From Chryseolinea sp. H1M3-3 (GTDB lineage: Bacteria; Bacteroidota; Bacteroidia; Cytophagales; Cyclobacteriaceae), in contig NZ_JARKMY010000015.1 of the NCBI RefSeq assembly GCF_029360725.1, positions 106,012 through 170,011 of the forward strand: a stretch of DNA of 64,000 nt, in the 5' to 3' direction. The notes beneath the pieces are model-generated. The model was not told the DNA's origin. It made no database searches and worked only from the letters and a program-made list of their open reading frames with translations. The translations under genes were made by a program, and so were the position numbers. Shown here one piece after another: positions 1 through 64,000 of this stretch. How positions within the stretch are numbered: the first letter of the stretch is position 1; the number at the start of each line of letters is the position of its first letter.

Positions 1-759
1 AGAACCCCCTTCATTTATTGTCTGTGTCGATGGGCTAGGACCTGTTATCGTGGGCGCGTCATTTATCGCGTTAACAGTTACCGTAAAGCTTGCTGTGTTG
101 CTATCCGCACCATCACTTACTTCTAACGTGATTGTGACTGGACCACCACTCAGATTTGCAGCGGGTGTAACTGTAACTGTGCGGCTGGCTCCTGTGCCAC
201 TAATCAATATTCCTGTAAGCGGTATTAGTGTTTCATCGCTTGAACTGGCCGTTACGTTCAAGGTGTTGACCGCATTGTCAATATCTCCTACTGTAAAAGT
301 TAATGCACCCGTCGAACCCCCTTCATTTATTGTATGTGTCGATGGGCTAGGACCTGTTATCGTGGGCGGGTCATTAAAGTTATTAACAAGAATTGTTATT
401 GAAGCTGGGGCTGATATTTGAGGCTCTGTGTCCTGAATCGTGTACTGAATAGTAGCAGTACCAAAAAAATCAGGCAATGGCGTAAACGTTACATTTCCTC
501 CCCCATCATATACAAAAGTCCCGTCGGAGGTTGTTACAGAGTGATTATTTCCTAATGTGGATGCATCCAGATCAACCGACGTTAGATCCAGAACGAATCC
601 TGAACCAGGAGAATCATTGGCGATGATATCAATGACGACAACATCTCCTTCGTTTATAGCAGCAGGCGGAGCATCATCACCAGCCGTAGGCTGCGCATAT
701 GCAAATGCACAAGGCAGTATCAGGCAAACAGAAAGTAATGTTTGACGGAAAAAAAGCAT
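1..759 (-). CDS. N-terminus of a large secreted repeat (cadherin/Ig-like) protein, partial
   Basis: The frame is open from an ATG at 757-759 to the window edge (253 codons, no stop), so the C-terminus is missing. Residues 1-22 form a Sec signal peptide ending AYA-Q. Residues 25-125 resemble a tandem-95/cadherin-like module (NDSPGSG, then a beta-rich stretch ending IQYTIQD). A 104-residue repeat follows: PPTITGPSPSTHTINEGGS at 131-149 recurs as APTITGPSPSTQTINEGGS at 235-253, so at least two copies exist and more probably lie beyond the edge. Such proteins are usually cell-surface or secreted adhesins, often with a C-terminal sorting domain, which cannot be seen here. It diverges from yebC. 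Exported repeat protein is secure; adhesin function is inference. Confidence 0.85.
   Translation of the reverse strand, partial: MLFFRQTLLSVCLILPCAFAYAQPTAGDDAPPAAINEGDVVVIDIIANDSPGSGFVLDLTSVDLDASTLGNNHSVTTSDGTFVYDGGGNVTFTPLPDFFGTATIQYTIQDTEPQISAPASITILVNNFNDPPTITGPSPSTHTINEGGSTGALTFTVGDIDNAVNTLNVTASSSDETLIPLTGILISGTGASRTVTVTPAANLSGGPVTITLEVSDGADSNTASFTVTVNAINDAPTITGPSPSTQTINEGGS
10..375 (-). repeat. 312-bp coding tandem repeat
   Basis: About 60 bases at the window edge (from base 10) recur almost unchanged 312 bases further on (from base 322). This is the DNA form of the 104-residue repeat in the surface protein. Near-identity at DNA level suggests recent duplication or homogenisation of the repeat unit. 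Confidence 0.8.
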
Positions 760-1074
760 ATTTGAACTATAGACGTGTCAAAAATAATTAATTTTCTGAA
801 CTATATGCTTCCAGTTTCCTAAATGTAACACCCAGAGTTCAGGGACTTTTCTTAGAAAACAGCGGATTTCACCTAACCAGGGCGTCTTTTGATTCGAATT
901 CTGCTCTTTCCGCCCCATGCATGTATGAAAATACATGAATGTTTTCATTAATTTATACATTCCCCCCAACTTTCAGGGGGATATCAAGGATTTTCTTTTT
1001 AGTCCTTTGCCCCCGCTTTTCGTCTTGATTAATTCCTTATCTCCTCTAATTTTGAGCCTCAGAATTAAATCTCC
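760..1074. other. Divergent intergenic region
   Basis: This 315-bp spacer separates the surface-protein gene from yebC and holds no convincing gene. It contains a perfect 7-bp stem with a GAAA loop at 920-937 and a C5/G5 hairpin at about 962-981. A good yebC promoter lies at its right end. The left part must carry the promoter of the surface protein, but I found only a weak match near 765-785. Confidence 0.6.
1025..1054 (+). promoter_or_regulatory. Bacteroidota-type promoter of yebC
   Basis: A TTG at 1025-1027 is followed after 19 bases by TAATTTTG at 1047-1054. This fits the Bacteroidota primary sigma consensus (TTG, 19-21 bp, TAnnTTTG). Transcription would start near 1061, leaving a leader of about 14 bases before the ATG at 1075. 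Confidence 0.7.
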
Positions 1075-1782
1075 ATGGGAAGAGTATTTGAAAAACGAAA
1101 GCACAAAATGTTCGCTCGCTTTGATCGAATGGCCAAGGCATTTTCACGGATAGGAAAGGATATTGCCATTGCCGTAAAACAAGGTGGCCCATTGCCTGAG
1201 AACAACCCGAAGCTGAGGATGTGTATTCAGAACGCCCGTGGTGTGAATATGCCGAAGGATCGCGTTGAAGCTGCCATTAAACGTGCCTCCTCGAAAGAAG
1301 AAAAAGACTTTCAGGAAGTAGTTTATGAAGGCTATGCTCCTCACGGAGTGCCTATTGTTGTCGAGTGTGCTACTGATAATCCGACCAGGACGGTAGCCAA
1401 CATCCGGCTTCATTTCTCAAAAAATGGTGGGACAATGGGAAACTCGGGGTCGGTAGCTTTTCTTTTTGAACGGAAGGGTGTTTTTAAATTTGATCCAACA
1501 AAACTTGACCTGGATGAGCTTGAGCTTGATCTTATTGATGCGGGCGCGGAGGATATCGAAAAAGGGGATGAAGAAATTATTGTATACACTAAATTTACAG
1601 AGTTTGGTCATATGCTGAAATTTCTTGAATCCAAGGGAATCGAGGCCAGAAGTTCGGATCTGCAATACATCCCGACAACCACCAAGGAACTTGACGAGAA
1701 TCAACAAGATGAAGTCCTGAAGTTGGTGGAGGTTTTAGAAGCGGATGATGACGTCCAAAACGTTTACCACAATTTGGCGTAG
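1075..1782 (+). CDS. yebC: YebC/PmpR (TACO1) family protein
   Basis: This is a 235-residue cytoplasmic protein of the YebC/PmpR family, whose members are described as DNA-binding regulators and, more recently, as ribosome-associated factors that ease translation of difficult sequences. Family features are the basic N-terminus (MGRVFEKRKHKMFARF), ARGVNMPKDRVEAAIKRA near residue 55, YEGYAPHGVPIVVECATDN near 83, and the NGGTMGNSGSVAFLFERKG block. The length is normal for the family. The N-terminus matches the Bacteroidota form (MGR.FE.RK) rather than the proteobacterial MAGHSKW form, which supports the ATG at 1075. It stands alone behind its own promoter. Confidence 0.95.
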   Translation: MGRVFEKRKHKMFARFDRMAKAFSRIGKDIAIAVKQGGPLPENNPKLRMCIQNARGVNMPKDRVEAAIKRASSKEEKDFQEVVYEGYAPHGVPIVVECATDNPTRTVANIRLHFSKNGGTMGNSGSVAFLFERKGVFKFDPTKLDLDELELDLIDAGAEDIEKGDEEIIVYTKFTEFGHMLKFLESKGIEARSSDLQYIPTTTKELDENQQDEVLKLVEVLEADDDVQNVYHNLA

Positions 1783-2013
1783 ATACAAGCAATCTGCCGG
1801 TAACCGTTAAATCTAAGTTTGTTTCGCTATGATTTGTTGCGCTGGTCATGCCGATGAACCAAACGACGAACCCTGTTTCAATCCAGCTAGAACCCGGCGG
1901 ATTAGGCATCCAAAAATCATCCATTAAAGTAAAATTCAGGTATTTGACTAATGTAATAACCACCAAGCGATTACAGCTGTTCTCTTAAAACACCAGGGAA
2001 TAACTTTGTAATC

Positions 2014-2901
2014 ATGAGCCGTACCTCTTTTTTCGTATTGTTGGTATTCATTGGCCTGAAATCTCATGCACAACATTCTTCTGTTTCGTTTGGAATTTAT
2101 ACTGGCCTGACCGCCTCATTCACTTCTGATGACGGAATCAAAAAGGATCCCCGATATGAAGGACGGTTTGAGGCCAAATTTGCACCCGTTGGCGTCAATA
2201 TTGGACTGGACTATGAAACATTTGGCATCATGCTGAGTCCGGGGTTGATCAACATTGGGCAAAATTTTTATGTCGTGAATACGCAAGGAGGCCAAGATGG
2301 TATGAGGAAAATAGATTTGAAATATCTAACGGTACCCCTATCCTTTCGGATCCATCTCATTCATTTCGTTACTTTTAAATTGAGTGCGTTGGCATCCATA
2401 AGTCCCAGTTTTTTACTTCAGGGAAAAGAATCAATAGGTCACCAAGCAACGAAACTAGACTTTCCGCAAGAGGTCTATCCTATTTTACCTCCTAATTACA
2501 CTATTGAGTATGACGGCGTGCTCGCACCAGAAATGAGCAACTTGAATATTGCAGAAAAAAAAGATTTTAGACCAATACAACTTTTTGCTGGCGCAGGATT
2601 CAGATCTGATTGGGACCCTTCTAACTTTTGGAGAATATCAGTAGATCTGAGAGTCAATTATGGGCTTTTTGATCCGCGAACGGAACAATATACAAAAGAT
2701 CAGGAGTCAAAGTTATCGCTATACCAAATTCATGGCCAACGGAGAGAATTTTTTGCACAGTTTACTGTTGGTATTTCCCGCTATATCGAATTTGAAAAGA
2801 GCGAAAAAGAGCGAAAGAAGAAACTAAAAGGTACGACGAAGAAATATCGACCAACACAATATCCTGGTCAACGTACACGACAATCTAGACCGAAAGATTA
2901 G
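2014..2901 (+). CDS. Putative outer-membrane beta-barrel protein
   Basis: The product has 295 residues. Residues 1-19 are a signal peptide (hydrophobic, ending SHA-Q). The rest alternates polar and hydrophobic residues with many aromatics and phrases such as SFGIYTGLTASF and FAGAGFRSDW, the look of a small porin-like barrel (PorT/OMP_b-brl type). The last 35 residues are unusually basic (KERKKKLKGTTKKYR...), which is odd for a barrel end and suggests a periplasmic or cytoplasm-facing tail. It stands alone. Exported is secure; barrel is likely; function unknown. Confidence 0.7.
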   Translation: MSRTSFFVLLVFIGLKSHAQHSSVSFGIYTGLTASFTSDDGIKKDPRYEGRFEAKFAPVGVNIGLDYETFGIMLSPGLINIGQNFYVVNTQGGQDGMRKIDLKYLTVPLSFRIHLIHFVTFKLSALASISPSFLLQGKESIGHQATKLDFPQEVYPILPPNYTIEYDGVLAPEMSNLNIAEKKDFRPIQLFAGAGFRSDWDPSNFWRISVDLRVNYGLFDPRTEQYTKDQESKLSLYQIHGQRREFFAQFTVGISRYIEFEKSEKERKKKLKGTTKKYRPTQYPGQRTRQSRPKD

Positions 2902-2923
2902 TATGCGGTTTTATTAAACCATG

Positions 2924-4039
2924 TTATGCTTTTTCATAAGCGATTTTATCATCAGGCTCTACCTCTTCCTTTGTGCGGGCCCGCCACCACAGCGCGAGGG
3001 TTGACCCGCTGCTATTCATGATAGGAGAAAATATTGCCGGAGCAAGTCCTACGGTTGAAAGCTTACCCATAGCCAGTGCCAGTGCTGACCCCAGGCCTGC
3101 ATTTTGTAACCCCACTTCAAGTGCCACGGTCCGGCAATCCTTTTCCGGCATATTTAATGCTTTGCTAGCCCAAAAACCTAGTGTGTATCCCGTAACGTTA
3201 TGAATCAAACACGCTAATATCAAGAGGGGTCCAACGACGAGTAAATCATTTCTTCCCGCCGAAGTAATCACAACAATAATCAATCCTATTCCCGCCATAG
3301 AAATCACCGGCATTATGTCATCGAGGAATTTAAATTTCCCATGAAGAAAATGATTAAATATTAACCCCCCGCCTACTGGTACAATGATAATTTTTGTAAT
3401 ATCTACTACCATATCCCAAAAGTTTATAGCCACATACTGACCTGCCAGTAACTCCATTAATAGCGGCGTCATAAGGGGCGCAAGCAGCGTAGCCAAGGCT
3501 GTCAGCGTTACAGACAAAGCAACGTTCGCACGGGCCAGATAAGACATGACGTTTGAAGCTAAGCCACTTGGGCAACTGCCAATGAGAATAATACCAGCTG
3601 CAATTTCAGGAGGAAAAGAAAAAATCTTTGTAATGGCCCAGCCTGTCAATGGCATGATTGAATATTGGGCAACAACTCCGATAATTACGCCCTTAGGCAT
3701 TTGCATCACTCGGCCGAAGTCTTTCAGTGATAACGTAGTGCCCATACCAAACATGATAATTTGCATGAGCGGGATAATAAGTTTTGAAAGCTTAAAATCT
3801 CCGACTTGAATAAAATACTGCGGAAAGTACATGGCGGCTGCCACTGCCGCAAAAATCATAATCGTAAATGCGTACCCTTTCAGCAGTTCGAAGCCACGAA
3901 AAAACATCGCCAGGGAGGCAAAAAACAACACCAAAAACCATCCAGCGTACGCGTGCAGATCTTGAACGGTCAACACCAGAAATGTTAAAAAGAAAATAAT
4001 AGAAAAAATAAGTGCGAACTTCGTGGTTGTTTTTTGCAT
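2924..4039 (-). CDS. Bile acid:sodium symporter (BASS) family transporter
   Basis: This 371-residue inner-membrane protein has about ten hydrophobic segments. Family marks include GMGTTLSLKDF near residue 100, the GSCPSGLASNVMSYLARANVALSV block near 155-178 that forms the BASS substrate/sodium crossover, and EVGLQNAGLGSALA near the end. Known BASS members move pyruvate, other 2-keto acids, pantoate or bile acids with sodium. The gene follows the exported dehydratase and RraA-like genes on the same strand but is separated from them by a strong terminator hairpin, so it may have its own promoter. Transporter family is secure; keto-acid uptake is inferred from neighbours. Confidence 0.85.
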   Translation of the reverse strand: MQKTTTKFALIFSIIFFLTFLVLTVQDLHAYAGWFLVLFFASLAMFFRGFELLKGYAFTIMIFAAVAAAMYFPQYFIQVGDFKLSKLIIPLMQIIMFGMGTTLSLKDFGRVMQMPKGVIIGVVAQYSIMPLTGWAITKIFSFPPEIAAGIILIGSCPSGLASNVMSYLARANVALSVTLTALATLLAPLMTPLLMELLAGQYVAINFWDMVVDITKIIIVPVGGGLIFNHFLHGKFKFLDDIMPVISMAGIGLIIVVITSAGRNDLLVVGPLLILACLIHNVTGYTLGFWASKALNMPEKDCRTVALEVGLQNAGLGSALALAMGKLSTVGLAPAIFSPIMNSSGSTLALWWRARTKEEVEPDDKIAYEKA

Positions 4040-4073
4040 TTGCCTTTTAAAAATTTAGTGTTCTCGGGTTAAT

Positions 4074-4114
4074 ACGAAAAATGAAGCAACCCCATACTTT
4101 TATGGGATTGCTTC
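4074..4114 (-). terminator. Intrinsic terminator after the dehydratase gene
   Basis: GAAGCAA-CCCAT pairs with ATGGG-TTGCTTC (4083-4114) around a short loop. Reading leftward, the stem is followed by ATTTTTCG. It ends the rraA-like/dehydratase transcript before the BASS gene. Confidence 0.75.
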
Positions 4115-4142
4115 ACATATTGTACTTGATTTATTAATGTCA

Positions 4143-5612
4143 TTAACTCCACAGTCTATCCCACGACCGATCTTTATCCCACTCTGGTGAAGGAGCGAAA
4201 TATGATGAGTTCTCAGGATCAAGATGTTTCTTGACAACTTCCTCATTCAACTCAATGCCGAGTCCGGGTGAATCTGGAACGATTGCAAATCCCTTCTCAA
4301 CCATCGGTTTTTGGGTTTTGACAAGGTTCATCCAATAATCTACATCGACGGAGTGATGCTCTAACGCCATAAAGTTATGTGTTGCTGCAGCACAATGAAC
4401 ATTTGCCATAAACGAAACGGGGGTTCCAGCAAAATGCATGGCCATAGCGACACCTTTTTCCTCCGCATAGTCACCAATCTTCTTTGTTTCCAGTAGCCCA
4501 CCCGATGAGGCAAGGTCAGGATGCACAATATCGACAGCCCTGGCGTCTATCAATTTTATAAATTCCTCTTTTAAAAATATATCCTCTCCGGTTGTAGTCG
4601 GAGTTTCAATGGCATCAGAAATAGTTTTCCATTGCTCGGTAAATTTCCAAGGAATCATATCTTCCAGCCAAGCCAACCTATATTTCTCAACAGCTTTTCC
4701 TAGTCGTATCGCATTGTTGTGGTCAAAATGTCCGTAGTGATCGGAAGCTAGTGGAATATCGTATCCCATTTTCTCACGAACCAGTGCTACACGATTTGCC
4801 AGAATCTCAAGACCTTTATCAGTAAGTTGTATCTGCGTTAATTGATGCTCTGTGCTTCCATAAGTCATTGGCTCATTAGTCCATTGCCTTCCTATGTCCC
4901 AGAAATTGCTATTGGAAGCAGTGTCCTTAACACCCTTTAACAACTCTATACCGAAATCCATTTTCATAAACGTGAAGCCTTGTTCATTCAATCTTTTTTG
5001 AACTCTCGCTACGAACTCTGCTTCATTGTCTCCTTGCGGAGTATCGGCATAAAGACGAACTCTATCCCTGTACTTTCCTCCTAAAAGCTGGTATGCAGGA
5101 ACATTGTAGGCTTTCCCCGCAAGATCCCACAAGGCCATTTCAACTGCACACACGCCACCTGCCTGCCGACCATGAAAACCAAATTGCTTGATGCGGCGAA
5201 AAATCATTTCAACGCTACAAGGATTCATGCCTAAAATACGGCTCTTCAAGAACATGGCATATCGGTATGACGCTCCATCACGCACCTCTCCCAAACCGTA
5301 TATTCCCTGGTTGGTGTCGATACGGATGACCGGGCATCTTGCGTGGCCGTTCATAACCACGGCATAACGCATGTCAGTGATCTTAAGGTCGGAAGGAGCT
5401 GAATTACGATTTACTTTCGACGTTGACTGAGCCAAGGTGTCTTCAAGAGAGCTGAACATAAAACCTCCAAGCATCATCCCTCCCATCGCAGATTTTTTAA
5501 GGAAGCTGCGGCGTGGGTTTTCTTTTTCAATTTTCTCTATTGGAGACTCAGGTTGCGGCTCGGGTTCTTTCGCTCCGAATTTCTCCAGAAGTTTTTGTGA
5601 TGGTGTTTTCAT
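4143..5612 (-). CDS. Tat-exported enolase-superfamily sugar-acid dehydratase (mandelate racemase/muconate lactonizing enzyme type)
   Basis: The 489-residue product has the enolase-superfamily fold. Metal ligands are readable as D291 (in ASDHYGH), E317 (in LEDMIP) and E343 (in TGEDIF), with candidate acid/base residues K217-x-D219, D366 and H393. The sequence resembles the RspA/mannonate or gluconate dehydratase side of the family, which removes water from acid sugars to give 2-keto-3-deoxy acids. A twin-arginine leader, PRRSFLKK at 33-40 followed by a glycine-rich hydrophobic stretch to about 61, predicts export in folded form. The 30-residue pre-leader is unusually long. The gene lies 29 bp after the RraA-like gene, so they are co-transcribed. 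The exact substrate cannot be read. Confidence 0.85.
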   Translation of the reverse strand: MKTPSQKLLEKFGAKEPEPQPESPIEKIEKENPRRSFLKKSAMGGMMLGGFMFSSLEDTLAQSTSKVNRNSAPSDLKITDMRYAVVMNGHARCPVIRIDTNQGIYGLGEVRDGASYRYAMFLKSRILGMNPCSVEMIFRRIKQFGFHGRQAGGVCAVEMALWDLAGKAYNVPAYQLLGGKYRDRVRLYADTPQGDNEAEFVARVQKRLNEQGFTFMKMDFGIELLKGVKDTASNSNFWDIGRQWTNEPMTYGSTEHQLTQIQLTDKGLEILANRVALVREKMGYDIPLASDHYGHFDHNNAIRLGKAVEKYRLAWLEDMIPWKFTEQWKTISDAIETPTTTGEDIFLKEEFIKLIDARAVDIVHPDLASSGGLLETKKIGDYAEEKGVAMAMHFAGTPVSFMANVHCAAATHNFMALEHHSVDVDYWMNLVKTQKPMVEKGFAIVPDSPGLGIELNEEVVKKHLDPENSSYFAPSPEWDKDRSWDRLWS

Positions 5613-5641
5613 AAGCGTTGTTTAGTCAATAATAAAGTCAT

Positions 5642-6568
5642 CTACCACGTTCTTTTTTTCATATACTCATCAAGTTCCTGACGAGACATAGGTAATTTTC
5701 CAGGATTTTGATCCAGCCAACTTAAAAAATCTTTTTTTATAGCATCCGTCCATTGTTGATCGATTTCGCCTGGCGTATACTTTCCCTCGCGCAAGCGTTG
5801 ATGCCCGAACTGGTCGCGAAGGGCTATAAATTCTGCGTTGATAACAAGGTCTGCCACAAGATGCGCAGGAATAAAAACTATCCCACCTTTCTTTGCCAGT
5901 ACGGCATCCCCCGGAAGAACAGTAGCCCTACCGATGCGAATGGGAACGTTTATGCCACCAAGCATCATCTCTTGTATATAGGATGGATCGTATCCTTTTA
6001 TCCATGCATTGAAACCTTCGATTTTCTCCAATCCTTCAGCATCACGTACCGAGCCATAAAATATCACACCATTTTTGGAATTGGTATAAATGGCATTACC
6101 CAAATTGTCGCCGATCAGTGTACCATCCACGATCTTACCATAACCATCAGCCACATAAACATCACCGGGTTTTAACATGTCAATAGGCCACGAGTTAAAA
6201 TTTCCCTTACGGCCTTCTTCCTTGCCTTTCGCACGAACGATATTATCATAATCGGTACGCTTAGGCAGATATTGAACGGTCAATGCACGACCAACTAACA
6301 CCTGGTCTTGTTTCAAAACCATCCAATCTCCCTCAAACTGATTGTTGTATCCAGCGTTTCTTAATATGCCCCACGCCTCTTCCAAAGAAATATTTTTTAA
6401 TCTCGCTAGAAGTTTATCAGAGACATTAGGACGACCATCAGGAAGTCTTTCGCCCTTCCATTCCGGTGTAAGTGAAATAATTTGGTCCTTCGTTAGTGTT
6501 ACGTGCTGCGCCTGCAAACTTAAACCCGAGGCTGTCAGTAAAAATGCAAGAAAAAAAATTCGCTTCAT
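5642..6568 (-). CDS. Secreted RraA-family protein, probable HMG/CHA-aldolase-like lyase
   Basis: I start the gene at the ATG at 6566-6568 (308 residues), because MKRIFFLAFLLTASGLSLQA is a clean Sec signal peptide; the upstream in-frame ATG at 6616 would bury it. The RraA fold spans about 40-250. It carries the complete D-x20-R-D motif, D154 in IGDNLG and R175-D176 in GSVRDAEGL, that divalent-metal HMG/CHA aldolases of this superfamily need for aldol cleavage or oxaloacetate decarboxylation. It is therefore more likely an enzyme than an RNase E inhibitor, which would make no sense outside the cytoplasm. About 60 extra C-terminal residues follow the core. It is co-transcribed with the Tat-exported dehydratase downstream. 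Confidence 0.82.
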   Translation of the reverse strand: MKRIFFLAFLLTASGLSLQAQHVTLTKDQIISLTPEWKGERLPDGRPNVSDKLLARLKNISLEEAWGILRNAGYNNQFEGDWMVLKQDQVLVGRALTVQYLPKRTDYDNIVRAKGKEEGRKGNFNSWPIDMLKPGDVYVADGYGKIVDGTLIGDNLGNAIYTNSKNGVIFYGSVRDAEGLEKIEGFNAWIKGYDPSYIQEMMLGGINVPIRIGRATVLPGDAVLAKKGGIVFIPAHLVADLVINAEFIALRDQFGHQRLREGKYTPGEIDQQWTDAIKKDFLSWLDQNPGKLPMSRQELDEYMKKRTW

Positions 6569-6668
6569 GGTTATGATATCTAAATAAAGTATCAAACTAA
6601 AGAAGTTTAAAACCATTTGGTCACCCTTCTACGTAGCTATATTGCCGGTGAAGGAATTGGTGAAAAGG

Positions 6669-6697
6669 ATAAGGGCAACTTACTCAGTTGCCCTTAT
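6669..6697 (-). terminator. Terminator after the SusC/SusD operon
   Basis: ATAAGGGCAACT (6669-6680) and AGTTGCCCTTAT (6686-6697) form a perfect 12-bp stem with a 5-base loop just past the susD stop. It separates SusCD expression from the RraA-like/dehydratase pair. Confidence 0.8.
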
Positions 6698-6707
6698 TAA
6701 AAATGAT

Positions 6708-8273
6708 CTATTCATTGTCCCACCACACTCGCGTGTCAAGCTTGTCGCCACCCATTCTGTCGATGGCTACATTGACATTAGCTGAGTTTACCGAAATCTC
6801 AGATGTTGGATATGTTAGTCTGTAGATATTGGTGACCTCTTTTCCAGGATATGGATTTGGAGCTAACGCGGGGAAACCACTTCGTCTGTAATTCGCAAAA
6901 GCTTCCGGTCCATTTAAGAAAGAAGCTATCCAATATTGTGTATTGATTTGCTCCAGATAGTTAGCTGCATCATACGGATTTGCACTCACATATGTATTAA
7001 TATCTGCAGGAGGTACGGCAGAACCTGCATCGAATGCTGCTAACTGTTCCATATGGGCACGAATACCGGCTTCAAAATGCTCAGCAGCAGTTTGGCCTGT
7101 ACTAATCCAGCCTCTTTCAGTTGCTTCTGCGAGTAACAGATGAGTTTGGGCGGCCGACACAAGATACATGGGAGCGGTTAGCTTTGCCATGCGTTTACGG
7201 TCTACTTGGCTAAAATCATAGAAGCTAGCAAGCCCTAATCCCGTAGCAACAGCACCAATCGTACTGTTATCGTGGCCCATAGGCATACCGATTTGATCAG
7301 CAGGTGCTTTTGTTAATGTTACAGTAGCTGGAGGATTGCCATTGGCAGTGTTAGCTTGCTCAGGGCCACTTTTTGCGCCTTTGTAACGAACCGCGATAGA
7401 AGTTAACCTGGGGTCATTAGTATTCTTTAAATGATCAACGAATGGTGCCGTCAGATAAAAATTTGCACCTTCCGTACCATTCAACGTTACGCCTAGGGCA
7501 TTTTGATAATTATTATCATGTCTGACAACAGCGTTATCAGCATTCGTCAAAATCAACTCAGCACCTTCTACGCTTGCAACTGTTTGTGCTGCTAAAGTTG
7601 GATCCACAGTGCTTAACCTCATGCCAGCACGAAGTATAAGAGAATTAGCGAATTTTGTCCACTTCGCAACGTCTCCCCCATACAATACATCCGCGGTTTC
7701 AATTTTACCTGAAGCACTAAGTCCAGCAACTGCAGATTTCAAATCCTGAATGATTGCTGGATAAATATCCTCTTGAGCGTCATACTGAGGGAGTGTAATA
7801 CCCTCGAGGTACCCTTTGCCCGCCTCAAAATAAGGTATATCGCCATATGCGTCAGTTAAAACCATAAGCGCATAGGTCTGAAGGATTCGTGCCATTTGGT
7901 ACAAATTACTTCTGGTGGCATCGTCTTGCGTAGCGTGAATCACATCAGCCGTATACCGGATCACATTCCGATAATACCCTTGCCATAGGCTTTGCGTTGC
8001 CTGGCGGTTGTCCTGATTGTAGTTTGCACCCGTAAGAACTCCAGAGTTTGGAGAAATGATGTGCTGCACAACGCCGACATCGTAAATTAGTGAACTACCA
8101 CCACCAGCGCCACCGCTGCTGGATACGTTAACAATACCATTGTTAAGTATATATACGGGATCAATTTCAGCAGCTCCCGTTTTACTCGTGTTGAGTTCAT
8201 CGAATCCGTTCTCGCACGAAGCGATCACCAGAAGCAAACTCACTAACAGACTATAGTTTAATAGCTTTTTCAT
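6708..8273 (-). CDS. SusD/RagB-like nutrient-binding outer-membrane lipoprotein
   Basis: This is a surface lipoprotein that caps a SusC channel and binds the substrate. I start at the ATG at 8271-8273 (521 residues), five codons inside the longest frame, because MKKLLNYSLLVSLLLVIASC is a classic lipoprotein signal with the lipidated cysteine at 20. The N-terminal ENGFDELNTSKTGAAEIDP segment, TPR-like helices (residues 90-220) and the closing ANVAIDRMGGDKLDTRVWWD match the SusD-like_2 branch, which often partners channels for peptides or small ligands as well as glycans. It follows the SusC gene after only 15 bp. The ligand cannot be read. Confidence 0.93.
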   Translation of the reverse strand: MKKLLNYSLLVSLLLVIASCENGFDELNTSKTGAAEIDPVYILNNGIVNVSSSGGAGGGSSLIYDVGVVQHIISPNSGVLTGANYNQDNRQATQSLWQGYYRNVIRYTADVIHATQDDATRSNLYQMARILQTYALMVLTDAYGDIPYFEAGKGYLEGITLPQYDAQEDIYPAIIQDLKSAVAGLSASGKIETADVLYGGDVAKWTKFANSLILRAGMRLSTVDPTLAAQTVASVEGAELILTNADNAVVRHDNNYQNALGVTLNGTEGANFYLTAPFVDHLKNTNDPRLTSIAVRYKGAKSGPEQANTANGNPPATVTLTKAPADQIGMPMGHDNSTIGAVATGLGLASFYDFSQVDRKRMAKLTAPMYLVSAAQTHLLLAEATERGWISTGQTAAEHFEAGIRAHMEQLAAFDAGSAVPPADINTYVSANPYDAANYLEQINTQYWIASFLNGPEAFANYRRSGFPALAPNPYPGKEVTNIYRLTYPTSEISVNSANVNVAIDRMGGDKLDTRVWWDNE

Positions 8274-8288
8274 AGTTATGCTACCCAA

Positions 8289-11200
8289 TTAGAATTTAAC
8301 ATTTAAGTTGAAGCCCATATTCCTTGTGGTGGGAAGTCCAGTGGATTCCATACCAATAAGATTGTCGGAACTGTAGCCGAAAGACTCTGGATCGATATTT
8401 GGAATCCATTTTTTCAACATCAGTACGTTATTTGCGACGAGGCTAAGTCTTACACCTTTTACAGGGAAATTTTCCGGCAAGAATTTAGTGAAGTCATATC
8501 CAAGCGTGATTTGACGAAGCTTCCAATAGCCACCGTTGTAAATTACCGGTTCGATAAGTCCTTTTGACCTAACAACTTCGTAGAACGGTTGTACAGGGAA
8601 TACAGCTACAGTGTTTGGTTCACCAGCTTCGTTTACACCTTGTCCTACAACACCTGATTCTCTTCCTGCTAACGTTTCTTTATGCAATCCATGGCGGTAG
8701 GCATTAAAGTTTGTTCCAGAAAGCATTTTGTTTCCTAATTTAAAATCAATCAAGAAAGAAAAGCTGATGCCTTTATAAGTCAAGGAGTTTGTAAACCCTC
8801 CAACCCACTTAGGTAACGCACTTCCAAAGTTTAAGAAAGTTGATGTTGCTAAAGGAATTCCATTGGCACCATAGATAATCTGACCATTGTTCCGTTGATA
8901 TCCGAATCCGGCGATTTGTCCTAATTCCTCGCCCACGATATGCCTGAGTTCGCCATTAAATACGTGCGTGCCAACAGTGATACGCTCACCCGGGGTATCT
9001 GTAGTGATCTTAAGTACTTTTGTAATATTATAGGATCCATTGAATGTAAAATCCCACACAAAATCACTGGTTTCTATAGGAACAATGTTTAACATCAGCT
9101 CCACTCCCCGATTTCTACTTTCACCGCTGTTAATGCGAGTATCTACATACCCTGAAGCATCAGAAACCTGAGCCTGAACAATCTGATCTGTAGTAATTTT
9201 CTGGTAAGCTGCTACATCTATGTTTAACCGATTCTTTAACATCTTCAATTCAAGACCGACTTCAGTTTCAGTAACAGTCATTGGCCTTAAACTCCGATTA
9301 GGAAGGGTAGTTGACGTTGGTCCGCCCAACGGTTGAGGCGCTCCTGAAGGATTCGCCAGGAAATTGTTGTTAATTCCATAATAAAGAAGTGTAGAATAAG
9401 GCGCAACATCGGAGTTGCTTCCCACTTCAGCGTAAGCCACGCGGAGTTTACCAAAATTCAGGAAACCGGATGTATTCTCTAGGAAGACATATCCCAATGA
9501 AATGGATGGATAAAATGTACTTCTGTTGCCTTTGGATAATACAGAGAACCAATCATTCCGCCCTGTTGCACTTAGGAAAAGAAAGTCTTTATAAGAAACT
9601 TCGGCAGATCCGTAAAGTGAATTTACCTTCTCCTCACCCAGTGTGTACAACGGATCCTTTACACGTCCATTTTGAACAGTATATAGATCGCGCACTACGA
9701 AATCGGTAACCTGGACGCTATTCAGTTCGGAACGGCGATACATTTGGTTACCGCCTACATTCACACTTAAAGCGAAATCGCCGAATGATTTATTTGACCC
9801 AATAAGCCAATCGGCATTTAGCTCACGGAAATTACGCGCGTCTTGTGTATACATACCATTTACAAATCCCGCAGGAGCTGCTGCTCGCGATGCCTGGCCA
9901 GTTGGGAAATTGTTGTAATCCTCAGTCCGTGACCAATAATCTTGACCAATACGACCTTGCACATATAACCAATCCGTGAGATCGTATCTAAGTGAAATGT
10001 TGCCAAAAACTCTGTCACGTCTTGTGTTATGGAATTGCTCCGCTAATGTGAAATATGGATTTGTTCGATTCATAAATCTGGAGTACACAAATTCATTGCC
10101 CTGCGCATTGTATTTCTTTTCATTCAACAACCATAATGGCATGGAGTTAGCCATTGCATACAATGCCACCGGTATCGTGTTATCCTGGTTTCCTACGTTA
10201 GGAGCATTTTTGTTATATTCATTTGAATAATTAATGCTTCCTTTTACGCTGAGTTTTTCTGACAATGAATAGTTGAAGCCAAGGTTAATGCTTCTTCTCG
10301 TGAATGAGTTGTTAGGCACAATCCCTTTGCTGTCCATATTCGCCAATGACAAATTGAAACCGCCTTTTTCTCCTCCTGAAGACATGCTTAAAGTATTCGT
10401 CATCGTCTGGCCGTTTCTGAAGAAGTCCTTGATATGATTTCTCTGAGGCTCATATGGAACAGTGACGCCATCAAAAAGAACTTGTGTCATTCCAGGTTGA
10501 AATTTTTCCCCAAAAGACCATTGTCCTGATGTTGGATTAGGATTTGTTGGGCGAACGCCATTTTCACCTTGACCGTATTCGTATTGGTAATCAGTAAAAT
10601 CTAAAGGCTGATCGTTGGTGTAATTTAAGTTATAGGTCAACCCGAGACCACGTCCATCTCCCTTTGTCTTTGTAGTGATCATAATAACACCGTCTTTCGC
10701 ACGGTAACCATATAATGCAGCAGCTGTAGCACCTTTTAAAACTGTCATGCTTTCAACATCATCAGGATTTATACTTTGCAAACCATCTCCACCATCCGAA
10801 GTAACACCACCACCTCTTGTAGCAATTGCATTGTCTCCTCCAACCGAACCAGATGAGGTAGGGTTTGTTCCGAAATTTGTATTATCTATAGGTACACCAT
10901 TGACAACGATAAGCGGGTTATTTTGGCCAGTAAAAGAAGACTGACCCCTAATACGAATCTTAGATGTTCCACCAGGACCTGTTCCAAGACCAGAAATGTT
11001 AACTCCAGCAATTTTTCCCTGGAGCGAGTTCATGATGTTGGGAGTGCGATTAATCGTAAGCTGGTCAGCGTTCACAGTGCTTGTTGCGTAACCCAGACTT
11101 TTACTCGACTTTTCAATACCCAACGCAGTCACAACAACTTCTTCGAGTGACTTTACATCAGGATCAAGTCTCAGGTCTATGGTGGTTCTTGAACCTACCG

Positions 11201-11840
11201 TAATTTCTTGCGTAGCGTATCCTATAAAAGAGAATACAAGTACAGCGTTTTCATCTGGCACTTCTACGGAATATCTACCATTAATATCCGTAGATGTTCC
11301 TACAGAGGTACCCTTTACCAACACGTTTACCCCCGGAAAATCTGCACCGTTTTCGTCGGTCACTTTTCCGGAAATTGTAATGGCGACTTCATTTTTTTGC
11401 TGACGTGTTGCGAGGCGTTCCGCCAGATAATCACCAGTGGAAGCCGAAGGGAAACTGAAAAGCAACGGCGTCGTTGAAATAGAAGCCGTAGGTTCAGCAG
11501 CGATAGGTTTCCTTACGCTTTTCTTTTGGTAGATAACATAAAATCTGTCCCCACCTTTTTCATAATAGAGCGTAGTTTGCCTTAACATCATGTCTAAGGC
11601 CTCTTCTGCACTTTTAAAAGAACTTTTGGACGGCTGAATTAATTTGTTCTCCACCCATTCATCTTTGTAAGCAATGGATACATTGAACGATTTTTCAACT
11701 TCCTTTAGCCCTTGCTTTAGGGAGTAGGATTCCAAACGGACCGCCCTGGGCGATGCTGCGGCATACACCTCATCGTGCTGCGGCAGCGCTTCGTAAGATA
11801 TCAGCAGGAATATGCCGATTAGTAAGTACTGACATTTCAT
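8289..11840 (-). CDS. SusC/RagA-type TonB-linked outer-membrane channel with STN signalling domain
   Basis: The 1183-residue product is a TonB-dependent importer. In order: signal peptide 1-20; STN (secretin/TonB short N-terminal) domain about 38-105; carboxypeptidase-regulatory-like domain 155-226 (ISGKVTDENGADFPGVNV, then NGRYSV); SLEEVVVTALG at 231-241 marking the plug entrance; plug with GKIAGVNISG and SKIRIRGQSSF; then a 22-strand-type barrel ending in a terminal phenylalanine. The STN domain is the part that contacts FecR-type anti-sigma factors, and fecR lies immediately upstream. This is a cell-surface-signalling transducer that both imports its ligand and induces its own operon. Confidence 0.95.
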   Translation of the reverse strand: MKCQYLLIGIFLLISYEALPQHDEVYAAASPRAVRLESYSLKQGLKEVEKSFNVSIAYKDEWVENKLIQPSKSSFKSAEEALDMMLRQTTLYYEKGGDRFYVIYQKKSVRKPIAAEPTASISTTPLLFSFPSASTGDYLAERLATRQQKNEVAITISGKVTDENGADFPGVNVLVKGTSVGTSTDINGRYSVEVPDENAVLVFSFIGYATQEITVGSRTTIDLRLDPDVKSLEEVVVTALGIEKSSKSLGYATSTVNADQLTINRTPNIMNSLQGKIAGVNISGLGTGPGGTSKIRIRGQSSFTGQNNPLIVVNGVPIDNTNFGTNPTSSGSVGGDNAIATRGGGVTSDGGDGLQSINPDDVESMTVLKGATAAALYGYRAKDGVIMITTKTKGDGRGLGLTYNLNYTNDQPLDFTDYQYEYGQGENGVRPTNPNPTSGQWSFGEKFQPGMTQVLFDGVTVPYEPQRNHIKDFFRNGQTMTNTLSMSSGGEKGGFNLSLANMDSKGIVPNNSFTRRSINLGFNYSLSEKLSVKGSINYSNEYNKNAPNVGNQDNTIPVALYAMANSMPLWLLNEKKYNAQGNEFVYSRFMNRTNPYFTLAEQFHNTRRDRVFGNISLRYDLTDWLYVQGRIGQDYWSRTEDYNNFPTGQASRAAAPAGFVNGMYTQDARNFRELNADWLIGSNKSFGDFALSVNVGGNQMYRRSELNSVQVTDFVVRDLYTVQNGRVKDPLYTLGEEKVNSLYGSAEVSYKDFLFLSATGRNDWFSVLSKGNRSTFYPSISLGYVFLENTSGFLNFGKLRVAYAEVGSNSDVAPYSTLLYYGINNNFLANPSGAPQPLGGPTSTTLPNRSLRPMTVTETEVGLELKMLKNRLNIDVAAYQKITTDQIVQAQVSDASGYVDTRINSGESRNRGVELMLNIVPIETSDFVWDFTFNGSYNITKVLKITTDTPGERITVGTHVFNGELRHIVGEELGQIAGFGYQRNNGQIIYGANGIPLATSTFLNFGSALPKWVGGFTNSLTYKGISFSFLIDFKLGNKMLSGTNFNAYRHGLHKETLAGRESGVVGQGVNEAGEPNTVAVFPVQPFYEVVRSKGLIEPVIYNGGYWKLRQITLGYDFTKFLPENFPVKGVRLSLVANNVLMLKKWIPNIDPESFGYSSDNLIGMESTGLPTTRNMGFNLNVKF

Positions 11841-11888
11841 AGGATATGGTTTAATTATAGGTTACTGTTTTAAGATTTTAATTGCTCT

Positions 11889-12884
11889 TTACTCTTTTAG
11901 ATATATCCGATTTTCCTCTTTGATCACTTTCAGTTGGAATGCTTTGGCAATCTGCTGCAACAAACTCTCGGCATCTGTTACAGGCATGGAGCCTGATATG
12001 GTTTGTTCCAGAAGGCTTTCCTTTACGTCCACTTCAATACCATAATTGTTCTTAATCATATGAAGCATTTCTCGTAAACTCGTTCTGTTCAGAATCAGAT
12101 TGTGCTCCGTCCAAGCTGTATAAAGTTTAGGATCTACCTTTCTTTTTACATACTTTTTCTCATTGTATTCCACCAATTCTCCCGGGCTCATCAATATTTT
12201 TTCGTCTTCCTGCACAGTTGGCAGACTGAGTTGAATTTGTCCTGAATTCAACATGATTTTAGTTTCATCTCTATGATAAACATTAAAGGTTGTTCCAAGC
12301 ACTTCTATATTTACATCCTCACTTGTTTTTACTAAAAAGGGTTGATTGTTCTTCTTGTGTACCACTGAAAAGAATGCCTCACCATCCAGCCAAACCTCAC
12401 GTACGGCAGACGCTTCCCATTGCGAATGCAATTTCAGGAGGGAGTTAGAATTAAGCATAACGGTTGAGCTATCGGGTAATGTAATGGATTTCGTTTCGCC
12501 AAATGCCGTTCTATATTCTACCATTGTTGGCGTTCGTGGCCAAAAAAAAGAACTAATGCCGATGAGTAATGCTGCCGCAGCAACAGAACTATACCAGAGG
12601 ATCAGCCTCGACTTACTTAGCCGTGGCTTGTCAACAGATTGTAAGTCAGTGTTCCGAATTTGATTCCAAACCGCTGATACCTCATTTGCAGGAAGATCAT
12701 AGTTATAAAAATTTAGTCGAAGAAGGGTCGAGCGCGCTTCTTCCACATCGCCTCGCCTTTCAGGGTTTTCTTCAAGCCAAGTGTGCCAGAAAGACTCCGT
12801 GTTTTCATCCATGGCAAAAACCCATGATTGAAAATGCTCATCCATTATAAAATCTTTAACCGAAAATTGGCTGTAATCTTTCAC
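11889..12884 (-). CDS. FecR-family anti-sigma factor
   Basis: The 331-residue single-pass inner-membrane protein relays substrate occupancy from SusC to the sigma factor. Residues 1-92 are the cytoplasmic sigma-binding part, 93-115 the membrane helix (ILWYSSVAAAALLIGI), 123-215 the FecR domain (AFGETKSITLPDSSTVMLN; WLDGEAFFSV) and 262-329 a C-terminal DUF4974 module that meets the STN domain. The start codon is GTG at 12882-12884; this keeps the usual family N-terminus (YSQFSVKDFIMDEHFQSW), which the first internal ATG would cut. It lies 48 bp ahead of susC and 85 bp after the sigma gene. Confidence 0.93.
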   Translation of the reverse strand: MKDYSQFSVKDFIMDEHFQSWVFAMDENTESFWHTWLEENPERRGDVEEARSTLLRLNFYNYDLPANEVSAVWNQIRNTDLQSVDKPRLSKSRLILWYSSVAAAALLIGISSFFWPRTPTMVEYRTAFGETKSITLPDSSTVMLNSNSLLKLHSQWEASAVREVWLDGEAFFSVVHKKNNQPFLVKTSEDVNIEVLGTTFNVYHRDETKIMLNSGQIQLSLPTVQEDEKILMSPGELVEYNEKKYVKRKVDPKLYTAWTEHNLILNRTSLREMLHMIKNNYGIEVDVKESLLEQTISGSMPVTDAESLLQQIAKAFQLKVIKEENRIYLKE

Positions 12885-12969
12885 ACTGATAGCTCGTTAT
12901 TGTATAAGAAGGCGGTAAGCCTGGTTTCTCATCATTCTTCCCAAAAAAAATTTTACACTTAAATAGTGA

Positions 12970-13602
12970 TCACAATCCCAGTAAAGAGAACAGGATTAAA
13001 AAAACGGCATCGGCTTTGAGTTTTTTGCGCAAAATATCGATTGCCTTAGAGATTAAATTGTAGACGGAATCTACATGCAAGTCCATTATGGCTGCCACCT
13101 CGTGATAAGAAAGCTGATTAAAGAATTTCAAAAAAATTGCTTCCCTTTGTCGTTTGGTCAATGTATGGAGGCTATTCCTGATTTTTTTATTTCTCTCTAC
13201 CTCCCACTCCTCTTCAATAAGTACATCTTCTTTAGAGGGTGCAAAGTCAAACCCATGTCCATCCCGATCGCTCAACGATATCAAAAATTTTCTGCCTACT
13301 GTTAAGCGATTCATCAGTAGGCGTCTAAAGGATTTGAAAAGATAATAATTGACACACGTTACTTCACTCAATTTTTCTCTTCGGTCCCACAAAAGCGCAA
13401 ACAACTCCTGAATACAATCCAACACCAATTCTTTATTTCTGCATGTATGCATACCATAATTATAGAGCCGATGCACATACTTATTATACAGAACAGAGAA
13501 CGCAAGGTCATTGCCCTTCTTAAAACTTAACCACAGGGTGCTGTCATCCAGTGATTGGTCTTTATAATTTCGGCTATGATTTTTGAGCGGTTTAGCTAGC
13601 AT
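12970..13602 (-). CDS. ECF-type RNA polymerase sigma-70 factor
   Basis: The 210-residue protein contains sigma region 2 (about 25-95, with ALLWDRREKL) and region 4 (about 130-195, LTKRQREAIFLKFFNQLSYHEVAAIM, then an HTH). No region 3 is present, as in ECF factors. The last 12 residues (AVFLILFSLLGL) are strongly hydrophobic, an extra tail seen in some Bacteroidota ECF sigma factors. With FecR and STN-SusC directly downstream it makes a complete sigma/anti-sigma/transducer cascade that should transcribe the SusCD operon. Confidence 0.93.
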   Translation of the reverse strand: MLAKPLKNHSRNYKDQSLDDSTLWLSFKKGNDLAFSVLYNKYVHRLYNYGMHTCRNKELVLDCIQELFALLWDRREKLSEVTCVNYYLFKSFRRLLMNRLTVGRKFLISLSDRDGHGFDFAPSKEDVLIEEEWEVERNKKIRNSLHTLTKRQREAIFLKFFNQLSYHEVAAIMDLHVDSVYNLISKAIDILRKKLKADAVFLILFSLLGL

Positions 13603-13782
13603 AACCCATTTCCGTGGTGATTGCGAAAATTAAAATTAGTATTTTTTACCGAAATCGATTGAATTGAGTATTAAAAAAGCGTGATTTTGACTTTTTGGGC
13701 TAAAAACCGCAAAATTTGAAAGGATCGTTTTAAGGAAATGCTTTATGGGAGGCTTGAAAACCAACGGTATGGGTAACGATCG

Positions 13783-14349
13783 TCATTTGCCCTCCGTATT
13801 TTCCGTGGTGCAGGGTAAGGAAAAATGAATGCAATCTTTAATGATATTATTTTGATTGACGAACTGAAAATAATCGGCGCTTCTCATCTCTTCAATCAAG
13901 CCGCTTTTTTTTAAAACATTTGCGGACGCCGTGTTATCGACGTCGGTAAAAGTCTGAATCCTGTAGACCGCGGGTTGCGATTTCAATATATCCATCATTC
14001 TTTTACATACTTCTGTGGCATATCCCTTACCCCACTGCGTAGGACTGAATATATATCCGAATTGAACCTTCCCGTATTCATTGATAATACCAAAACTACC
14101 TATCAAACGCGAATTATCGCGCAGTCTGACCGAATAAGAATAATCTGTGCCAGCCGCCCAGCCTTCAGCAGCATACTGTAAAAACGAATGAGTATCGTCG
14201 ATTGATTGGTGGGTTGGCCAAGACATAAAACGCGTTGCTTCGGGCTTGCTAGCATAGGTGTAGAAGATTTCTTCTGCTTCTTCATACCTTAGTTTCTCTA
14301 AAATCAATCTGTCGGTAGTAATTTGTAAAGGCAAATCAAGCTTTACCAT
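13783..14349 (-). CDS. GNAT-family N-acetyltransferase (RimJ/RimL-like)
   Basis: I start at the ATG at 14347-14349 (188 residues), because TTDRLILEKLRYEEAEEIF is the usual RimJ/RimL N-terminus; the longer frame adds 24 atypical residues and overlaps the opposing gene. The acetyl-CoA loop is QWGKGYA (105-111), and NTASANVLKKSGL is the late motif typical of this subgroup. Members acetylate protein N-termini, amino acids or small amines; the substrate is not readable. It diverges from a small hypothetical gene. Confidence 0.88.
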   Translation of the reverse strand: MVKLDLPLQITTDRLILEKLRYEEAEEIFYTYASKPEATRFMSWPTHQSIDDTHSFLQYAAEGWAAGTDYSYSVRLRDNSRLIGSFGIINEYGKVQFGYIFSPTQWGKGYATEVCKRMMDILKSQPAVYRIQTFTDVDNTASANVLKKSGLIEEMRSADYFQFVNQNNIIKDCIHFSLPCTTENTEGK

Positions 14350-14367
14350 AATTTTAAATAATCTTTC

Positions 14368-14610
14368 ATGGCCAAAGACAGCAATATCGTCCATCGATAT
14401 TTTAAAAAAAAATTTGAACACGCCATCATTATGGTGAAAGTAAACCCAGTTGTTTTTAAGGGAGTTGAAATAACCATCTTACCAAATGGCACCATCGAGC
14501 AGCGTGAGTTAGCTTTCGATGAAGCAATATGGGATGATCTAAATGCTGATGGTTTTGAAGAAGGGAGTGCCCTGGAATTTAATCTATATTACTCTGGGCT
14601 AGTACAGTAG
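14368..14610 (+). CDS. Small hypothetical protein
   Basis: This frame encodes up to 80 residues; a shorter product of 59 residues starting at the ATG at 14431 (MVKVNPVVFKGVEITILP) is perhaps more likely, because the first 21 residues are an irregular basic stretch. The protein is acidic near its end (DEAIWDDLNADGFEEGS) and soluble, with no domain I recognise. It lies just before the SRP RNA gene and diverges from the acetyltransferase. Confidence 0.5.
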   Translation: MAKDSNIVHRYFKKKFEHAIIMVKVNPVVFKGVEITILPNGTIEQRELAFDEAIWDDLNADGFEEGSALEFNLYYSGLVQ

Positions 14611-14664
14611 GCTTAATTTCTAACGAATTTTGCATTCTTATTACCTTTTCTCCGTCTTCAAGTG

Positions 14665-14672
14665 TATCTTTG
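14665..14672 (+). promoter_or_regulatory. -7 promoter element of the SRP RNA gene
   Basis: TATCTTTG exactly fits the Bacteroidota TAnnTTTG -7 consensus and lies about 5-7 bases before the predicted 5' end of the SRP RNA. No clear TTG -33 element is present at the right distance. Confidence 0.6.
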
Positions 14673-14676
14673 CGGC

Positions 14677-14768
14677 GGCAAATCGGCACGACCAGCTCCT
14701 GCTGAACTCCCCCAGGATCGGAAGGTAGCAAGGGTAGGCGGTTGTAGCGGTGCGATGTTCGATTTGCC
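14677..14768 (+). ncRNA. ffs: Bacterial small SRP RNA (4.5S type)
   Basis: GGCAAATCG at 14677-14685 pairs with CGATTTGCC at 14760-14768, closing a hairpin of about 92 nt. Near the tip lies CAGGATCGGAAGGTAGCAAGG (from 14713), which contains the conserved SRP RNA elements (GGAAGG, AGCA) that bind the Ffh M domain. A short T-rich run follows (ATTTTTAT). It should guide membrane-protein targeting with Ffh and FtsY. No protein frame here is credible. Confidence 0.9.
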
Positions 14769-14861
14769 ATTTTTATATTCTTAAACTCCGTCGCAGCCAA
14801 CGTCCCTCAATTCCGCGTCATTTTAACTTACAAAATAACAACCCAAAACTGAAACGATCAC

Positions 14862-15518
14862 ATGAAATTCTTCATTGACACAGCTAATCTTAATGAAATC
14901 AAAGAAGCCCATGACCTCGGGGTCTTAGATGGTGTGACTACCAATCCATCTTTAATGGCGAAAGAAGGAATAAAAGGTGCCGATAATATTAGAGCTCACT
15001 ATAAAGCGATTTGTAACATTGTCGATAATAATGTAAGTGCTGAGGTGATTTCCACAGACTTTGAAACAATTATTAAAGAAGGGCGCGAGCTGGCTAAAAT
15101 TGATGACAAGATTGTCGTTAAAGTGCCTATGATAAAGGATGGGGTTAAAGCCATCAAAAAGTTTTCTAGTGAAAATATCCGTACGAACTGTACACTTGTT
15201 TTTTCTGCTGGTCAGGCGATCTTAGCGGCGAAAGCAGGTGCAAGTTATGTGTCTCCGTTTATCGGTCGCCTTGACGATGTTGGAACGGATGGTTTAGAAC
15301 TCATTGCACAGATTGTAAACATCTATAATAATTATGGCTATGCAACCGAAGTACTTGCGGCTTCTGTAAGACATACCATGCACTTAATTCAATGCGCAGA
15401 GCTTGGGGCCGATGTGGCAACTTGTCCCTTGAATGTAATTATCGGTTTATTGAAGCATCCATTGACCGATAGTGGCTTAGAGAAATTTCTCGCTGACTAC
15501 AAAAAAGTCAACGGCTAA
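14862..15518 (+). CDS. fsa: Small transaldolase / fructose-6-phosphate aldolase (TalC/FSA type)
   Basis: The 218-residue cytoplasmic class I aldolase belongs to the short transaldolase family, which transfers dihydroxyacetone between sugar phosphates (pentose phosphate pathway) or cleaves fructose-6-phosphate. [29 protein letters not shown] and the Schiff-base lysine K87 in VVKVPM are diagnostic, as is [10 protein letters not shown]. Length and ends match the family. Sequence alone does not separate transaldolase from FSA activity. It lies 93 bp after the SRP RNA gene and is closed by a good terminator. Confidence 0.92.
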
Positions 15519-15539
15519 TTCATCATCACATTTCAATCA

Positions 15540-15570
15540 AAGCCACAGCAAATGTTGTGGCTTTTTTGTT
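15540..15570 (+). terminator. Terminator after the transaldolase gene
   Basis: AAGCCACA and TGTGGCTT form an 8-bp stem around a 7-9 base loop, followed by a run of T residues, 22 bases past the stop codon. Confidence 0.85.
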
Positions 15571-15653
15571 TTTAATAGCAAGGCGAGGCACCCGCTGACC
15601 GGTGTGAAAAATAATTTGCAAATTAGGACGTTCAAATTTTAATAAGGCTTAAA

Positions 15654-16361
15654 ATGTTTTCTACTGATCCGGTTGTACATGTAAAAGGCGTGAGTATTTT
15701 TCACGATCATAACACTATTCTGGGTGACGTCTCTTTTGATATTCAAAAGGGCGAGTTCGTTTTCATGGTGGGCAGGACGGGCTCCGGGAAATCCTCGCTA
15801 CTAAAAACATTGTATGCAGACTTCCCCCTCCGCTTAGGCGAAATGACTGTTGTTGGGTTTGATCTTCGAACCATTAAGCCATCACAAATACCTTTATTGC
15901 GTCGTAAACTGGGAATCATCTTTCAAGACTTTCAGCTTTTCAATGACCGGTCTGTCGGGGAAAATCTCATGTTCGTGATGAAAGCCACCGGCTGGAACGA
16001 TAACGCGAAAATGAGAGCAAGACTATCTGAAGTTTTAATGCAGGTAGGACTAGGATCAGTCGAAAAGAAATTACCTTATCAACTTTCTGGTGGCGAACAA
16101 CAACGAATTGTTATTGCCAGGGCACTTATCAACGAGCCACAAATTCTTATTGCTGATGAGCCAACCGGAAATCTTGATCCCGAGGTTTCTCATGGGATCA
16201 TGAAAATTTTTCAACAAATAAATAAGACTGGTACAGCTGTGCTCATGGCTACACACAGCTACGGACTTATTAAAAAATTCCCGGCAAGAGTTCTAAAATG
16301 CGAAGAGGGCAAAGTGTTTGACTCTGCCCAATCTCCCTTTGAACTCACTACAGAATATTAA
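15654..16361 (+). CDS. ftsE: Cell-division ABC ATPase FtsE
   Basis: The 235-residue ATPase contains Walker A GRTGSGKS (40-47), the Q-loop at 91, the LSGGE signature (144-148) and Walker B with E169 (ILIADEPTGNLD). The sequence resembles FtsE more than LolD or MacB. FtsE works with the membrane protein FtsX to control peptidoglycan hydrolases at the septum. No ftsX is adjacent here; the two are often unlinked in Bacteroidota. Its TAA is interleaved with the stop of the opposing sensor gene (shared bases 16359-16360). Confidence 0.87.
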   Translation: MFSTDPVVHVKGVSIFHDHNTILGDVSFDIQKGEFVFMVGRTGSGKSSLLKTLYADFPLRLGEMTVVGFDLRTIKPSQIPLLRRKLGIIFQDFQLFNDRSVGENLMFVMKATGWNDNAKMRARLSEVLMQVGLGSVEKKLPYQLSGGEQQRIVIARALINEPQILIADEPTGNLDPEVSHGIMKIFQQINKTGTAVLMATHSYGLIKKFPARVLKCEEGKVFDSAQSPFELTTEY

Positions 16362-18328
16362 GCTAGCTGTGGTACAGCTGCGTCTGACAGGCTATGAGTG
16401 ATTTCCATAATCTTAATCACATCCCCTGAAAGATTCTTAATAGTTGAAAAACTTGAACGTACCAATATTACTTCTCCTTTGCGATTGATTCGTTTATAGA
16501 CGCCTTTCTTAGGATAGCCGCTGGCAAGGTCTTTCCAGAACTGTCTGTATTCTTCACTACTCTTATCTTCTTTTGTTGTAAATATCCGATGGTGCTCACC
16601 TAGCACTTCATCCTGCGTATATCCAAATAGTTCCAGGTAGTTGCTATTGACTTTCGTAAGGGTACCATCAACATTGTATTCCGCAACAGATTGAGAAGCA
16701 TGGATTGCAGATAACGTATTATCTGTTTCTGCCTGACTTCTTTGCATTTCCTCTTGTGTTGCCTGGAGTTCTTCCATGTTTTGACGCATCTCTTCTTCCT
16801 GGGCTCTCATCTGCTCAGTCATTTCCTGCGACTCTTCGAGCAATCGTTGCGTGCGCGCATTGATCTTAACGGTAGAGATAGTGGACGCAATTGTTTCAGC
16901 TATTTTTTGTACAAATTCCTTTTCGAAATCCTGGAATTCATTAAACGATGCGATCTCTACTACACCGAAGATCTGATCATTCACCTTTAGGGGAACAATC
17001 AAAACGCTTGTCGGATTAGCATCACCAAGTCCGGAAACTATCCTGATGTAATTTTGAGGTATTTCGGTCAGGTAAACAATATCACCTTCTTGCCAGGCTT
17101 GTCCCGCTAAACCTTCACCCTTGTAAATCTTATGATTTAAAAATTTCTTTTTGTCCCATGCATAGCAAGCTTTTAAAGTCATCGTCGCTTCTTCACCTTC
17201 GTTGACTTCATCAATAATATAGATCGCGCCTTGGTTTGCTTTTAGATATTTCACAAGGTTACTGATGATCTCGTCTGAAAGCTTCGTCAGATCATTTGTA
17301 TTTGTTCGTAAAATCTCACCGAACTTAGCCATTCCTTCTGTTGCCCAATTTCTCTTTTTATCGTCCTCAGCAACTTTAGAAAGGTTATCGCGCATATTGA
17401 TGAGGGCGTTCCCTAAAACATCATGCTCACTAAGTGGTTTGAATTGAGTATTGTAATTACCGTTACCAATATTTTCGGCAAAAAGGCTTGTACCCTTCAA
17501 TCCGGCAACAAGTTTATCCATAGCTACTGCCATCTCTCCGATTTCATCATTACTAAAGTTCCCTTGCTTCTCCTCTACCAATTCACCTCTACCTAATTTC
17601 ACAACGATATTTTTCAAGAAGTTTACAGGCTTAGTGATCGTGCGCATTAAAAAGAAGGCACTCAATAATCCAATTACGATGATACCGGATCCGAGAATAA
17701 TAGTATAATTCCGAAGACTTCGAATGGAATCAATCACGTCACTATCCGATCGTGACGTAACCTCGTTTTGTGTAACGGCAACACGGTTTAGTCTGGAGAT
17801 AAGATCGGTGGTTCTGGGAATCACCTGGCTCTCAATCGCATCTTCCGCTAATAGTTTGGTCAATGGGTCTTCGTAATGCTCGAAGGACTGAAGATTAGCC
17901 ATGATCGATTCCTTCTGGACATTCAGGAGCGTATCAAACTTTAAAAAAACTGTGTCCATCTGGCGGCGCTGGCTGTCAGTTTCCCAAGTCGTCATCAGTT
18001 TGGTAATTTTCTCCTGCAACGCCGGATACTCATTATCCTGCAACAATTTCAGGGCGTTCTTGTCCTCCTGGTTGGTTTGTAGGTAAACCCAGTTTGTTAC
18101 CAACATTTTAGAACGCGTTACCATTAGAATGAAATCCTTAATGGCATCCTGCGACGGGCGATACACCTGGCTTGAACTGTTTACAACATTGTCGATCACA
18201 TTTCCTTTCCAGAAAATGATAACACCATTAATAATAAACAGCGCAATCAAAATTAGAAAACCACCGAGAATTTTATTCCCAATGGTTAAACGTAGCCCTG
18301 ATTTTTTCTTATTAACTTCTTCTTCCAT
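16358..18328 (-). CDS. Membrane HAMP-GAF-PAS sensor protein without an output domain
   Basis: The 656-residue product has a membrane helix at 19-39, a helical periplasmic sensor (40-207), a second helix at 208-229, HAMP (230-283) with a second HAMP-like stretch to about 330, GAF (about 345-486), a coiled coil rich in E and Q (490-535) and a PAS domain (537-645). After PAS the protein simply ends: no histidine kinase, GGDEF, EAL or methyl-accepting hairpin is visible. Output must therefore come from protein contact, perhaps through the coiled coil. The gene follows a yfiR homologue by two bases and is surely co-expressed with it. Confidence 0.85.
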   Translation of the reverse strand: MEEEVNKKKSGLRLTIGNKILGGFLILIALFIINGVIIFWKGNVIDNVVNSSSQVYRPSQDAIKDFILMVTRSKMLVTNWVYLQTNQEDKNALKLLQDNEYPALQEKITKLMTTWETDSQRRQMDTVFLKFDTLLNVQKESIMANLQSFEHYEDPLTKLLAEDAIESQVIPRTTDLISRLNRVAVTQNEVTSRSDSDVIDSIRSLRNYTIILGSGIIVIGLLSAFFLMRTITKPVNFLKNIVVKLGRGELVEEKQGNFSNDEIGEMAVAMDKLVAGLKGTSLFAENIGNGNYNTQFKPLSEHDVLGNALINMRDNLSKVAEDDKKRNWATEGMAKFGEILRTNTNDLTKLSDEIISNLVKYLKANQGAIYIIDEVNEGEEATMTLKACYAWDKKKFLNHKIYKGEGLAGQAWQEGDIVYLTEIPQNYIRIVSGLGDANPTSVLIVPLKVNDQIFGVVEIASFNEFQDFEKEFVQKIAETIASTISTVKINARTQRLLEESQEMTEQMRAQEEEMRQNMEELQATQEEMQRSQAETDNTLSAIHASQSVAEYNVDGTLTKVNSNYLELFGYTQDEVLGEHHRIFTTKEDKSSEEYRQFWKDLASGYPKKGVYKRINRKGEVILVRSSFSTIKNLSGDVIKIMEITHSLSDAAVPQLA

Positions 18329-18330
18329 AA

Positions 18331-18840
18331 TTAAATTAATATCGCTAGACGGGATAATTCATTGCTAATTTTAAGACCCTGTTTCAGGGCTGCACTTTGA
18401 TTTAACTCAAAAGCCAATTTGCCATCTTTCGTAATAAAATTGACATTGCTACCTTTTGCTCCGAGGCCGGGCTCTTCAGTTACGACCAGGATTGATTGTG
18501 CCATAACTTTTCCCAATACGTCGGCTATTTCTGCCGATTTCGATGCGGGTATATACAAGATGTTACATTTCCGGATTTCCGATGGTGCATTAATTCTTGT
18601 GACCTTAATGTTTCTGTCTCCGACTTTTTTTACCTGAGCCATGGATTTTAATTCGTCAACAATTGGAGAATCGCCGAGCACAAGGATTTCAAAATCTCCA
18701 CCATTGTAATTATCCGGCCATTGGATATAGCGGGTAAAACTAAAGATGAAAACGGTGTGCATCTTATAGGCTTGGGCTAATCCACCAACTGAATTAACGA
18801 CCAAAAGAATAACTACAAGTAAGTACCTTTTCATGAGCAT
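18331..18840 (-). CDS. YfiR-family (DUF4154) periplasmic protein
   Basis: A start at 18840 (MLMKRYLL) or 18834 (MKRYLL) puts a Sec signal peptide ending GLAQA at the N-terminus; the longest frame would begin on the predicted transcription start. The mature domain has FIFSFTRYIQWPD, FEILVLGDSPIVDELKSM, CNILYIPASKSAEI and NVNFITKDGKLAFELN, the DUF4154/YfiR pattern. In Pseudomonas YfiR is a periplasmic repressor that holds the HAMP-GGDEF protein YfiN inactive. Here the partner two bases downstream is a HAMP-GAF-PAS protein, so the same periplasm-to-HAMP control is likely with a different output. Confidence 0.87.
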   Translation of the reverse strand: MLMKRYLLVVILLVVNSVGGLAQAYKMHTVFIFSFTRYIQWPDNYNGGDFEILVLGDSPIVDELKSMAQVKKVGDRNIKVTRINAPSEIRKCNILYIPASKSAEIADVLGKVMAQSILVVTEEPGLGAKGSNVNFITKDGKLAFELNQSAALKQGLKISNELSRLAILI

Positions 18841-18870
18841 GTTTTGATTACTGTTGTTGAACAGCATTTA

Positions 18871-18878
18871 CAAAAATA
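18871..18878 (-). promoter_or_regulatory. -7 element of the yfiR-sensor operon
   Basis: Read leftward this is TATTTTTG, a perfect TAnnTTTG. Transcription would begin near 18864, 24-30 bases before the likely start codons at 18840 or 18834. No good -33 TTG is seen. Confidence 0.5.
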
Positions 18879-19038
18879 TGCCCATGGGCTTCATGAAATG
18901 ATTAAAAAGTTAGTCATTTCTGACATTGCGTGATATTTTGGCCAACTTATCACTTTTGTCAACCCGATGACTGTTTGCGTGAACCAACTGGCGCTAAATT
19001 GCGTCATTAGAATCATCTGACTATCAAAAGATAAGTTT

Positions 19039-19530
19039 ATGCAAAGAAATACATTGATGTTTATTCTAGCCCTGGGCCTTTTCTTGCCGGCGTGTTCACA
19101 AACTGAGAGAAGCGGGAAAACGATCGCAAACCCTACGTTTAAGGTTGTAAAGTCCGACGACGAATGGAAAAAGCAGCTTACGCCGATACAATATAAGGTA
19201 CTGAGGGAAAAAGGTACTGAAATTGCATTTTCCGGAGAATACTGGGATAATCACAAAAAGGGTACTTATGTCTGCGCGGCATGCCAGTTGCCACTTTTCG
19301 ACTCTCAGACAAAATTTGAGTCAGGCACGGGATGGCCCAGCTTTTATAAGCCAATTAGTGAGAATGCTGTTTTAAAAGTCGGAGACGACAGTCACGGCAT
19401 GGTGCGGGACGAAATAATTTGCAGCCAATGTGGTGGGCACTTAGGCCATGTCTTTGACGACGGCCCCAAACCAACAGGTTTACGTTACTGCATGAATTCT
19501 GCAGCGCTGAAATTTGAACAGAAGAAGTAA
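19039..19530 (+). CDS. msrB: Peptide-methionine (R)-S-oxide reductase, lipoprotein form
   Basis: MsrB reduces methionine-R-sulfoxide in oxidised proteins. The 163-residue protein shows the zinc cysteines C79/C82 (CAAC) and C128/C131 (CSQC), the GTGWPSF and [12 protein letters not shown] motifs and the catalytic C151 in [11 protein letters not shown]. The N-terminus (LGLFLPAC, Cys19) is a lipoprotein signal, so this copy acts outside the cytoplasm, probably repairing envelope proteins. Its promoter must lie in the 18.88-19.03 kb spacer shared with yfiR. Confidence 0.93.
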
Positions 19531-19612
19531 CATCTTACAACGCCGTCAAATCGCCCTTCTTTTTAAATCCATGAAAGGCTATTACCTTTTATATGGATCA
19601 AAATGAAATGCT

Positions 19613-20467
19613 ATGTGTCGGTTAATGGCCTACATGGGTGCTCCCATTATTATTGATAAGTTATTATATCAACCTAAAAATTCGCTTATCAATCAAAGTA
19701 TTAATGCACGAGAGATTGAGGAGCCGCTCAACGGTGATGGCTTTGGTATCGGGTGGTATGTTGCTGATGTTAACTACGAACCAGTGACATTTGTATCTAT
19801 CAATCCGGCTTGGAGCAACAGGAATTTAAGAAATCTGGCGCCGAAAATCAGAACGGAATGTTTTATAGCCCACGTGCGGGCGGCAAGTGTCGGCGAAGTC
19901 TCAGAATCAAACTGCCATCCGTTTCAATACAAGAATCTCTTAATGATGCATAACGGCGGCGTTGAAAATTTCGCATTGATCAAACGTCAAATACGAGAGC
20001 CGCTAAGCGATGAGTTGTACAATTGGATAAAAGGACAAACCGACTCAGAACATATTTTTGCCCTTTTGCTGCATTATCTTTCTAAGGAGACCTCCATATC
20101 GCCTGACGCCGTCATTTTTGCTTTTGAAAAAACTTTTGATCATTTAAATAAGTTGATGAAGCAATACGGTATTCATGAACCTGCATATCTGAATATGGTG
20201 GTGACCAACGGACTGTTTGTCGTGGGTTCACGATATGTTTCCGACGCGAGAGAAAATCCCCTGACACTTTACCACTCAGAGGCTACGCATTATGCAGTAG
20301 AAAATGGCGTAAGCCAGATGTCAGCTGTCGGAGGTGAAAAGGCAATTCTGGTGGTGTCTGAAAAACTTTCGGACGAAAAAGATTGGACGCTGGTACCGTC
20401 CAACCATTTTGTAATCGTAGACCAAGGTTTAAACGTAGCGATAAGGCCGATACGTAGTGGGAGTTGA
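19613..20467 (+). CDS. Class II glutamine amidotransferase (YafJ/EgtC-like)
   Basis: The 284-residue protein begins MCRLMAYMG, so cleavage of the methionine exposes Cys2 as the N-terminal nucleophile. NGDGFGIGWY, FIAHVRAASVGEVSESNCHPF and LLMMHNGGVENFALIKR are the glutaminase-site motifs of this family. It hydrolyses a gamma-glutamyl amide, but no synthase domain is attached and no ergothioneine genes are adjacent, so the true substrate is unknown. It lies between msrB and a rhodanese, a loose sulfur/redox grouping. Confidence 0.88.
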   Translation: MCRLMAYMGAPIIIDKLLYQPKNSLINQSINAREIEEPLNGDGFGIGWYVADVNYEPVTFVSINPAWSNRNLRNLAPKIRTECFIAHVRAASVGEVSESNCHPFQYKNLLMMHNGGVENFALIKRQIREPLSDELYNWIKGQTDSEHIFALLLHYLSKETSISPDAVIFAFEKTFDHLNKLMKQYGIHEPAYLNMVVTNGLFVVGSRYVSDARENPLTLYHSEATHYAVENGVSQMSAVGGEKAILVVSEKLSDEKDWTLVPSNHFVIVDQGLNVAIRPIRSGS

Positions 20468-20534
20468 TATCGTATATTTTAATAGCATATCTGGCCAGAA
20501 AAATAAATATTTGAAGGCCAAAAAATAAAATAGC

Positions 20535-20852
20535 ATGAAAGAGATAACAGTTCAAGAATTAAAAAAACTGCAGGATAGCGGTGAAGATTTTCAATTGATT
20601 GATGTTCGAGAACCGCACGAATATGATATCTGTAATCTGAATGGAGAGCTTATTCCACAAGGAGATGTACCTTCTAGTGTCGATAAAATTGATCGCAACA
20701 AAAAAGTGGTGGTTCATTGCCGCAGTGGTGCGCGCAGCGGCAATATGATACAATGGCTTGAAAAGAATCATAAATTTGAAAATCTGTACAATCTTAAAGG
20801 CGGTATCCTTGCATGGGCCCGTGAAATTGATCCCAGCATGCCAACGTACTAA
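20535..20852 (+). CDS. Single-domain rhodanese-like sulfurtransferase
   Basis: The 105-residue cytoplasmic protein consists of one rhodanese domain. LIDVREPHEYDICNLNGELIP is the first conserved block, and the active loop HCRSGARSG carries the persulfide cysteine C62. LKGGILAWAREIDPSMPTY closes the fold. Such proteins carry sulfane sulfur for thiolation or detoxification reactions. It converges on metZ, a sulfur-amino-acid gene on the opposite strand. Confidence 0.93.
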   Translation: MKEITVQELKKLQDSGEDFQLIDVREPHEYDICNLNGELIPQGDVPSSVDKIDRNKKVVVHCRSGARSGNMIQWLEKNHKFENLYNLKGGILAWAREIDPSMPTY

Positions 20853-20907
20853 CCGGTTAAAGTGACCAGCCAGTCATGCATCAAGGTTAATAGTGGACAG
20901 ATTTTCG

Positions 20908-22092
20908 TTAGTTCCGGCTCGACTCGATAGCCTGTTCAATGTCTTTGATGATATCTTTCACATCTTCTAACCCCACGGCTATCCGGATCAGCCCGGGCAT
21001 AATTCCGACCTGAGCGCGTTCGTCATCGCTGAGTTTGGAATGCGTCGTCGATGCCGGATGTATGGCAATAGTCCGGGTATCTCCAAGGTTCGGTGTATGC
21101 GAGATCATCTTAAGGGAATTTAGAAATTTTCTACCCTGGTCCAGCCCGCCTTTAATTTCAAACGTAACTAACCCCCCGCCCAGACGCATTTGTTTTTTTG
21201 CCAATGCATGCTGAGGATGAGATGGAAGAAAAGGATATTTCACCCTGGCAACGTCCGGATTAGTTTCGAGATAAGTTGCAAGCTTCATGGCGTTTTCACA
21301 ATGTCTATCCATCCGCACTGCCAGGGTCTCCAGACTTTTGGAGAGCACCCAAGCATTAAAAGGTGACATCGTTGGACCCGTATGTCGCGTGAAAAATCGA
21401 ATCTCCTTAATTAGTTCTTTAGTGCCGAGTATGACCCCTCCTATCACGCGTCCCTGGCCATCAATAAATTTAGTAGCCGAGTGCGTAACGATATGAGCGC
21501 CATACTTTGCCGGATTTTGCAAGTAAGGTGTGGCGAAGCAATTGTCCACATTTAAAATCAACTTATGCTTATTCGCCAATTTCCCGAGCCATTCCAAATC
21601 GATAATATCCAGCGCCGGATTGGAAGGAGTTTCAACAAAAATCATTTTTGTATTAGGCTGAATCTTACTTTCCCACGTCTCGGGTTCGCTAATATCGGCG
21701 TAGGTATGTGAAATTCCGAACTTCGGAAATATAGTGTTTAGAATCTGATGTGTAGAACCAAAAACTGAACGACAAGCGAGGACATGGTCTCCCATTTTTA
21801 ACAATGCTATCATCGAGCTGAACATCGCAGCCATGCCGGAAGCTGTAGGTACGCCATCTTCTGTTCCTTCCAGCAAACACATTTTCGCAATGAATTCACT
21901 CGTATTGGGATTTGAATAACGACTATAAATGTTTCCCGAAATTTCATCTGCAAACATGGCGCGTGCCTGCTCGGCATCGTCAAAAACAAAACTCGATGTC
22001 AGATATAACGGCACGGAGTGCTCACGATATTCAGTTCGTGCATATTGTTCGCGTATGGCATCCGTTGCAAAATTCCTCTCTTCAGTATTCAT
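20908..22092 (-). CDS. metZ: O-succinylhomoserine (or O-acetylhomoserine) sulfhydrylase
   Basis: The 394-residue enzyme is a PLP-dependent trans-sulfuration protein of the Cys/Met metabolism family. It replaces the acyl group of an activated homoserine with sulfide to make homocysteine for methionine synthesis. The PLP lysine is K208 (HSATKFIDGQGR); YSRYSNPN (56-63), PTASGMAAM and FVETPSNPALDI line the active site. The FATDAIREQYARTEYREHSVPLYLT N-terminus is MetZ-like rather than MetB-like. It lies 42 bp after osmC and likely shares its transcript. Confidence 0.9.
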   Translation of the reverse strand: MNTEERNFATDAIREQYARTEYREHSVPLYLTSSFVFDDAEQARAMFADEISGNIYSRYSNPNTSEFIAKMCLLEGTEDGVPTASGMAAMFSSMIALLKMGDHVLACRSVFGSTHQILNTIFPKFGISHTYADISEPETWESKIQPNTKMIFVETPSNPALDIIDLEWLGKLANKHKLILNVDNCFATPYLQNPAKYGAHIVTHSATKFIDGQGRVIGGVILGTKELIKEIRFFTRHTGPTMSPFNAWVLSKSLETLAVRMDRHCENAMKLATYLETNPDVARVKYPFLPSHPQHALAKKQMRLGGGLVTFEIKGGLDQGRKFLNSLKMISHTPNLGDTRTIAIHPASTTHSKLSDDERAQVGIMPGLIRIAVGLEDVKDIIKDIEQAIESSRN

Positions 22093-22134
22093 TCTGATAA
22101 TCCAATTATATTCTTAAAAATTGTGTGTTGATGG

Positions 22135-22551
22135 TTATGGAAGGATTTCAAAGCTGTGCGTAATCTTTGCTTTGTGTTCAAGGGTCTTTGCCACGGAACA
22201 ATACTTTTCAACGCTTAACGTTACCGCACGTTTTACTTTATCGGAATCTAAGTCACCATATAGGCGGAAATGCACATGCACTTCGACAAATAGTGAGGGA
22301 ACTGCCTCTTTCTCCCGTTCACCGGTAACGGTTATTTTAATATCCCGCAAAGGCTGCTTTTGTTTTTTCAAAATGCTTATGATGTCGATAGTACTGCATC
22401 CTCCCATGGCAGCAAGCAAGAGCTGCATAGGACGCATACCTTGATTCGTACCTCCAATATCTGGTGAGGCATCCATGTGAATAGTTCTGCCCTGCTCATT
22501 GATGGCCTCAAGATGATACCCATCATTCAATCGATTTAATTCAATTTTCAT
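22135..22551 (-). CDS. OsmC-family peroxiredoxin-like protein
   Basis: I start at the ATG at 22549-22551 (138 residues), whose ATGA overlaps the symporter stop; the longer frame lies inside the symporter gene. OsmC proteins reduce organic hydroperoxides with two cysteines: here C52 (MGGCSTIDI) and C118 (EKYCSVAKT), correctly placed. RPMQLLLAAMGGCS is the family core. The 4-base overlap implies translational coupling with the symporter upstream, and metZ follows after 42 bp. Confidence 0.92.
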   Translation of the reverse strand: MKIELNRLNDGYHLEAINEQGRTIHMDASPDIGGTNQGMRPMQLLLAAMGGCSTIDIISILKKQKQPLRDIKITVTGEREKEAVPSLFVEVHVHFRLYGDLDSDKVKRAVTLSVEKYCSVAKTLEHKAKITHSFEILP

Positions 22552-23933
22552 GCACTTTTTAGTTTCTCTGGCCAAATCAGACTTCCCATCAACATCGCGA
22601 TAAAGCTTGCAATCGTTGCAGGTATTAAGCTCGGCCAACCTGTTTCATAAACTTCAAAGATAATCCAAGTAATAATACCTATCACCATAGAAAGCAAAGC
22701 TCCTGCACTACTGGATCGTCGCCAATATAAACCCATTGTTAGTGGCACGAAGAGAGAAACCAGGCTAAGGATAGACGATTCGCTTACTAATTCGTAAATA
22801 TTCGAACGCATGCACGCCATGATGGTAGCTAATGCGCTAAAAATCAAAACGGAAATACGCGTAACCCAAAGCAAGTGCTTATCAGAGTAACGATGTCTCG
22901 AAAGCGGCTTGAAAATATTTTCCGCACAAATAGCCGCGGGTGCTAAAATTGCCGAACTGGTTGTACTCATGATTGCTGAAAGTAACGATCCGAAAAACAA
23001 GATTTGTATCGGCATCGCTGTATGCATCATCACCATAGACGGAAGTACAAGCTGTGTATCGTCCTGCAATTGCTCAGGGTATAAATGCTTAATACAAAGA
23101 CTAATAAAAAGCGGAAGCATCGCGATAGTGAGATAAAGAATCGCTGCAATATGACACGACCATACAGCCGTATTAACGTTGCGCGAAGACATGGCGCGCT
23201 GAAACACATCTTGGGAAGGAATTGATCCCAGGCCTAGAACACTCCAGGCTGCAACGTATCCTACCACTTCTTTCGCCTCAAATCGAGGTAAGAATTGAAA
23301 ATTTTCTTGGGGTACACTACTTAACACAACAGTGGGTCCACCCGCTTTATTCGCCAGTACCATCGCCAATACAAGCATTCCGATTATAATGATAATGCTT
23401 TGAATAAAATCTGTGATCGAAATGGCCCACATACCACCAACGTAAGTATACAACGTAACAATGCAAGCACTGATCACTACACCTTGCCAAACGTCAATAC
23501 CTACAACAACATTTAGTATCAATCCCATTGCTACCAGTTGCGCTGCGATGTATCCAATATAAGGCGGTGCTAAAAAAATACTCGCTACAAGTTCTGTCTT
23601 TTTTCCATACCGGATTTTGAAAAAATCTCCGAGCGTCAGAAGCTGCATGTTGTATAACTTTCTTACGAAGAATAATCCGAAGAGAAACAAGCAAAGGGAA
23701 GCGCCAAATGGATCTTCTATTACACTATACAGTCCCCCTTTTAAAAATTCAGAAGAAGCACCGAAAACGGTTTCAGAGCCGAACCATGTTGCAAATAAAG
23801 CAGCAGAACTAAGCATCAAAGGCAAACTTCTTCCAGCCAGCATGAAGTCACCTGAATTTTTGACTTTACGAGAAGCCCAAAATCCTACCAATACAGTAAG
23901 AAAAAGATAGATGACAATAGAGAACAGTAACAA
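22548..23933 (-). CDS. Sodium:solute symporter family transporter
   Basis: The 461-residue polytopic protein has about 13 membrane helices. FMLAGRSLPLMLSSAALFATWFGSETVFG near the N-terminus and the GSIPSQDVFQRAMSSRN motif near 240 are SSS-family hallmarks. The start is TTG at 23931-23933: an upstream in-frame stop leaves no ATG option, and MLLFSIVIYLFLTVLVGFW is the expected first helix. It should import a solute with sodium; the substrate is not readable. It continues the leftward operon of cytochrome, YceI and DUF5777 genes (74 bp gap) and is coupled to osmC. Confidence 0.9.
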   Translation of the reverse strand: MLLFSIVIYLFLTVLVGFWASRKVKNSGDFMLAGRSLPLMLSSAALFATWFGSETVFGASSEFLKGGLYSVIEDPFGASLCLFLFGLFFVRKLYNMQLLTLGDFFKIRYGKKTELVASIFLAPPYIGYIAAQLVAMGLILNVVVGIDVWQGVVISACIVTLYTYVGGMWAISITDFIQSIIIIIGMLVLAMVLANKAGGPTVVLSSVPQENFQFLPRFEAKEVVGYVAAWSVLGLGSIPSQDVFQRAMSSRNVNTAVWSCHIAAILYLTIAMLPLFISLCIKHLYPEQLQDDTQLVLPSMVMMHTAMPIQILFFGSLLSAIMSTTSSAILAPAAICAENIFKPLSRHRYSDKHLLWVTRISVLIFSALATIMACMRSNIYELVSESSILSLVSLFVPLTMGLYWRRSSSAGALLSMVIGIITWIIFEVYETGWPSLIPATIASFIAMLMGSLIWPEKLKSA

Positions 23934-24007
23934 TGTTTAACCGCTTAGACGAATAAAAGTCTAAAACTAAACAACTGGCTGTTTTTTGCAATAGATATTG
24001 AAGTGGT

Positions 24008-24889
24008 CTATTTGTTTTTCTTGAGTTGGAATGTTCTCGTCACGTTAAAACCCAAATGAATATCTCCATCGAAAAAGTCGTCGCGTGTTTCTGTCACAAA
24101 AGCACGTTCAGTCAGGCCGACAGCATTGGTGAGAACAAGTTGGAACACGTGTCCGCCTGTTTCAATATCGATACCAAAAGCAAGGGGATTATAATATGGA
24201 GAGTTTTCTTTTTCACTTAAGTTGTAGTAGTACTCTGTTGATATCGCAACGCTTTTAGTCAGCTTTATACGCCCGCCCAATCCCAATGCCACTTGGGTAT
24301 TTTCTTCTATAGATTGCACGACGGCATTCTTGTGTACCAATGTTGGCATAATTTGAAATGAAAAGTTGGGTGAGAACTTACGGGCCAGTAATAATTGAAT
24401 GGTGCCCGAAAGACGATCAATGTTTTCGAAATCAGGAGAAACATCAGCATTCTTTTTGGGCGAAAATTTATAAGCGCCACCTAGTAATGCCGTAGCAGAA
24501 AATGGAAAATTTCTAGCGCCGGAACTCTGTCGAAGTACTTTCATTTTAAAATAACCATCCATCGTTTTGTCGAAAGAGTTACGACCGATGCTAACCGATA
24601 ACCAATCCGTAATTCCATAATCAAGCCCCAACCGGACAAGCGCTTCATCCAAACCAAACATCTCATATGCACCGCCATTGATTGCGCCAAAACGATGTGC
24701 AAAAATAAATTCCAGCGAACCAGCATTTTTTGTTTCGATTGAATGCCCGTTAGCTAACCGCGTTCCTTTAAAAGTGGCAAATGTATATTCAGTTTCCTTT
24801 CCTGTTTCCTTTTCCAATTCTGCAAGAAGGTCGTCTTGCGCGTAAACCAAACAAGGGGCGAGTAATAAAAGAAGTAATAATTTTTTCAT
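24008..24889 (-). CDS. DUF5777-family exported beta-barrel protein
   Basis: I start at the ATG at 24887-24889 (293 residues), where MKKLLLLLLLAPCLVYAQ is a clean signal peptide. LEFIFAHRFGAINGGAYEMFGLDEALVRLGLDYGI and FSFQIMPTLVHKN are typical of DUF5777, a Bacteroidota family thought to form an outer-membrane barrel. The C-terminus (LGFNVTRTFQLK) supports a barrel. It often co-occurs with YceI and c-type cytochrome genes, as here. Biochemical function is unknown. Confidence 0.85.
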   Translation of the reverse strand: MKKLLLLLLLAPCLVYAQDDLLAELEKETGKETEYTFATFKGTRLANGHSIETKNAGSLEFIFAHRFGAINGGAYEMFGLDEALVRLGLDYGITDWLSVSIGRNSFDKTMDGYFKMKVLRQSSGARNFPFSATALLGGAYKFSPKKNADVSPDFENIDRLSGTIQLLLARKFSPNFSFQIMPTLVHKNAVVQSIEENTQVALGLGGRIKLTKSVAISTEYYYNLSEKENSPYYNPLAFGIDIETGGHVFQLVLTNAVGLTERAFVTETRDDFFDGDIHLGFNVTRTFQLKKNK

Positions 24890-24990
24890 TTGAGATAAGA
24901 GTTTAATCGTACCGAACTTTACCTGTTCACTATGCATCATTTAATTAAATACCACGTAACACTAGTTTCAATCTACGTCATGACAATAAA

Positions 24991-25533
24991 TCAGTTGCTC
25001 ACCGGCCTGTATAAAAAGTGTACCGTAACTTCCACTTGTTGTGCGATATTTTGCCAAACAATTTGTGGTATTTTAATATTATAATCTTCAAGTTTAACTA
25101 CAAATTTTGACCGCAGTGTAACTGTGTTTCCCTCAATATGCAGTGTACCCGGCACATCAACTTCTTTGGTTACGCCATGGATCGTCAATTTGCCTACGGC
25201 TTTAACATGTTGCAAATGCATGTTGGTGGGATCATAACCCATAACCTTACCTTGAAAGGATGAGCGTGGATATTTTTCAGATTCCATGTACTTTTCATTA
25301 AAATGCACTTGCATCAATTTCTTTTCAAACTGAAAATCTTTAGGATTTAAAAGATAGGCGACTTCCCCATTCATGAGGTCAAGTATGCTACTTACCTTGG
25401 TGTTAGTGCCTTTTATTTCTTCTAAAACACCTTCAGAAAAAAAAGAAATGAAAGCCTTTTCAGCGGTATAACGTTTTTGAGAAAAACCATCAAGGGGAAG
25501 AAGAATTATCCAGAGAATTAATATTCTTATCAT
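24991..25533 (-). CDS. YceI-family periplasmic lipocalin-like protein (copy 2)
   Basis: The 180-residue protein has a signal peptide (to about residue 18) and the YceI fold, a beta-barrel that in characterised members binds polyisoprenoids. It is a close tandem paralogue of the gene just upstream: NEKYMESEKYPRSSFQGKV, KLTIHGVTKEV and VWQNIAQQVEV match the other copy nearly word for word. Residues between the conserved blocks differ, so the two may bind different lipids or quinones. The gap to its twin is 25 bp. Confidence 0.92.
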   Translation of the reverse strand: MIRILILWIILLPLDGFSQKRYTAEKAFISFFSEGVLEEIKGTNTKVSSILDLMNGEVAYLLNPKDFQFEKKLMQVHFNEKYMESEKYPRSSFQGKVMGYDPTNMHLQHVKAVGKLTIHGVTKEVDVPGTLHIEGNTVTLRSKFVVKLEDYNIKIPQIVWQNIAQQVEVTVHFLYRPVSN

Positions 25534-25558
25534 CCGATTAATGGTTTATCCGCCTACA

Positions 25559-26104
25559 CTATTGAGGTTTGAAAGTAAAATCTGCAGTTACTTCAACTTG
25601 CTCAGCGATGTTCTGCCATAATAATTGAGGTATTGCAATTTTATAATCAGCCAGCTTTACAATAAATTTCGATTTCATAAGAAGCTTGTCTCCTTCTTTT
25701 TCAATGGTGCCCGGTATTTCTACCTCTTGTGTTACACCATGAATAGTAAGTTTGCCTTTTGACGTTACATTTTGTGTTCCTGTGGCGTTTGCATCGTATC
25801 CTGACACTTTACCCTGAAAAGTTGATTTTGGATATTTCTCCGTTTCCATATACTTCTCATTAAAGTGCTCTTTCATAAGCGACTTTTCGAATTCATATTC
25901 TTTAATAGGCACTGAAAAGGCGATGTCGCCAGTTGCAGAATTGAACACACCAGCAGTCTTTGTATTCTCCGCTTTAATATCTTCAATAGCAGCGTGTGAA
26001 AAAAATGAAACAAAAGTTTTTTCAGTGGTAAACTTTTGTGCGTTCGCAGTAAGATTTAAACATCCGAATCCTAGGACAAGGACTATTAATTTATTGTACA
26101 TCAT
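25559..26104 (-). CDS. YceI-family periplasmic lipocalin-like protein (copy 1)
   Basis: The 181-residue protein has a signal peptide cleaved near TANAQ and a full YceI domain (FTTEKTFVSFFSHAAIEDIKAENTK; GKLTIHGVTQEVEIPGT; LWQNIAEQVEVTADF). It lies 17 bp after the cytochrome lipoprotein and 25 bp before its paralogue. Placed among a haem lipoprotein and a barrel, it could carry an isoprenoid such as menaquinone in the periplasm; that role is inference. Confidence 0.93.
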   Translation of the reverse strand: MMYNKLIVLVLGFGCLNLTANAQKFTTEKTFVSFFSHAAIEDIKAENTKTAGVFNSATGDIAFSVPIKEYEFEKSLMKEHFNEKYMETEKYPKSTFQGKVSGYDANATGTQNVTSKGKLTIHGVTQEVEIPGTIEKEGDKLLMKSKFIVKLADYKIAIPQLLWQNIAEQVEVTADFTFKPQ

Positions 26105-26121
26105 ATATGTGGGTTAAAATG

Positions 26122-26481
26122 CTAGTTGTTTTGGCCGCCCTGATCGACCCAACAAGAAATGGTAGTAATTTCATCCTGAGTTAAGGAACCAAAAGCTGGC
26201 ATATGGCCCGGAGTACCTGGTGGGCGATTGATCCTATCTTTGACGTTTGCTATTTTGCCTTGAAGCGTGCTAAAAACTGTCCAGTTTTTGTCGGCTCCTA
26301 GATCTCCGTTGTGGCAGCCAGACACGGCGCAATTTGTATTGATAATCGGCTTTACCTGACTGGTAAAGCTAATGGTTACAGAGCAAGTCTCGATTTCAGG
26401 TTCTGGCAGATCGTGTTCTACACAAGATTGAAATGCGATAGTACCTAAACAAACCGCGCAAGCCAACATTTTAATCTTCAT
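26122..26481 (-). CDS. Small c-type cytochrome lipoprotein (CX4CH)
   Basis: The 119-residue protein begins with a lipoprotein signal (AFQSC, Cys20). The mature part holds NCAVSGCHNG at 50-59, a haem-binding CX4CH variant common in Bacteroidota, and HMPAFG near residue 93 that offers the distal methionine. SLTQDEITTISCWVDQGG is the usual closing helix of this cytochrome type. It is first in a leftward operon with two YceI proteins, DUF5777 and a symporter, so it probably passes electrons at the membrane surface for that system. Confidence 0.82.
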   Translation of the reverse strand: MKIKMLACAVCLGTIAFQSCVEHDLPEPEIETCSVTISFTSQVKPIINTNCAVSGCHNGDLGADKNWTVFSTLQGKIANVKDRINRPPGTPGHMPAFGSLTQDEITTISCWVDQGGQNN

Positions 26482-26612
26482 AGTGAAGTGTAGTGTTAAA
26501 ATGAATTTATATGCAAAGATGTGGTTGACAAAAGGAACTTCTAAACCATCATTCGTAACAAATTAGGTAACAAAGGATGTGCTAAAAAGAAAGTCAGGAA
26601 AGAATGGGACGG

Positions 26613-26677
26613 TTATAAAATGAAAATCCCCAGAGGTCCTTGACTTCCGGGGATAATCATTGTCTATAGTTGGCTTT
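26613..26677 (-). repeat. Structured 65-bp unit, copy 1 (terminator or sRNA-like)
   Basis: On the minus strand the unit reads AAAGCCAACTATAGAC, then a stem-loop ATCCCC...GGGGAT, then TTTTCATTTTATAA. The outer 16-19 bases are identical to copy 2, while the loop differs and the stem is kept. The T-rich tail makes it an intrinsic terminator for leftward transcription. No good promoter precedes this copy. Confidence 0.6.
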
Positions 26678-26790
26678 CGAGTACTAATGTAACAGCCCTC
26701 AATAAATTCGGATATCGTAAATCGATCACTTAAATAATTTACAGATGAATGTGGCGATATAGGCGACGAATTGCCAAGAGTTGGCGGTCC

Positions 26791-26854
26791 TTATAAAATG
26801 AAAATCCCCCGAAGTTCTCGACTAAGGGGGATTGTCATGTCTATAGTTGGCTTT
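26791..26854 (-). ncRNA. Structured 64-bp unit, copy 2 (candidate small RNA)
   Basis: This copy has a C5/G5 stem where copy 1 has C4/G4, so the stem has been kept while the sequence changed. Just upstream on the minus strand is a plausible promoter: TTG, 20 bases, then TATCTTTC (about 26861-26891), which would start transcription near the conserved AAAGCCAACTATAGAC. The predicted product would be a 60-70 nt RNA ending in TTTTCATTTT. It may instead just terminate the transporter/small-protein operon, whose last stop is 70 bp upstream. Confidence 0.4.
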
Positions 26855-26923
26855 AATCTGTTCGAAAGATAAACAGAAATCATTGTCAAAACAACCGTTT
26901 GCGAAATAAAAATGAAGAAAAAG

Positions 26924-27121
26924 TTAATTTTTATTCTCTTTTACGCCTATCGAGTCTGTCAATGCTGAGTCTGGCGAGCTATATTTTTCTCTTAACCTTT
27001 CTCTTAATTGGGGCTTCGAACCTGGAAAAGTTGTGCGTTTACCAATATCATAAATTGCATAACCCAGTACTAAAACAAAAACCCCGACAAACATCAGAAA
27101 GATTTTTTTTGCTCGTGACAT
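26924..27121 (-). CDS. Small single-helix membrane protein
   Basis: The 65-residue product has one membrane helix (residues 7-25, IFLMFVGVFVLVLGYAIYD) after a basic N-terminus (MSRAKK), then a charged tail (RERLREKYSSPDSAL). Its ATG comes one base after the stop of the transporter-HEAT-CNB gene (TGATATG), which indicates translational coupling and suggests an accessory subunit. I know no named family for it. Confidence 0.75.
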   Translation of the reverse strand: MSRAKKIFLMFVGVFVLVLGYAIYDIGKRTTFPGSKPQLRERLREKYSSPDSALTDSIGVKENKN

Positions 27122-27122
27122 A

Positions 27123-30100
27123 TCAAATAAACTCCAAAACTTTATCCGCCAATTTCACATTGTCTGATACTAATTCATAAAACTGGTCTTTGTTAAACTT
27201 CAATACCACAGCTTCCGATTTCGCTAACACCATGTTGGTATTTACAAAACTCGGCAATCCAAGCATCTCCCCTATGAATTGGCCCTCGCGAAATTCCGAA
27301 ATGAAGTTTCCTTTTTGATAAAATTCTACCACACCAGAAACAAGTATGTAGAAATTGTTATTGAGTTTCTCATCCAGTGTAAGCGAATCTTGTTGCTTCA
27401 AATGAATTTCTTCACTTATATCAGCTAAATAGGAAAGTGTAATACCAGGGACATTTTGGAGGAGAGACAATTTCTGGAAATATAGAACTTTTTCAAACCG
27501 AGTCATTCGCTTCGACTGAATGATCAATGCATCTAATTCCCGTTTCACATCTTCTCCTAACCTTCTCGCATTTTGATCATACGAGTCCGGATGGATTTTA
27601 TAAAGTGCCCATGCAGAAACCTCGCGCAACAGCCAATCTGGATTAAACAATTGTGCTATTAAATCAAGTTTAAAATCGTCAATTCCTAAAATTCCTATTT
27701 GAAATAATACGCACGCCTTTGTCCATCTATTTGACTGTGCAAAATCCCGGTTGATCATAAATTTTAGAACCAATGCTGAATCAAGCTTTACCCGGGGATA
27801 AAAATCTTCTAGTCGGCTGGTTCTTTCAGCATCCGTTAAGTCATCTAATATCGGGATAACACGTTTCTTAAGTTGCTCTGATAAAAAGACATCTAAAAGC
27901 TCGATCGCATAAGTAATACCTTCCGCTGTACCGCTATCAATATTTTCTTTCACAAGCTGAATCGAGCGGGTATCATATAACATCGTAAGCAACATGTAGA
28001 TGTGCTCAATGTCATTTTGAATTTCCCAACGGAGAGATGCCTTGATCTGTGCACTGAAGCCCTCATCACCCACTTCCTGGAGTGCACTGAGATTCCAACT
28101 GATATCGGCAATATCCGATTCGATCGCATATTTAATGCGCGTAATTTGAGAAATACCAGCCTTAAATCCACACTCCCCGAGGGACAACAGTACCTGCGAC
28201 ACGACAATCTTGTTAGGATAATCGATCTTAGACCAAAGAATTTCGCGAGCTTTTACACCACCTATCCGTCCTATCACCTGCACAATTCTTAACATTATCT
28301 GCGTGCTCTGCCCGCTTCTGTAGAACGCCCAATCCAGCGCCGGAAGGGTATCCGCTCCCATCAGCAGCAACGCATTCATGGCTTGGTTGCTATATACAGG
28401 ATTTCCAAGATTTTCAATTATGGCATTAATTACTTCCGTGTTGTACTTTTTGATAGATGTTTTAATTGCCGCATTCCGTACTTTGATTTCAGAATCGTTA
28501 AGAAGCTCCATCAGGAATGAGGTGCATTCATCTCTGGAAGTATGAAGTAATAATTCGGCGGCATAGTGTCGATCGTTAGGATTTGTAGAACGCGTTAATT
28601 TTTGGATTCGCGTTTTAGTAATATCGCCGTCACCATCCAGTATAGATTGCAAATCAAATTTGCTAAGAATATTTTTTCCTGCGCCTTCTACTCTGGCAGT
28701 ATCCATTCGAATTACGAACTGATCCGACACTGAAAGACCTTTGAGTTCATTTAACTTTTCCTGCGCATAATTACGAGCTGACTCATCATCATTCTTCATC
28801 AGAACATTAATCCAACCCGGAGCATTTGCAGCATTTATTTTTTCCAACAGCTTAAATGAAAAAATTGCTTTGCCTGGTGAAGGTATCGCCAGCATCGATT
28901 CAAGACGGCTGGTGATTTGCGTATAGCCCTTCTCGAGTTTTTCCTGTTGTGCGTCGCCTCCTTCGAGTTTCATCCGGAGTTTATTTCTATAACCGTTGTA
29001 AAGTTTCGTCACGACCAAAAAATATAATCCCGCAAGAATGACCAGGAAAATAGAAATGTGAATGACTTTAAAAAATGGCAAAAACGCGAATGCGAAAATC
29101 AAAAGACCGGCAAGAAATCGTGCACTTTCATTTACCAATCCCTCTACTTTTGATTGAATATTGAATCGCAATCTATTATCCAAGGGGATGAAAAAAAGTT
29201 TAAAGACAGGATTTTCAAGAGAATCTCGAAGTGTCCAATTAAATAAGCGGCTCAATGAGACAAATAAGAAAAAGTAAATGAATCCTGCGGGAGCCAGGCT
29301 TTTATCAAATCCTAAAAAACTACCGGTTGTGATAGACGCTATTGAAAAAACGATCATCACCAGTGGTAATATAAATAAGGAAACACGGAGGCCGTAGTTG
29401 CTGATGATGCGTGGATTGACAAAGGTCTGCATGATCAAACTGATACCATATACGGCGCCGATAAAAAACGAATTAAAGTTTGTAAGGTCTCGTTCATCAG
29501 GGTATTGTTCCTTTACCAGTTTCTGAAAAGAATATTGGCTGAGCACGAACATAACCATGGAAACAAGTAAGAAAACGGAGAGCAGTACAATGTAACGATC
29601 ACTGAATATTTTCGTCAGTTTAGTTTCTTGCCGAACGGTTTCTCCAAATTCTCGCGGATCGTTCTTCGATAATGTAAAGGCAGAAGCGATGCTGAAAAGC
29701 AACACACATACAATAGCAATGCTGATCGCGCAAATCAGCAAATAATTCGAGGTGTCTTGAATTATTTCTGTCGTAAACGGAATAACAATAAGGGTAGCAA
29801 GAATAGCCGCTATCAGTTGACCGGTATCAATCCATCCGATAATTCTTTTTGATTGCCTGAAATTGAAAAGCCTTCCGAAAAGTCCCCAAAAGCTGAGCAA
29901 AAGGACTGCCGTAATTGGTCCCGTCATACAGTACAACGCGAAAATGAATTGGTCCTGGTAGACCGGGCTTCCGAAATGGATGAGCCAGTAAGCACTGAGT
30001 GTAAAAAGAAAAATCAGACCGACCGACCCTAACGCCAGGCTGGTGAACTTCAGCCAATTCTGAAAAGTTGAAAATAGTCCCGTCGTAATAATCCCGAGAA

Positions 30101-30281
30101 CCCCTGCAATAAGAAAAGCTTGGTCAAGCTTTTCCCCCATTCTATTCAGAAACAATGAATCCGCAGTTACCTGATAAGTTGCCAGGAAAACTCCCATGAA
30201 GAATCCAGTACCGAGCATCAAAACAATCTGTTTCTGCTCTTGATTCTGAAGATGAAATGCCCCAAAAAATCGCTTTAGCAT
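27123..30281 (-). CDS. Fusion of an MFS/NTT-like transporter, HEAT repeats and a cyclic-nucleotide-binding-like domain
   Basis: The 1052-residue protein has three parts. Residues 15-430 form about 12 membrane helices, with the two-bundle look of MFS or ADP/ATP-translocase (NTT) carriers. Residues about 460-900 are alpha-helical HEAT-like repeats (LLLHTSRDECTSFLMELLNDSEIKVRNAAIK; AMNALLLMGADTLPALDWA). Residues about 920-1045 resemble a cNMP-binding domain (NFYILVSGVVEFYQKGNFISEFREGQFIGEML). The arginine that grips the cyclic phosphate is not seen after GEMLGLP, so it may not bind cAMP. A small membrane protein is coupled at its end. Substrate unknown; a nucleotide is possible if the NTT resemblance holds. 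Confidence 0.82.
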   Translation of the reverse strand: MLKRFFGAFHLQNQEQKQIVLMLGTGFFMGVFLATYQVTADSLFLNRMGEKLDQAFLIAGVLGIITTGLFSTFQNWLKFTSLALGSVGLIFLFTLSAYWLIHFGSPVYQDQFIFALYCMTGPITAVLLLSFWGLFGRLFNFRQSKRIIGWIDTGQLIAAILATLIVIPFTTEIIQDTSNYLLICAISIAIVCVLLFSIASAFTLSKNDPREFGETVRQETKLTKIFSDRYIVLLSVFLLVSMVMFVLSQYSFQKLVKEQYPDERDLTNFNSFFIGAVYGISLIMQTFVNPRIISNYGLRVSLFILPLVMIVFSIASITTGSFLGFDKSLAPAGFIYFFLFVSLSRLFNWTLRDSLENPVFKLFFIPLDNRLRFNIQSKVEGLVNESARFLAGLLIFAFAFLPFFKVIHISIFLVILAGLYFLVVTKLYNGYRNKLRMKLEGGDAQQEKLEKGYTQITSRLESMLAIPSPGKAIFSFKLLEKINAANAPGWINVLMKNDDESARNYAQEKLNELKGLSVSDQFVIRMDTARVEGAGKNILSKFDLQSILDGDGDITKTRIQKLTRSTNPNDRHYAAELLLHTSRDECTSFLMELLNDSEIKVRNAAIKTSIKKYNTEVINAIIENLGNPVYSNQAMNALLLMGADTLPALDWAFYRSGQSTQIMLRIVQVIGRIGGVKAREILWSKIDYPNKIVVSQVLLSLGECGFKAGISQITRIKYAIESDIADISWNLSALQEVGDEGFSAQIKASLRWEIQNDIEHIYMLLTMLYDTRSIQLVKENIDSGTAEGITYAIELLDVFLSEQLKKRVIPILDDLTDAERTSRLEDFYPRVKLDSALVLKFMINRDFAQSNRWTKACVLFQIGILGIDDFKLDLIAQLFNPDWLLREVSAWALYKIHPDSYDQNARRLGEDVKRELDALIIQSKRMTRFEKVLYFQKLSLLQNVPGITLSYLADISEEIHLKQQDSLTLDEKLNNNFYILVSGVVEFYQKGNFISEFREGQFIGEMLGLPSFVNTNMVLAKSEAVVLKFNKDQFYELVSDNVKLADKVLEFI

Positions 30282-30291
30282 AAGGCAAAAT

Positions 30292-30299
30292 CAAATATA
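30292..30299 (-). promoter_or_regulatory. -7 element of the transporter-HEAT-CNB gene
   Basis: Read leftward it is TATATTTG, matching TAnnTTTG. The start site would fall about 4 bases before the ATG at 30281, implying an almost leaderless mRNA. It lies directly behind the Skp terminator, as expected for an independent unit. Confidence 0.5.
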
Positions 30300-30305
30300 A
30301 AAATA

Positions 30306-30332
30306 AAAAACCGGCCTAAAGACCGGTTTTTC
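30306..30332 (-). terminator. Terminator after the OmpH/Skp gene
   Basis: AAACCGG and CCGGTTT pair around TCTTTAGG, followed on the minus strand by TTTTATTTTT. The stem is flanked by A-rich sequence on the other side, so it could act in both directions. Confidence 0.85.
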
Positions 30333-30350
30333 TATGATAATGGTACACCA

Positions 30351-30986
30351 TTACTTTTTTGTAGCGGTGCTGTCCTTCTTAACTGGAGCAGCTCCGGCTT
30401 TTTCTTGCTTGTATTCCTCGTTCAAGCCTTTGATCACATCGTTAGAAACATCAAGGGCGTCTCCTACATACAATACGTCACTTGTTGGGTCAAATTTTAA
30501 TACGACCTGGAGGTTCTTGTCGGCAGCATATTTTTTCAAATAAGCAGTGATACGGTCGTATAATTCCTTTTGAAGTTTAGACTCTTCCTCCATCATCTGC
30601 TGACTGAGGCTTTGTTGATACATCTGCAGGTTTTGTTGTTTCTTCCCAAGGTCTTCTTCTACGGCTTTCACCTGACCCAAGGTCATGCTTGTTACATTCC
30701 GTTGATAAGCGGTAATTTCGTTCTGCAAGCCTTGCGCGCGATTCCGGTATTCTTGCTCGATCTTCCTGGCCTTAGCCTCCATTTGAACCTGATTGGCTTT
30801 CAAAAACTCATAATGCTTCAGTACTGAATCGGAACTGATATAGGCTATTTTCACATCGCTGGGCACTGACGAGCCAGATGTAGATGGTCCTCCGGAGGAG
30901 GTTTTATTACCAGCAAAATGTAAGTAAAACAACACGCCGACAGCTACCAGCAGTACGGCATTTAAGATAAGGGACAAATTCTTCAT
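30351..30986 (-). CDS. OmpH/Skp-family periplasmic chaperone
   Basis: The 211-residue protein has an N-terminal hydrophobic helix (7-24) with no obvious cleavage site, so it may be anchored. KIAYISSDSVLKHYEFLKAN (47-66) opens the OmpH domain; residues 70-150 form the long coiled-coil tentacles (EQEYRNRAQGLQNEITAYQ; EEDLGKKQQNLQMYQQSLSQQM). VLKFDPTSDVLYVGDALDVSNDVIKGLN closes it. Skp-type trimers hold unfolded outer-membrane proteins on their way to BamA. The C-terminus (APVKKDSTATKK) is a short basic tail. Confidence 0.9.
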   Translation of the reverse strand: MKNLSLILNAVLLVAVGVLFYLHFAGNKTSSGGPSTSGSSVPSDVKIAYISSDSVLKHYEFLKANQVQMEAKARKIEQEYRNRAQGLQNEITAYQRNVTSMTLGQVKAVEEDLGKKQQNLQMYQQSLSQQMMEEESKLQKELYDRITAYLKKYAADKNLQVVLKFDPTSDVLYVGDALDVSNDVIKGLNEEYKQEKAGAAPVKKDSTATKK

Positions 30987-31072
30987 TCCAAGGTTTATAT
31001 TATAGGGCGCAAATATGGTTAGAATTTAAGAATTGATTGCACCCCAAACAAAGAAAAACTAGTAAGCTGGAC

Positions 31073-31633
31073 TTAAGCTTCCTGATCCTGTGTCTGAAAA
31101 GAATATAAGGTATCGTCTAATTTGAGGCTGTCCTCATTGAAATCCTTTACAAATTTCTCAATTACTTTTGGCGTTATTTTTTCGACGTGTAAACCCACAT
31201 CTAGGCTAATGCCAAAGTCCGCATTTGCGTCCATGTCAACATGTTCTTTAACCTTGACAGCCTCCTCCTCTTCCAACGACATAATTACTTCGGCCATGTA
31301 CAATCCAATCTCTTCTTCTAACGGATCCAATACCTGCAAATTTCCATTTTCATCCTCTTCGTAAGTAATCTTTTTGAATTCCGGAAAATGCTGTGCGGCC
31401 CTATGTTCAGCGATTTCATACAACTCACTTTCATGGTGAAGGCGTAGGGTATAGACAGCCGTATCATAGATAACATCCTTACCTTCAAACTTTCCTATAA
31501 AATAAAAATGGGCATATTCGTCCGTGTTTTCATCCTCCTCATCCAACAAATAGTCGAGGCCCAAAGCTTTCATCTTAAGAGAGTATTCTCTTATTACTTC
31601 TGGATCAAATCCTTTGTTTTCATCAAGCGTCAT
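31073..31633 (-). CDS. Acidic conserved hypothetical protein
   Basis: The 186-residue protein is very acidic (LLDEEDENTDEYAHFYFIGKFEG; YEEDENGNLQVLDPLEEEIG; MSLEEEEAVK) and soluble, with no signal peptide or membrane segment. It looks like a compact alpha/beta protein of the kind found in many Bacteroidota without an assigned function. It lies between skp and the carbonic-anhydrase-like gene on the same strand, with gaps of about 90 and 70 bp, so co-expression is possible but not shown. Confidence 0.7.
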   Translation of the reverse strand: MTLDENKGFDPEVIREYSLKMKALGLDYLLDEEDENTDEYAHFYFIGKFEGKDVIYDTAVYTLRLHHESELYEIAEHRAAQHFPEFKKITYEEDENGNLQVLDPLEEEIGLYMAEVIMSLEEEEAVKVKEHVDMDANADFGISLDVGLHVEKITPKVIEKFVKDFNEDSLKLDDTLYSFQTQDQEA

Positions 31634-31704
31634 AAGAGTAGGTTGTTTTTTAAGTTAACAAAAAAACCGCAAAAGGTTCTAAATTTTTTTAAATGATACA
31701 AAAA

Positions 31705-32220
31705 TTAATCTTCCATAAACCATGACGCATACATTGGATAATTCCTTGCTGTACGCTGAATAACTTCTTTCATTTCCGGCGAGATGTCTTTTACTTTTTT
31801 AGCCGGCATGCCTGCATAGATGCTATTAGGCTCAACAATTGTTCCGGGCAGCACCACTGCGCCAGCAGCAATTACAGCATTCGATCCAATAACTGCCCCA
31901 TCCATTACGATCGCGCCCATGCCAATTAAAACACTATCCTCTACCCTGCAGCCATGGACAACTGCATTATGCGCAATCGACACCTTACTTCCGATTACGG
32001 TGTTTGACTTCTGATACGTACCATGTATCACTGCGCCATCTTGAATGTTGGTATCGTCACCAATGAAAATAGAATGAACATCTCCTCTTACCACAGCATT
32101 AAACCACACTGTACAATTTTCACCCATTTCAACTTCACCGATAATGGTAGCATTATCAGCCAAAAAACAGTTCTTCCCAAATTTTGGAGTAAACCCCCTT
32201 ACTGATTTTATGAGCGCCAT
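31705..32220 (-). CDS. Gamma carbonic anhydrase-like hexapeptide-repeat protein
   Basis: The 171-residue protein is a left-handed beta helix made of hexapeptide repeats (IIGEVEMGENCTVWFNAVVRGD; VIGSKVSIAHNAVVHGC; VIGSNAVIAAGAVVLPG). The metal-binding histidines H66, H84 and H89 are all present, as in the YrdA/PaaY/Cam group. Such proteins form trimers with metal sites at subunit interfaces; carbonic anhydrase activity is proven only for some. YAGMPAKKV is the usual end motif. Confidence 0.93.
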   Translation of the reverse strand: MALIKSVRGFTPKFGKNCFLADNATIIGEVEMGENCTVWFNAVVRGDVHSIFIGDDTNIQDGAVIHGTYQKSNTVIGSKVSIAHNAVVHGCRVEDSVLIGMGAIVMDGAVIGSNAVIAAGAVVLPGTIVEPNSIYAGMPAKKVKDISPEMKEVIQRTARNYPMYASWFMED

Positions 32221-32279
32221 ATCTTTTTTTAATGAAACTTAAATTCAACTGACAAGATGTCATTGAACATTAAAGTTAT

Positions 32280-32287
32280 TATTTTTG
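32280..32287 (+). promoter_or_regulatory. -7 element of miaB
   Basis: TATTTTTG matches TAnnTTTG. Initiation near 32294 leaves a leader of about 13 bases before the ATG at 32307 and rules out the TTG at 32292 as start. The nearest TTG (32263-32265) is only 14 bases upstream, shorter than usual. Confidence 0.5.
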
Positions 32288-32306
32288 CGCTTTGGAAATC
32301 GAAATC

Positions 32307-33767
32307 ATGGAGAATTTGATCAGTGACCTGGAGATTTTAGACAAAAAAGATGAAGCGTGCGAGGTTGTTCACGTTTCAAAAGATGTGCATACAGGCAATG
32401 CGCGGAAACTTTATATTGAAAGTTACGGATGTCAAATGAATTTCTCAGACAGTGAAATTGTGGCATCGATTTTAAAGAAAGATGGCTTCGACACAACTTC
32501 TGATGTTTTACAGGCAGACGTGATTTTATTAAACACTTGTTCAATACGCGAAAAGGCTGAACAAACGGTAAGAAGTCGTTTAAACTATCTTAATAGCTTA
32601 AAAAAGCATAAGCCGGAGCTGCTGGTAGGCGTTTTGGGTTGCATGGCCGAACGTCTGAAATCAAAGCTCCTGGAAGAAGAAAAGATCGTCGATTTAGTTG
32701 CAGGACCCGATGCATACCGCGATCTCCCCAATTTAATTTCACAGGTCGATGATGGTGCAAAGGCCGTGAACACTTTTTTATCAAGAGAAGAGACTTATGC
32801 GGATATCAGTCCAGTAAGATTGAATTCAAATGGGGTCACTGCTTTCATTTCCATTATGCGGGGCTGTGACAACATGTGTACGTTTTGCGTTGTGCCTTTT
32901 ACCAGAGGCCGGGAACGCAGTCGCGATCCTCATTCGATCGTCAACGAAGCGCGCGAACTTTATAACAATGGTTACCGGGAAGTGACATTGTTGGGCCAAA
33001 ATGTAGATTCGTACAAATGGTCTGCGGAGGAAAATAACAAAGCATGGATTGAAAAATCACAAGTCGCTGAGGTCATCAATTTTGCGCAACTGCTAGAAAT
33101 GGTGGCGCAGGTATCGCCAAATTTGCGCGTTCGTTTTTCGACCTCTCATCCGAAGGATATTACTGATGAGGTACTGCATACCATGGCGAAATACGCCAAC
33201 ATCTGCAAGTCCATTCATCTTCCAGTGCAAAGCGGAAATTCAAGAATACTTGAGTTAATGAATCGCGGATATACGCGTGAATGGTATTTGGAAAAAGTAA
33301 GGAAAATCAGAGAGGTCCTGGGCAACGACTGCAGCATTTCATCTGATATGATTACTGGATTTTGTACAGAAACGGAAGAAGAACATCAAGATACACTTAC
33401 ACTGATGGATGTAGTGCAATTTGATTTCGCTTATATGTTTTTTTACTCAGAGCGTCCGGGAACCTTGGCCGCAAAAAAATGGAAAGATGATATCTCACTT
33501 GATATTAAAAAATATCGACTTGATCAAATTATCAGCAAGCAACGTGAGCATTCGTTGCTGCGTAATAAGCAGGATGTCGGAAAAATCTTTGAAGTTTTAG
33601 TCGAAGGCATTTCTAAACGTTCGGAAACATATTTGCAAGGCAGAAATAGCCATAACAAAGTGATCGTGTTTCCCCAGGAAGGTTTTCAAAAAGGTGAATA
33701 TGTAAATGTACTCATAGAAGCGTGTACAGGGGGTACGTTGGTTGGCAAAGTAGTTAGCAGGTATTGA
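32307..33767 (+). CDS. miaB: tRNA-2-methylthio-N6-dimethylallyladenosine synthase MiaB
   Basis: This radical-SAM methylthiotransferase modifies i6A37 of tRNAs to ms2i6A. The 486-residue product shows the UPF0004 domain with cysteines C42, C78 and C112 for the auxiliary cluster, the radical-SAM triad C187/C191/C194 (CDNMCTFC) and a TRAM domain at the end ([17 protein letters not shown]...LVGKVV). I use the ATG at 32307, since the five extra codons of the longer frame start at a TTG overlapping the predicted transcription start. It opens a rightward block with the sigma-54 activator (18 bp gap), lptE and secG. Confidence 0.96.
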
Positions 33768-33785
33768 TTTTGAATTGGTAGGAAA

Positions 33786-35039
33786 ATGGCAGTAACAGAC
33801 GCAGAAATACAAACAGTAAAACAACGGTTTAGCATCATCGGCAATTCTCCGTTGCTAAACAATGCCGTGAGTGTCGCCATCCAGGTCGCCCCGACGGACA
33901 TGTCTGTGCTTATTACAGGTGAAAGTGGAAGTGGTAAAGAATCCTTTTCTAAAATTATTCATCATTTAAGTTCACGTAAGCATGGGCAATTTATCGCTAT
34001 CAACTGCGGTTCAATTCCTGAAGGAACTATTGATTCTGAATTATTTGGGCACGAAAAGGGATCGTTCACCGGCGCCCATGAAGCCCGAAAAGGATATTTC
34101 GAAGTGACTAATGGTGGTACAATTTTTTTAGATGAAATCGGTGAGATGCCGCTCAATACCCAGGCCCGCTTACTACGCGTTCTCGAGAATGGGGAATTCA
34201 TTAAAGTAGGCTCCTCAAAAGTTTTAAAAACCGACGTGAGAGTTGTTGCGGCCACCAATATAAACCTCATGAAAAATGTGGAGGAAGGGAAATTCAGAGA
34301 GGATTTATATTATCGCTTAAGCACAGTACCAATTTATGTTCCGCCGCTTCGCGAACGGGGAAAGGACATCGAGCTGTTATTTCGCAAGTTTGCCAGTGAC
34401 TTCGCGGATAAATACAAGGTTAAACCGATAACGTTAACAGAAGATGCGAAGGAAATTTTACTTGCGTATCGGTTCCCTGGCAATATCCGTCAATTAAAAA
34501 ATCTTGTTGAACAGATCTCTGTATTGTCATCCGACCACAAAGAAATTGATGCAGAGGTTCTTCAACGTTATTTGCCTAAGCAATCTACATTGCCAGCCTT
34601 ATACAGAAATGCGCTAACCGAAAAAGATGGCCTCTCGGAAAGAGATATATTGTATAAAGTTCTTTTTGACATGAAAAAAGACTTTAACGATCTTAAAAAA
34701 CTGGTATTAGAAACCGTGCCCAACCAGGCCAAGGTATCGCAACTGGTAAAGGACCATCCTGAATTATTTGATGGCATAGAAACCGAACAACATCACGTAT
34801 CTCCGGACCATGTGGTATTAAACCTTCCATCGGAAGACGCTGCACAACATATGGAAGATGTGCATGACATTTCGCACGAAACGGAAGATGAATCCTTATC
34901 AATCGAAAAAAAGGAAAAGGAGTTGATCATCCGCGCACTTCGCAAGAACAATAATAAAAGGAAATATGCGGCACGTGATTTGGGTATTTCTGAAAGAACG
35001 CTTTATAGAAAAATAAAACAATACGATCTTGAAGACTAG
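33786..35039 (+). CDS. Sigma-54-dependent AAA+ transcription activator without receiver domain
   Basis: The 417-residue protein begins directly with the AAA+ core: Walker A GESGSGKE (45-52), the sigma-54 contact loop GSFTGA (92-97) and Walker B IFLDEI (113-118), with FREDLYYRLSTVPI following. A variable linker (270-375) leads to a Fis-type HTH (ELIIRALRKNNNKRKYAARDLGISERTLYRKIKQYD). No receiver or GAF input domain is present, so activity is probably set by level or by a partner. The contact loop has serine in place of the second residue of GAFTGA, while the key threonine remains. It sits between miaB and lptE, an arrangement I recall as common in Bacteroidota. Confidence 0.93.
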   Translation: MAVTDAEIQTVKQRFSIIGNSPLLNNAVSVAIQVAPTDMSVLITGESGSGKESFSKIIHHLSSRKHGQFIAINCGSIPEGTIDSELFGHEKGSFTGAHEARKGYFEVTNGGTIFLDEIGEMPLNTQARLLRVLENGEFIKVGSSKVLKTDVRVVAATNINLMKNVEEGKFREDLYYRLSTVPIYVPPLRERGKDIELLFRKFASDFADKYKVKPITLTEDAKEILLAYRFPGNIRQLKNLVEQISVLSSDHKEIDAEVLQRYLPKQSTLPALYRNALTEKDGLSERDILYKVLFDMKKDFNDLKKLVLETVPNQAKVSQLVKDHPELFDGIETEQHHVSPDHVVLNLPSEDAAQHMEDVHDISHETEDESLSIEKKEKELIIRALRKNNNKRKYAARDLGISERTLYRKIKQYDLED

Positions 35040-35049
35040 CACATCGCAG

Positions 35050-35598
35050 ATGCGAGCACATGCCAGTGTTGTTAAGAAACTTCTTGTGCATTGTTTTCTG
35101 CTGTTATTGCTGGCATTAACTGGTTGCGGCGTGGGTATTAATTATTCCATGACCGGATCTTCCACCACTGCTAAAACCATTTCTATTGCTGAGTTTTACA
35201 ATAACACTGACCTAGGCCAGGCCAATTTAGGGCAAACTTTCACGAATCAACTAAAGAATTACTTTATCCAAAACAGCAATTTAGCGGTAGTTGCGGATGA
35301 TGGTGAATTACAAATGGAGGGTGAAATCACGAGTTTCACGCTAACGCCGATCGCTCCGACCGGTACCAACGATCCCACACAGATCAATAGTGCCTCCAGC
35401 ACACGCATGACCATTACCGTACGTGCTACTTATGTGAATACACTGGATGAAACTATGTCGTTTAAAGACAGAAGTTTCTCATTTTATAAGGATTTCCCCA
35501 ACGATCAAAACTTCACTGATGTCGAAGAACAATACACTCGGCAGATATTTGAGCGTATTGTCAACGACATCTTCAATGCCTCGATTGCCAATTGGTAA
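35050..35598 (+). CDS. lptE: LptE-family LPS-assembly lipoprotein
   Basis: LptE plugs the LptD barrel that inserts lipopolysaccharide in the outer leaflet. I use the ATG at 35050 (182 residues); the longer frame starts at a TTG inside the previous gene. The lipobox LALTGC puts the lipidated cysteine at 26. GVGINYSMTGSSTTAKTISIAEFYNNTDLGQANLGQTFTNQL and QMEGEITSFTLTPI follow the Bacteroidota LptE pattern (start of mature protein, then the TEGQI-like strand). It begins 10 bp after the activator gene and is followed after 36 bp by the TPR-like gene. Confidence 0.9.
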   Translation: MRAHASVVKKLLVHCFLLLLLALTGCGVGINYSMTGSSTTAKTISIAEFYNNTDLGQANLGQTFTNQLKNYFIQNSNLAVVADDGELQMEGEITSFTLTPIAPTGTNDPTQINSASSTRMTITVRATYVNTLDETMSFKDRSFSFYKDFPNDQNFTDVEEQYTRQIFERIVNDIFNASIANW

Positions 35599-35634
35599 AT
35601 TTTACTATTTTTACCTTAGGCAAATATCCTCCTT

Positions 35635-36570
35635 GTGGAAATAGATCAATTCAGGAAAGTCGTTCAGAATTACCCATCAAGCTCAATTGATGAAGCAGAA
35701 GAACTCCATTCTTTAAGTAAGATCTATCCTTACAGCCAACTGTTGCGGGTACTCGCAGCGCGAGCCAGCAAAGATCACGGACTTACTGACCAGCAAAATG
35801 ACCTTCAGTTAGCAGCTGTCTATTCAGCGGATCGGGGCATTCTGAAAAATATGATGGGGAATAATCCGTTAATAAGTGGATCGGTAATTACTCCTATCAC
35901 ATCCGCCATTGCTAGTCAATCGCCCCCGATAGCCGCTGAGTTAGAGGTTTCCGACGAGAAGAACAGTGAGACGCCAGAAACTCAAAATGAAGGAGATTCC
36001 GATAATCTCGCGGATCGGGTGATCAAGGATGTCAAAGCGCTTTATAAAACCCGGCACAATTTTGAAATGATGTTTACGGAGAATCCGGATGCACCATTGA
36101 ATAAAATACCAAGCTCTGGCGATGATCATGTAAAGTCCAAAAGGGAAAGAATTATTGAATTAAGTAAAGCCCTGAACGCGCAGCCAATGACCGAAGGTGA
36201 AGAACATAAGGCAACGAAAAAGAAGAGAGAGGAGCGAAAGGACATTATGGACGAAATTGTCCATAGCAGAGGAGAAATTGTGCCCGAGAGCGAAAAACAA
36301 AAGGAACAACTGGAAATCATCGACCACTTTATAAAAGTTCAGCCCTCGATTTCGAGTGCTAAAGATAAACCGCCTCATATAAAGGAAGGTGATCTTTCAA
36401 CTATCAAAACTGGTGAATTCGGTGAAAATATTGTTTCCGAAACTTTAGTGGAACTGCTGCTTAAACAAGGAAAAAAAGACAAAGCTATTGAGGTTCTTAA
36501 AAAGCTGATTTGGAAGTTTCCACAAAAAAAGAGTTACTTTGCGGCACAAATTGAAGACTTGAAGAAGTAA
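35635..36570 (+). CDS. Conserved hypothetical protein with C-terminal TPR-like helices
   Basis: The start codon is GTG at 35635 (311 residues); no suitable ATG is near. Residues 1-60 are helical (FRKVVQNYPSSSIDEAEELHSL), the middle (100-260) is low-complexity and charged, probably disordered, and the last 50 residues (IVSETLVELLLKQGKKDKAIEVLKKLIWKFPQKKSYFAAQIEDL) are a single TPR-like helix pair. No signal peptide. It is wedged between lptE and secG in the conserved block, only 3 bp before secG, which hints at an envelope or secretion link. Function unknown. Confidence 0.75.
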   Translation: MEIDQFRKVVQNYPSSSIDEAEELHSLSKIYPYSQLLRVLAARASKDHGLTDQQNDLQLAAVYSADRGILKNMMGNNPLISGSVITPITSAIASQSPPIAAELEVSDEKNSETPETQNEGDSDNLADRVIKDVKALYKTRHNFEMMFTENPDAPLNKIPSSGDDHVKSKRERIIELSKALNAQPMTEGEEHKATKKKREERKDIMDEIVHSRGEIVPESEKQKEQLEIIDHFIKVQPSISSAKDKPPHIKEGDLSTIKTGEFGENIVSETLVELLLKQGKKDKAIEVLKKLIWKFPQKKSYFAAQIEDLKK

Positions 36571-36573
36571 GCT

Positions 36574-36918
36574 ATGTATACCCTTGTTATTGTTTTGATA
36601 ATTCTGTTCGCTGTTTTACTTGTGTTAGTTATTCTGGCGCAAAATTCAAAAGGTGGTGGACTTACCAGCCAATTTGGTGGATCTTCCGCCAGCAATATTA
36701 TCGGTGTAAAGAAAACTGGCGACTTGTTAGAAAAATTGACATGGGGGTTTATCATCGCTATCATGGCCTTATGCTTAACCACTAATTTTATTTCTTCAAA
36801 TCAGGGTGGCTCAACCAATGATGTTCTTGAAAGAGCTGGGGAGCAGGCACCGGCAGCAACACCTCCAAGCTTAAACCTGGACCCAGAAGCAGCACCTGCT
36901 GATTCAGCGGAACAATAA
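36574..36918 (+). CDS. secG: Preprotein translocase subunit SecG
   Basis: The 114-residue protein has two membrane helices (3-22 and 53-71) separated by the conserved loop LAQNSKGGGLTSQFGGSSASNIIGVKKTGDLLEKLTW. SecG assists SecYEA-driven export at the inner membrane. The C-terminal 35 residues are an alanine/proline-rich tail typical of Bacteroidota SecG. It starts 3 bp after the TPR-like gene. Confidence 0.95.
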   Translation: MYTLVIVLIILFAVLLVLVILAQNSKGGGLTSQFGGSSASNIIGVKKTGDLLEKLTWGFIIAIMALCLTTNFISSNQGGSTNDVLERAGEQAPAATPPSLNLDPEAAPADSAEQ

Positions 36919-36932
36919 TAATCCCTTTGTTT

Positions 36933-37649
36933 TCAGGCCGCTTGTGAAATGTGTTTCACAAAAAGCCTTTTCGCGACAGGCATGAGAGTTTCTGTGAATG
37001 GAAATTTCATGCGCGCAAGAATAAGGTATGCTGCAGGGTTAGGCATATCTTTGAATTTCCTTATCAGCGCTAACTTAAGGTTCTCGTAAGTATTCATGGT
37101 AGTCTTTTCCACACACTCGATAAATTCCGTGTTAAGACTTCTTAATTGTTCCTGGCTGCCTTCAAAAATGCTGACTTGATAGCGGTAAATGTTTGTTTCT
37201 TTCTCCGGCGGTTGTGTCACAAATAAATATCCCTCTTTTGCATATAAGGGAGTAAGTCCTACTGGAGAGATCTCACACTTCGATTCCACGAACTCATAAA
37301 TCACTGAACCTTCCTGCAAGGAATCCTTGATTTTTGGAAGCGCAAAATCAATGATCGATTCTAGCTCACTCATCACACCATCGTCCTCAATCATTTGGCG
37401 ATAAGTCAACTCTAGTTTTTTAAAATCCTCCAGTGACAATTCTTTTGGAAAAGATTCCCTTATTAAAGCCTTGTTTTCTTTTACTGTCAGCAGATTTCTG
37501 TAATGAAAAACCAAGTCTGCCATAAACGGATATAATTCAACCCTGTCAAAGGAGGATTTCACCCGCTGCAAATATGCCATCAATACATATTTCTTATACT
37601 CGAAATCAATTAACCCTTGAGTAAGCCAGTCTTTTGATAATTTTTCCAT
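36933..37649 (-). CDS. Conserved hypothetical protein (Bacteroidota type)
   Basis: The 238-residue soluble protein has no signal peptide or membrane helix. It is mainly helical (WLTQGLIDFEYKKYVLMAYLQRVKSSFDRVELYPFMADLVFHYRNL) with a beta stretch near 135-170 (LTPLYAKEGYLFVTQPPEKETNIYRYQVSIFE). I recognise the look of a Bacteroidota family next to housekeeping genes, but no named domain. It converges on secG (14 bp apart) and diverges from groES. Confidence 0.75.
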   Translation of the reverse strand: MEKLSKDWLTQGLIDFEYKKYVLMAYLQRVKSSFDRVELYPFMADLVFHYRNLLTVKENKALIRESFPKELSLEDFKKLELTYRQMIEDDGVMSELESIIDFALPKIKDSLQEGSVIYEFVESKCEISPVGLTPLYAKEGYLFVTQPPEKETNIYRYQVSIFEGSQEQLRSLNTEFIECVEKTTMNTYENLKLALIRKFKDMPNPAAYLILARMKFPFTETLMPVAKRLFVKHISQAA

Positions 37650-37960
37650 GTTAACAAATTTTCTAGTGTAACTAATTTAGCAGATTCTCATGGCTTGCGC
37701 AATATGTCACTTAAGCCTGGCATGATTCTGCACGTAATGTACAAGTACATACTTTCAGTATTTGTAAGCCCAAGAACTCTGCCAACTCTGCCATCATGGC
37801 TTTAAGAAACTGAAAAGGATGACGGCAGAAAAGTGAAATACCGCCGAAAATCTGACACTATGTAAAAAATTTCACCTTAATTCGCGTCACTTTTCGCTTG
37901 GCACAAAAGCTGTTGAGCGGGATTCTGTCAAATTTGTTAACCTTTTAAACCATTAGAAAT
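37650..37960. promoter_or_regulatory. groES upstream regulatory region
   Basis: This 311-bp divergent spacer has no gene. The CIRCE palindrome (TTAGCACTC-N9-GAGTGCTAA) is absent. Instead ACTCTGCCA is repeated head to tail at 37777-37785 and 37786-37794, and the second CTGCCATCAT faces ATGACGGCAG about 22 bases downstream as an imperfect inverted repeat. TTGGCAC at 37898-37904 resembles the -24 half of a sigma-54 promoter, but the GC expected 12 bases on is GT. No TAnnTTTG element is present before groES. Confidence 0.45.
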
Positions 37961-38239
37961 ATGGCCAAAATCAACTTCAAACCAAATGAGGATCGGGTAT
38001 TAGTTGAACCCGCTGAAGCTGAAACAAAAACTGCATCTGGTATCATCATTCCAGATACTGCTAAAGAAAAACCCCAAAAAGGCAAAATCATTGCTGTAGG
38101 TGAAGGCGTAAAAGACAAGCCTGTTACCGTAAAAGTTGGTGACAATGTACTGTACGGAAAGTATTCTGGTACTGAGATCAACATCGACGGAAAAGAGTAC
38201 CTCATCATGAGAAACTCTGACATCTTCGGAATCATTTAA
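37961..38239 (+). CDS. groES: Co-chaperonin GroES (Cpn10)
   Basis: The 92-residue protein is a textbook Gro[45 protein letters not shown] contains the mobile loop that docks on GroEL, and [15 protein letters not shown] plus [13 protein letters not shown] complete the barrel. It caps the GroEL folding chamber. It is 26 bp before groEL and clearly co-transcribed with it. Confidence 0.98.
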
Positions 38240-38250
38240 TCAACCACTAA

Positions 38251-39906
<1,656 letters not shown>

Positions 39907-39931
39907 TTCCAAAAGAACGTAAGTATATTGG

Positions 39932-39963
39932 AAAGGCTTCATCGAAAGATGAGGCCTTTTTTT
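39932..39963 (+). terminator. groESL terminator
   Basis: AAAGGCTTCATC and GATGAGGCCTTT form a 12-bp stem (one G-T pair) around a GAAA tetraloop, followed by seven T residues. It overlaps the 5' end of the longest frame of the next gene, so that gene must start later. Confidence 0.93.
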
Positions 39964-40005
39964 ATTATTTTAGATCCAGTATCTCGTTCAAAGTTTCCAT
40001 CGCTT

Positions 40006-40380
40006 ATGATTATTCACAACGATTTTAAGGACTTCATTCTTTTTCTTTACGTACACATCTCACGCGCAGATGAAAATTATGATCCAGATGAAATGCAAAC
40101 GATCAAGAAGAAGATTGAGGGCTTAGTGGGGAAAGATGCCGATATAGAGAAGAAACTGTATATCGCAATACGGGAGTACAATTCTTTCGACAAAACAAAA
40201 TTAACGGTCCTGTTCAACGACAGCTTCAAACACTTTAGCAACAATGAAACTGTTTTAAAAAGCAATTTTTATAACGACCTGAACGAAATCATACTTGCTG
40301 ATGGCAAGGTACAAGACGCAGAAACTAAAGCGTTACGTGCATTGAAAGAAATCATCGAATCGCATTCTGAAAAAATTTGA
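40006..40380 (+). CDS. TerB-like hypothetical protein
   Basis: Starting at the ATG at 40006 (124 residues) avoids the groESL terminator. The helical sequence ILFLYVHISRADENYDPDEMQTIKKKIEGLV resembles the first half of TerB/DjlA-type domains, with acidic residues that may bind metal, and LNEIILADGKVQDAETKALRALKEII resembles the second half. TerB-like proteins bind divalent metals, and some take part in tellurite resistance or membrane stress; no other ter gene is nearby. It ends one base before the next ATG, so the two genes are coupled. Confidence 0.7.
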   Translation: MIIHNDFKDFILFLYVHISRADENYDPDEMQTIKKKIEGLVGKDADIEKKLYIAIREYNSFDKTKLTVLFNDSFKHFSNNETVLKSNFYNDLNEIILADGKVQDAETKALRALKEIIESHSEKI

Positions 40381-40381
40381 A

Positions 40382-40882
40382 ATGAAAAACAGTTTACCGT
40401 TGTACTTGCTTTTTGCGCTGTTTGCTTTTGGCGCTTGTAAAAAACCTATAATGGAGGTGGCACATCAATCCATTCCACCGCTTGAATTAACAGCATCCAT
40501 TCATGATTCGCTCCCTGGAACGGCTGTAAGTGTGCTAAAGTTAAATGGTCTGACTGGAGTGAAAGTCAAATATCATACAGGTTTGTATACAAGTTATTTT
40601 GAATATCACGCCGATAAAAACCTGCTGCTTAAAACACTTTCCGAATTACCCTTCTCCCTTAACGCCGCTATGGCTGATACAAGATGTGGTTCTGTCTCCT
40701 TCCACGAAATGAAGATGTTTTACAAAAGCATTCCCACTTACGAAACGGAATATCCTTTTTGGAAAATTGATCGCCACAATGTCGAGGTATACGAATGCAT
40801 TAAACCTCCATTCCGACACCTTGTTCAAATTACTAATTCGAACCAAGTATTTCACAGAATTGAGTTTCTTGGAAACTCTTAA
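40382..40882 (+). CDS. Hypothetical lipoprotein
   Basis: The 166-residue product has a lipoprotein signal (LFALFAFGAC, Cys19) and a globular part with no domain I recognise (SVLKLNGLTGVKVKYHTGLYTSYFEYHADKNLLLKTLSELPF). The ATG follows the stop of the TerB-like gene after one base, so they are probably translated together. It converges on the OPT transporter gene with a 5-bp gap and no visible terminator. Confidence 0.75.
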   Translation: MKNSLPLYLLFALFAFGACKKPIMEVAHQSIPPLELTASIHDSLPGTAVSVLKLNGLTGVKVKYHTGLYTSYFEYHADKNLLLKTLSELPFSLNAAMADTRCGSVSFHEMKMFYKSIPTYETEYPFWKIDRHNVEVYECIKPPFRHLVQITNSNQVFHRIEFLGNS

Positions 40883-40887
40883 TGAAA

Positions 40888-42939
40888 TTAATTCTTTTTC
40901 ACAGCCAGCCTGTACAGCATAAGCATCATTGCGAGAAAGAACATCGTTCCAAGAATGTGGTAGCCGCCTGTTCCTAACCCATCAACAAGTGCATGCTCAA
41001 GGTTAACAGACTCCATCATATCAGGTAGGAAGACCGCTAGGATCGCTACAATAACGCCGGTTAAGGCTCCCCCCGCAATAAGGCCGGTGGCAAACAAGCT
41101 TCCCCTTCCAAGTTCATTATCCTCAATGCTTTCATTCCTTTGGACGGCTCTCCAGTCCATGTAACCTTTTATAGCACCGCCCGCAAATATTGGTAGCGTA
41201 GTTGAGAGGGGCAGATATAACCCGATTGCAAAAGCTAGTGCCTTAATGCCGCACAACTCAAGGGTTACTGCAATAAAGACTCCGACAATTACGAATTGCC
41301 AATCCAGGTTAAAAGAAAGAATTCCTTTTGCCAGTGTCGCCATCAGTGTGGCCTGAGGAGCGGGATAACGGTCGCTTCCGATGGCATGCGTTAATCCTTG
41401 TGCCACCATATCTGGCGTTGGGGTATCCAGAACATTTACGACCACACCGATGGCTACGGACGAAACGATGGCCCCAATGAAAAGTGCAAGTTGCTGATAT
41501 TTTGGAGTAGCCCCCACGATGTAACCGCTTTTGAGATCTTGTGAGGTTGCACCAGCATTCGCGGCTGCGATGCAGATCATACCCCCGACAACCAGAGCCA
41601 GCGGCTCATAAAATTTACCTGACCATCCTATGCTGGTAAAAATCAAACACGTACCCATTAACGTTGCTATCGTCATACCTGAAATGGGATTATTGCTGTT
41701 GCCTACAAGGCCAACGATACGGCTGGATACTGTTACGAAGAAAAAACCAAAAACCACAATGAGGACGCCAATTAATAACTTTTGAAAAAAACTATCCCCA
41801 GGAATAATACTGCTGGGGAGGAGTGCTACCAATAGAACCAAAGCAATACTTCCAATCGCTACAACTTTAATAGAAAGATCACGGTCAGTACGCAATACGC
41901 TCTCGACTTTTTCTTCCTTCATCGACGCGATGCTCTCCTTAAACGAGGAAATGATTGTTGGAATAGTTTTGATCAAGGTAATAAATCCACCGGCGGCCAC
42001 TGCGCCGGCTCCTATCTGCCTGATGTATGAACGATATATTGCATCAGCAAAACTACCGAATGAATGTGATTGTGCATCCCAGGCACCCGGACCTCCCGAA
42101 GTATTGATATCTGCTAGATAACCTTGTTTGACCAATTGAAGTGCAATTGTGTCGGGATCAACAAGCGTTGTTAACAGTGGAATTAATGCCCACCAGGCTA
42201 GCACAGAACCAGCCACCAATACACCGGAAATACGGGGCCCAATGATATAACCTACACCCAGATACTCTGGTGTGATTTCACCACGAATGGCACCAGCTGG
42301 CCAATACTTATTGGTATACGCCGTTACAAATGCCGGAATCTCGGCAATAACATGAAGCACCTTCTGCAAAATTGCATATCCCATCGCCACGCCCATACCA
42401 ACGAACGCTGTTTGAGCAAACACGCCACCTTTCTCTCCCGCCTGAAGTACCGAGGCGCAAGCAGTGCCTTCCGGATATGGAAGTACCCCATGCTCTTTGA
42501 CAATCAATGAGCGCCTGAGCGGGATCATCATTAGCGTGCCTAACATACCCCCGAACGCAGCCAGTATTAAAATGGTGAGATAGTCAAAATAGCTTTCACC
42601 AATGCTCACGCCGTTAGAATCAGGAGAAAGAAAAAGAAAGCCGGGTAACGTAAACACCACACCAGCGGCAATTGATTCCCCCGCAGAACCTGTAGTTTGA
42701 ATAATGTTATTTTCGAGAATGGTAGTCTTCAGAAACTTCCTCCCCAACGTAATGGCTATTACTGCAATTGGAATGGATGCTGTAACTGTAAGGCCGGCTT
42801 TGAGTGCCAGATATACCGTCGAAGCGCCAAACAGAATTCCAAAGAGCGAACCAAAAAGGATGGATTTTACCGTGAATTCCGCCATCTTTTGGTCGGCAGG
42901 TACATACGGTTTAAAAGATTTATTCTCTTCTATGCGCAT
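40888..42939 (-). CDS. OPT-family oligopeptide transporter
   Basis: The 683-residue polytopic protein has about 15-16 hydrophobic segments and OPT-family marks: ILFGSLFGILFGASTVYLALKAGLTVTASIPIAV at the start, IIQTTGSAGESIAAGVVFTLPGF near residue 80 and VLPYPEGTACASVLQAGEKGG near 155. OPT proteins import peptides or metal-chelate conjugates with protons. It lies 9 bp after a POT-like MFS gene on the same strand, so two kinds of peptide carrier appear to be co-expressed. Confidence 0.93.
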   Translation of the reverse strand: MRIEENKSFKPYVPADQKMAEFTVKSILFGSLFGILFGASTVYLALKAGLTVTASIPIAVIAITLGRKFLKTTILENNIIQTTGSAGESIAAGVVFTLPGFLFLSPDSNGVSIGESYFDYLTILILAAFGGMLGTLMMIPLRRSLIVKEHGVLPYPEGTACASVLQAGEKGGVFAQTAFVGMGVAMGYAILQKVLHVIAEIPAFVTAYTNKYWPAGAIRGEITPEYLGVGYIIGPRISGVLVAGSVLAWWALIPLLTTLVDPDTIALQLVKQGYLADINTSGGPGAWDAQSHSFGSFADAIYRSYIRQIGAGAVAAGGFITLIKTIPTIISSFKESIASMKEEKVESVLRTDRDLSIKVVAIGSIALVLLVALLPSSIIPGDSFFQKLLIGVLIVVFGFFFVTVSSRIVGLVGNSNNPISGMTIATLMGTCLIFTSIGWSGKFYEPLALVVGGMICIAAANAGATSQDLKSGYIVGATPKYQQLALFIGAIVSSVAIGVVVNVLDTPTPDMVAQGLTHAIGSDRYPAPQATLMATLAKGILSFNLDWQFVIVGVFIAVTLELCGIKALAFAIGLYLPLSTTLPIFAGGAIKGYMDWRAVQRNESIEDNELGRGSLFATGLIAGGALTGVIVAILAVFLPDMMESVNLEHALVDGLGTGGYHILGTMFFLAMMLMLYRLAVKKN

Positions 42940-42948
42940 ACGTTTAAG

Positions 42949-44208
42949 TTAATTTGAGTCGGCGGTTTTCGGGGCGACAAAAACATTATACAGTATCATG
43001 AGTATTGTAGAAACTACTCCAATCATGGCTACAATAAACCACATGAGTGAAGGGTTTGTTGTAAGATAAGAGTTTCTAAGCCAGTCTGCCACCGGTCCTG
43101 CAGCAAAAGATCCCAGGGCAACAGGCAGAAATGAAAAACCCATGAATGTTCCAAGTTGATTTCTAGGAGCCAGTGTACTTACGTACTCATAAAATCTTGG
43201 TGACTGGGTTGATTCTCCCAGGGCAAAGATAGCAATCCCTATGATCGTAGCGGTCACTGTTGGTATAGTAGCAATGATGATCCACGACAACGTTGCAAAC
43301 ACGAAACCTAATGTCATTGCTGTAATAGGTCTCCAGGTTTTTACAAGGGCAGCCATAGGTATGGTGAGAAATATAATACTGATTGCATCTACTGTTTCTA
43401 ACACTTCGAAATTATCGTAATGAAGAACTTCTGTTGAATAAAAGGGAACCAGGTAATAGATCTGCCAGAACATAATCCAAAATCCTGAAAAAATTATTAG
43501 AAAAGTAATAAAACGGATGTTGCCAAATACAAGCAGCATGTCCTTGAAAACTTTGCCAAAAGTTCTTTGTGAAGCTTGTGTTTGCTGTGGCGGCTCATTG
43601 AAAAAAATCCAGGCACCGATCAAAAGAAAAAAAGTGGTTACCGAAGACATGATCAAAACATATTCAATGCCCCAATCCTCACGTATCTGCAGCGCTAGTA
43701 TTGGGCCAATAGCCCCACCGATATTTCCAAGCGTATAATAAATAGAAAAGCCAAGCCCTCTTACGTTAGGCTTTGAAGTTTGTGCTACGGTACCAACGAT
43801 ACAGGGTTTGATGAGTGATCCCCCAACTGCGGTCAACATGAGTACGGTAATAATATAAGTCTTCCGTCCAATGCTATCCATAATCTCCTGACCATACGAC
43901 ATTCCGGCTAATCCAATCAGGAAATACCCAACTGTAAAAATCGCGAAACAGGCCATCAATGTTTTTTTAAAACCGTAACGATCAACCAATACACCCGCGA
44001 CGATTGGAAGCAAAAAAATTACACCTGAGAAAAGACCTGCTAAAGTGCCGGCTTCATTTACCAGCCCCACCTTATTCGCAAGAAAAACAGTCAACACTGC
44101 TTTAGAACCATAGAAAGCAAAACGCTCAAAGAGCTCCAGTGTATTGGCAATCCAAAAATCTGCTGTAAATCCTGACTTGATTTCTTCAAGCTTTTTGCTG
44201 AATGCCAT
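42949..44208 (-). CDS. MFS transporter, POT (peptide)-like
   Basis: The 419-residue protein has 12 membrane helices. ELFERFAFYGSKAVLTVFL near residue 24 is the POT/PTR-family first-helix motif (ExxERFxYYG) with the proton-coupling glutamates and arginine, and LTAVGGSLIKPCIVGTVAQ and GFSIYYTLGNIGGAIGPILA are further POT-like blocks. It is shorter than classic POT members. Di- or tripeptide uptake with protons is likely. It is upstream of the OPT gene in the same operon. Confidence 0.87.
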   Translation of the reverse strand: MAFSKKLEEIKSGFTADFWIANTLELFERFAFYGSKAVLTVFLANKVGLVNEAGTLAGLFSGVIFLLPIVAGVLVDRYGFKKTLMACFAIFTVGYFLIGLAGMSYGQEIMDSIGRKTYIITVLMLTAVGGSLIKPCIVGTVAQTSKPNVRGLGFSIYYTLGNIGGAIGPILALQIREDWGIEYVLIMSSVTTFFLLIGAWIFFNEPPQQTQASQRTFGKVFKDMLLVFGNIRFITFLIIFSGFWIMFWQIYYLVPFYSTEVLHYDNFEVLETVDAISIIFLTIPMAALVKTWRPITAMTLGFVFATLSWIIIATIPTVTATIIGIAIFALGESTQSPRFYEYVSTLAPRNQLGTFMGFSFLPVALGSFAAGPVADWLRNSYLTTNPSLMWFIVAMIGVVSTILMILYNVFVAPKTADSN

Positions 44209-44403
44209 GTCGGTCTGATATAGGTAAGAGGTAAAGTAGTCCTATAAATTCATTTTCGCAAACCCACTCTTTACAAGTTGTTATTGCCAAACGTTTGTAG
44301 ACGCATTCAGTCCCTGAAAAAATTTTATCAAAACATTTTCAGATGATGGCGGTTTATTTATAAAACTTTAACAGCTATTATCTAACTAAACAAAATTGGA
44401 GTT

Positions 44404-44913
44404 ATGAAAAATTTAGTCATTCTGTTTGCATTGTTTTTTAGTGTGCAAACCATACAAGCGCAAAGTGACAGCACTCAAAACGAAAGTGCTCCCAGTGAAA
44501 ACGTGCAGAGCGAAAGCGCTGAAATTACAGATGCTGAGCTTGAAAAATATGCCGTCACCATGGATTCTGTTAACGACATGAAGCAAACGCTTTTGCAGGA
44601 AATAACAAACATGGTTAAGTCGAACGAAAAAATGACGAACGCGCGTTACAATGAACTTTCAAAAATCATTGATGATGAAGCTCAGCTTACGAAAGCAAAA
44701 GCTACGCCTGAAGAAATAGCTTTTATTAAAGATGTTGCAGCTAAGAAAGAAGAGGGTACCATGAAAATTCAGGAGGCTTTTAAGTCGATGGCCCAGGATT
44801 ACGTTGGTGCCAGTTCGTACAACAAGATAAAAAAGGCCTTGGATGCAGATCCTGAAGTACAAAAGCGCTACCAGGAACAAATGAATAAACTTGGATCCGA
44901 TGGCGGAAACTAG
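44404..44913 (+). CDS. DUF4168 exported protein
   Basis: The 169-residue protein has a signal peptide (to about residue 19, TIQAQ) followed by a serine/glutamate-rich linker. Residues 40-165 match DUF4168 (ITDAELEKYAVTMDSVNDMKQTLLQEI, then helices ending PEVQKRYQEQMNKLG), a helical periplasmic family of unknown role. A GGAG sequence 5 bases before the ATG is an unusually good ribosome-binding site for this phylum. A strong terminator follows. Confidence 0.85.
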   Translation: MKNLVILFALFFSVQTIQAQSDSTQNESAPSENVQSESAEITDAELEKYAVTMDSVNDMKQTLLQEITNMVKSNEKMTNARYNELSKIIDDEAQLTKAKATPEEIAFIKDVAAKKEEGTMKIQEAFKSMAQDYVGASSYNKIKKALDADPEVQKRYQEQMNKLGSDGGN

Positions 44914-44918
44914 AATTG

Positions 44919-44948
44919 AAAAAGGGTCGCGGTCGTGACCCTTTTTTT
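44919..44948 (+). terminator. Terminator after the DUF4168 gene
   Basis: AAAAAGGGTC pairs with GACCCTTTTT around GCGGTCGT, with further T residues, 6 bases after the stop. Confidence 0.92.
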
Positions 44949-45026
44949 ATACACTTCATTAAATTAAATAATCATTAAATTTCATACACACACATTTTAG
45001 CGTTAGGCTCAATTCCTGAAATATTA

Positions 45027-45034
45027 TATATTTG
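45027..45034 (+). promoter_or_regulatory. -7 element of the M15 peptidase/GH1 operon
   Basis: TATATTTG matches TAnnTTTG. Initiation near 45041 would leave about 15 bases before the ATG at 45056. The -33 side has only GTTAG at about 45002, a poor match. Confidence 0.55.
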
Positions 45035-45055
45035 CCTCCTTAATTAAGTTCCTAA

Positions 45056-45835
45056 ATGCGTCTTTTTCTCAAGGTAGGTCTCTTTCTTATTTCCTCGCTC
45101 CTTATAAAACCCGCAAATGCACAGTTTAATGTAAACTCACTGTTTGCTCCCGTCGACTTCAAAATTTCATATCATTTACTGCGTGCTGTAACAGACCAGG
45201 AATCGTCTAAAGATTCGTTGTCAGTCAACACAGATGAACTCGCTTACATGGCATCCTCTGACACAAGTAACAGTTGGAAAAACTGGAGCTTTGTTGAAAA
45301 CTATGCATTCGGAAAAAATCGCGGAGACCTCCCGATGATTACTGATTTAAACTCACTTCATCCATATTTTAGAGATCAGGTGATTGAACTTATTAAACGT
45401 TGTAAAGCAAAAGGAATTGAGTTAACTGTGGTCGAAGCATATCGTACACATGCCAAACAGCATGAATATAAAACGATGGGAAAGAAATATACCAGCTCGG
45501 GCGCTGGCCGATCTAAACATCAATATGGCCTCGCAGTGGATGTAGTACCGGTTGTAAATGGCATTGCTGTCTGGGATAATGTGTTGCTATGGCGTAAGGT
45601 TGGCGTAATCGGTGAAAAGCTTGGACTCCGCTGGGGCGGACGTTGGAGAAAACCGTATGATCCCGGCCACTTCGAATGGACCGGTGGATTAACTTCTTCC
45701 CACCTGGGGTCGGGTAAATTTCCGGAATTGCCGATTTTCGCAGAGCGATATCCTTGTCTTGAAGAAGACATTCTCATGCTGAAAGACTATTGGAAAGAAT
45801 GGGAGACGACCCAAAGCGTGATGACCCGTAAGTGA
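45056..45835 (+). CDS. M15-family D-Ala-D-Ala or L-Ala-D-Glu peptidase
   Basis: The 259-residue exported enzyme (signal peptide ending ANAQ) carries the zinc-site residues of M15 peptidases: H155 and D162 (SKHQYGLAVD) and H205 (DPGHFEW), with EAYRTHAKQHEYKT just before. Such enzymes trim stem peptides of peptidoglycan; the endolysin-like arrangement suggests L-Ala-D-Glu or D-Ala-D-Ala cleavage in the periplasm. Its stop overlaps the ATG of the GH1 gene (TGATG), so the two are coupled. Confidence 0.9.
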   Translation: MRLFLKVGLFLISSLLIKPANAQFNVNSLFAPVDFKISYHLLRAVTDQESSKDSLSVNTDELAYMASSDTSNSWKNWSFVENYAFGKNRGDLPMITDLNSLHPYFRDQVIELIKRCKAKGIELTVVEAYRTHAKQHEYKTMGKKYTSSGAGRSKHQYGLAVDVVPVVNGIAVWDNVLLWRKVGVIGEKLGLRWGGRWRKPYDPGHFEWTGGLTSSHLGSGKFPELPIFAERYPCLEEDILMLKDYWKEWETTQSVMTRK

Positions 45836-47040
45836 TGAGGCTAACGTTTCCCGATAACTTTATCTTCGGGACAAGTACTTCCGCTGCACAAATAGAAACC
45901 GCCTTTGATCACGATTGGCAAGGCGTGCCCACCAGAAGTGGTGTAGCATTCGACAGGACCACTGATCACGAGAAAAAATTTAAAGAAGACGCGGCATTAA
46001 TTGCGTCCGTTGCTCCCAGTTATCGAATGAGCTTCATGTGGAGCAAATTACAACGCCTCCCCTACGCACAATTTGATTCTCAAAGCACATTGGAATATCA
46101 TCATTTCCTGCAAGATCTTTTATCAAAAGGGGTCAGCATCATGATGGTGCTTCACCATTTTACAAATCCATTGTGGTTTGCGAAATTGGGGGGCTGGGAA
46201 AAATCCGAGAACATTCCAATGTGGGTCGACTTCGCAAAAAAGGTTGTTGATGAATTCGGGCATTATGTTTCGTATTGGAATACATTCAATGAACCAAATG
46301 TTTATGCAAGTTTCGGCTGGATCACTGGCTTCTTTCCGCCTTTTAAAACCAACCCGTTTCTGGCGGGTAAGGTTGTTAAGAATATGGGCTTGGCGCACAA
46401 CCAGGTTTATGATTATATTAAATCAGTACACCCGGCTCACCCCGTTGGGATTTCACACAACACAACTGTTTTTTCTGCTGAGAACGTTTTAGGATGGTTT
46501 CCTGCAAGGTTATCGGACTGGTGGTTTATGGACTACGTGCCTGGTCATTTTGAAAAAGTGGACTTTTTTGGAATGAGTTATTACGGGAGAATACCGCATG
46601 ACCCATGGCCAATTACTTATTTGGAAAATCCGGATAAGATAAAAGCATTGGGCCGACCTCACGATGATATTTGGGAATATCATCCGGAAGGAATGCGTGC
46701 TTGTATAAATAGATACTGGCTGAAGTATAAAAAACCTATTATTATTACAGAAAGCGGCGTTAGCGATGAAACAGATTTACTTCGGATACAGGCCATTCAA
46801 GACTATGCATACATTGTGCACCAAGCGATTCAAGACGGTATAGATATCCGAGGGTATTATTTCTGGAGTACATGGGACAATTATGAATGGCATTTAGGCC
46901 CTTCCATGCGTTTCGGATTATATGCGTGTGATTTTACGACGATGAAACGAATGCGAAGGCCAAGCGCGGAGTTGTATGCCTCGCTTGCGCACACTAAAAA
47001 AATTACGATCGTCAAACCGAAAAAACAACCACTTGCGTAG
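45835..47040 (+). CDS. Short GH1-family beta-glycosidase
   Basis: The 401-residue cytoplasmic protein belongs to glycoside hydrolase family 1. The acid/base glutamate is E153 (TFNEPN) and the nucleophile E306 (ITESGVS); FPDNFIFGTSTSAAQIE is the family start. Loops are shorter than in the usual enzymes of about 450 residues, so the pocket may be more open. I use the ATG at 45835 within TGATG, not the GTG one codon earlier. Coupling to an M15 peptidase is unusual and suggests a role in cell-wall-sugar or glycolipid turnover; that is inference. Confidence 0.9.
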   Translation: MRLTFPDNFIFGTSTSAAQIETAFDHDWQGVPTRSGVAFDRTTDHEKKFKEDAALIASVAPSYRMSFMWSKLQRLPYAQFDSQSTLEYHHFLQDLLSKGVSIMMVLHHFTNPLWFAKLGGWEKSENIPMWVDFAKKVVDEFGHYVSYWNTFNEPNVYASFGWITGFFPPFKTNPFLAGKVVKNMGLAHNQVYDYIKSVHPAHPVGISHNTTVFSAENVLGWFPARLSDWWFMDYVPGHFEKVDFFGMSYYGRIPHDPWPITYLENPDKIKALGRPHDDIWEYHPEGMRACINRYWLKYKKPIIITESGVSDETDLLRIQAIQDYAYIVHQAIQDGIDIRGYYFWSTWDNYEWHLGPSMRFGLYACDFTTMKRMRRPSAELYASLAHTKKITIVKPKKQPLA

Positions 47041-47046
47041 TGGTTG
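47026..47046 (+). terminator. Weak hairpin at the GH1 stop codon
   Basis: CAACCACT pairs with AGTGGTTG across the TAG stop (loop TGCGT). The stem lacks a clear T-run, so termination is uncertain. Confidence 0.4.
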
Positions 47047-47119
47047 AGAGTTTGGTTGCAAATGCACATTCCCTGAGTTAAATTCAATACGTCAACTCAC
47101 AAAGTTTAACCGCTCCATT

Positions 47120-48268
47120 ATGAAAAACGTTTTGCTGATATTTTTTACACTTCTTTTTTGGTATCCCACCGCAGCGCAGACGAAAAAACCATCCAAAGAA
47201 ATTCTATATGTGGGCACCTATTCTGTCAGAGGTAGCAAAGGTATTTACGCCTACACATTTAACAGACTGAAAAACTCACTGACTTTAATTCAGGAAGTTC
47301 CTAGCCTCGAGAGCCCATCATTTGTTACTGTACACCCATCAAAAAAATTCTTATACTCGGTTAACCGGGGCAAAGCAGATATCGCCGATCAAGGTGGTTC
47401 CGTAAGTGCATATGGGATCGATCCGTCAACGGGAAGGCTGAGCGGGCTAAATCATAAATCGTCATATGGCGAAGGGCCTTGCTATGTCGAAGTTGATAAA
47501 ACCGGAAAATATGTTTTTGTATCACATTATGGCGAAGGTAATATCACCGTACTTTCTTTATTTAAGGATGGACAAATCGGAAGCGTTTCCGATTCTAAAA
47601 AGTTTACCGGCAACAGTATCAACGCCGAAAGGCAACAGAGTCCTCATATTCATTCAACTACTGTGACACCCGACAATAAATTTGTCTACGTCATCGATCT
47701 GGGAACGGACAAAATCTACATCTATGAATTCAATGCTGCTGATGGAACGCTTCGTGCCGCTACCGTACCGGAGGTAAATGTTGTGCCGGGAGCAGGTCCC
47801 CGCCATTTCACCTTACACCCTTCGGGAAATTTTGCTTACGTGGCTGAAGAATTGACTTCGACCGTAGGTGTGTTTTCAGTAGATAAGGCAACTGGTGCCC
47901 TAACCATTCTACAAGATTCAGTAATCTCATTGCCGGAAAACTATACCGAAAAAAATACGAGCGCTGACATTCATACTGATCCGACAGGAAAATTTTTGTA
48001 CGTCTCCAATCGCGGCGCCAACGTGATCAGCATTTTTTCAATTGGTGAAGATGGAAAGATTACCTTAGTCGGCCATCAAAATACTGGTGGCAAAGTTCCA
48101 AGGAATTTTTTAGTAGATCCCAAAGGCGAATATCTATTTGTGGCTAATCAGGATTCGGATACCATCAATATTTTTAGAATTAACCAAAAAACGGGTAAGC
48201 TAACACCCGTCGGCAAACCCGTAAGTGTTCCTTCACCTGTTTGTCTTAAGTTGCTCACCTTGAATTAA
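47120..48268 (+). CDS. Lactonase-family beta-propeller (6-phosphogluconolactonase type), exported
   Basis: The 382-residue protein is a seven-bladed propeller of the YbhE/Pgl lactonase family: VGTYSVRGSKGIYAYTFNR, FVTVHPSKKFLYSVNRG, GPRHFTLHPSGNFAYVAEEL and PRNFLVDPKGEYLFVANQDSDTINIFRI are successive blade motifs. Cytoplasmic members hydrolyse 6-phosphogluconolactone. This one has a signal peptide (1-19, ending TAAQ), so it acts in the periplasm and probably on an unphosphorylated sugar lactone. Confidence 0.9.
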   Translation: MKNVLLIFFTLLFWYPTAAQTKKPSKEILYVGTYSVRGSKGIYAYTFNRLKNSLTLIQEVPSLESPSFVTVHPSKKFLYSVNRGKADIADQGGSVSAYGIDPSTGRLSGLNHKSSYGEGPCYVEVDKTGKYVFVSHYGEGNITVLSLFKDGQIGSVSDSKKFTGNSINAERQQSPHIHSTTVTPDNKFVYVIDLGTDKIYIYEFNAADGTLRAATVPEVNVVPGAGPRHFTLHPSGNFAYVAEELTSTVGVFSVDKATGALTILQDSVISLPENYTEKNTSADIHTDPTGKFLYVSNRGANVISIFSIGEDGKITLVGHQNTGGKVPRNFLVDPKGEYLFVANQDSDTINIFRINQKTGKLTPVGKPVSVPSPVCLKLLTLN

Positions 48269-48309
48269 TAAGATATAAGATTTGTATTTTTAACTGAACA
48301 TGATCCGGC

Positions 48310-48978
48310 TTAATCCTTAAGAATCCGCATCTCCACACGGCGATTTTTTGCGCGGGCTTCTTGTGTCATCTCGTTCGACAGTGGCTGACTTCCTCCAAGA
48401 GCTTTTGTCTTCACACGATCTTTGCCGATGCCTTTAGACACCAAATACTTTTTCACTGCCTCCACCCTGTCTTCTGATAATTTCAAATTTGCTTTAGCAC
48501 TCCCTTGGTTGTCTGTATGGCCTTCAAGCTGAATGACCATTTTCGAGTTCTCCTTCATCATTTGTGCTACTTCATCTAGCTCATTAAATGATTTAGGATC
48601 GATGACCGCTTTCCCTTGCGGAAATATCAAGTTGCTGAGGCGTATCGTTTCCCCCGAAGGAGTTAAAATTATATCACGCTGTACCCTGTTGTTCGTTCCG
48701 ATGTCTTTGGGATCCACAATAACTGTTCGGGGATTATAACCTTTCGCCTCAGCCGTGATCTGATACTTTGCTGTCCCGAAAATTGGAAATGAAAAAGTGC
48801 TGTCACTAAATCGTCCAAAAATACTTCCTGTGGGAATGCTGCTATACCTTACGTTCGCTTTAATGCCTTTGTTCGTACGCGAGTCCGTAATTTTTCCTTC
48901 TGCAAGAATCTCGTCCTGCGCATTACAAAAACTTAAAGCGAAACTGGATACGAAAAGGAAAACTGATATTTTCTTCAT
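48310..48978 (-). CDS. OmpA-family peptidoglycan-associated protein
   Basis: The 222-residue exported protein has a signal peptide (to CNAQ), a carboxypeptidase-regulatory-like beta domain (about 25-105) and a C-terminal OmpA domain (about 112-222): LIFPQGKAVIDPKSFNELDEVAQMM, IQLEGHTDNQGSAKANLKLSEDRVEAVKKYL and NRRVEMRI, with the peptidoglycan-binding Asp and Arg. It anchors the outer membrane to the wall. No N-terminal barrel is present. It precedes no gene closely and diverges from nothing near. Confidence 0.92.
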   Translation of the reverse strand: MKKISVFLFVSSFALSFCNAQDEILAEGKITDSRTNKGIKANVRYSSIPTGSIFGRFSDSTFSFPIFGTAKYQITAEAKGYNPRTVIVDPKDIGTNNRVQRDIILTPSGETIRLSNLIFPQGKAVIDPKSFNELDEVAQMMKENSKMVIQLEGHTDNQGSAKANLKLSEDRVEAVKKYLVSKGIGKDRVKTKALGGSQPLSNEMTQEARAKNRRVEMRILKD

Positions 48979-49041
48979 GTTAATTATGTTTATTCCTGAT
49001 AAACTCTCCGGAGTTAAACTTCCGCGAAAGGTTTAAGGAAA

Positions 49042-51954
49042 TCAAATTTCCAATTCTATAGTGGAACCAACACCAAATTCCTTGCCGTCTTCTTTTTTAT
49101 CTGTCTTATCTAAAGGCTTAACACCTTCAGAGACATTTTTACGATCATTAGCTACCGCTTCTTCACTTTTTTCGCTTTGCGGGCTTTCCCCGAAGAGGCT
49201 TTGCTGCTTGACTTTTGGTTTTGCCTGACTTGGTTTTTGCTGGGTTGCTTGCTGCGGCCTTGGGATTTCCCCGAAGAGGCTTGCTTGCTCCCCTTTTTCG
49301 TGCCATTGGCTTTCCTGCGGCTGACTTGGATGCTCTTTTTTTTTTGACGCCTGAGATTCCTTTTCGGTTTCAGACGTCTCTTCATCGCTGTCACTTTCTG
49401 CTACTTCTGGGCCGGTTTCTTCCTCCTGAACAAGGGTGGCTTTCGTAATTTTAAATTGCGAGAGCTTATTGCCCAGGGCTTTCCAACCTTTTATATCAAT
49501 CAGATCTTCAAGATTAACAATCTCTATGCTTTTCCCTTTGTCTTTGCCTTTAACAACTTCAAGTTCAACCTCCGGTGTTTCTGACGTTGTTGCCAGTACG
49601 AGGCGTGAGCCGATTGTTTCCGATATGAATCCAAATTCTTTGTCCTGGGTGATGGTCTCAATCAGAAAACGTTTAACCATGTATTGCTTACTTTCCCCAT
49701 CTACATAAATGGCAGACACGGGCTTCAGGGGATTGAATTTTTCAACCAGCAAGGTTTTCTCCGGTTCATAACGATTCGTCAGATCATAGTTAGTGATCTT
49801 ATAAGCGCCGTTTCGTGTAAAGGCGATGAGTTGATCGTCTGCATCAAACTTCCCTAAATATTTTCCTCGCTTATCTTTATTCAGGCGCCCTGAGTCCGAG
49901 TCATACCAAAGGTCGAGCTTGCTTAATGTAGAAGTGCCGGCTTTTAATAATTTTACTTTACGAATGGGATATTTCGTTATCGTATTTCCGCGCGCTCCTC
50001 TTCCTTTTATCTCCAGCTCGGCAAAATCAAACTCGAAAACTTTCTTGCGTGCTGTACTGGATTGAGAGAGCGTGACTTCCACAACTTCAGCCTCACCGTT
50101 AGGATTTCCGCTGACATAGTGAATTTTTGAGTTCGGATGTCCCTGCGTAAGATCATATTCTTTATCGCGGATGACACCTGGCATGGTAAAGCGTTTGGCA
50201 AACCCTTTACCTGATTTACTATCGGTATAAACCACGTTATAAACTTTTCGATCGTCTCCTTTTTTCCAAATGCCCACGTAAAGGATGTCCTTCCCAACAA
50301 ATACTTTTTCCTGGATGCGCGCAACGTAGGCCTTACCATCTTTCCGAATAGCGATTACGTCATCCAGTTCCGAGCAATCGCAGATGTATTCATCTTTTTT
50401 CAAGCCATAACCAATAAAGCCGTCGTCACGGTTTACATATAACTTCTGGTTATTGGCAATAACTTCGGTAGCCGTAACGGATTGGAAACTTTTAATTTCC
50501 GTCTTACGCTCTCTGCCTTTGCCATACTTTTCCAACAGCTTCTGGTAATAAGCGATGGCATAATCTGTGAGATGTTTTAAATTATATTCTGTCTCTTTCA
50601 GTTCTTTCTCAAGGTCTCTAAGCTGTTCGTCAGCCTTGAAGGAATCGAACTTCGAAATTCGCTTGATCTTGATTTCGGTTAGTCTTACGATATCATCTTC
50701 CGTAATCTCCCTGTAAAATTTCTTCTTATGCGGTTTTAATCCCTTATCGATTCTACTGATGACCTCTTCCCAACTTTCGGCTTCCTCAATCTCCCGGTAG
50801 ATTCTGTTTTCAATAAATATCTTTTCCAATGACGAGAATAGAATTTTCTCCTTCAACTCCCCTTTGCGGATTTCAAGTTCGCTCTTCAACAGCGCCACTG
50901 TCTGTTGCGTGTTGTATTTAAGGATTTCATTAACGGGAAGAAAATGAGGCTTGTCTTCAACGATCACACATGAATTAGGCGAAATGCTGATTTCACAATC
51001 GGTAAAAGCAAACAATGCATCCATGGCGATTTCGGGCGACTGCCCCGATTGCAATAGGATCTGGATCTCCACATCCTTTGCTGTGTTGTCAATCACCTGC
51101 TTGACTTTGATCTGGCCCTTTTCGCTTGCTTTAACAATGGATTCCATTAAAGAAGTAGTCGTGGTGGAGAAGGGTATTTCCTTGATTATGAGTGTCTTCT
51201 TATCCAGTATATCAATCTTGGCTCTAACCTTTATTTTACCACCGCGGAGGCCTTGATTGTATTCCGAGAAATCAGCTGTACCGCCTGTCGGGAAGTCGGG
51301 ATAGATCTTGGGCTTCTTCTCTTTGAGTACGTCAATCGACGCTTTAATCAATTCGCAAAAGTTGTGAGGAAGTATCTTCGTTGACAATCCTACTGCGATA
51401 CCTTCAACACCCTGCGCAAGCAGTAATGGAAATTTCACCGGCAGCGTAACAGGCTCTTTTTTACGACCATCGTACGTGAGTTGCCATTCAGTAGTCTGCG
51501 CGTTATAAACTACATCTAGTGCAAACTTAGAAAGACGGGCTTCAATATAACGTGGGGCTGCAGCACTATCTCCTGTTCTAACGTCACCCCAGTTACCCTG
51601 TGTTTCGATGAGCAGATCTTTTTGTCCGAGATTAACCATCGCTTCGCCTATGGCTGCATCCCCGTGGGGATGGTACTGCATGGTGTTTCCGATGACGTTA
51701 GCTACCTTATTAAAGCGGCCGTCGTCCATCTCCTTAAGAGAATGCATGATGCGGCGCTGAACAGGTTTAAACCCATCTTCAATACGTGGTACGGCGCGCT
51801 CAAGAATTACATAAGAAGCATAGTCAAGAAACCAATTTTGATAAAGACCGTCAATGTCTATGGTATGAATAACGTCGCCTTCACCACCCTTACCGTTGCC
51901 ATTAGACTTCGGTGATTCTTCATTTGGTCTTGGTACAAATTTTTTTTTGCTCAT
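49042..51954 (-). CDS. parC: DNA topoisomerase IV subunit A
   Basis: The 970-residue subunit cuts and passes DNA to separate sister chromosomes, with ParE. The active-site tyrosine is Y136 (AAAPRYIEARL). In the quinolone pocket (YHPHGDAAIGEAM) alanine A100 holds the place of the usual serine and E104 the acidic site. The beta-pinwheel C-terminal domain (about 500-830) follows. Residues 850-970 are a disordered, charged tail with two QxSLF motifs, QASLF at 890-894 and QQSLF at 917-921, each followed by GE. It lies 110 bp after parE on the same strand. This ParC is longer than the E. coli one (752), mostly because of the tail. Confidence 0.95.
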   Translation of the reverse strand: MSKKKFVPRPNEESPKSNGNGKGGEGDVIHTIDIDGLYQNWFLDYASYVILERAVPRIEDGFKPVQRRIMHSLKEMDDGRFNKVANVIGNTMQYHPHGDAAIGEAMVNLGQKDLLIETQGNWGDVRTGDSAAAPRYIEARLSKFALDVVYNAQTTEWQLTYDGRKKEPVTLPVKFPLLLAQGVEGIAVGLSTKILPHNFCELIKASIDVLKEKKPKIYPDFPTGGTADFSEYNQGLRGGKIKVRAKIDILDKKTLIIKEIPFSTTTTSLMESIVKASEKGQIKVKQVIDNTAKDVEIQILLQSGQSPEIAMDALFAFTDCEISISPNSCVIVEDKPHFLPVNEILKYNTQQTVALLKSELEIRKGELKEKILFSSLEKIFIENRIYREIEEAESWEEVISRIDKGLKPHKKKFYREITEDDIVRLTEIKIKRISKFDSFKADEQLRDLEKELKETEYNLKHLTDYAIAYYQKLLEKYGKGRERKTEIKSFQSVTATEVIANNQKLYVNRDDGFIGYGLKKDEYICDCSELDDVIAIRKDGKAYVARIQEKVFVGKDILYVGIWKKGDDRKVYNVVYTDSKSGKGFAKRFTMPGVIRDKEYDLTQGHPNSKIHYVSGNPNGEAEVVEVTLSQSSTARKKVFEFDFAELEIKGRGARGNTITKYPIRKVKLLKAGTSTLSKLDLWYDSDSGRLNKDKRGKYLGKFDADDQLIAFTRNGAYKITNYDLTNRYEPEKTLLVEKFNPLKPVSAIYVDGESKQYMVKRFLIETITQDKEFGFISETIGSRLVLATTSETPEVELEVVKGKDKGKSIEIVNLEDLIDIKGWKALGNKLSQFKITKATLVQEEETGPEVAESDSDEETSETEKESQASKKKEHPSQPQESQWHEKGEQASLFGEIPRPQQATQQKPSQAKPKVKQQSLFGESPQSEKSEEAVANDRKNVSEGVKPLDKTDKKEDGKEFGVGSTIELEI
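49192..49287 (-). repeat. Duplicated QxSLFGE motif region in the ParC tail
   Basis: The DNA for SLFGE(I/S)P occurs twice 81 bases apart with nearly identical bases (CCCCGAAGAGGCTT on the plus strand). Both peptides fit the pentapeptide pattern QxxLF used by proteins that bind the replication sliding clamp. Confidence 0.55.
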
Positions 51955-52064
51955 GATTTGTTAAAGCAGGGCTTTCAAATTTCTACTATCGTATTACTTT
52001 TATTCTCTTCCTGACATGAAGAAGTAAGATTCAGTTTCCTTATCCGTAATGCTAAGAAGGTCAC

Positions 52065-53957
52065 TTACTCACTGACCACTTCCTCTTCCTTGTTTTCCAC
52101 CACATCCAGTTCAATTCGCAGGTTATCAATGATAAATTCCTGACGCGTTGGTGTATTCTTTCCCATATAAAATTCCAGGATCTTTTGCGGATGATCGTCT
52201 TTATGAATGATGACTGGCTGCAGCCTGATATTATCACCTATAAATGCTCCAAATTCTTCGGGTGAGATTTCTCCCAAGCCTTTGAAACGGGTTATCTCGG
52301 GTTTTCCACCAAGTTTTATCATTGCAGCCTGCTTCTCTTCATCACTGTAGCAATAGATCGTTTCTTTTTTATTGCGTACTCTAAATAGTGGAGTCTCAAG
52401 AATAAAAACATGACCAGCTTTTACCAGCTCGTGAAAAAACTGAAGAAAGAAAGTCATCAGGAGTAAACGAATGTGCATGCCATCGACATCAGCATCGGTG
52501 GCAATAATGACTTTATTATATCGAAGGCCCTCCAGCCCGTCTTCGATATTTAAGGCATGTTGAAGCAGATTGAACTCTTCGTTTTCATACACAACCTTTT
52601 TAGTCAACCCAAAACAATTCAATGGCTTACCCCGAAGACTAAATACTGCCTGAGTTTCTACATCACGCGATTTGGTGATGGACCCACTGGCGGAGTCACC
52701 TTCGGTGATGAAAATTACGGTATCGAGACCTCGCGTACTCTTCTCATCGTCAAAATGGAAGCGGCAATCGCGAAGTTTACGATTGTGGAGATTTGCTTTT
52801 TTTGCACGCTCGTTTGCCAGCTTTTTGATACCGGCAATTTCTTTTCGTTCCCGTTCAGATTGCTGAATCCGTCTCTTTAATGCTTCAGCGGTTTCCTTAT
52901 TCTGATTTAGAAAAATCTCCAACTCTTTCGCGACAAAGTCACTGACGTAATTCTTAACTGGTGCTCCATCGGGCGCCATGGTGATGGAACCCAACTTGGT
53001 TTTTGTTTGAGATTCAAACACCGGTTCCTGAATACGAACCGCCACTGCACCGATGATGGATGCACGAATATCGGCTGCGTCAAAATCAGTTTTATAAAAA
53101 TCGCGGGCACCCTTCACCAGACCATCGCGGAAGGCGGCCAAGTGTGTGCCACCTTGCGTTGTATTCTGACCGTTAACAAAAGAGTAGTACTCCTCACCAT
53201 ATTGATTACCATGGGTGAATGCTACTTCTATGTCCTTACCTTTAAATTGGATAATGGGATACCGCATCTCATCAGCAGATACTTTTTGCCTGAGGAGATC
53301 CAACAATCCGTCTTTCGAATAGAATTTTTTTCCGTTGCAGTTGATGCTAAGGCCGGCATTTAGAAATGCATAATTCCACATCAGATCATCCAGGTATTCA
53401 GGAATGAAGTGATAGTTCTTAAACATGGTGTTATCTGGCTCAAACTCAACGAGTGTACCATTCTTTTCAGAGGTCTTACCAATCTTGGGATCGGCGACGA
53501 TTATCCCCTTTTTGAATTCGGCAACTTTAGTCTGCCCTTCTCTAAACGCCTGCACCTTAAAGTAATTCGAAAGCGCGTTCACAGCCTTGGTACCCACGCC
53601 ATTCAAGCCTACCGATTTTTGGAATGCACCCGAATCATATTTAGCGCCAGTATTTATTTTGGAGACCACATCTACGACTTTCCCTAACGGGATGCCTCGT
53701 CCATAATCTCTTACCGTGACTTTCGATTCAGTAATGGTAACATCAATGGTACGGCCGTAGCCCATCATGTGCTCGTCAATACAGTTGTCGATTACCTCTT
53801 TCACAAGCACATAAATCCCGTCATCTTTGGATGAGCCATCACCCAGTTTACCGATGTACATTCCAGGTCGCAAGCGAATGTGCTCACGCCAGTCGAGCGA
53901 TTTAATACTCGATTCATCATACTCAAACATAGCCGCAGGCTTTTCAGATTTCCCCAT
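52065..53957 (-). CDS. parE: DNA topoisomerase IV subunit B
   Basis: The 630-residue subunit supplies ATP-driven gating. It shows the GHKL ATPase N-terminus ([47 protein letters not shown]), transducer, and TOPRIM domain with EGDSASGSI and [13 protein letters not shown]. The length equals typical ParE and lacks the GyrB insert. It is transcribed just before parC. A GC-rich hairpin lies about 80 bp upstream of its start. Confidence 0.96.
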
Positions 53958-54034
53958 ACACGTTTTCGGAATAATTAAAGAGATGAAAGGCTAAAAAATC
54001 CAAATTATATAAGTCAAAAAAGTTTTTGTTAAGC

Positions 54035-54063
54035 CCGGGAGGGCCTGTAGAAAACCCTCCCGG
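54035..54063 (-). other. GC-rich hairpin upstream of parE
   Basis: CCGGGAGGG and CCCTCCCGG form a perfect 9-bp stem around an 11-base loop. It is 78 bp upstream of the parE start and 140 bp after the end of the next leftward gene. The T-rich run comes only 13 bases later on the minus strand (ACTTTTTTG), so it may be a weak terminator or a leader structure of parE mRNA. Confidence 0.55.
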
Positions 54064-54201
54064 ACTCAGAAAAAGTCAATTCGCTCCTAATAAAAGAATT
54101 TTTGAAATCACAACAACATCCTTTCCTTAATTTTTAACTACAAAAATTTATTAAATACAATGCGTTAATGATCTGTTTACCAGAAGCTAGTATCAATTAT
54201 G

Positions 54202-54642
54202 CTACACCATCAGTTTAGTATTGAAGCGCTTAAAAAAATGGAAAATTGGCCAGGCCGCTGCCCACAGAACGGTTAAGCCCAGGCTTCCGTAAATGATAAA
54301 CGCTATTCTTTCAAAATCGAATCTTTCGTTGCTGTTATAAAGAGAAATAAAACTCATTCCAATAATCAGAAAGAGATTCAACGTGGTAACCAGTCCATTA
54401 AACCATGTCCTCAACTCCTCATTAGTTTTAAAGACCTTGGCAATAATGAAAACCATCACATTCATAACAGCGATCAAGGTCATCGCAATGTAAAAAAACA
54501 CTTCATTGCTCAGTGAAACTCTTGCCCCGGCATCATCCTGAACCACCACTTCCTGGGGCAGACTGGCATAAACATACAGCAGCGACAATAGTGCCACCAC
54601 CATTGAAAGAAACCATACACCCTTACTAATTTTTAAAGCCAT
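54202..54642 (-). CDS. Four-helix integral membrane protein, hypothetical
   Basis: I start at the ATG at 54640-54642 (146 residues). Four membrane helices are visible (about 7-25, 45-65, 85-102, 113-135). Between helices 1 and 2 is a short polar loop (SLPQEVVVQDDAGARVSLSN). No domain recognised. It lies back to back with the sterol desaturase gene (38 bp apart), from which it diverges. Confidence 0.75.
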   Translation of the reverse strand: MALKISKGVWFLSMVVALLSLLYVYASLPQEVVVQDDAGARVSLSNEVFFYIAMTLIAVMNVMVFIIAKVFKTNEELRTWFNGLVTTLNLFLIIGMSFISLYNSNERFDFERIAFIIYGSLGLTVLWAAAWPIFHFFKRFNTKLMV

Positions 54643-54680
54643 GTTTCGTAAATTTGGTTGCAAGTTAAACGATAAATTGC

Positions 54681-55913
54681 TTGAACCTTAATCCCATCGT
54701 TTTATCGATTCCAATTTTTTTTATCCTTATTGGAGTGGAGTTGCTCATTGAACGATTTACCCATAAGGAGTTATACCGTTTGCCTGACGCAATTGCCAAC
54801 ATGAGTTGTGGCATCACATCACAGATATCAGGCTTATTTTTGAGAATCTTCGGGATCGGAATTTATGAAGTGCTCTATGACAACTTTGCGTTTTTTACAC
54901 TTGACAACAAAACGTGGTGGTATTGGGTACTGCTGTTTCTGTTGGTAGATTTTGCATATTACTGGGCGCACCGCATGAGCCATGAGATCAATTTATTCTG
55001 GGGTGGTCATGTCGTGCATCATCAAAGTGAAGATTACAACCTGTCAGTGGCTTTACGACAAAGTTCATTGCAGGTGGTCTGGACGTTCGCCTTTAATCTA
55101 CCCATCGCTTTACTTGGATTTCAAACCCTGGACTTCGCATTAATTTCCGCCCTCAATACACTTTATCAGTTTTGGATTCACACGGAGACCATCGGTAGGC
55201 TGGGGTGGTTCGAATATATTTTTAATACTCCCTCCCATCACCGGGTTCACCATGGCCGTGATCCCAAGTACATTGATAAAAACCACGCAGGTTCACTGAT
55301 CATTTGGGATAAGATGTTCGGCACTTTTCAGGCAGAAGAAGAAAAGCCGACGTATGGAATTACTAAACCTATTAACAGTTGGAATGCGGCGTATGCAAAT
55401 GTCAGCCACTATATTGAAATGGGAAAAGATCTTAAGCGAATTCCGTACTGGACAGACAAAGTGAAATACCTTTTTAAAAAACCCGGATGGCTGCCCGAAT
55501 ATCTGGGAGGATACCGACCTGCTCCGGAAGTGGACAAGCTTTCTTATAAAAAATATGACACGCCTGCTCCAATGGCATTGAACCTATATGTTCTCTTTCA
55601 ATACATTTTGTGTTTGGTTGCCACAGCATTGTTTCTAGGCAAAGCAGGTGAGTTTAATTTAATAGAGAAAATTATTATTTCCATTTTAATCTCCATCGTG
55701 GTAATCAACAGCGGTGTGCTTTTCGAACAGCGAAGCTGGGCAAAATATTCTGAGTGGATCCGCATCATTGTTTATCCGACCTTGCTTGTTATTCTTACAT
55801 TTCTTAACGGGTGGCCGATTGCTCTTTACTTTTTAGCCGGAGTTTATTTAATTATTTCAGTCACCTGGTTTTACGCTATACAAAAAAGAAATGTTTATAT
55901 ACAGATGGTTTAA
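54681..55913 (+). CDS. Sterol desaturase/fatty-acid hydroxylase family protein
   Basis: The 410-residue membrane protein has the histidine boxes of di-iron membrane hydroxylases: H97RMSH101, H110xxHH114 and H186/H187 with H190/H191 (SHHRVHHGRD). These enzymes hydroxylate or desaturate lipids; the Bacteroidota version may act on sphingolipids, ornithine lipids or carotenoids. The start codon is TTG (54681), with no ATG in reach and the natural first helix directly after. The C-terminal 120 residues add three more membrane helices. The next gene overlaps its end by 23 bp. Confidence 0.87.
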   Translation: MNLNPIVLSIPIFFILIGVELLIERFTHKELYRLPDAIANMSCGITSQISGLFLRIFGIGIYEVLYDNFAFFTLDNKTWWYWVLLFLLVDFAYYWAHRMSHEINLFWGGHVVHHQSEDYNLSVALRQSSLQVVWTFAFNLPIALLGFQTLDFALISALNTLYQFWIHTETIGRLGWFEYIFNTPSHHRVHHGRDPKYIDKNHAGSLIIWDKMFGTFQAEEEKPTYGITKPINSWNAAYANVSHYIEMGKDLKRIPYWTDKVKYLFKKPGWLPEYLGGYRPAPEVDKLSYKKYDTPAPMALNLYVLFQYILCLVATALFLGKAGEFNLIEKIIISILISIVVINSGVLFEQRSWAKYSEWIRIIVYPTLLVILTFLNGWPIALYFLAGVYLIISVTWFYAIQKRNVYIQMV

Positions 55914-56352
55914 GAAGCATGTTGAAGTGTTATGGTGCAAAGTGTTGGTATGGGGAGATTCAAATTCGGGAGCAAGAGAAATACAATTCAACAAGTATTT
56001 TATCGTCCTCGTTTTGTTTGTTGCTGCTTGCGGTCACAAGGAATTACCGGCGTTAGAACAAGTCGATCTCGCCATTTGGAAAGAGGATAAATTTGCGTGT
56101 AGTGGCAAACGTGCATCAATGGTGGATGCCATGAACTCACAAGCAGACAAATTGCTGGCACTCAGCCAGCAGGAAATTGTCGAACTGCTGGGAAAGCCTG
56201 ACGCAAACGAACTTTACAAACGGAATCAAAAATTCTTTTACTATTTCCTTCAGCCTTCCAAATCCTGCTCCGATACGGTAACTACCGAGCCCAAAAAACT
56301 GGTCATACGGTTTAATGCAATGGGTTTGGCAAAAGAAATCGCTGTTGAATAA
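55891..56352 (+). CDS. Hypothetical lipoprotein-like protein
   Basis: The frame from ATG 55891 has 153 residues and overlaps the desaturase gene. A lipoprotein-like signal (IVLVLFVAACGHK, Cys near 47) lies too far in for that start, so translation may begin later at a non-ATG codon near 55940-55985. The mature part (LALSQQEIVELLGKPDANELYKRNQKFFYYFLQP) resembles small SmpA-like repeat proteins, but weakly. Coupling to the desaturase suggests an envelope lipid role. Confidence 0.6.
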   Translation: MFIYRWFKKHVEVLWCKVLVWGDSNSGAREIQFNKYFIVLVLFVAACGHKELPALEQVDLAIWKEDKFACSGKRASMVDAMNSQADKLLALSQQEIVELLGKPDANELYKRNQKFFYYFLQPSKSCSDTVTTEPKKLVIRFNAMGLAKEIAVE

Positions 56353-56478
56353 AATGGTATTTTAAAGCCTTTCATAAGAGAGCCCGCACCCTTCAACAAT
56401 TGAATCCGCAGGGCAATCGTTTGAAATTCACTTAGTTTTAGGTAACTTCATTTTGTCTAACACTAAACCCTTTCATTT

Positions 56479-56880
56479 ATGCAATTCCATCCTAATGAGC
56501 TTTTCTTGCTTTATAATCCAAAAAGCAACACGGGTAAACAGACGAAGGCTATCGCATGCAGCATCAATAGCCACATCAACGAAGTTGATACGTTGCACGA
56601 AAAACTTGGACCGACCTATTGGAAAGAAGTGATGAATCTTTTAGGCATGGCTCCTCAGGACTTATTGGATGAATCCCATCCTGAATACAAACAAAAAGTT
56701 GCTAACAATACCTTTACCATGAATGGATGGTTAGACGTTGTCATGCATAACCCTCAGTTACTAAAGGCTCCCATTGCAATTTATAATGGCAAGGCTGTGT
56801 TGTGCTGTACGCCTACCGATCTCTTTAAACTAAGCATGCGCGATAAAAGTGAGAAGGCTCTACCACATTTAAGAAAGTAG
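56479..56880 (+). CDS. ArsC/Spx-family protein lacking the catalytic cysteine
   Basis: The 133-residue thioredoxin-fold protein follows the ArsC family to its end: LDESHPEYKQKVANNTFTMNGWLDVVMHNPQLLKAPIAIYNGKAVLC. In true arsenate reductases the first loop reads NPxCGTS; here NPKSNTGK places serine at residue 16, so cysteine chemistry there is lost. Arsenate reductase activity is therefore unlikely; a Spx-like binding role or another activity is more plausible. Two cysteines near the end (VLCCTP) might be redox-active. No arsenic genes are near. Confidence 0.85.
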   Translation: MQFHPNELFLLYNPKSNTGKQTKAIACSINSHINEVDTLHEKLGPTYWKEVMNLLGMAPQDLLDESHPEYKQKVANNTFTMNGWLDVVMHNPQLLKAPIAIYNGKAVLCCTPTDLFKLSMRDKSEKALPHLRK

Positions 56881-57017
56881 CACCTAAACCTTAACAGCCA
56901 ATCAGCTAATTCAAGCTTGTCTATCGCTTAGGCGACTGTTGACATATGCCGGAGCCAATTTTCCTTTGATAGAATAAAGGTTAACGCCTAACGTTCTTAT
57001 CTTGCTCAAAAAAAAGT

Positions 57018-57908
57018 ATGATGAACGTTGCTGTTATTGGATCCGGAACAATGGGGAATGGCATTGCCCATGTTTTTGCGCAACACGGGTGCAAGGTTTC
57101 TTTAATTGATATTTCGGAAGATGCGCTCAAAAAGGCATTGAATACAATTCAAAAAAATTTAACCAGACAGGTAGAAAAAGAAATTATCACAGAAGAAATA
57201 AAAAATCAGTCGTTACAAAACATTGTAATCAATACGGATCTGAAAAAGGGCGTAGCATCTGCTGAATTAATTGTAGAGGCCGCGACAGAAAATCTCTCAT
57301 TAAAATTAAAGATTTTCAGTGATCTCGATTCAGTAGTGCCACCATCAGCGATCCTTGCGTCAAATACATCGTCTATATCTATCACCCAAATTGCCGCTGC
57401 AACACAACATCCAGAGCAAGTTATCGGTATGCATTTTATGAATCCAGTACCAGTGATGAAGCTGGTCGAGGTTATTCGAGGCAAAGGTACCAGCGACGAA
57501 GTGACGAAGCGGGTGATGGACATCTCAAGAAAACTCGGCAAGATCCCCGTTGAAGTGAACGATGCTCCGGGTTTTGTAGCCAATAGAATTCTGATGCCTA
57601 TGATTAACGAAGCAATATATGTTTTGTACGAGGGCGTTTCAGGTGTGGAAGAAATAGATACTGTGATGAAATTAGGAATGTCACATCCAATGGGACCACT
57701 TCAATTAGCCGACTTCATCGGGCTGGATGTATGCTTGTCCATTATAAATGTGCTCCATGAAGGATTTGGAAGTGCAAAATATGCACCATGCCCATTACTG
57801 GTAACAATGGTACAAGCAGGTGAGCTCGGTGTAAAAAGTAAACGCGGGTTTTACAATTATCAAACAAGTAATAAGGAGCTACTGATAGCCGACAGGTTTC
57901 GCCGCTAA
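57018..57908 (+). CDS. hbd: 3-hydroxybutyryl-CoA dehydrogenase
   Basis: The 296-residue cytoplasmic enzyme oxidises or makes 3-hydroxyacyl-CoA with NAD(P). The Rossmann motif is G8xG10xxG13 (IGSGTMGNG), ASNTSSISITQIAAAT is family-typical, and the catalytic histidine lies in GMHFMNPVPVMKLVEVIRG. GFVANRILMPMINEA and GLDVCLSIINVLHEGFG close the helical domain. It stands alone, converging on mscL. Confidence 0.94.
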   Translation: MMNVAVIGSGTMGNGIAHVFAQHGCKVSLIDISEDALKKALNTIQKNLTRQVEKEIITEEIKNQSLQNIVINTDLKKGVASAELIVEAATENLSLKLKIFSDLDSVVPPSAILASNTSSISITQIAAATQHPEQVIGMHFMNPVPVMKLVEVIRGKGTSDEVTKRVMDISRKLGKIPVEVNDAPGFVANRILMPMINEAIYVLYEGVSGVEEIDTVMKLGMSHPMGPLQLADFIGLDVCLSIINVLHEGFGSAKYAPCPLLVTMVQAGELGVKSKRGFYNYQTSNKELLIADRFRR

Positions 57909-57945
57909 ATTTGACCCACTAACGTTAACATATATATGCAGAACG

Positions 57946-58383
57946 TCACGCTCTGGTTTTCAACAGATCCCTGATTTCCGCGAGCAGTTTAACATCCGGA
58001 GGAAGTTCGGCTGGCGCAGCAGGTTTAGCTTCTTCTTTCTTCTTCAATTTATTCATTCCTTTTACCAAGAGGAAAATGATAAACGCAAGAATGATAAAAT
58101 TAAGAACTACTGTAATAAAATTTCCCCAGGCAAAAACAGGCCCGAGTTCTTTTGCTTTATCCAATGGCAAATTCGGATCCGTAGCCAAAGCAGCTGATAC
58201 TTTTTCAGATAACGGCCAATAGAGATTTGAAAAATCAGCTTTAAAAGCAATGCCTACCAAAGGCATGATTAAATCATTCACTACTGAATTTACTATTGTT
58301 CCGAAGGCAGCACCGATAATTACACCAACGGCGAGATCCATGACGTTACCACGGAGAGCAAATTCTTTAAATTCTTTTAGCAT
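57946..58383 (-). CDS. mscL: Large-conductance mechanosensitive channel MscL
   Basis: MscL opens under membrane tension to save cells from osmotic burst. I start at the ATG at 58381-58383 (145 residues), since [27 protein letters not shown] is the normal N-terminus; the longer frame adds ten atypical residues. Two membrane helices flank a periplasmic loop ([19 protein letters not shown]) and the cytoplasmic end is a charged helix ([28 protein letters not shown]). It diverges from the PAS kinase gene. Confidence 0.96.
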
Positions 58384-58526
58384 GGCAGAGAGGGTTAGGT
58401 TTGCTGTTTTCAAATTAGCGCTAATTCTTTAAACAACAAAGAATAACATAGTTCCTCTTTGATGCGTCCTCTCGCAGGTTTTCCAGAATTTATTGGTTAA
58501 CTTTTACGAAGAAATCATTGTTGTCT

Positions 58527-60872
58527 ATGGCGGCCGGAAAAAGAAAATCCCTCAAGGTAAAAGGATCCATCAAATCCGGCCTATCGAAAGCAGCAAAAAA
58601 AACTTTCCCCAAAAAAATAAAAGTCTCCACGCGAGATCAACAGCCCCTCAATCAACTTTCAAATATTACAACATGTCTTTGGGAATGGAATATTCTCAAA
58701 AATCAAATTTGGCTATCCGACAACGCACATAAGATTTTTGGAACATCAAAAAAGAAATTCAGAGGATCATATGAATCTCTTATGAAGCTGCTGAAGGACG
58801 ACCATCGGGAACTGGTCTCAGCGGAAATAAAAAAATGTCTTCAAAGTGATAAAGAGTATTTTGTTCAATATAGAATTTCCAAAGCTCATGAAATTCCAAG
58901 ATGGATTGAAGCAATTGGCAAAGTTCACCGCGATCGTAAAGGGAATCCCGAGCGCATGATTGGTTCTTTTTATGACATCACCAACATTAAACTTGGTGAA
59001 ATTGAAAGAAAGGAATGGGAAGCTCGATATAAAGTAATTGTTACAGCATCCAATCTCATCATTTATGATTATGATTTACTAACAGGAAATATTGAGTGGG
59101 AAGGTGCACTTCAGGAAGTGTTAGGATACAAAAAAGATGAGTTGGGCAATTTTAAATCCTGGACAAACCTCATCCATCGTAACGACCGGAAAAAAGCACT
59201 TAACCAGCTTGAAATCGCAAGACAAGGCCTGAAGCTGTACGACATACATTATCGATTTAAGTCCAAGTCAAAATCATATGTAGACATTCACGACAAAGGA
59301 ATCTTTCTCCTTGATGAGACAGGTCAGCCTTACCGGATGCTGGGTACCATGCAGGACATTTCCGAAAAAGTTCGCATTGAAAAAGATTTACTGGAGAGCA
59401 ATAAGTTCAAAGAAAGCATGGAGAATGCGATGCCAGGAATGCTGTATGTTTACAATCTCATAGAACAGGAAAACATTTATGTGAACCACAATATCACAAC
59501 AACGCTGGGCTGGACATGGGAGGAAATTGAAGCAATGGGTAAGAACCTCATATTTCAATTAGTTCACCCTGACGACGTAGAGAATTTAACGCAATGGTCG
59601 AATGAGCGTAGCCGAACCGTTAAAGACGCAGAATACAGGTTGAGAACAAAATCTGGCGAGTGGCGATGGTTTCATAGCCGGGACACCGTTTTTCAGAAGG
59701 ATGAAAAAGGAAATGTAACACAAATCATTGGCGTAGCGCAGGACATCACGGAACGCAAAAAGATAGAGGAAGCGTTAAAGGAAAGTGAGCAAAGATTTAG
59801 AACACTTCAGGAGGCCTCCTTCGGCGGAATCGGATTACATGACAAAGGAATAATTATTGATTGCAATAAAGGTCTCAGCGTAATATCCGGATATTCTCAG
59901 GAGGAGCTGATCGGTAAAGATGGTGTAAGGTTATTAATTGCTCCTGAATATCGTGAGACCGTACTGCAAAACATTTTATCTGGCTACGAAAAGCCCTATG
60001 ACGTAGAGGGAATTCATAAAGACGGAACAAGGTATGCGCTCGAGATAAGTGGTAAGGTTGTTCCCTATAAAGGACGAAATATTCGAGTAACTGAATTGAG
60101 AGATATCACCGAAAGGAAATTAATTGAGCAAAAGATCCTTGAACAAAATGCCCGCCTGCAATCCATCACAGCAGACCTCCAAAGAAAGAATGAGCAATTG
60201 GAAGAATTCACACAAATCGTCTCTCACAACTTGCGTTCGCCAATGGGCAATATTACGTCGTTATTAACCTTTATGGAAAACTCCTCGTCCGAGGAAGACA
60301 AAGCACAATTTATCAAATTTTTGAAAGAGTCAGCAGCTAACGCTATGACCACACTCGATGAGCTTAACGAAGTTCTCAAAGTCAAACAGAATAAAAACAT
60401 CGAGAAGCAAACCCTTGAGTTTGACAAAGTTTTCGGGCAAGTAAAAACGATGATCAGTGCGAAGATTGCTGAGACATCAGCTGAAATCCACAGTGATTTT
60501 TCGCGTGCGCCTTCTATCCGTTATCCACATATTTACCTGGAGAGTATTTTTCTCAACCTTCTAACAAACGCACTCAAATACAGCAAACCCAATCAAAAAC
60601 CTGTTATTCATGTTAAAACGTACTATGACAAAAACGATATTATTTTAGAAATCAAAGATAACGGACTAGGAATAAACATGGACCGGCATGGTCACCAGGT
60701 TTTCAAACTCCAAAAAACTTTTCATAAGCACCCCGAAAGCCGAGGCATCGGATTATTCATGATCAAAAATCAAATCGAAACAATGGGTGGAGAAATAACG
60801 ATCAAGAGTCAGGAAAATGTGGGTACCACACTCACCATCAATTTCAATAAACACCAGATGGAAGAGGAATAG
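58527..60872 (+). CDS. Soluble multi-PAS sensor histidine kinase
   Basis: I start at ATG 58527 (781 residues); the longer frame begins with TTG-TTG. The basic N-terminus (to about 45) precedes four PAS/PAC domains (about 47-160, 165-285, 295-415, 420-540), each ending in a D-I-T/S-type PAC motif. A HisKA domain has H567 (VSHNLRSP), and the ATPase has the N-box (LLTNALKYS), G1 (DNGLGI) and G2 (RGIGLFMIKN). No membrane helix or receiver is present, so it senses a cytoplasmic signal and uses an unlinked response regulator. It stands alone. Confidence 0.93.
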   Translation: MAAGKRKSLKVKGSIKSGLSKAAKKTFPKKIKVSTRDQQPLNQLSNITTCLWEWNILKNQIWLSDNAHKIFGTSKKKFRGSYESLMKLLKDDHRELVSAEIKKCLQSDKEYFVQYRISKAHEIPRWIEAIGKVHRDRKGNPERMIGSFYDITNIKLGEIERKEWEARYKVIVTASNLIIYDYDLLTGNIEWEGALQEVLGYKKDELGNFKSWTNLIHRNDRKKALNQLEIARQGLKLYDIHYRFKSKSKSYVDIHDKGIFLLDETGQPYRMLGTMQDISEKVRIEKDLLESNKFKESMENAMPGMLYVYNLIEQENIYVNHNITTTLGWTWEEIEAMGKNLIFQLVHPDDVENLTQWSNERSRTVKDAEYRLRTKSGEWRWFHSRDTVFQKDEKGNVTQIIGVAQDITERKKIEEALKESEQRFRTLQEASFGGIGLHDKGIIIDCNKGLSVISGYSQEELIGKDGVRLLIAPEYRETVLQNILSGYEKPYDVEGIHKDGTRYALEISGKVVPYKGRNIRVTELRDITERKLIEQKILEQNARLQSITADLQRKNEQLEEFTQIVSHNLRSPMGNITSLLTFMENSSSEEDKAQFIKFLKESAANAMTTLDELNEVLKVKQNKNIEKQTLEFDKVFGQVKTMISAKIAETSAEIHSDFSRAPSIRYPHIYLESIFLNLLTNALKYSKPNQKPVIHVKTYYDKNDIILEIKDNGLGINMDRHGHQVFKLQKTFHKHPESRGIGLFMIKNQIETMGGEITIKSQENVGTTLTINFNKHQMEEE

Positions 60873-60923
60873 CTAAAGAGCAATCAAAGCATTGCAAGTG
60901 GTGCCTGGCTAACCTTCCAATTC

Positions 60924-61739
60924 CTAATCGGAAATATTCAAAGGATTCCTTAGTCCTTCATAGCTGGTTAGCTCAACGCCAGCACTTCCGATAAACATTT
61001 CTGCGTCGATTTTTACTGGGATACGATTTTTATCATCAGAGAAAAAAGCCGTGACGGAATTCTCGCCCTCAAAAACTTTATTTGGAGGCATTACCGGTTT
61101 AAACACCAACGTCCTGATTTTGCCGGCTTTTACTTTGATGGTCTGCTTTCCATGATAAACGATCTTCATTTTATAAAACTCGTCTTCGAAAAAACCGGTG
61201 ACCACCACCGTATCCCCTTGTTTAATTTTGCTAAGATCCATGTTACGCAGGTATAAGAACCCTGCGATCATATCTCTTACCTGGGGAGGTGCATCATAAA
61301 ATTTGGATTCCTTAAACTTGCCCGTGGCATTGTCCATGGTTTTCACCTCGATCTTCTTGTTTATGTGATCAAAGAAAGTCCATTCATCTTTTTTATATCT
61401 CCCCTCCCGAATTCTTCGGTAAAACTGGTGTGGAAGAATAGCGGCAGTATCAATATAAGCGCCCCATTGGTCATCAACATCGGCTACCCAATCCACAAAG
61501 CCTACCGTTCTTCCATGTACATCAATTTTAAAACAGTCGCGGTTGTTAAGCTTAAAATAATTGGGATGGACCTTTACACTACCTTTCCCTACTGTAAAAA
61601 TTCCATAAGTCATTTTGAAATTGATCACCTCCCCTCGGGTAAAACTTTCGTTTTTGACCCGCGGGTAGACGTCATTTCTATAGGTGACGAAACCTGTTAG
61701 CAAACTTATTAGAACAAAACTGAGGGTAAGTCTTCTCAT
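60924..61739 (-). CDS. DUF3108 exported protein
   Basis: I start at the ATG at 61737-61739 (271 residues), where MRRLTLSFVLISLLTGFVTY is a signal sequence. The rest is beta-rich and matches DUF3108 (FKMTYGIFTVGKGSVKV; FDHINKKIEVKTMDN; KIKQGDTVVVTGFFEDEFYKMKIVYHGKQTIKVKAGKIRTLVFKPVMPP). The family is periplasmic with unknown function. It lies downstream of dapD on the same strand after 87 bp. Confidence 0.85.
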   Translation of the reverse strand: MRRLTLSFVLISLLTGFVTYRNDVYPRVKNESFTRGEVINFKMTYGIFTVGKGSVKVHPNYFKLNNRDCFKIDVHGRTVGFVDWVADVDDQWGAYIDTAAILPHQFYRRIREGRYKKDEWTFFDHINKKIEVKTMDNATGKFKESKFYDAPPQVRDMIAGFLYLRNMDLSKIKQGDTVVVTGFFEDEFYKMKIVYHGKQTIKVKAGKIRTLVFKPVMPPNKVFEGENSVTAFFSDDKNRIPVKIDAEMFIGSAGVELTSYEGLRNPLNISD

Positions 61740-61826
61740 CGTTAAACCATTAAATTTACACAAAGCACGTTACTCCAATGTAACCGGTGTAAGAAATTCA
61801 AACGATATGCCAATACTCATAGTCGT

Positions 61827-62639
61827 TTAAACGGAAACATTATTCTCCCGCAAAGCATCGTTCAGCGAAGTTTTTTTATCCGTGCTTTCCTTTCGCTTCC
61901 CGATAATTAATGCACAGGGAACGTGGAAGTCACCCGCCGGGAACTTCTTCGCATAAGAACCTGGAATAACCACCGACCGCTCCGGAACATAGCCTTTCGT
62001 TTCGACAGGCGTTGAACCGGTAACATCAATGATTTTGGAGCTCGCTGTCAATACAACATTTGCACCGAGCACGGCCTCCCTCCCTACTCTGACACCTTCC
62101 ACCAGAATACATCTGGATCCAATAAACGCGCCATCCTCTACAATAACAGGAGATGCCTGAACTGGTTCCAAAACCCCGCCAACTCCTACGCCCCCACTCA
62201 AGTGGACGTTTTTTCCAATTTGAGCACAACTTCCAACGGTTGCCCAAGTATCCACCATCGTTCCTTCATCCACATAAGCACCAATGTTTACGTAAGACGG
62301 CATCATGATCACCCCTTTGCTTACATATGAACCGTACCGGGCAATGGCATGTGGAACAACGCGTACCCCAAGCGCTTTATAGTTACGTTTTAATTTGATC
62401 TTATCGTGGAATTCAAAAGGGCCAACTTCGATCGTCTCCATCTGCTGAATAGGGAAATACATGATCACTGCTTTTTTAACCCATTCGTTAACCTGCCATC
62501 CAGACGCTACAGGCTCGGCTACACGCAGCTCGCCTTTGTCAAGTTTTTCGACTACACTACGAATGAGCTCCTGACTTTCAGTGTTTTGAAGGAGCGAACG
62601 ATCTTCCCAAATTTTTTCAATGCGTTGTTTCAATTCCAT
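61827..62639 (-). CDS. dapD: Tetrahydrodipicolinate N-succinyltransferase
   Basis: DapD makes N-succinyl-2-amino-6-oxopimelate in lysine and diaminopimelate synthesis, which feeds the cell wall. The 270-residue enzyme has a helical N-terminus (IEKIWEDRSLLQNTESQELIRSVVEKLDKGELRVAEP) and a left-handed beta helix with VVPHAIARYGSYVSKGVIMMPSYVNIGAYVDEGTMVDTWATVGSCAQIGKNVHLSGGVGVGGVLEP, the substrate-binding stretch. YAKKFPAGDFHVPCALIIGKRKE is the usual end. Its start is 17 bp from the oppositely directed glycosyltransferase, so their promoters must overlap the partner's gene. Confidence 0.96.
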   Translation of the reverse strand: MELKQRIEKIWEDRSLLQNTESQELIRSVVEKLDKGELRVAEPVASGWQVNEWVKKAVIMYFPIQQMETIEVGPFEFHDKIKLKRNYKALGVRVVPHAIARYGSYVSKGVIMMPSYVNIGAYVDEGTMVDTWATVGSCAQIGKNVHLSGGVGVGGVLEPVQASPVIVEDGAFIGSRCILVEGVRVGREAVLGANVVLTASSKIIDVTGSTPVETKGYVPERSVVIPGSYAKKFPAGDFHVPCALIIGKRKESTDKKTSLNDALRENNVSV

Positions 62640-62656
62640 TATATTAGAGTTTCAGC

Positions 62657-63775
62657 ATGCAAGAAATAAAAAAAAGAAGAATAGTCCTCGCTTCGGTACT
62701 GAAACCCGTCAACGATCCGCGCATGTTTGAGAAAATAGGGCAGAGTTTGTCCCGCCACCACGAAGTTCATATCATTGGTACCACTGCCACCGTTGACAAC
62801 AGCAATGCATCAATTTTCTTTCACCCATTAGCACACTATACCCGACTTGGAATTGACCGGATACTGTCACCGTTGAGAATTTTAAAAAAGCTCTTAAGCA
62901 TCAAACCCCACCTGATCATTATAGGTACCCATGAACTCTTATGGGTAAGTCTGATTGCAAAACTGCTGCTGCGATGCAAAGTCATTTACGACGTTCGTGA
63001 AAACTATTTCCGCAACATCCTCTACACGAATGCTTTCCCTCCTATTCTCCGGGTTTTAATAGCCTTGTACGTAAGAATTAAGGAATGGATTACCGCACCC
63101 TACATAAATATTTTTTTTCTCGCCGAAGCTGGATACGAAAAGGAACTCAAGTTCATTGGAGAAAATAAAATCATCATTGAAAATAAAGTCAAAAAAATGG
63201 CGCTACCAGTTGGTAGAAAATGGAGCAGCAAAGATCAATGTATTCATTTCGTTTTTAGCGGTACACTGGGCGAGACGACCGGCGTCTTTATCGCCATTGA
63301 TCTTGCCAGCAGACTTCATGCGGTTGATCCAAAAGTCAGATTACATATTATTGGGTTTAGTCCATTGCTCACCGTTCAACATGAAATCAATAACCTGGTC
63401 AGCGCGAAGAACTTCATCCATTTCACCGTAAGGCATGAACCCATTCCTCACCTTGAGATCCTTAAAGCGATACAACAATCAGATGTGGGGATTATCGCTT
63501 ATCCTTCCAACCCATCAACCGAAAACACTATCCCAACGAAGCTGTATGAGTATCTGGGCTATCAATTGCCTATTCTTCTGATCGACCATGCGCCTTGGGT
63601 AGCTATTTGCCAACCTTATCATGCTGCCATTCCTTTCAATTTAAAAAACATTCATGCCGAGAAGATTCTTCGGGACTTAAAAACCAATACTTTTTACGAC
63701 CAGATACCTCAAGATGTGTTTTGGGAAGTTGAAGAAATCAAGCTGTTAGCGGCGGTTAACAACCAATTGACATAA
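62657..63775 (+). CDS. Glycosyltransferase of the GT4-like (GT-B) fold
   Basis: The 372-residue cytoplasmic protein resembles group 1 glycosyltransferases: LKPVNDPRMFEKIGQSLSRHHEVHIIGT opens the first Rossmann half, VIYDVRENYFRNIL the acceptor side, and VGIIAYPSNPSTENTIPTKLYEYLGYQLPILLIDH near the end is the NDP-sugar-binding E-x7-E-type region. It probably builds part of a surface polysaccharide or LPS; sugar and acceptor are unknown. Confidence 0.87.
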   Translation: MQEIKKRRIVLASVLKPVNDPRMFEKIGQSLSRHHEVHIIGTTATVDNSNASIFFHPLAHYTRLGIDRILSPLRILKKLLSIKPHLIIIGTHELLWVSLIAKLLLRCKVIYDVRENYFRNILYTNAFPPILRVLIALYVRIKEWITAPYINIFFLAEAGYEKELKFIGENKIIIENKVKKMALPVGRKWSSKDQCIHFVFSGTLGETTGVFIAIDLASRLHAVDPKVRLHIIGFSPLLTVQHEINNLVSAKNFIHFTVRHEPIPHLEILKAIQQSDVGIIAYPSNPSTENTIPTKLYEYLGYQLPILLIDHAPWVAICQPYHAAIPFNLKNIHAEKILRDLKTNTFYDQIPQDVFWEVEEIKLLAAVNNQLT

Positions 63776-63793
63776 ATTATTCCGAAATATTTT

Positions 63794-63809
63794 TTTAGAC
63801 CAGTCTAAA
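63794..63809. promoter_or_regulatory. Operator palindrome for the DtxR/MntR-like regulator
   Basis: TTTAGAC-CA-GTCTAAA is a perfect 7+7 palindrome directly in the promoter of the regulator gene, 4 bases before the -7 box. Size and symmetry fit a dimeric metalloregulator site, so autorepression is likely. Confidence 0.65.
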
Positions 63810-63813
63810 CTTT

Positions 63814-63821
63814 TATTTTTG
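63814..63821 (+). promoter_or_regulatory. -7 element of the DtxR/MntR-like gene
   Basis: TATTTTTG matches TAnnTTTG. Initiation near 63828 would give a 24-base leader. The palindrome sits between -33 and -7, so a bound repressor would block polymerase. Confidence 0.6.
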
Positions 63822-63851
63822 TGATACCGTTGATAGAAACACAAGAATACC

Positions 63852-64000
63852 ATGTTAAGCTACACGGAAGAAAATTATCTCAAGGCCATCTACCATCTTG
63901 CCCAGGGAGGTACGAAGGCCGTACTAACCAATGAGATTGCTGAAATGCTGAATACAAAAGCAGCTTCAGTAACAGACATGATCAAAAAGCTTTCCGGCAA
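63852..64000 (+). CDS. DtxR/MntR-family metal-dependent repressor, 5' end only
   Basis: The 49 complete codons read MLSYTEENYLKAIYHLAQGG and continue with an HTH (LTNEIAEMLNTKAASVTDMIKKLSGK), which is the standard start of DtxR/MntR regulators. These bind Mn(II) or Fe(II) and then repress metal-uptake genes. The metal-binding and dimer domains are beyond the window, so the metal cannot be told. It lies behind a perfect palindrome. Confidence 0.9.
   Translation, partial: MLSYTEENYLKAIYHLAQGGTKAVLTNEIAEMLNTKAASVTDMIKKLSG

Follow-up and report, generated by a model that had tools for sequence, protein, structure and literature searches.

We propose that the operon analysed here encodes an extracytoplasmic, kinase-free route for sugar acids, in which a dehydratase-type member of the enolase superfamily, an RraA-family aldolase and uptake by a BASS (bile acid:sodium symporter family) transporter would act together, and the evidence tips modestly in favour of this reading. 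The operon lies in a 64,000-nucleotide stretch of DNA from Chryseolinea sp. H1M3-3 (the window) and runs in the order ECF sigma factor, FecR, SusC, SusD, RraA, enolase and BASS transporter (Table 1). The dehydration of sugar acids and their aldol cleavage are usually treated as cytoplasmic steps. If true, a conserved, regulated and exported module of this kind would change the prediction of carbon flow in Bacteroidota. It would also explain why RraA-, enolase- and bile-acid-symporter-family genes sit beside SusC/SusD, account for exported homologues of UxuA, DgaE and RidA, and offer a role for a group of RraA proteins whose member in the window reaches no function-level NCBIfam model.

In the proposed route, SusC/SusD would take up the substrate across the outer membrane, with the ECF sigma factor and FecR encoded in the same operon. 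The enolase-type enzyme would remove water from an aldonic acid, giving a 2-keto-3-deoxy acid of the 2-keto-3-deoxygluconate (KDG) type, which RraA, as a class II metal aldolase, would split into pyruvate and an aldehyde (glyceraldehyde for a six-carbon acid). BASS would then bring in the acid product by sodium symport. Sister clusters would use an exported UxuA (beside the enolase) or an exported DgaE (in its stead, mostly with RidA) to supply RraA with the same intermediate.

Table 1. Features of the operon, by position in the window.
Feature	Positions	Strand	Basis
BASS transporter; predicted to import the product made in the periplasm	2924..4039	-	PF01758
Tat-type enolase-superfamily protein (mandelate racemase subgroup), type ENOa; predicted acid-sugar dehydratase	4143..5612	-	PF13378, PF02746
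Enolase metal-ligand region (D291, E317, E343)	4584..4742	-	alignments
Twin-arginine codons R34-R35 of the enolase Tat leader (NPRRSFLKK)	5508..5513	-	
Predicted exported class II pyruvate aldolase of the RraA/HMG-CHA-aldolase family (308 aa, start ATG at 6568)	5642..6568	-	PF03737
Metal and pyruvate-binding motif of the RraA protein (D154-x20-R175-D176)	6041..6109	-	alignment; HMG/CHA aldolase literature (PMC5065237, available part)
Sec-type leader of the RraA protein (first 20 residues; probable cleavage site LQA/Q)	6509..6568	-	sequence; heuristic score 2.8
SusD-like outer-membrane substrate-binding protein (SusD-like_2 family)	6708..8288	-	PF12771, 278.6 bits
SusC/RagA TonB-linked outer-membrane transporter	8289..11840	-	TIGR04056, 640.8 bits
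FecR-type anti-sigma regulator	11889..12884	-	PF04773, 54.3 bits
ECF sigma factor (Sigma70_r4_2)	12970..13602	-	PF08281, 40.7 bits

The SusC/SusD pair gives the operon one feature of a polysaccharide utilisation locus; the STN stretch of the SusC protein scores 20.6 bits, under the Pfam cut-off of 28.4. No glycoside hydrolase or lyase was found among the seven operon proteins scanned with Pfam, which suggests a small-molecule cargo.

An earlier note on this DNA had described a twin-arginine leader on the enolase and a Sec signal peptide on the RraA protein, encoded 29 bp apart. These observations hold: Arg-Arg occupies residues 34-35 of the enolase, with SFLKK and then an uncharged segment after it, the RraA protein begins with the leader MKRIFFLAFLLTASGLSLQA/Q, and the intergenic gap spans 5613-5641, with the strands as then described. 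Leaders are also near-universal in the homologues, as scored by a home-made script heuristic with cytoplasmic controls. By this heuristic, 155/158 RraA proteins have a Sec-like leader compared to 4/73 cytoplasmic-type control neighbours (a Fisher test was run for Sec; Fisher values throughout take no account of shared ancestry or genome size), and 143/145 enolases have a Tat-like leader compared to none of the 73 controls. The genome carries a TatC gene, and the enolase has the features of a Tat substrate (Arg-Arg plus an uncharged h-region). Judging from these sequences, both proteins are almost certainly exported.

The RraA protein matches the RraA-like family (PF03737) at 72.3 bits against a gathering cut-off of 24.5, and its nearest solved sequences are 5x15 and 3noj (HMG/CHA aldolase). 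The full D-x20-R-D motif noted earlier, comprising D154, R175 and D176, is intact; in HMG/CHA aldolase, roles for the motif residues Arg-123/Asp-124 are reported in the available part of the source (PMC5065237). The motif is retained in 118/120 RraA open reading frames of a first set and in 142/156 of a wider set, and this conservation across relatives argues that it is not due to chance. It is intact in 125/131 RraA proteins with a producer gene within 3 kb versus 17/25 without one, and is partly lost in two RraA copies elsewhere in the window's own genome. The 80 RraA loci fetched are the best of 566 matches and are thus biased toward close relatives. The protein falls under every NCBIfam equivalog cut-off, including those for HMG-CHA aldolase (TIGR02798, 47.6 versus 304.5; NF006731, 50 versus 179). 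A role as an RNase E regulator was rejected on a score of 44.1 against a cut-off of 136 (NF006875), together with the signal peptide and predicted export. The RraA protein is most likely a class II aldolase that would release pyruvate.

The enolase-type protein belongs to the mandelate racemase subgroup of the enolase superfamily, with MR_MLE_C (PF13378) at 166.7 bits (cut-off 29.4), MR_MLE_N (PF02746) at 40.5 (cut-off 22), and a match to PDB 2qq6 at E 1.7e-54. Alignment supports the earlier assignment of D291, E317 and E343 as metal ligands. D291 and E317 are retained in 119/119 pair-type enolases and E343 in all 118 that have a residue there, a conservation that speaks against chance. The pair-type enolases fall into two types, ENOa and ENOb, divided by length for the residue counts (where two or three rows seem to be misassigned) and afterwards by best match. 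A histidine two residues after the first metal aspartate is catalytic in dehydratases of the D-galactonate type. The window enolase lacks this acid/base histidine and has Tyr293 in its place, with residues 291-295 reading D-H-Y-G-H, where ENOb has D-x-H-G-R. Tyr or Phe replaces the histidine in 73/76 ENOa, and histidine is present in 42/43 ENOb. The best NCBIfam models are galactonate and gluconate dehydratases, and the window enolase falls under every sugar-acid dehydratase equivalog cut-off; against the D-galactonate dehydratase model (NF010624, cut-off 311) it scores 191.9, and an ENOb from locus L013 scores 246.8. The enolase-type protein is likely a dehydratase.

Signal-bearing RraA and Tat enolase genes, whose co-occurrence the earlier note had offered as a check, share conserved operons in Bacteroidota. 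This was assessed by genome surveys, which are less biased than the 80-locus set and in which up to 27 ENO candidates were scored per genome. Across 59 related genomes, an enolase gene lies within 1.6 kb of 38/54 strong RraA matches (the 54 of 76 rows with E of about 3e-93 or better; 22 weaker rows were left out). A strong ENO match (58 of 67 rows, E 4e-153 or better; nine weaker rows left out) occurs in 21/23 RraA-bearing genomes versus 0/36 others, the latter becoming 1/36 when ENO matches down to 1e-60 are counted. Among close RraA-ENO pairs, 104/124 are on the same strand with ENO downstream, and the median gap is 54 bp. Chryseolinea serpens carries the double cluster (L027).

Other exported enzymes join or replace the enolase in related clusters. 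The mannonate dehydratase (UxuA) and glucosaminate-ammonia-lyase (DgaE) families yield KDG or its phosphate. Exported UxuA homologues lie 28-72 bp from RraA in four loci (L056, L097, L101 and L136, the last equivalent to L158), and ENO is also present in every listed locus with UxuA and RraA, so UxuA adds to the enolase and does not replace it. The UxuA homologues scanned (L104, L158) belong to the PRK03906 mannonate-dehydratase subfamily (235.4 and 228.2 versus 191) and miss the uxuA equivalog TIGR00695 (158.4 and 157.3 versus 199.55). DgaE clusters with RraA, BASS and an amidohydrolase, without ENO, in L106, L155, L156 and L157, with a RidA gene in all but L156. The DgaE homologues of L099 and L155 score under both cut-offs compared (TIGR01437, 199.1 and 196.7 versus 385.3; NF047797, 152.4 and 167.4 versus 600). 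At least two label changes are needed on the tree to account for DgaE-labelled RraA. Among 296 genomes of the phylum, a sample likewise less biased than the 80 loci, with six or seven candidates scored per genome, DgaE profile matches occur in seven and UxuA profile matches in five, all among the 18 genomes with RraA; the UxuA matches in two of the genomes searched (G304 and G274) are partial or broken. The profiles (A6 for DgaE, A7 for UxuA) were built from genes near RraA, with three and two source genomes within the 296; without these, DgaE is found in 4/15 and UxuA in 3/16 RraA genomes versus 0/278 (Fisher 5e-6 and 1e-4).

Exported UxuA beside the enolase and DgaE in its place, both next to RraA, indicate that the intermediate is quite probably a KDG-type acid, and it is reasonably likely that RraA would cleave it. 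That relatives add or swap exported enzymes for the same intermediate suggests a periplasmic sugar-breaking route. Further neighbours include FGGY gluconokinase-like (18 loci), IlvD-type (nine) and KdgK (four) genes, which point to aldonates in general rather than to a single substrate.

The BASS protein is a member of the SBF family (PF01758, 142.2 bits versus 24.3) and matches ASBT_NM (3zuy) at E 5e-67, and falls under the curated cut-offs of TIGR00841 (238.5 versus 326.3) and the PanS pantoate model (238.4 versus 400). Counting loci with full flanks only, BASS lies within 5 kb in 47/63 RraA+ENO loci and 4/4 RraA+DgaE loci without ENO, versus 0/8 ENO-only loci (representing 9/13 ENO-alone matches, from five genomes) and 1/16 RraA-only loci. 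It is missing from the other 16 RraA+ENO loci and from one of two loci with RraA, ENO and DgaE. Across 73 sequences, the pocket has Asn at N265 (ASBT_NM numbering) in every case and mostly Leu (49/73) at T112, and so matches neither Asn/Thr, as for pantoate, nor Ser/Gln, as in plant keto-acid carriers. The BASS protein resembles ASBT_NM, PanS and plant BASS2 in family match and in Asn/Gly pocket positions, and differs from them in the mostly Leu residue at T112. Whether BASS carries an RraA product is, on this evidence, an even call.

Several known systems resemble parts of the proposed route. The non-phosphorylative Entner-Doudoroff pathway consists of an aldonate dehydratase and a KDG aldolase, the latter of the DHDPS family. 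The operon route is predicted to share its order of aldonate dehydration and then retro-aldol cleavage with no kinase; it differs in its predicted periplasmic location, its RraA-family aldolase and the presence of SusC/SusD in the operon. HMG/CHA aldolase, as described in the available part of PMC5065237, shares the PF03737 family and the D-x20-R-D motif with the RraA protein; of the solved sequences that bear an aldolase name, 3noj is the nearest. Unlike that enzyme, the RraA protein has a signal peptide, dehydratase-type partner genes, sub-equivalog scores and a conserved WKGERxxDGRP region ahead of its Pfam match. In the Salmonella DgaE-DgaF pathway for D-glucosaminate, an ammonia-lyase step gives KDG-6-P, which an aldolase then cleaves (PMC9529869, available part). 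The four DgaE clusters without ENO are similar in having a DgaE homologue with RraA and an amidohydrolase, and are distinguished by export leaders, by RraA in the aldolase's place and, in three of them, by RidA. Sugar chemistry outside the inner membrane has been proposed, Bacteroidetes included, for periplasmic oxidative routes (3′-ketolactose hydrolases, DUF1080), which as presented in the available part of the source comprise oxidation and hydrolysis, without a dehydratase-aldolase pair (PMC9007349). In titles and abstract openings of open-licence full-text literature, we found no description of a SusD-RraA pair, of RraA export or of a KDG route in the periplasm. A broader proposal, which we hold to be evenly balanced, is that Bacteroidota possess a lower sugar pathway of modular design beyond the inner membrane. 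SusC/SusD would admit aldonic, mannonic or glucosaminic acids, combinable or exchangeable exported producers (ENOa, ENOb, UxuA, or DgaE with RidA) would yield the 2-keto-3-deoxy acid, one exported RraA would cleave it, and BASS would import the three-carbon acid, which would place central carbon chemistry in the periplasm with no ATP spent on activation.

KDG could also meet another fate. Cytoplasmic-type KDG-kinase-like (KdgK) and KDPG-aldolase-family (Eda) genes are present in 23/23 RraA-bearing genomes, that of the window included, and each in 16/36 genomes without RraA (59 genomes), so RraA is not the sole possible fate of KDG; a lack of KdgK/Eda, considered as a sign of a need for RraA, is not what these counts show. 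KDG made in the periplasm might instead be imported by BASS, with phosphorylation by KdgK and cleavage by Eda following in the cytoplasm and with RraA having another task (for example on a side product or on some stereoisomers alone). We consider this a genuine alternative, though rather unlikely. Besides the ubiquity of these genes in RraA genomes, it draws on clusters with KdgK (L059, L065, L068, L104) at 1.3-7.2 kb from RraA, a range in which others have a DHDPS-type aldolase (L098, L103), and on L104, where the enolase is followed by an MFS relative of galactonate carriers (277.6 bits against a cut-off of 395) and, at a greater distance, by KdgK and Eda. It is countered by the absence of BASS from ENO-only loci, BASS tracking RraA plus a producer, by retention of the RraA motif where a producer is near, and by the window genome's own KdgK/Eda (L183), which lie at a distant locus adjoining an MFS-like gene. 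The earlier claim that acid sugars are dehydrated and cleaved in the periplasm is upheld in part: the export signals and conserved operons favour it, the exported UxuA and DgaE homologues beside RraA strengthen it beyond the earlier evidence, and Tyr293, the sub-cut-off enolase scores and the KdgK/Eda genes weigh against it.

Tyr293 also bears on the nature of the intermediate. With D-H-Y/F-G-H, ENOa may be no simple aldonate dehydratase, and RraA, whose relatives include oxaloacetate decarboxylases, might act on another 4-hydroxy-2-oxo or 2-oxo acid by cleavage or decarboxylation. The Tyr/Phe-His division between ENOa and ENOb and the lack of any equivalog assignment agree with this, as does locus L119, where the surroundings of an ENOa without RraA include a GntP symporter and a gene with remote similarity to D-threonate kinase (71.5 bits against a cut-off of 450). 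ENOa and the canonical-looking ENOb nevertheless occupy the same operon place behind RraA, and exported UxuA homologues adjoin RraA-ENOa pairs. We regard a different acid as improbable. It is more improbable still, to the point of being negligible, that the annotation misleads, with non-functional leaders, both proteins in the cytoplasm, or RraA as an RNase E regulator. The signals do rest on heuristic scoring, but they are conserved over 158 RraA and 145 ENO proteins against controls, the regulator model scores far under its cut-off, and the genes sit in a SusC/SusD operon.

The RraA/HMG-CHA-aldolase family protein (RraA) and the enolase-superfamily protein of the window are encoded 29 bp apart on the minus strand, as an earlier note had read. 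Its further readings, namely a signal leader with a full D-x20-R-D motif (D154, R175, D176) in RraA and paired arginines with a metal triad in the enolase, also held up against the sequence and the alignments. The RraA leader ends LQA/Q. The operon runs ECF sigma factor, FecR, SusC, SusD, RraA, enolase and a transporter of the bile acid:sodium symporter family (BASS), and the SusC carries an STN-like stretch (20.6 bits, under the cut-off of 28.4). This stretch and the sigma-FecR pair suggest that the operon would be induced by its cargo.

Window genes, RraA loci of the same genome, and RraA genes of related genomes lacking an enolase within 1.6 kb
Locus	Feature	Coordinates	Arrangement	Evidence or neighbours
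Window	RraA-family protein	5642-6568	minus, upstream gene of pair	PF03737, 72.3 bits (cut-off 24.5)
Window	Enolase-superfamily protein	4143-5612	minus, downstream gene of pair	domain match; R34-R35; D291/E317/E343 (alignments)
L013 (own genome)	RraA	8569-9519		
L013 (own genome)	Enolase (subtype ENOb)	7225-8511		then GMC oxidoreductase, gluconate-2-dehydrogenase subunit 3
L014 (own genome)	RraA and enolase		divergent, 1.66 kb between them	among the 16; enolase at 1.7 kb
L015 (own genome)	Fourth RraA			among the 16; PQQ block (adjoins PQQ dehydrogenase, cupin, SMP-30 protein)
L105, L107	RraA			among the 16; PQQ block
L124	RraA			among the 16; enolase at 2.3 kb
L110	RraA			among the 16; enolase fragment at contig end
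L111	RraA			among the 16; adjoins more distant enolase-like gene, 101.7 bits
L106	RraA			among the 16; DgaE
L108	RraA			among the 16; BASS and Tat-type Gfo/Idh-like gene

The features read in the window are not a chance finding. Among 59 related genomes, 23 hold strong RraA matches (54 in all), and a strong enolase match lies within 1.6 kb of 38 of these. Strong enolase matches occur in 21 of the 23 genomes with RraA versus none of the 36 without, one of which (G012) gains a match when the threshold is relaxed to 1e-60. Across a phylum-wide sample, RraA at E 1e-80 or better was found in 18 of 296 genomes; leaving out the own genome, the 26 matches in 17 genomes, read by eye, directly adjoin an enolase in 17 cases, with a glucosaminate ammonia-lyase (DgaE) as partner in three and the PQQ block in one. 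Five had none of these partners, one of them (in G107) seen without wide flanks and another (L167) close to a contig end. The gene order SusC-SusD-[RraA-ENOb]-RraA-ENOa-BASS, with ENOa the window type of enolase, recurs among 80 loci that were taken from named contigs as the best of 566 hits; with six own-genome loci clustered alongside, 56 loci contained BASS, 41 SusD and 40 SusC. At L047:10950-15317, three tandem ENOa genes lie between a single RraA and BASS, perhaps a set for several stereoisomers. The same RraA type occurs in an Acidobacteria-labelled bin (L076:7748-10927), where its tree position inside Bacteroidota points to transfer or misbinning.

All 16 loci of the related genomes with RraA and no enolase within 1.6 kb were fetched, and seven showed no enolase, DgaE, PQQ block or BASS partner among the genes listed. 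The oxidoreductase of L108 (10226-11356) directly follows BASS and RraA and scores 181 bits against a D-xylose 1-dehydrogenase model (cut-off 350); the fetched stretch has no enolase.

Signal-peptide prediction, proposed earlier as a check, agreed with export. A simple scorer found Sec-like leaders in 155/158 RraA and 10/11 amidohydrolases, and Tat-like leaders in 143/145 enolases (ENOa 93/95, ENOb 50/50), 10/11 mannonate dehydratase (UxuA) homologues, 7/7 DgaE and 5/6 RidA. Among 73 control proteins from presumed cytoplasmic families (KdgK, Eda, IlvD, FGGY, AraC, zinc dehydrogenase, DHDPS and sigma), four were Sec-like and none Tat-like. An earlier version of the scorer found leaders in 113/120 RraA and 117/119 enolases, the window enolase being one of its two misses because a proline precedes the arginine pair.

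The main new result is the set of exported partner genes. Exported UxuA homologues lie 28-72 bp from RraA in four loci (L056, L097, L101 and L136, the last identical to L158) and 3.2-3.8 kb away in L104 and L166. Both homologues scanned (L104, 235.4; L158, 228.2) passed the NCBIfam mannonate-dehydratase subfamily cut-off of 191, and neither reached the uxuA equivalog cut-off. ENOa is also present in these loci, and UxuA is therefore an addition. Weaker UxuA-like proteins (∼76 bits to the reference used) occur in L093, L123 and L144/L159. In L106, L155, L156 and L157, DgaE-type ammonia-lyases with leaders accompany RraA, BASS and an exported amidohydrolase, joined by RidA in all except L156; these four loci contain no enolase, whose place is taken by DgaE. 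At 197-199 bits against a TIGR01437 cut-off of 385, the DgaE proteins are relatives rather than certified members. In the 296-genome sample, DgaE profile matches (7 genomes) and UxuA profile matches (5) all fall among the 18 genomes with RraA (Fisher 9e-10 and 5e-7, ancestry uncorrected). Since both profiles had been built from genes found near RraA, the test was rerun minus the genomes that supplied them, giving DgaE in 4/15 and UxuA in 3/16 RraA genomes versus 0/278 others (5e-6 and 1e-4, ancestry again uncorrected). In the tree, RraA sequences group partly by partner, with ENOb in 21 of the 23 rows of one clade; the three DgaE-labelled RraA require at least two label changes, and L157 sits at yet another position.

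The own genome encodes four RraA, all with signal-like leaders at the start and three with a Tat-type enolase gene close by (the window pair, L013 and L014), and has 12 MR_MLE_C matches, 11 over the cut-off. In the stretch L013:4663-9519, the oxidoreductase and dehydrogenase-subunit genes behind the RraA-ENOb pair could supply the acid in the periplasm. TatC is encoded in this genome too, as are leader-bearing proteins of the DgaE type (three: L179, L180, L182) and the UxuA type (one: L181). Genes for 2-keto-3-deoxygluconate (KDG) kinase (KdgK) and KDPG aldolase (Eda) form a block of their own (L183). At L179:1990-10275, sigma, FecR, SusC and SusD are followed by the DgaE-type gene, and RraA is absent from the fetched stretch. 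At L182:6706-10649, genes for an amidohydrolase, RidA and a DgaE-type protein lie near one another and each carries a leader, a possible periplasmic route for amino-sugar acids.

R175 and D176 of the window RraA align with Arg-123, linked to catalysis, and Asp-124, a metal ligand, of HMG/CHA aldolase (numbering read off the alignment; excerpt of PMC5065237). The D-x20-R-D motif is intact in 142/156 RraA ORFs: 125/131 with a producer, an exported enzyme gene expected to yield a KDG-type acid, within 3 kb versus 17/25 without. The loss in L054 reflects a truncated ORF; others fall in the PQQ block, the LIGSSLGN clade, L169:9295 (Ala), L173 (Asn) and the R-N copies of L014 and L109. The PQQ block (L015:5464-12145, L105, L107, L174) conserves PQQ dehydrogenase, cupin, RraA and SMP-30 protein, and since its RraA has Ala or Ser for the first Asp, these copies may bind without catalysis. 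A distinct clade has LIGSSLGN replacing LIGDNLGN (L112, L113, L114, L124:8731-9663, L169:8215-9153), and for three of its five members no producer lies within 3 kb. Among the enolases, ENOb mostly shows D-M-H-G-R, the galactonate dehydratase pattern, and ENOa shows D-H-Y/F-G-H (His at 292 and at 295, each in 74/76). The metal triad is preserved across both subtypes, and ENOa is therefore probably a dehydratase that uses another acid catalyst or another stereochemistry.

UxuA converts mannonate to KDG, and RidA hydrolyzes enamines. DgaE converts glucosaminate-6-phosphate to KDG-6-phosphate, which passes to the aldolase DgaF (excerpt of PMC9529869). KDG would be the single intermediate linking the UxuA and DgaE/RidA routes, with RraA sitting where an aldolase would be expected in these gene sets. 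KdgK-like and PF01081 (KDPG aldolase family) matches are each present in all 23 RraA genomes of the 59 versus 16 of the 36 others (one of these 16 PF01081 matches is under the cut-off), which fits KDG as an intermediate. Import of KDG followed by its splitting inside the cell would also be compatible with these matches. The earlier proposal of dehydration and cleavage in the periplasm is partly supported and gains strength from the partner genes. Under the periplasmic reading, the predicted dehydratase-aldolase pair resembles the Entner-Doudoroff pathway but is relocated outside the inner membrane. In searches of an open-licence library, no listed title or abstract opening described RraA aldolases that are exported or a route through KDG in the periplasm.

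The distribution of BASS over locus types suggests that the transporter serves what RraA makes. With full flanks, BASS lies within 5 kb in 47/63 RraA-enolase loci, 4/4 RraA-DgaE loci and 1/2 loci with all three genes, versus 0/8 enolase-only and 1/16 RraA-only loci. BASS relatives transport pyruvate, glycolate, 2-keto acids and pantoate (excerpt of PMC10645422). The pocket here has Asn in 73/73 sequences and Leu at the T112 position in 49/73, fitting neither published pair. A 1116-aa ORF at L097:3977-7327 has a BASS-like start (439 bits to the BASS carrier) yet groups with PQQ dehydrogenases on clustering, and may be a fusion of carrier and dehydrogenase. GntP-type symporters (cut-off 292.75) stand in place of BASS, close to ENOa without RraA, at L119:4434-10146 (298.3 bits) and L123:4050-10461 (243.4 bits), and L119 also carries a gene distantly like D-threonate kinase.
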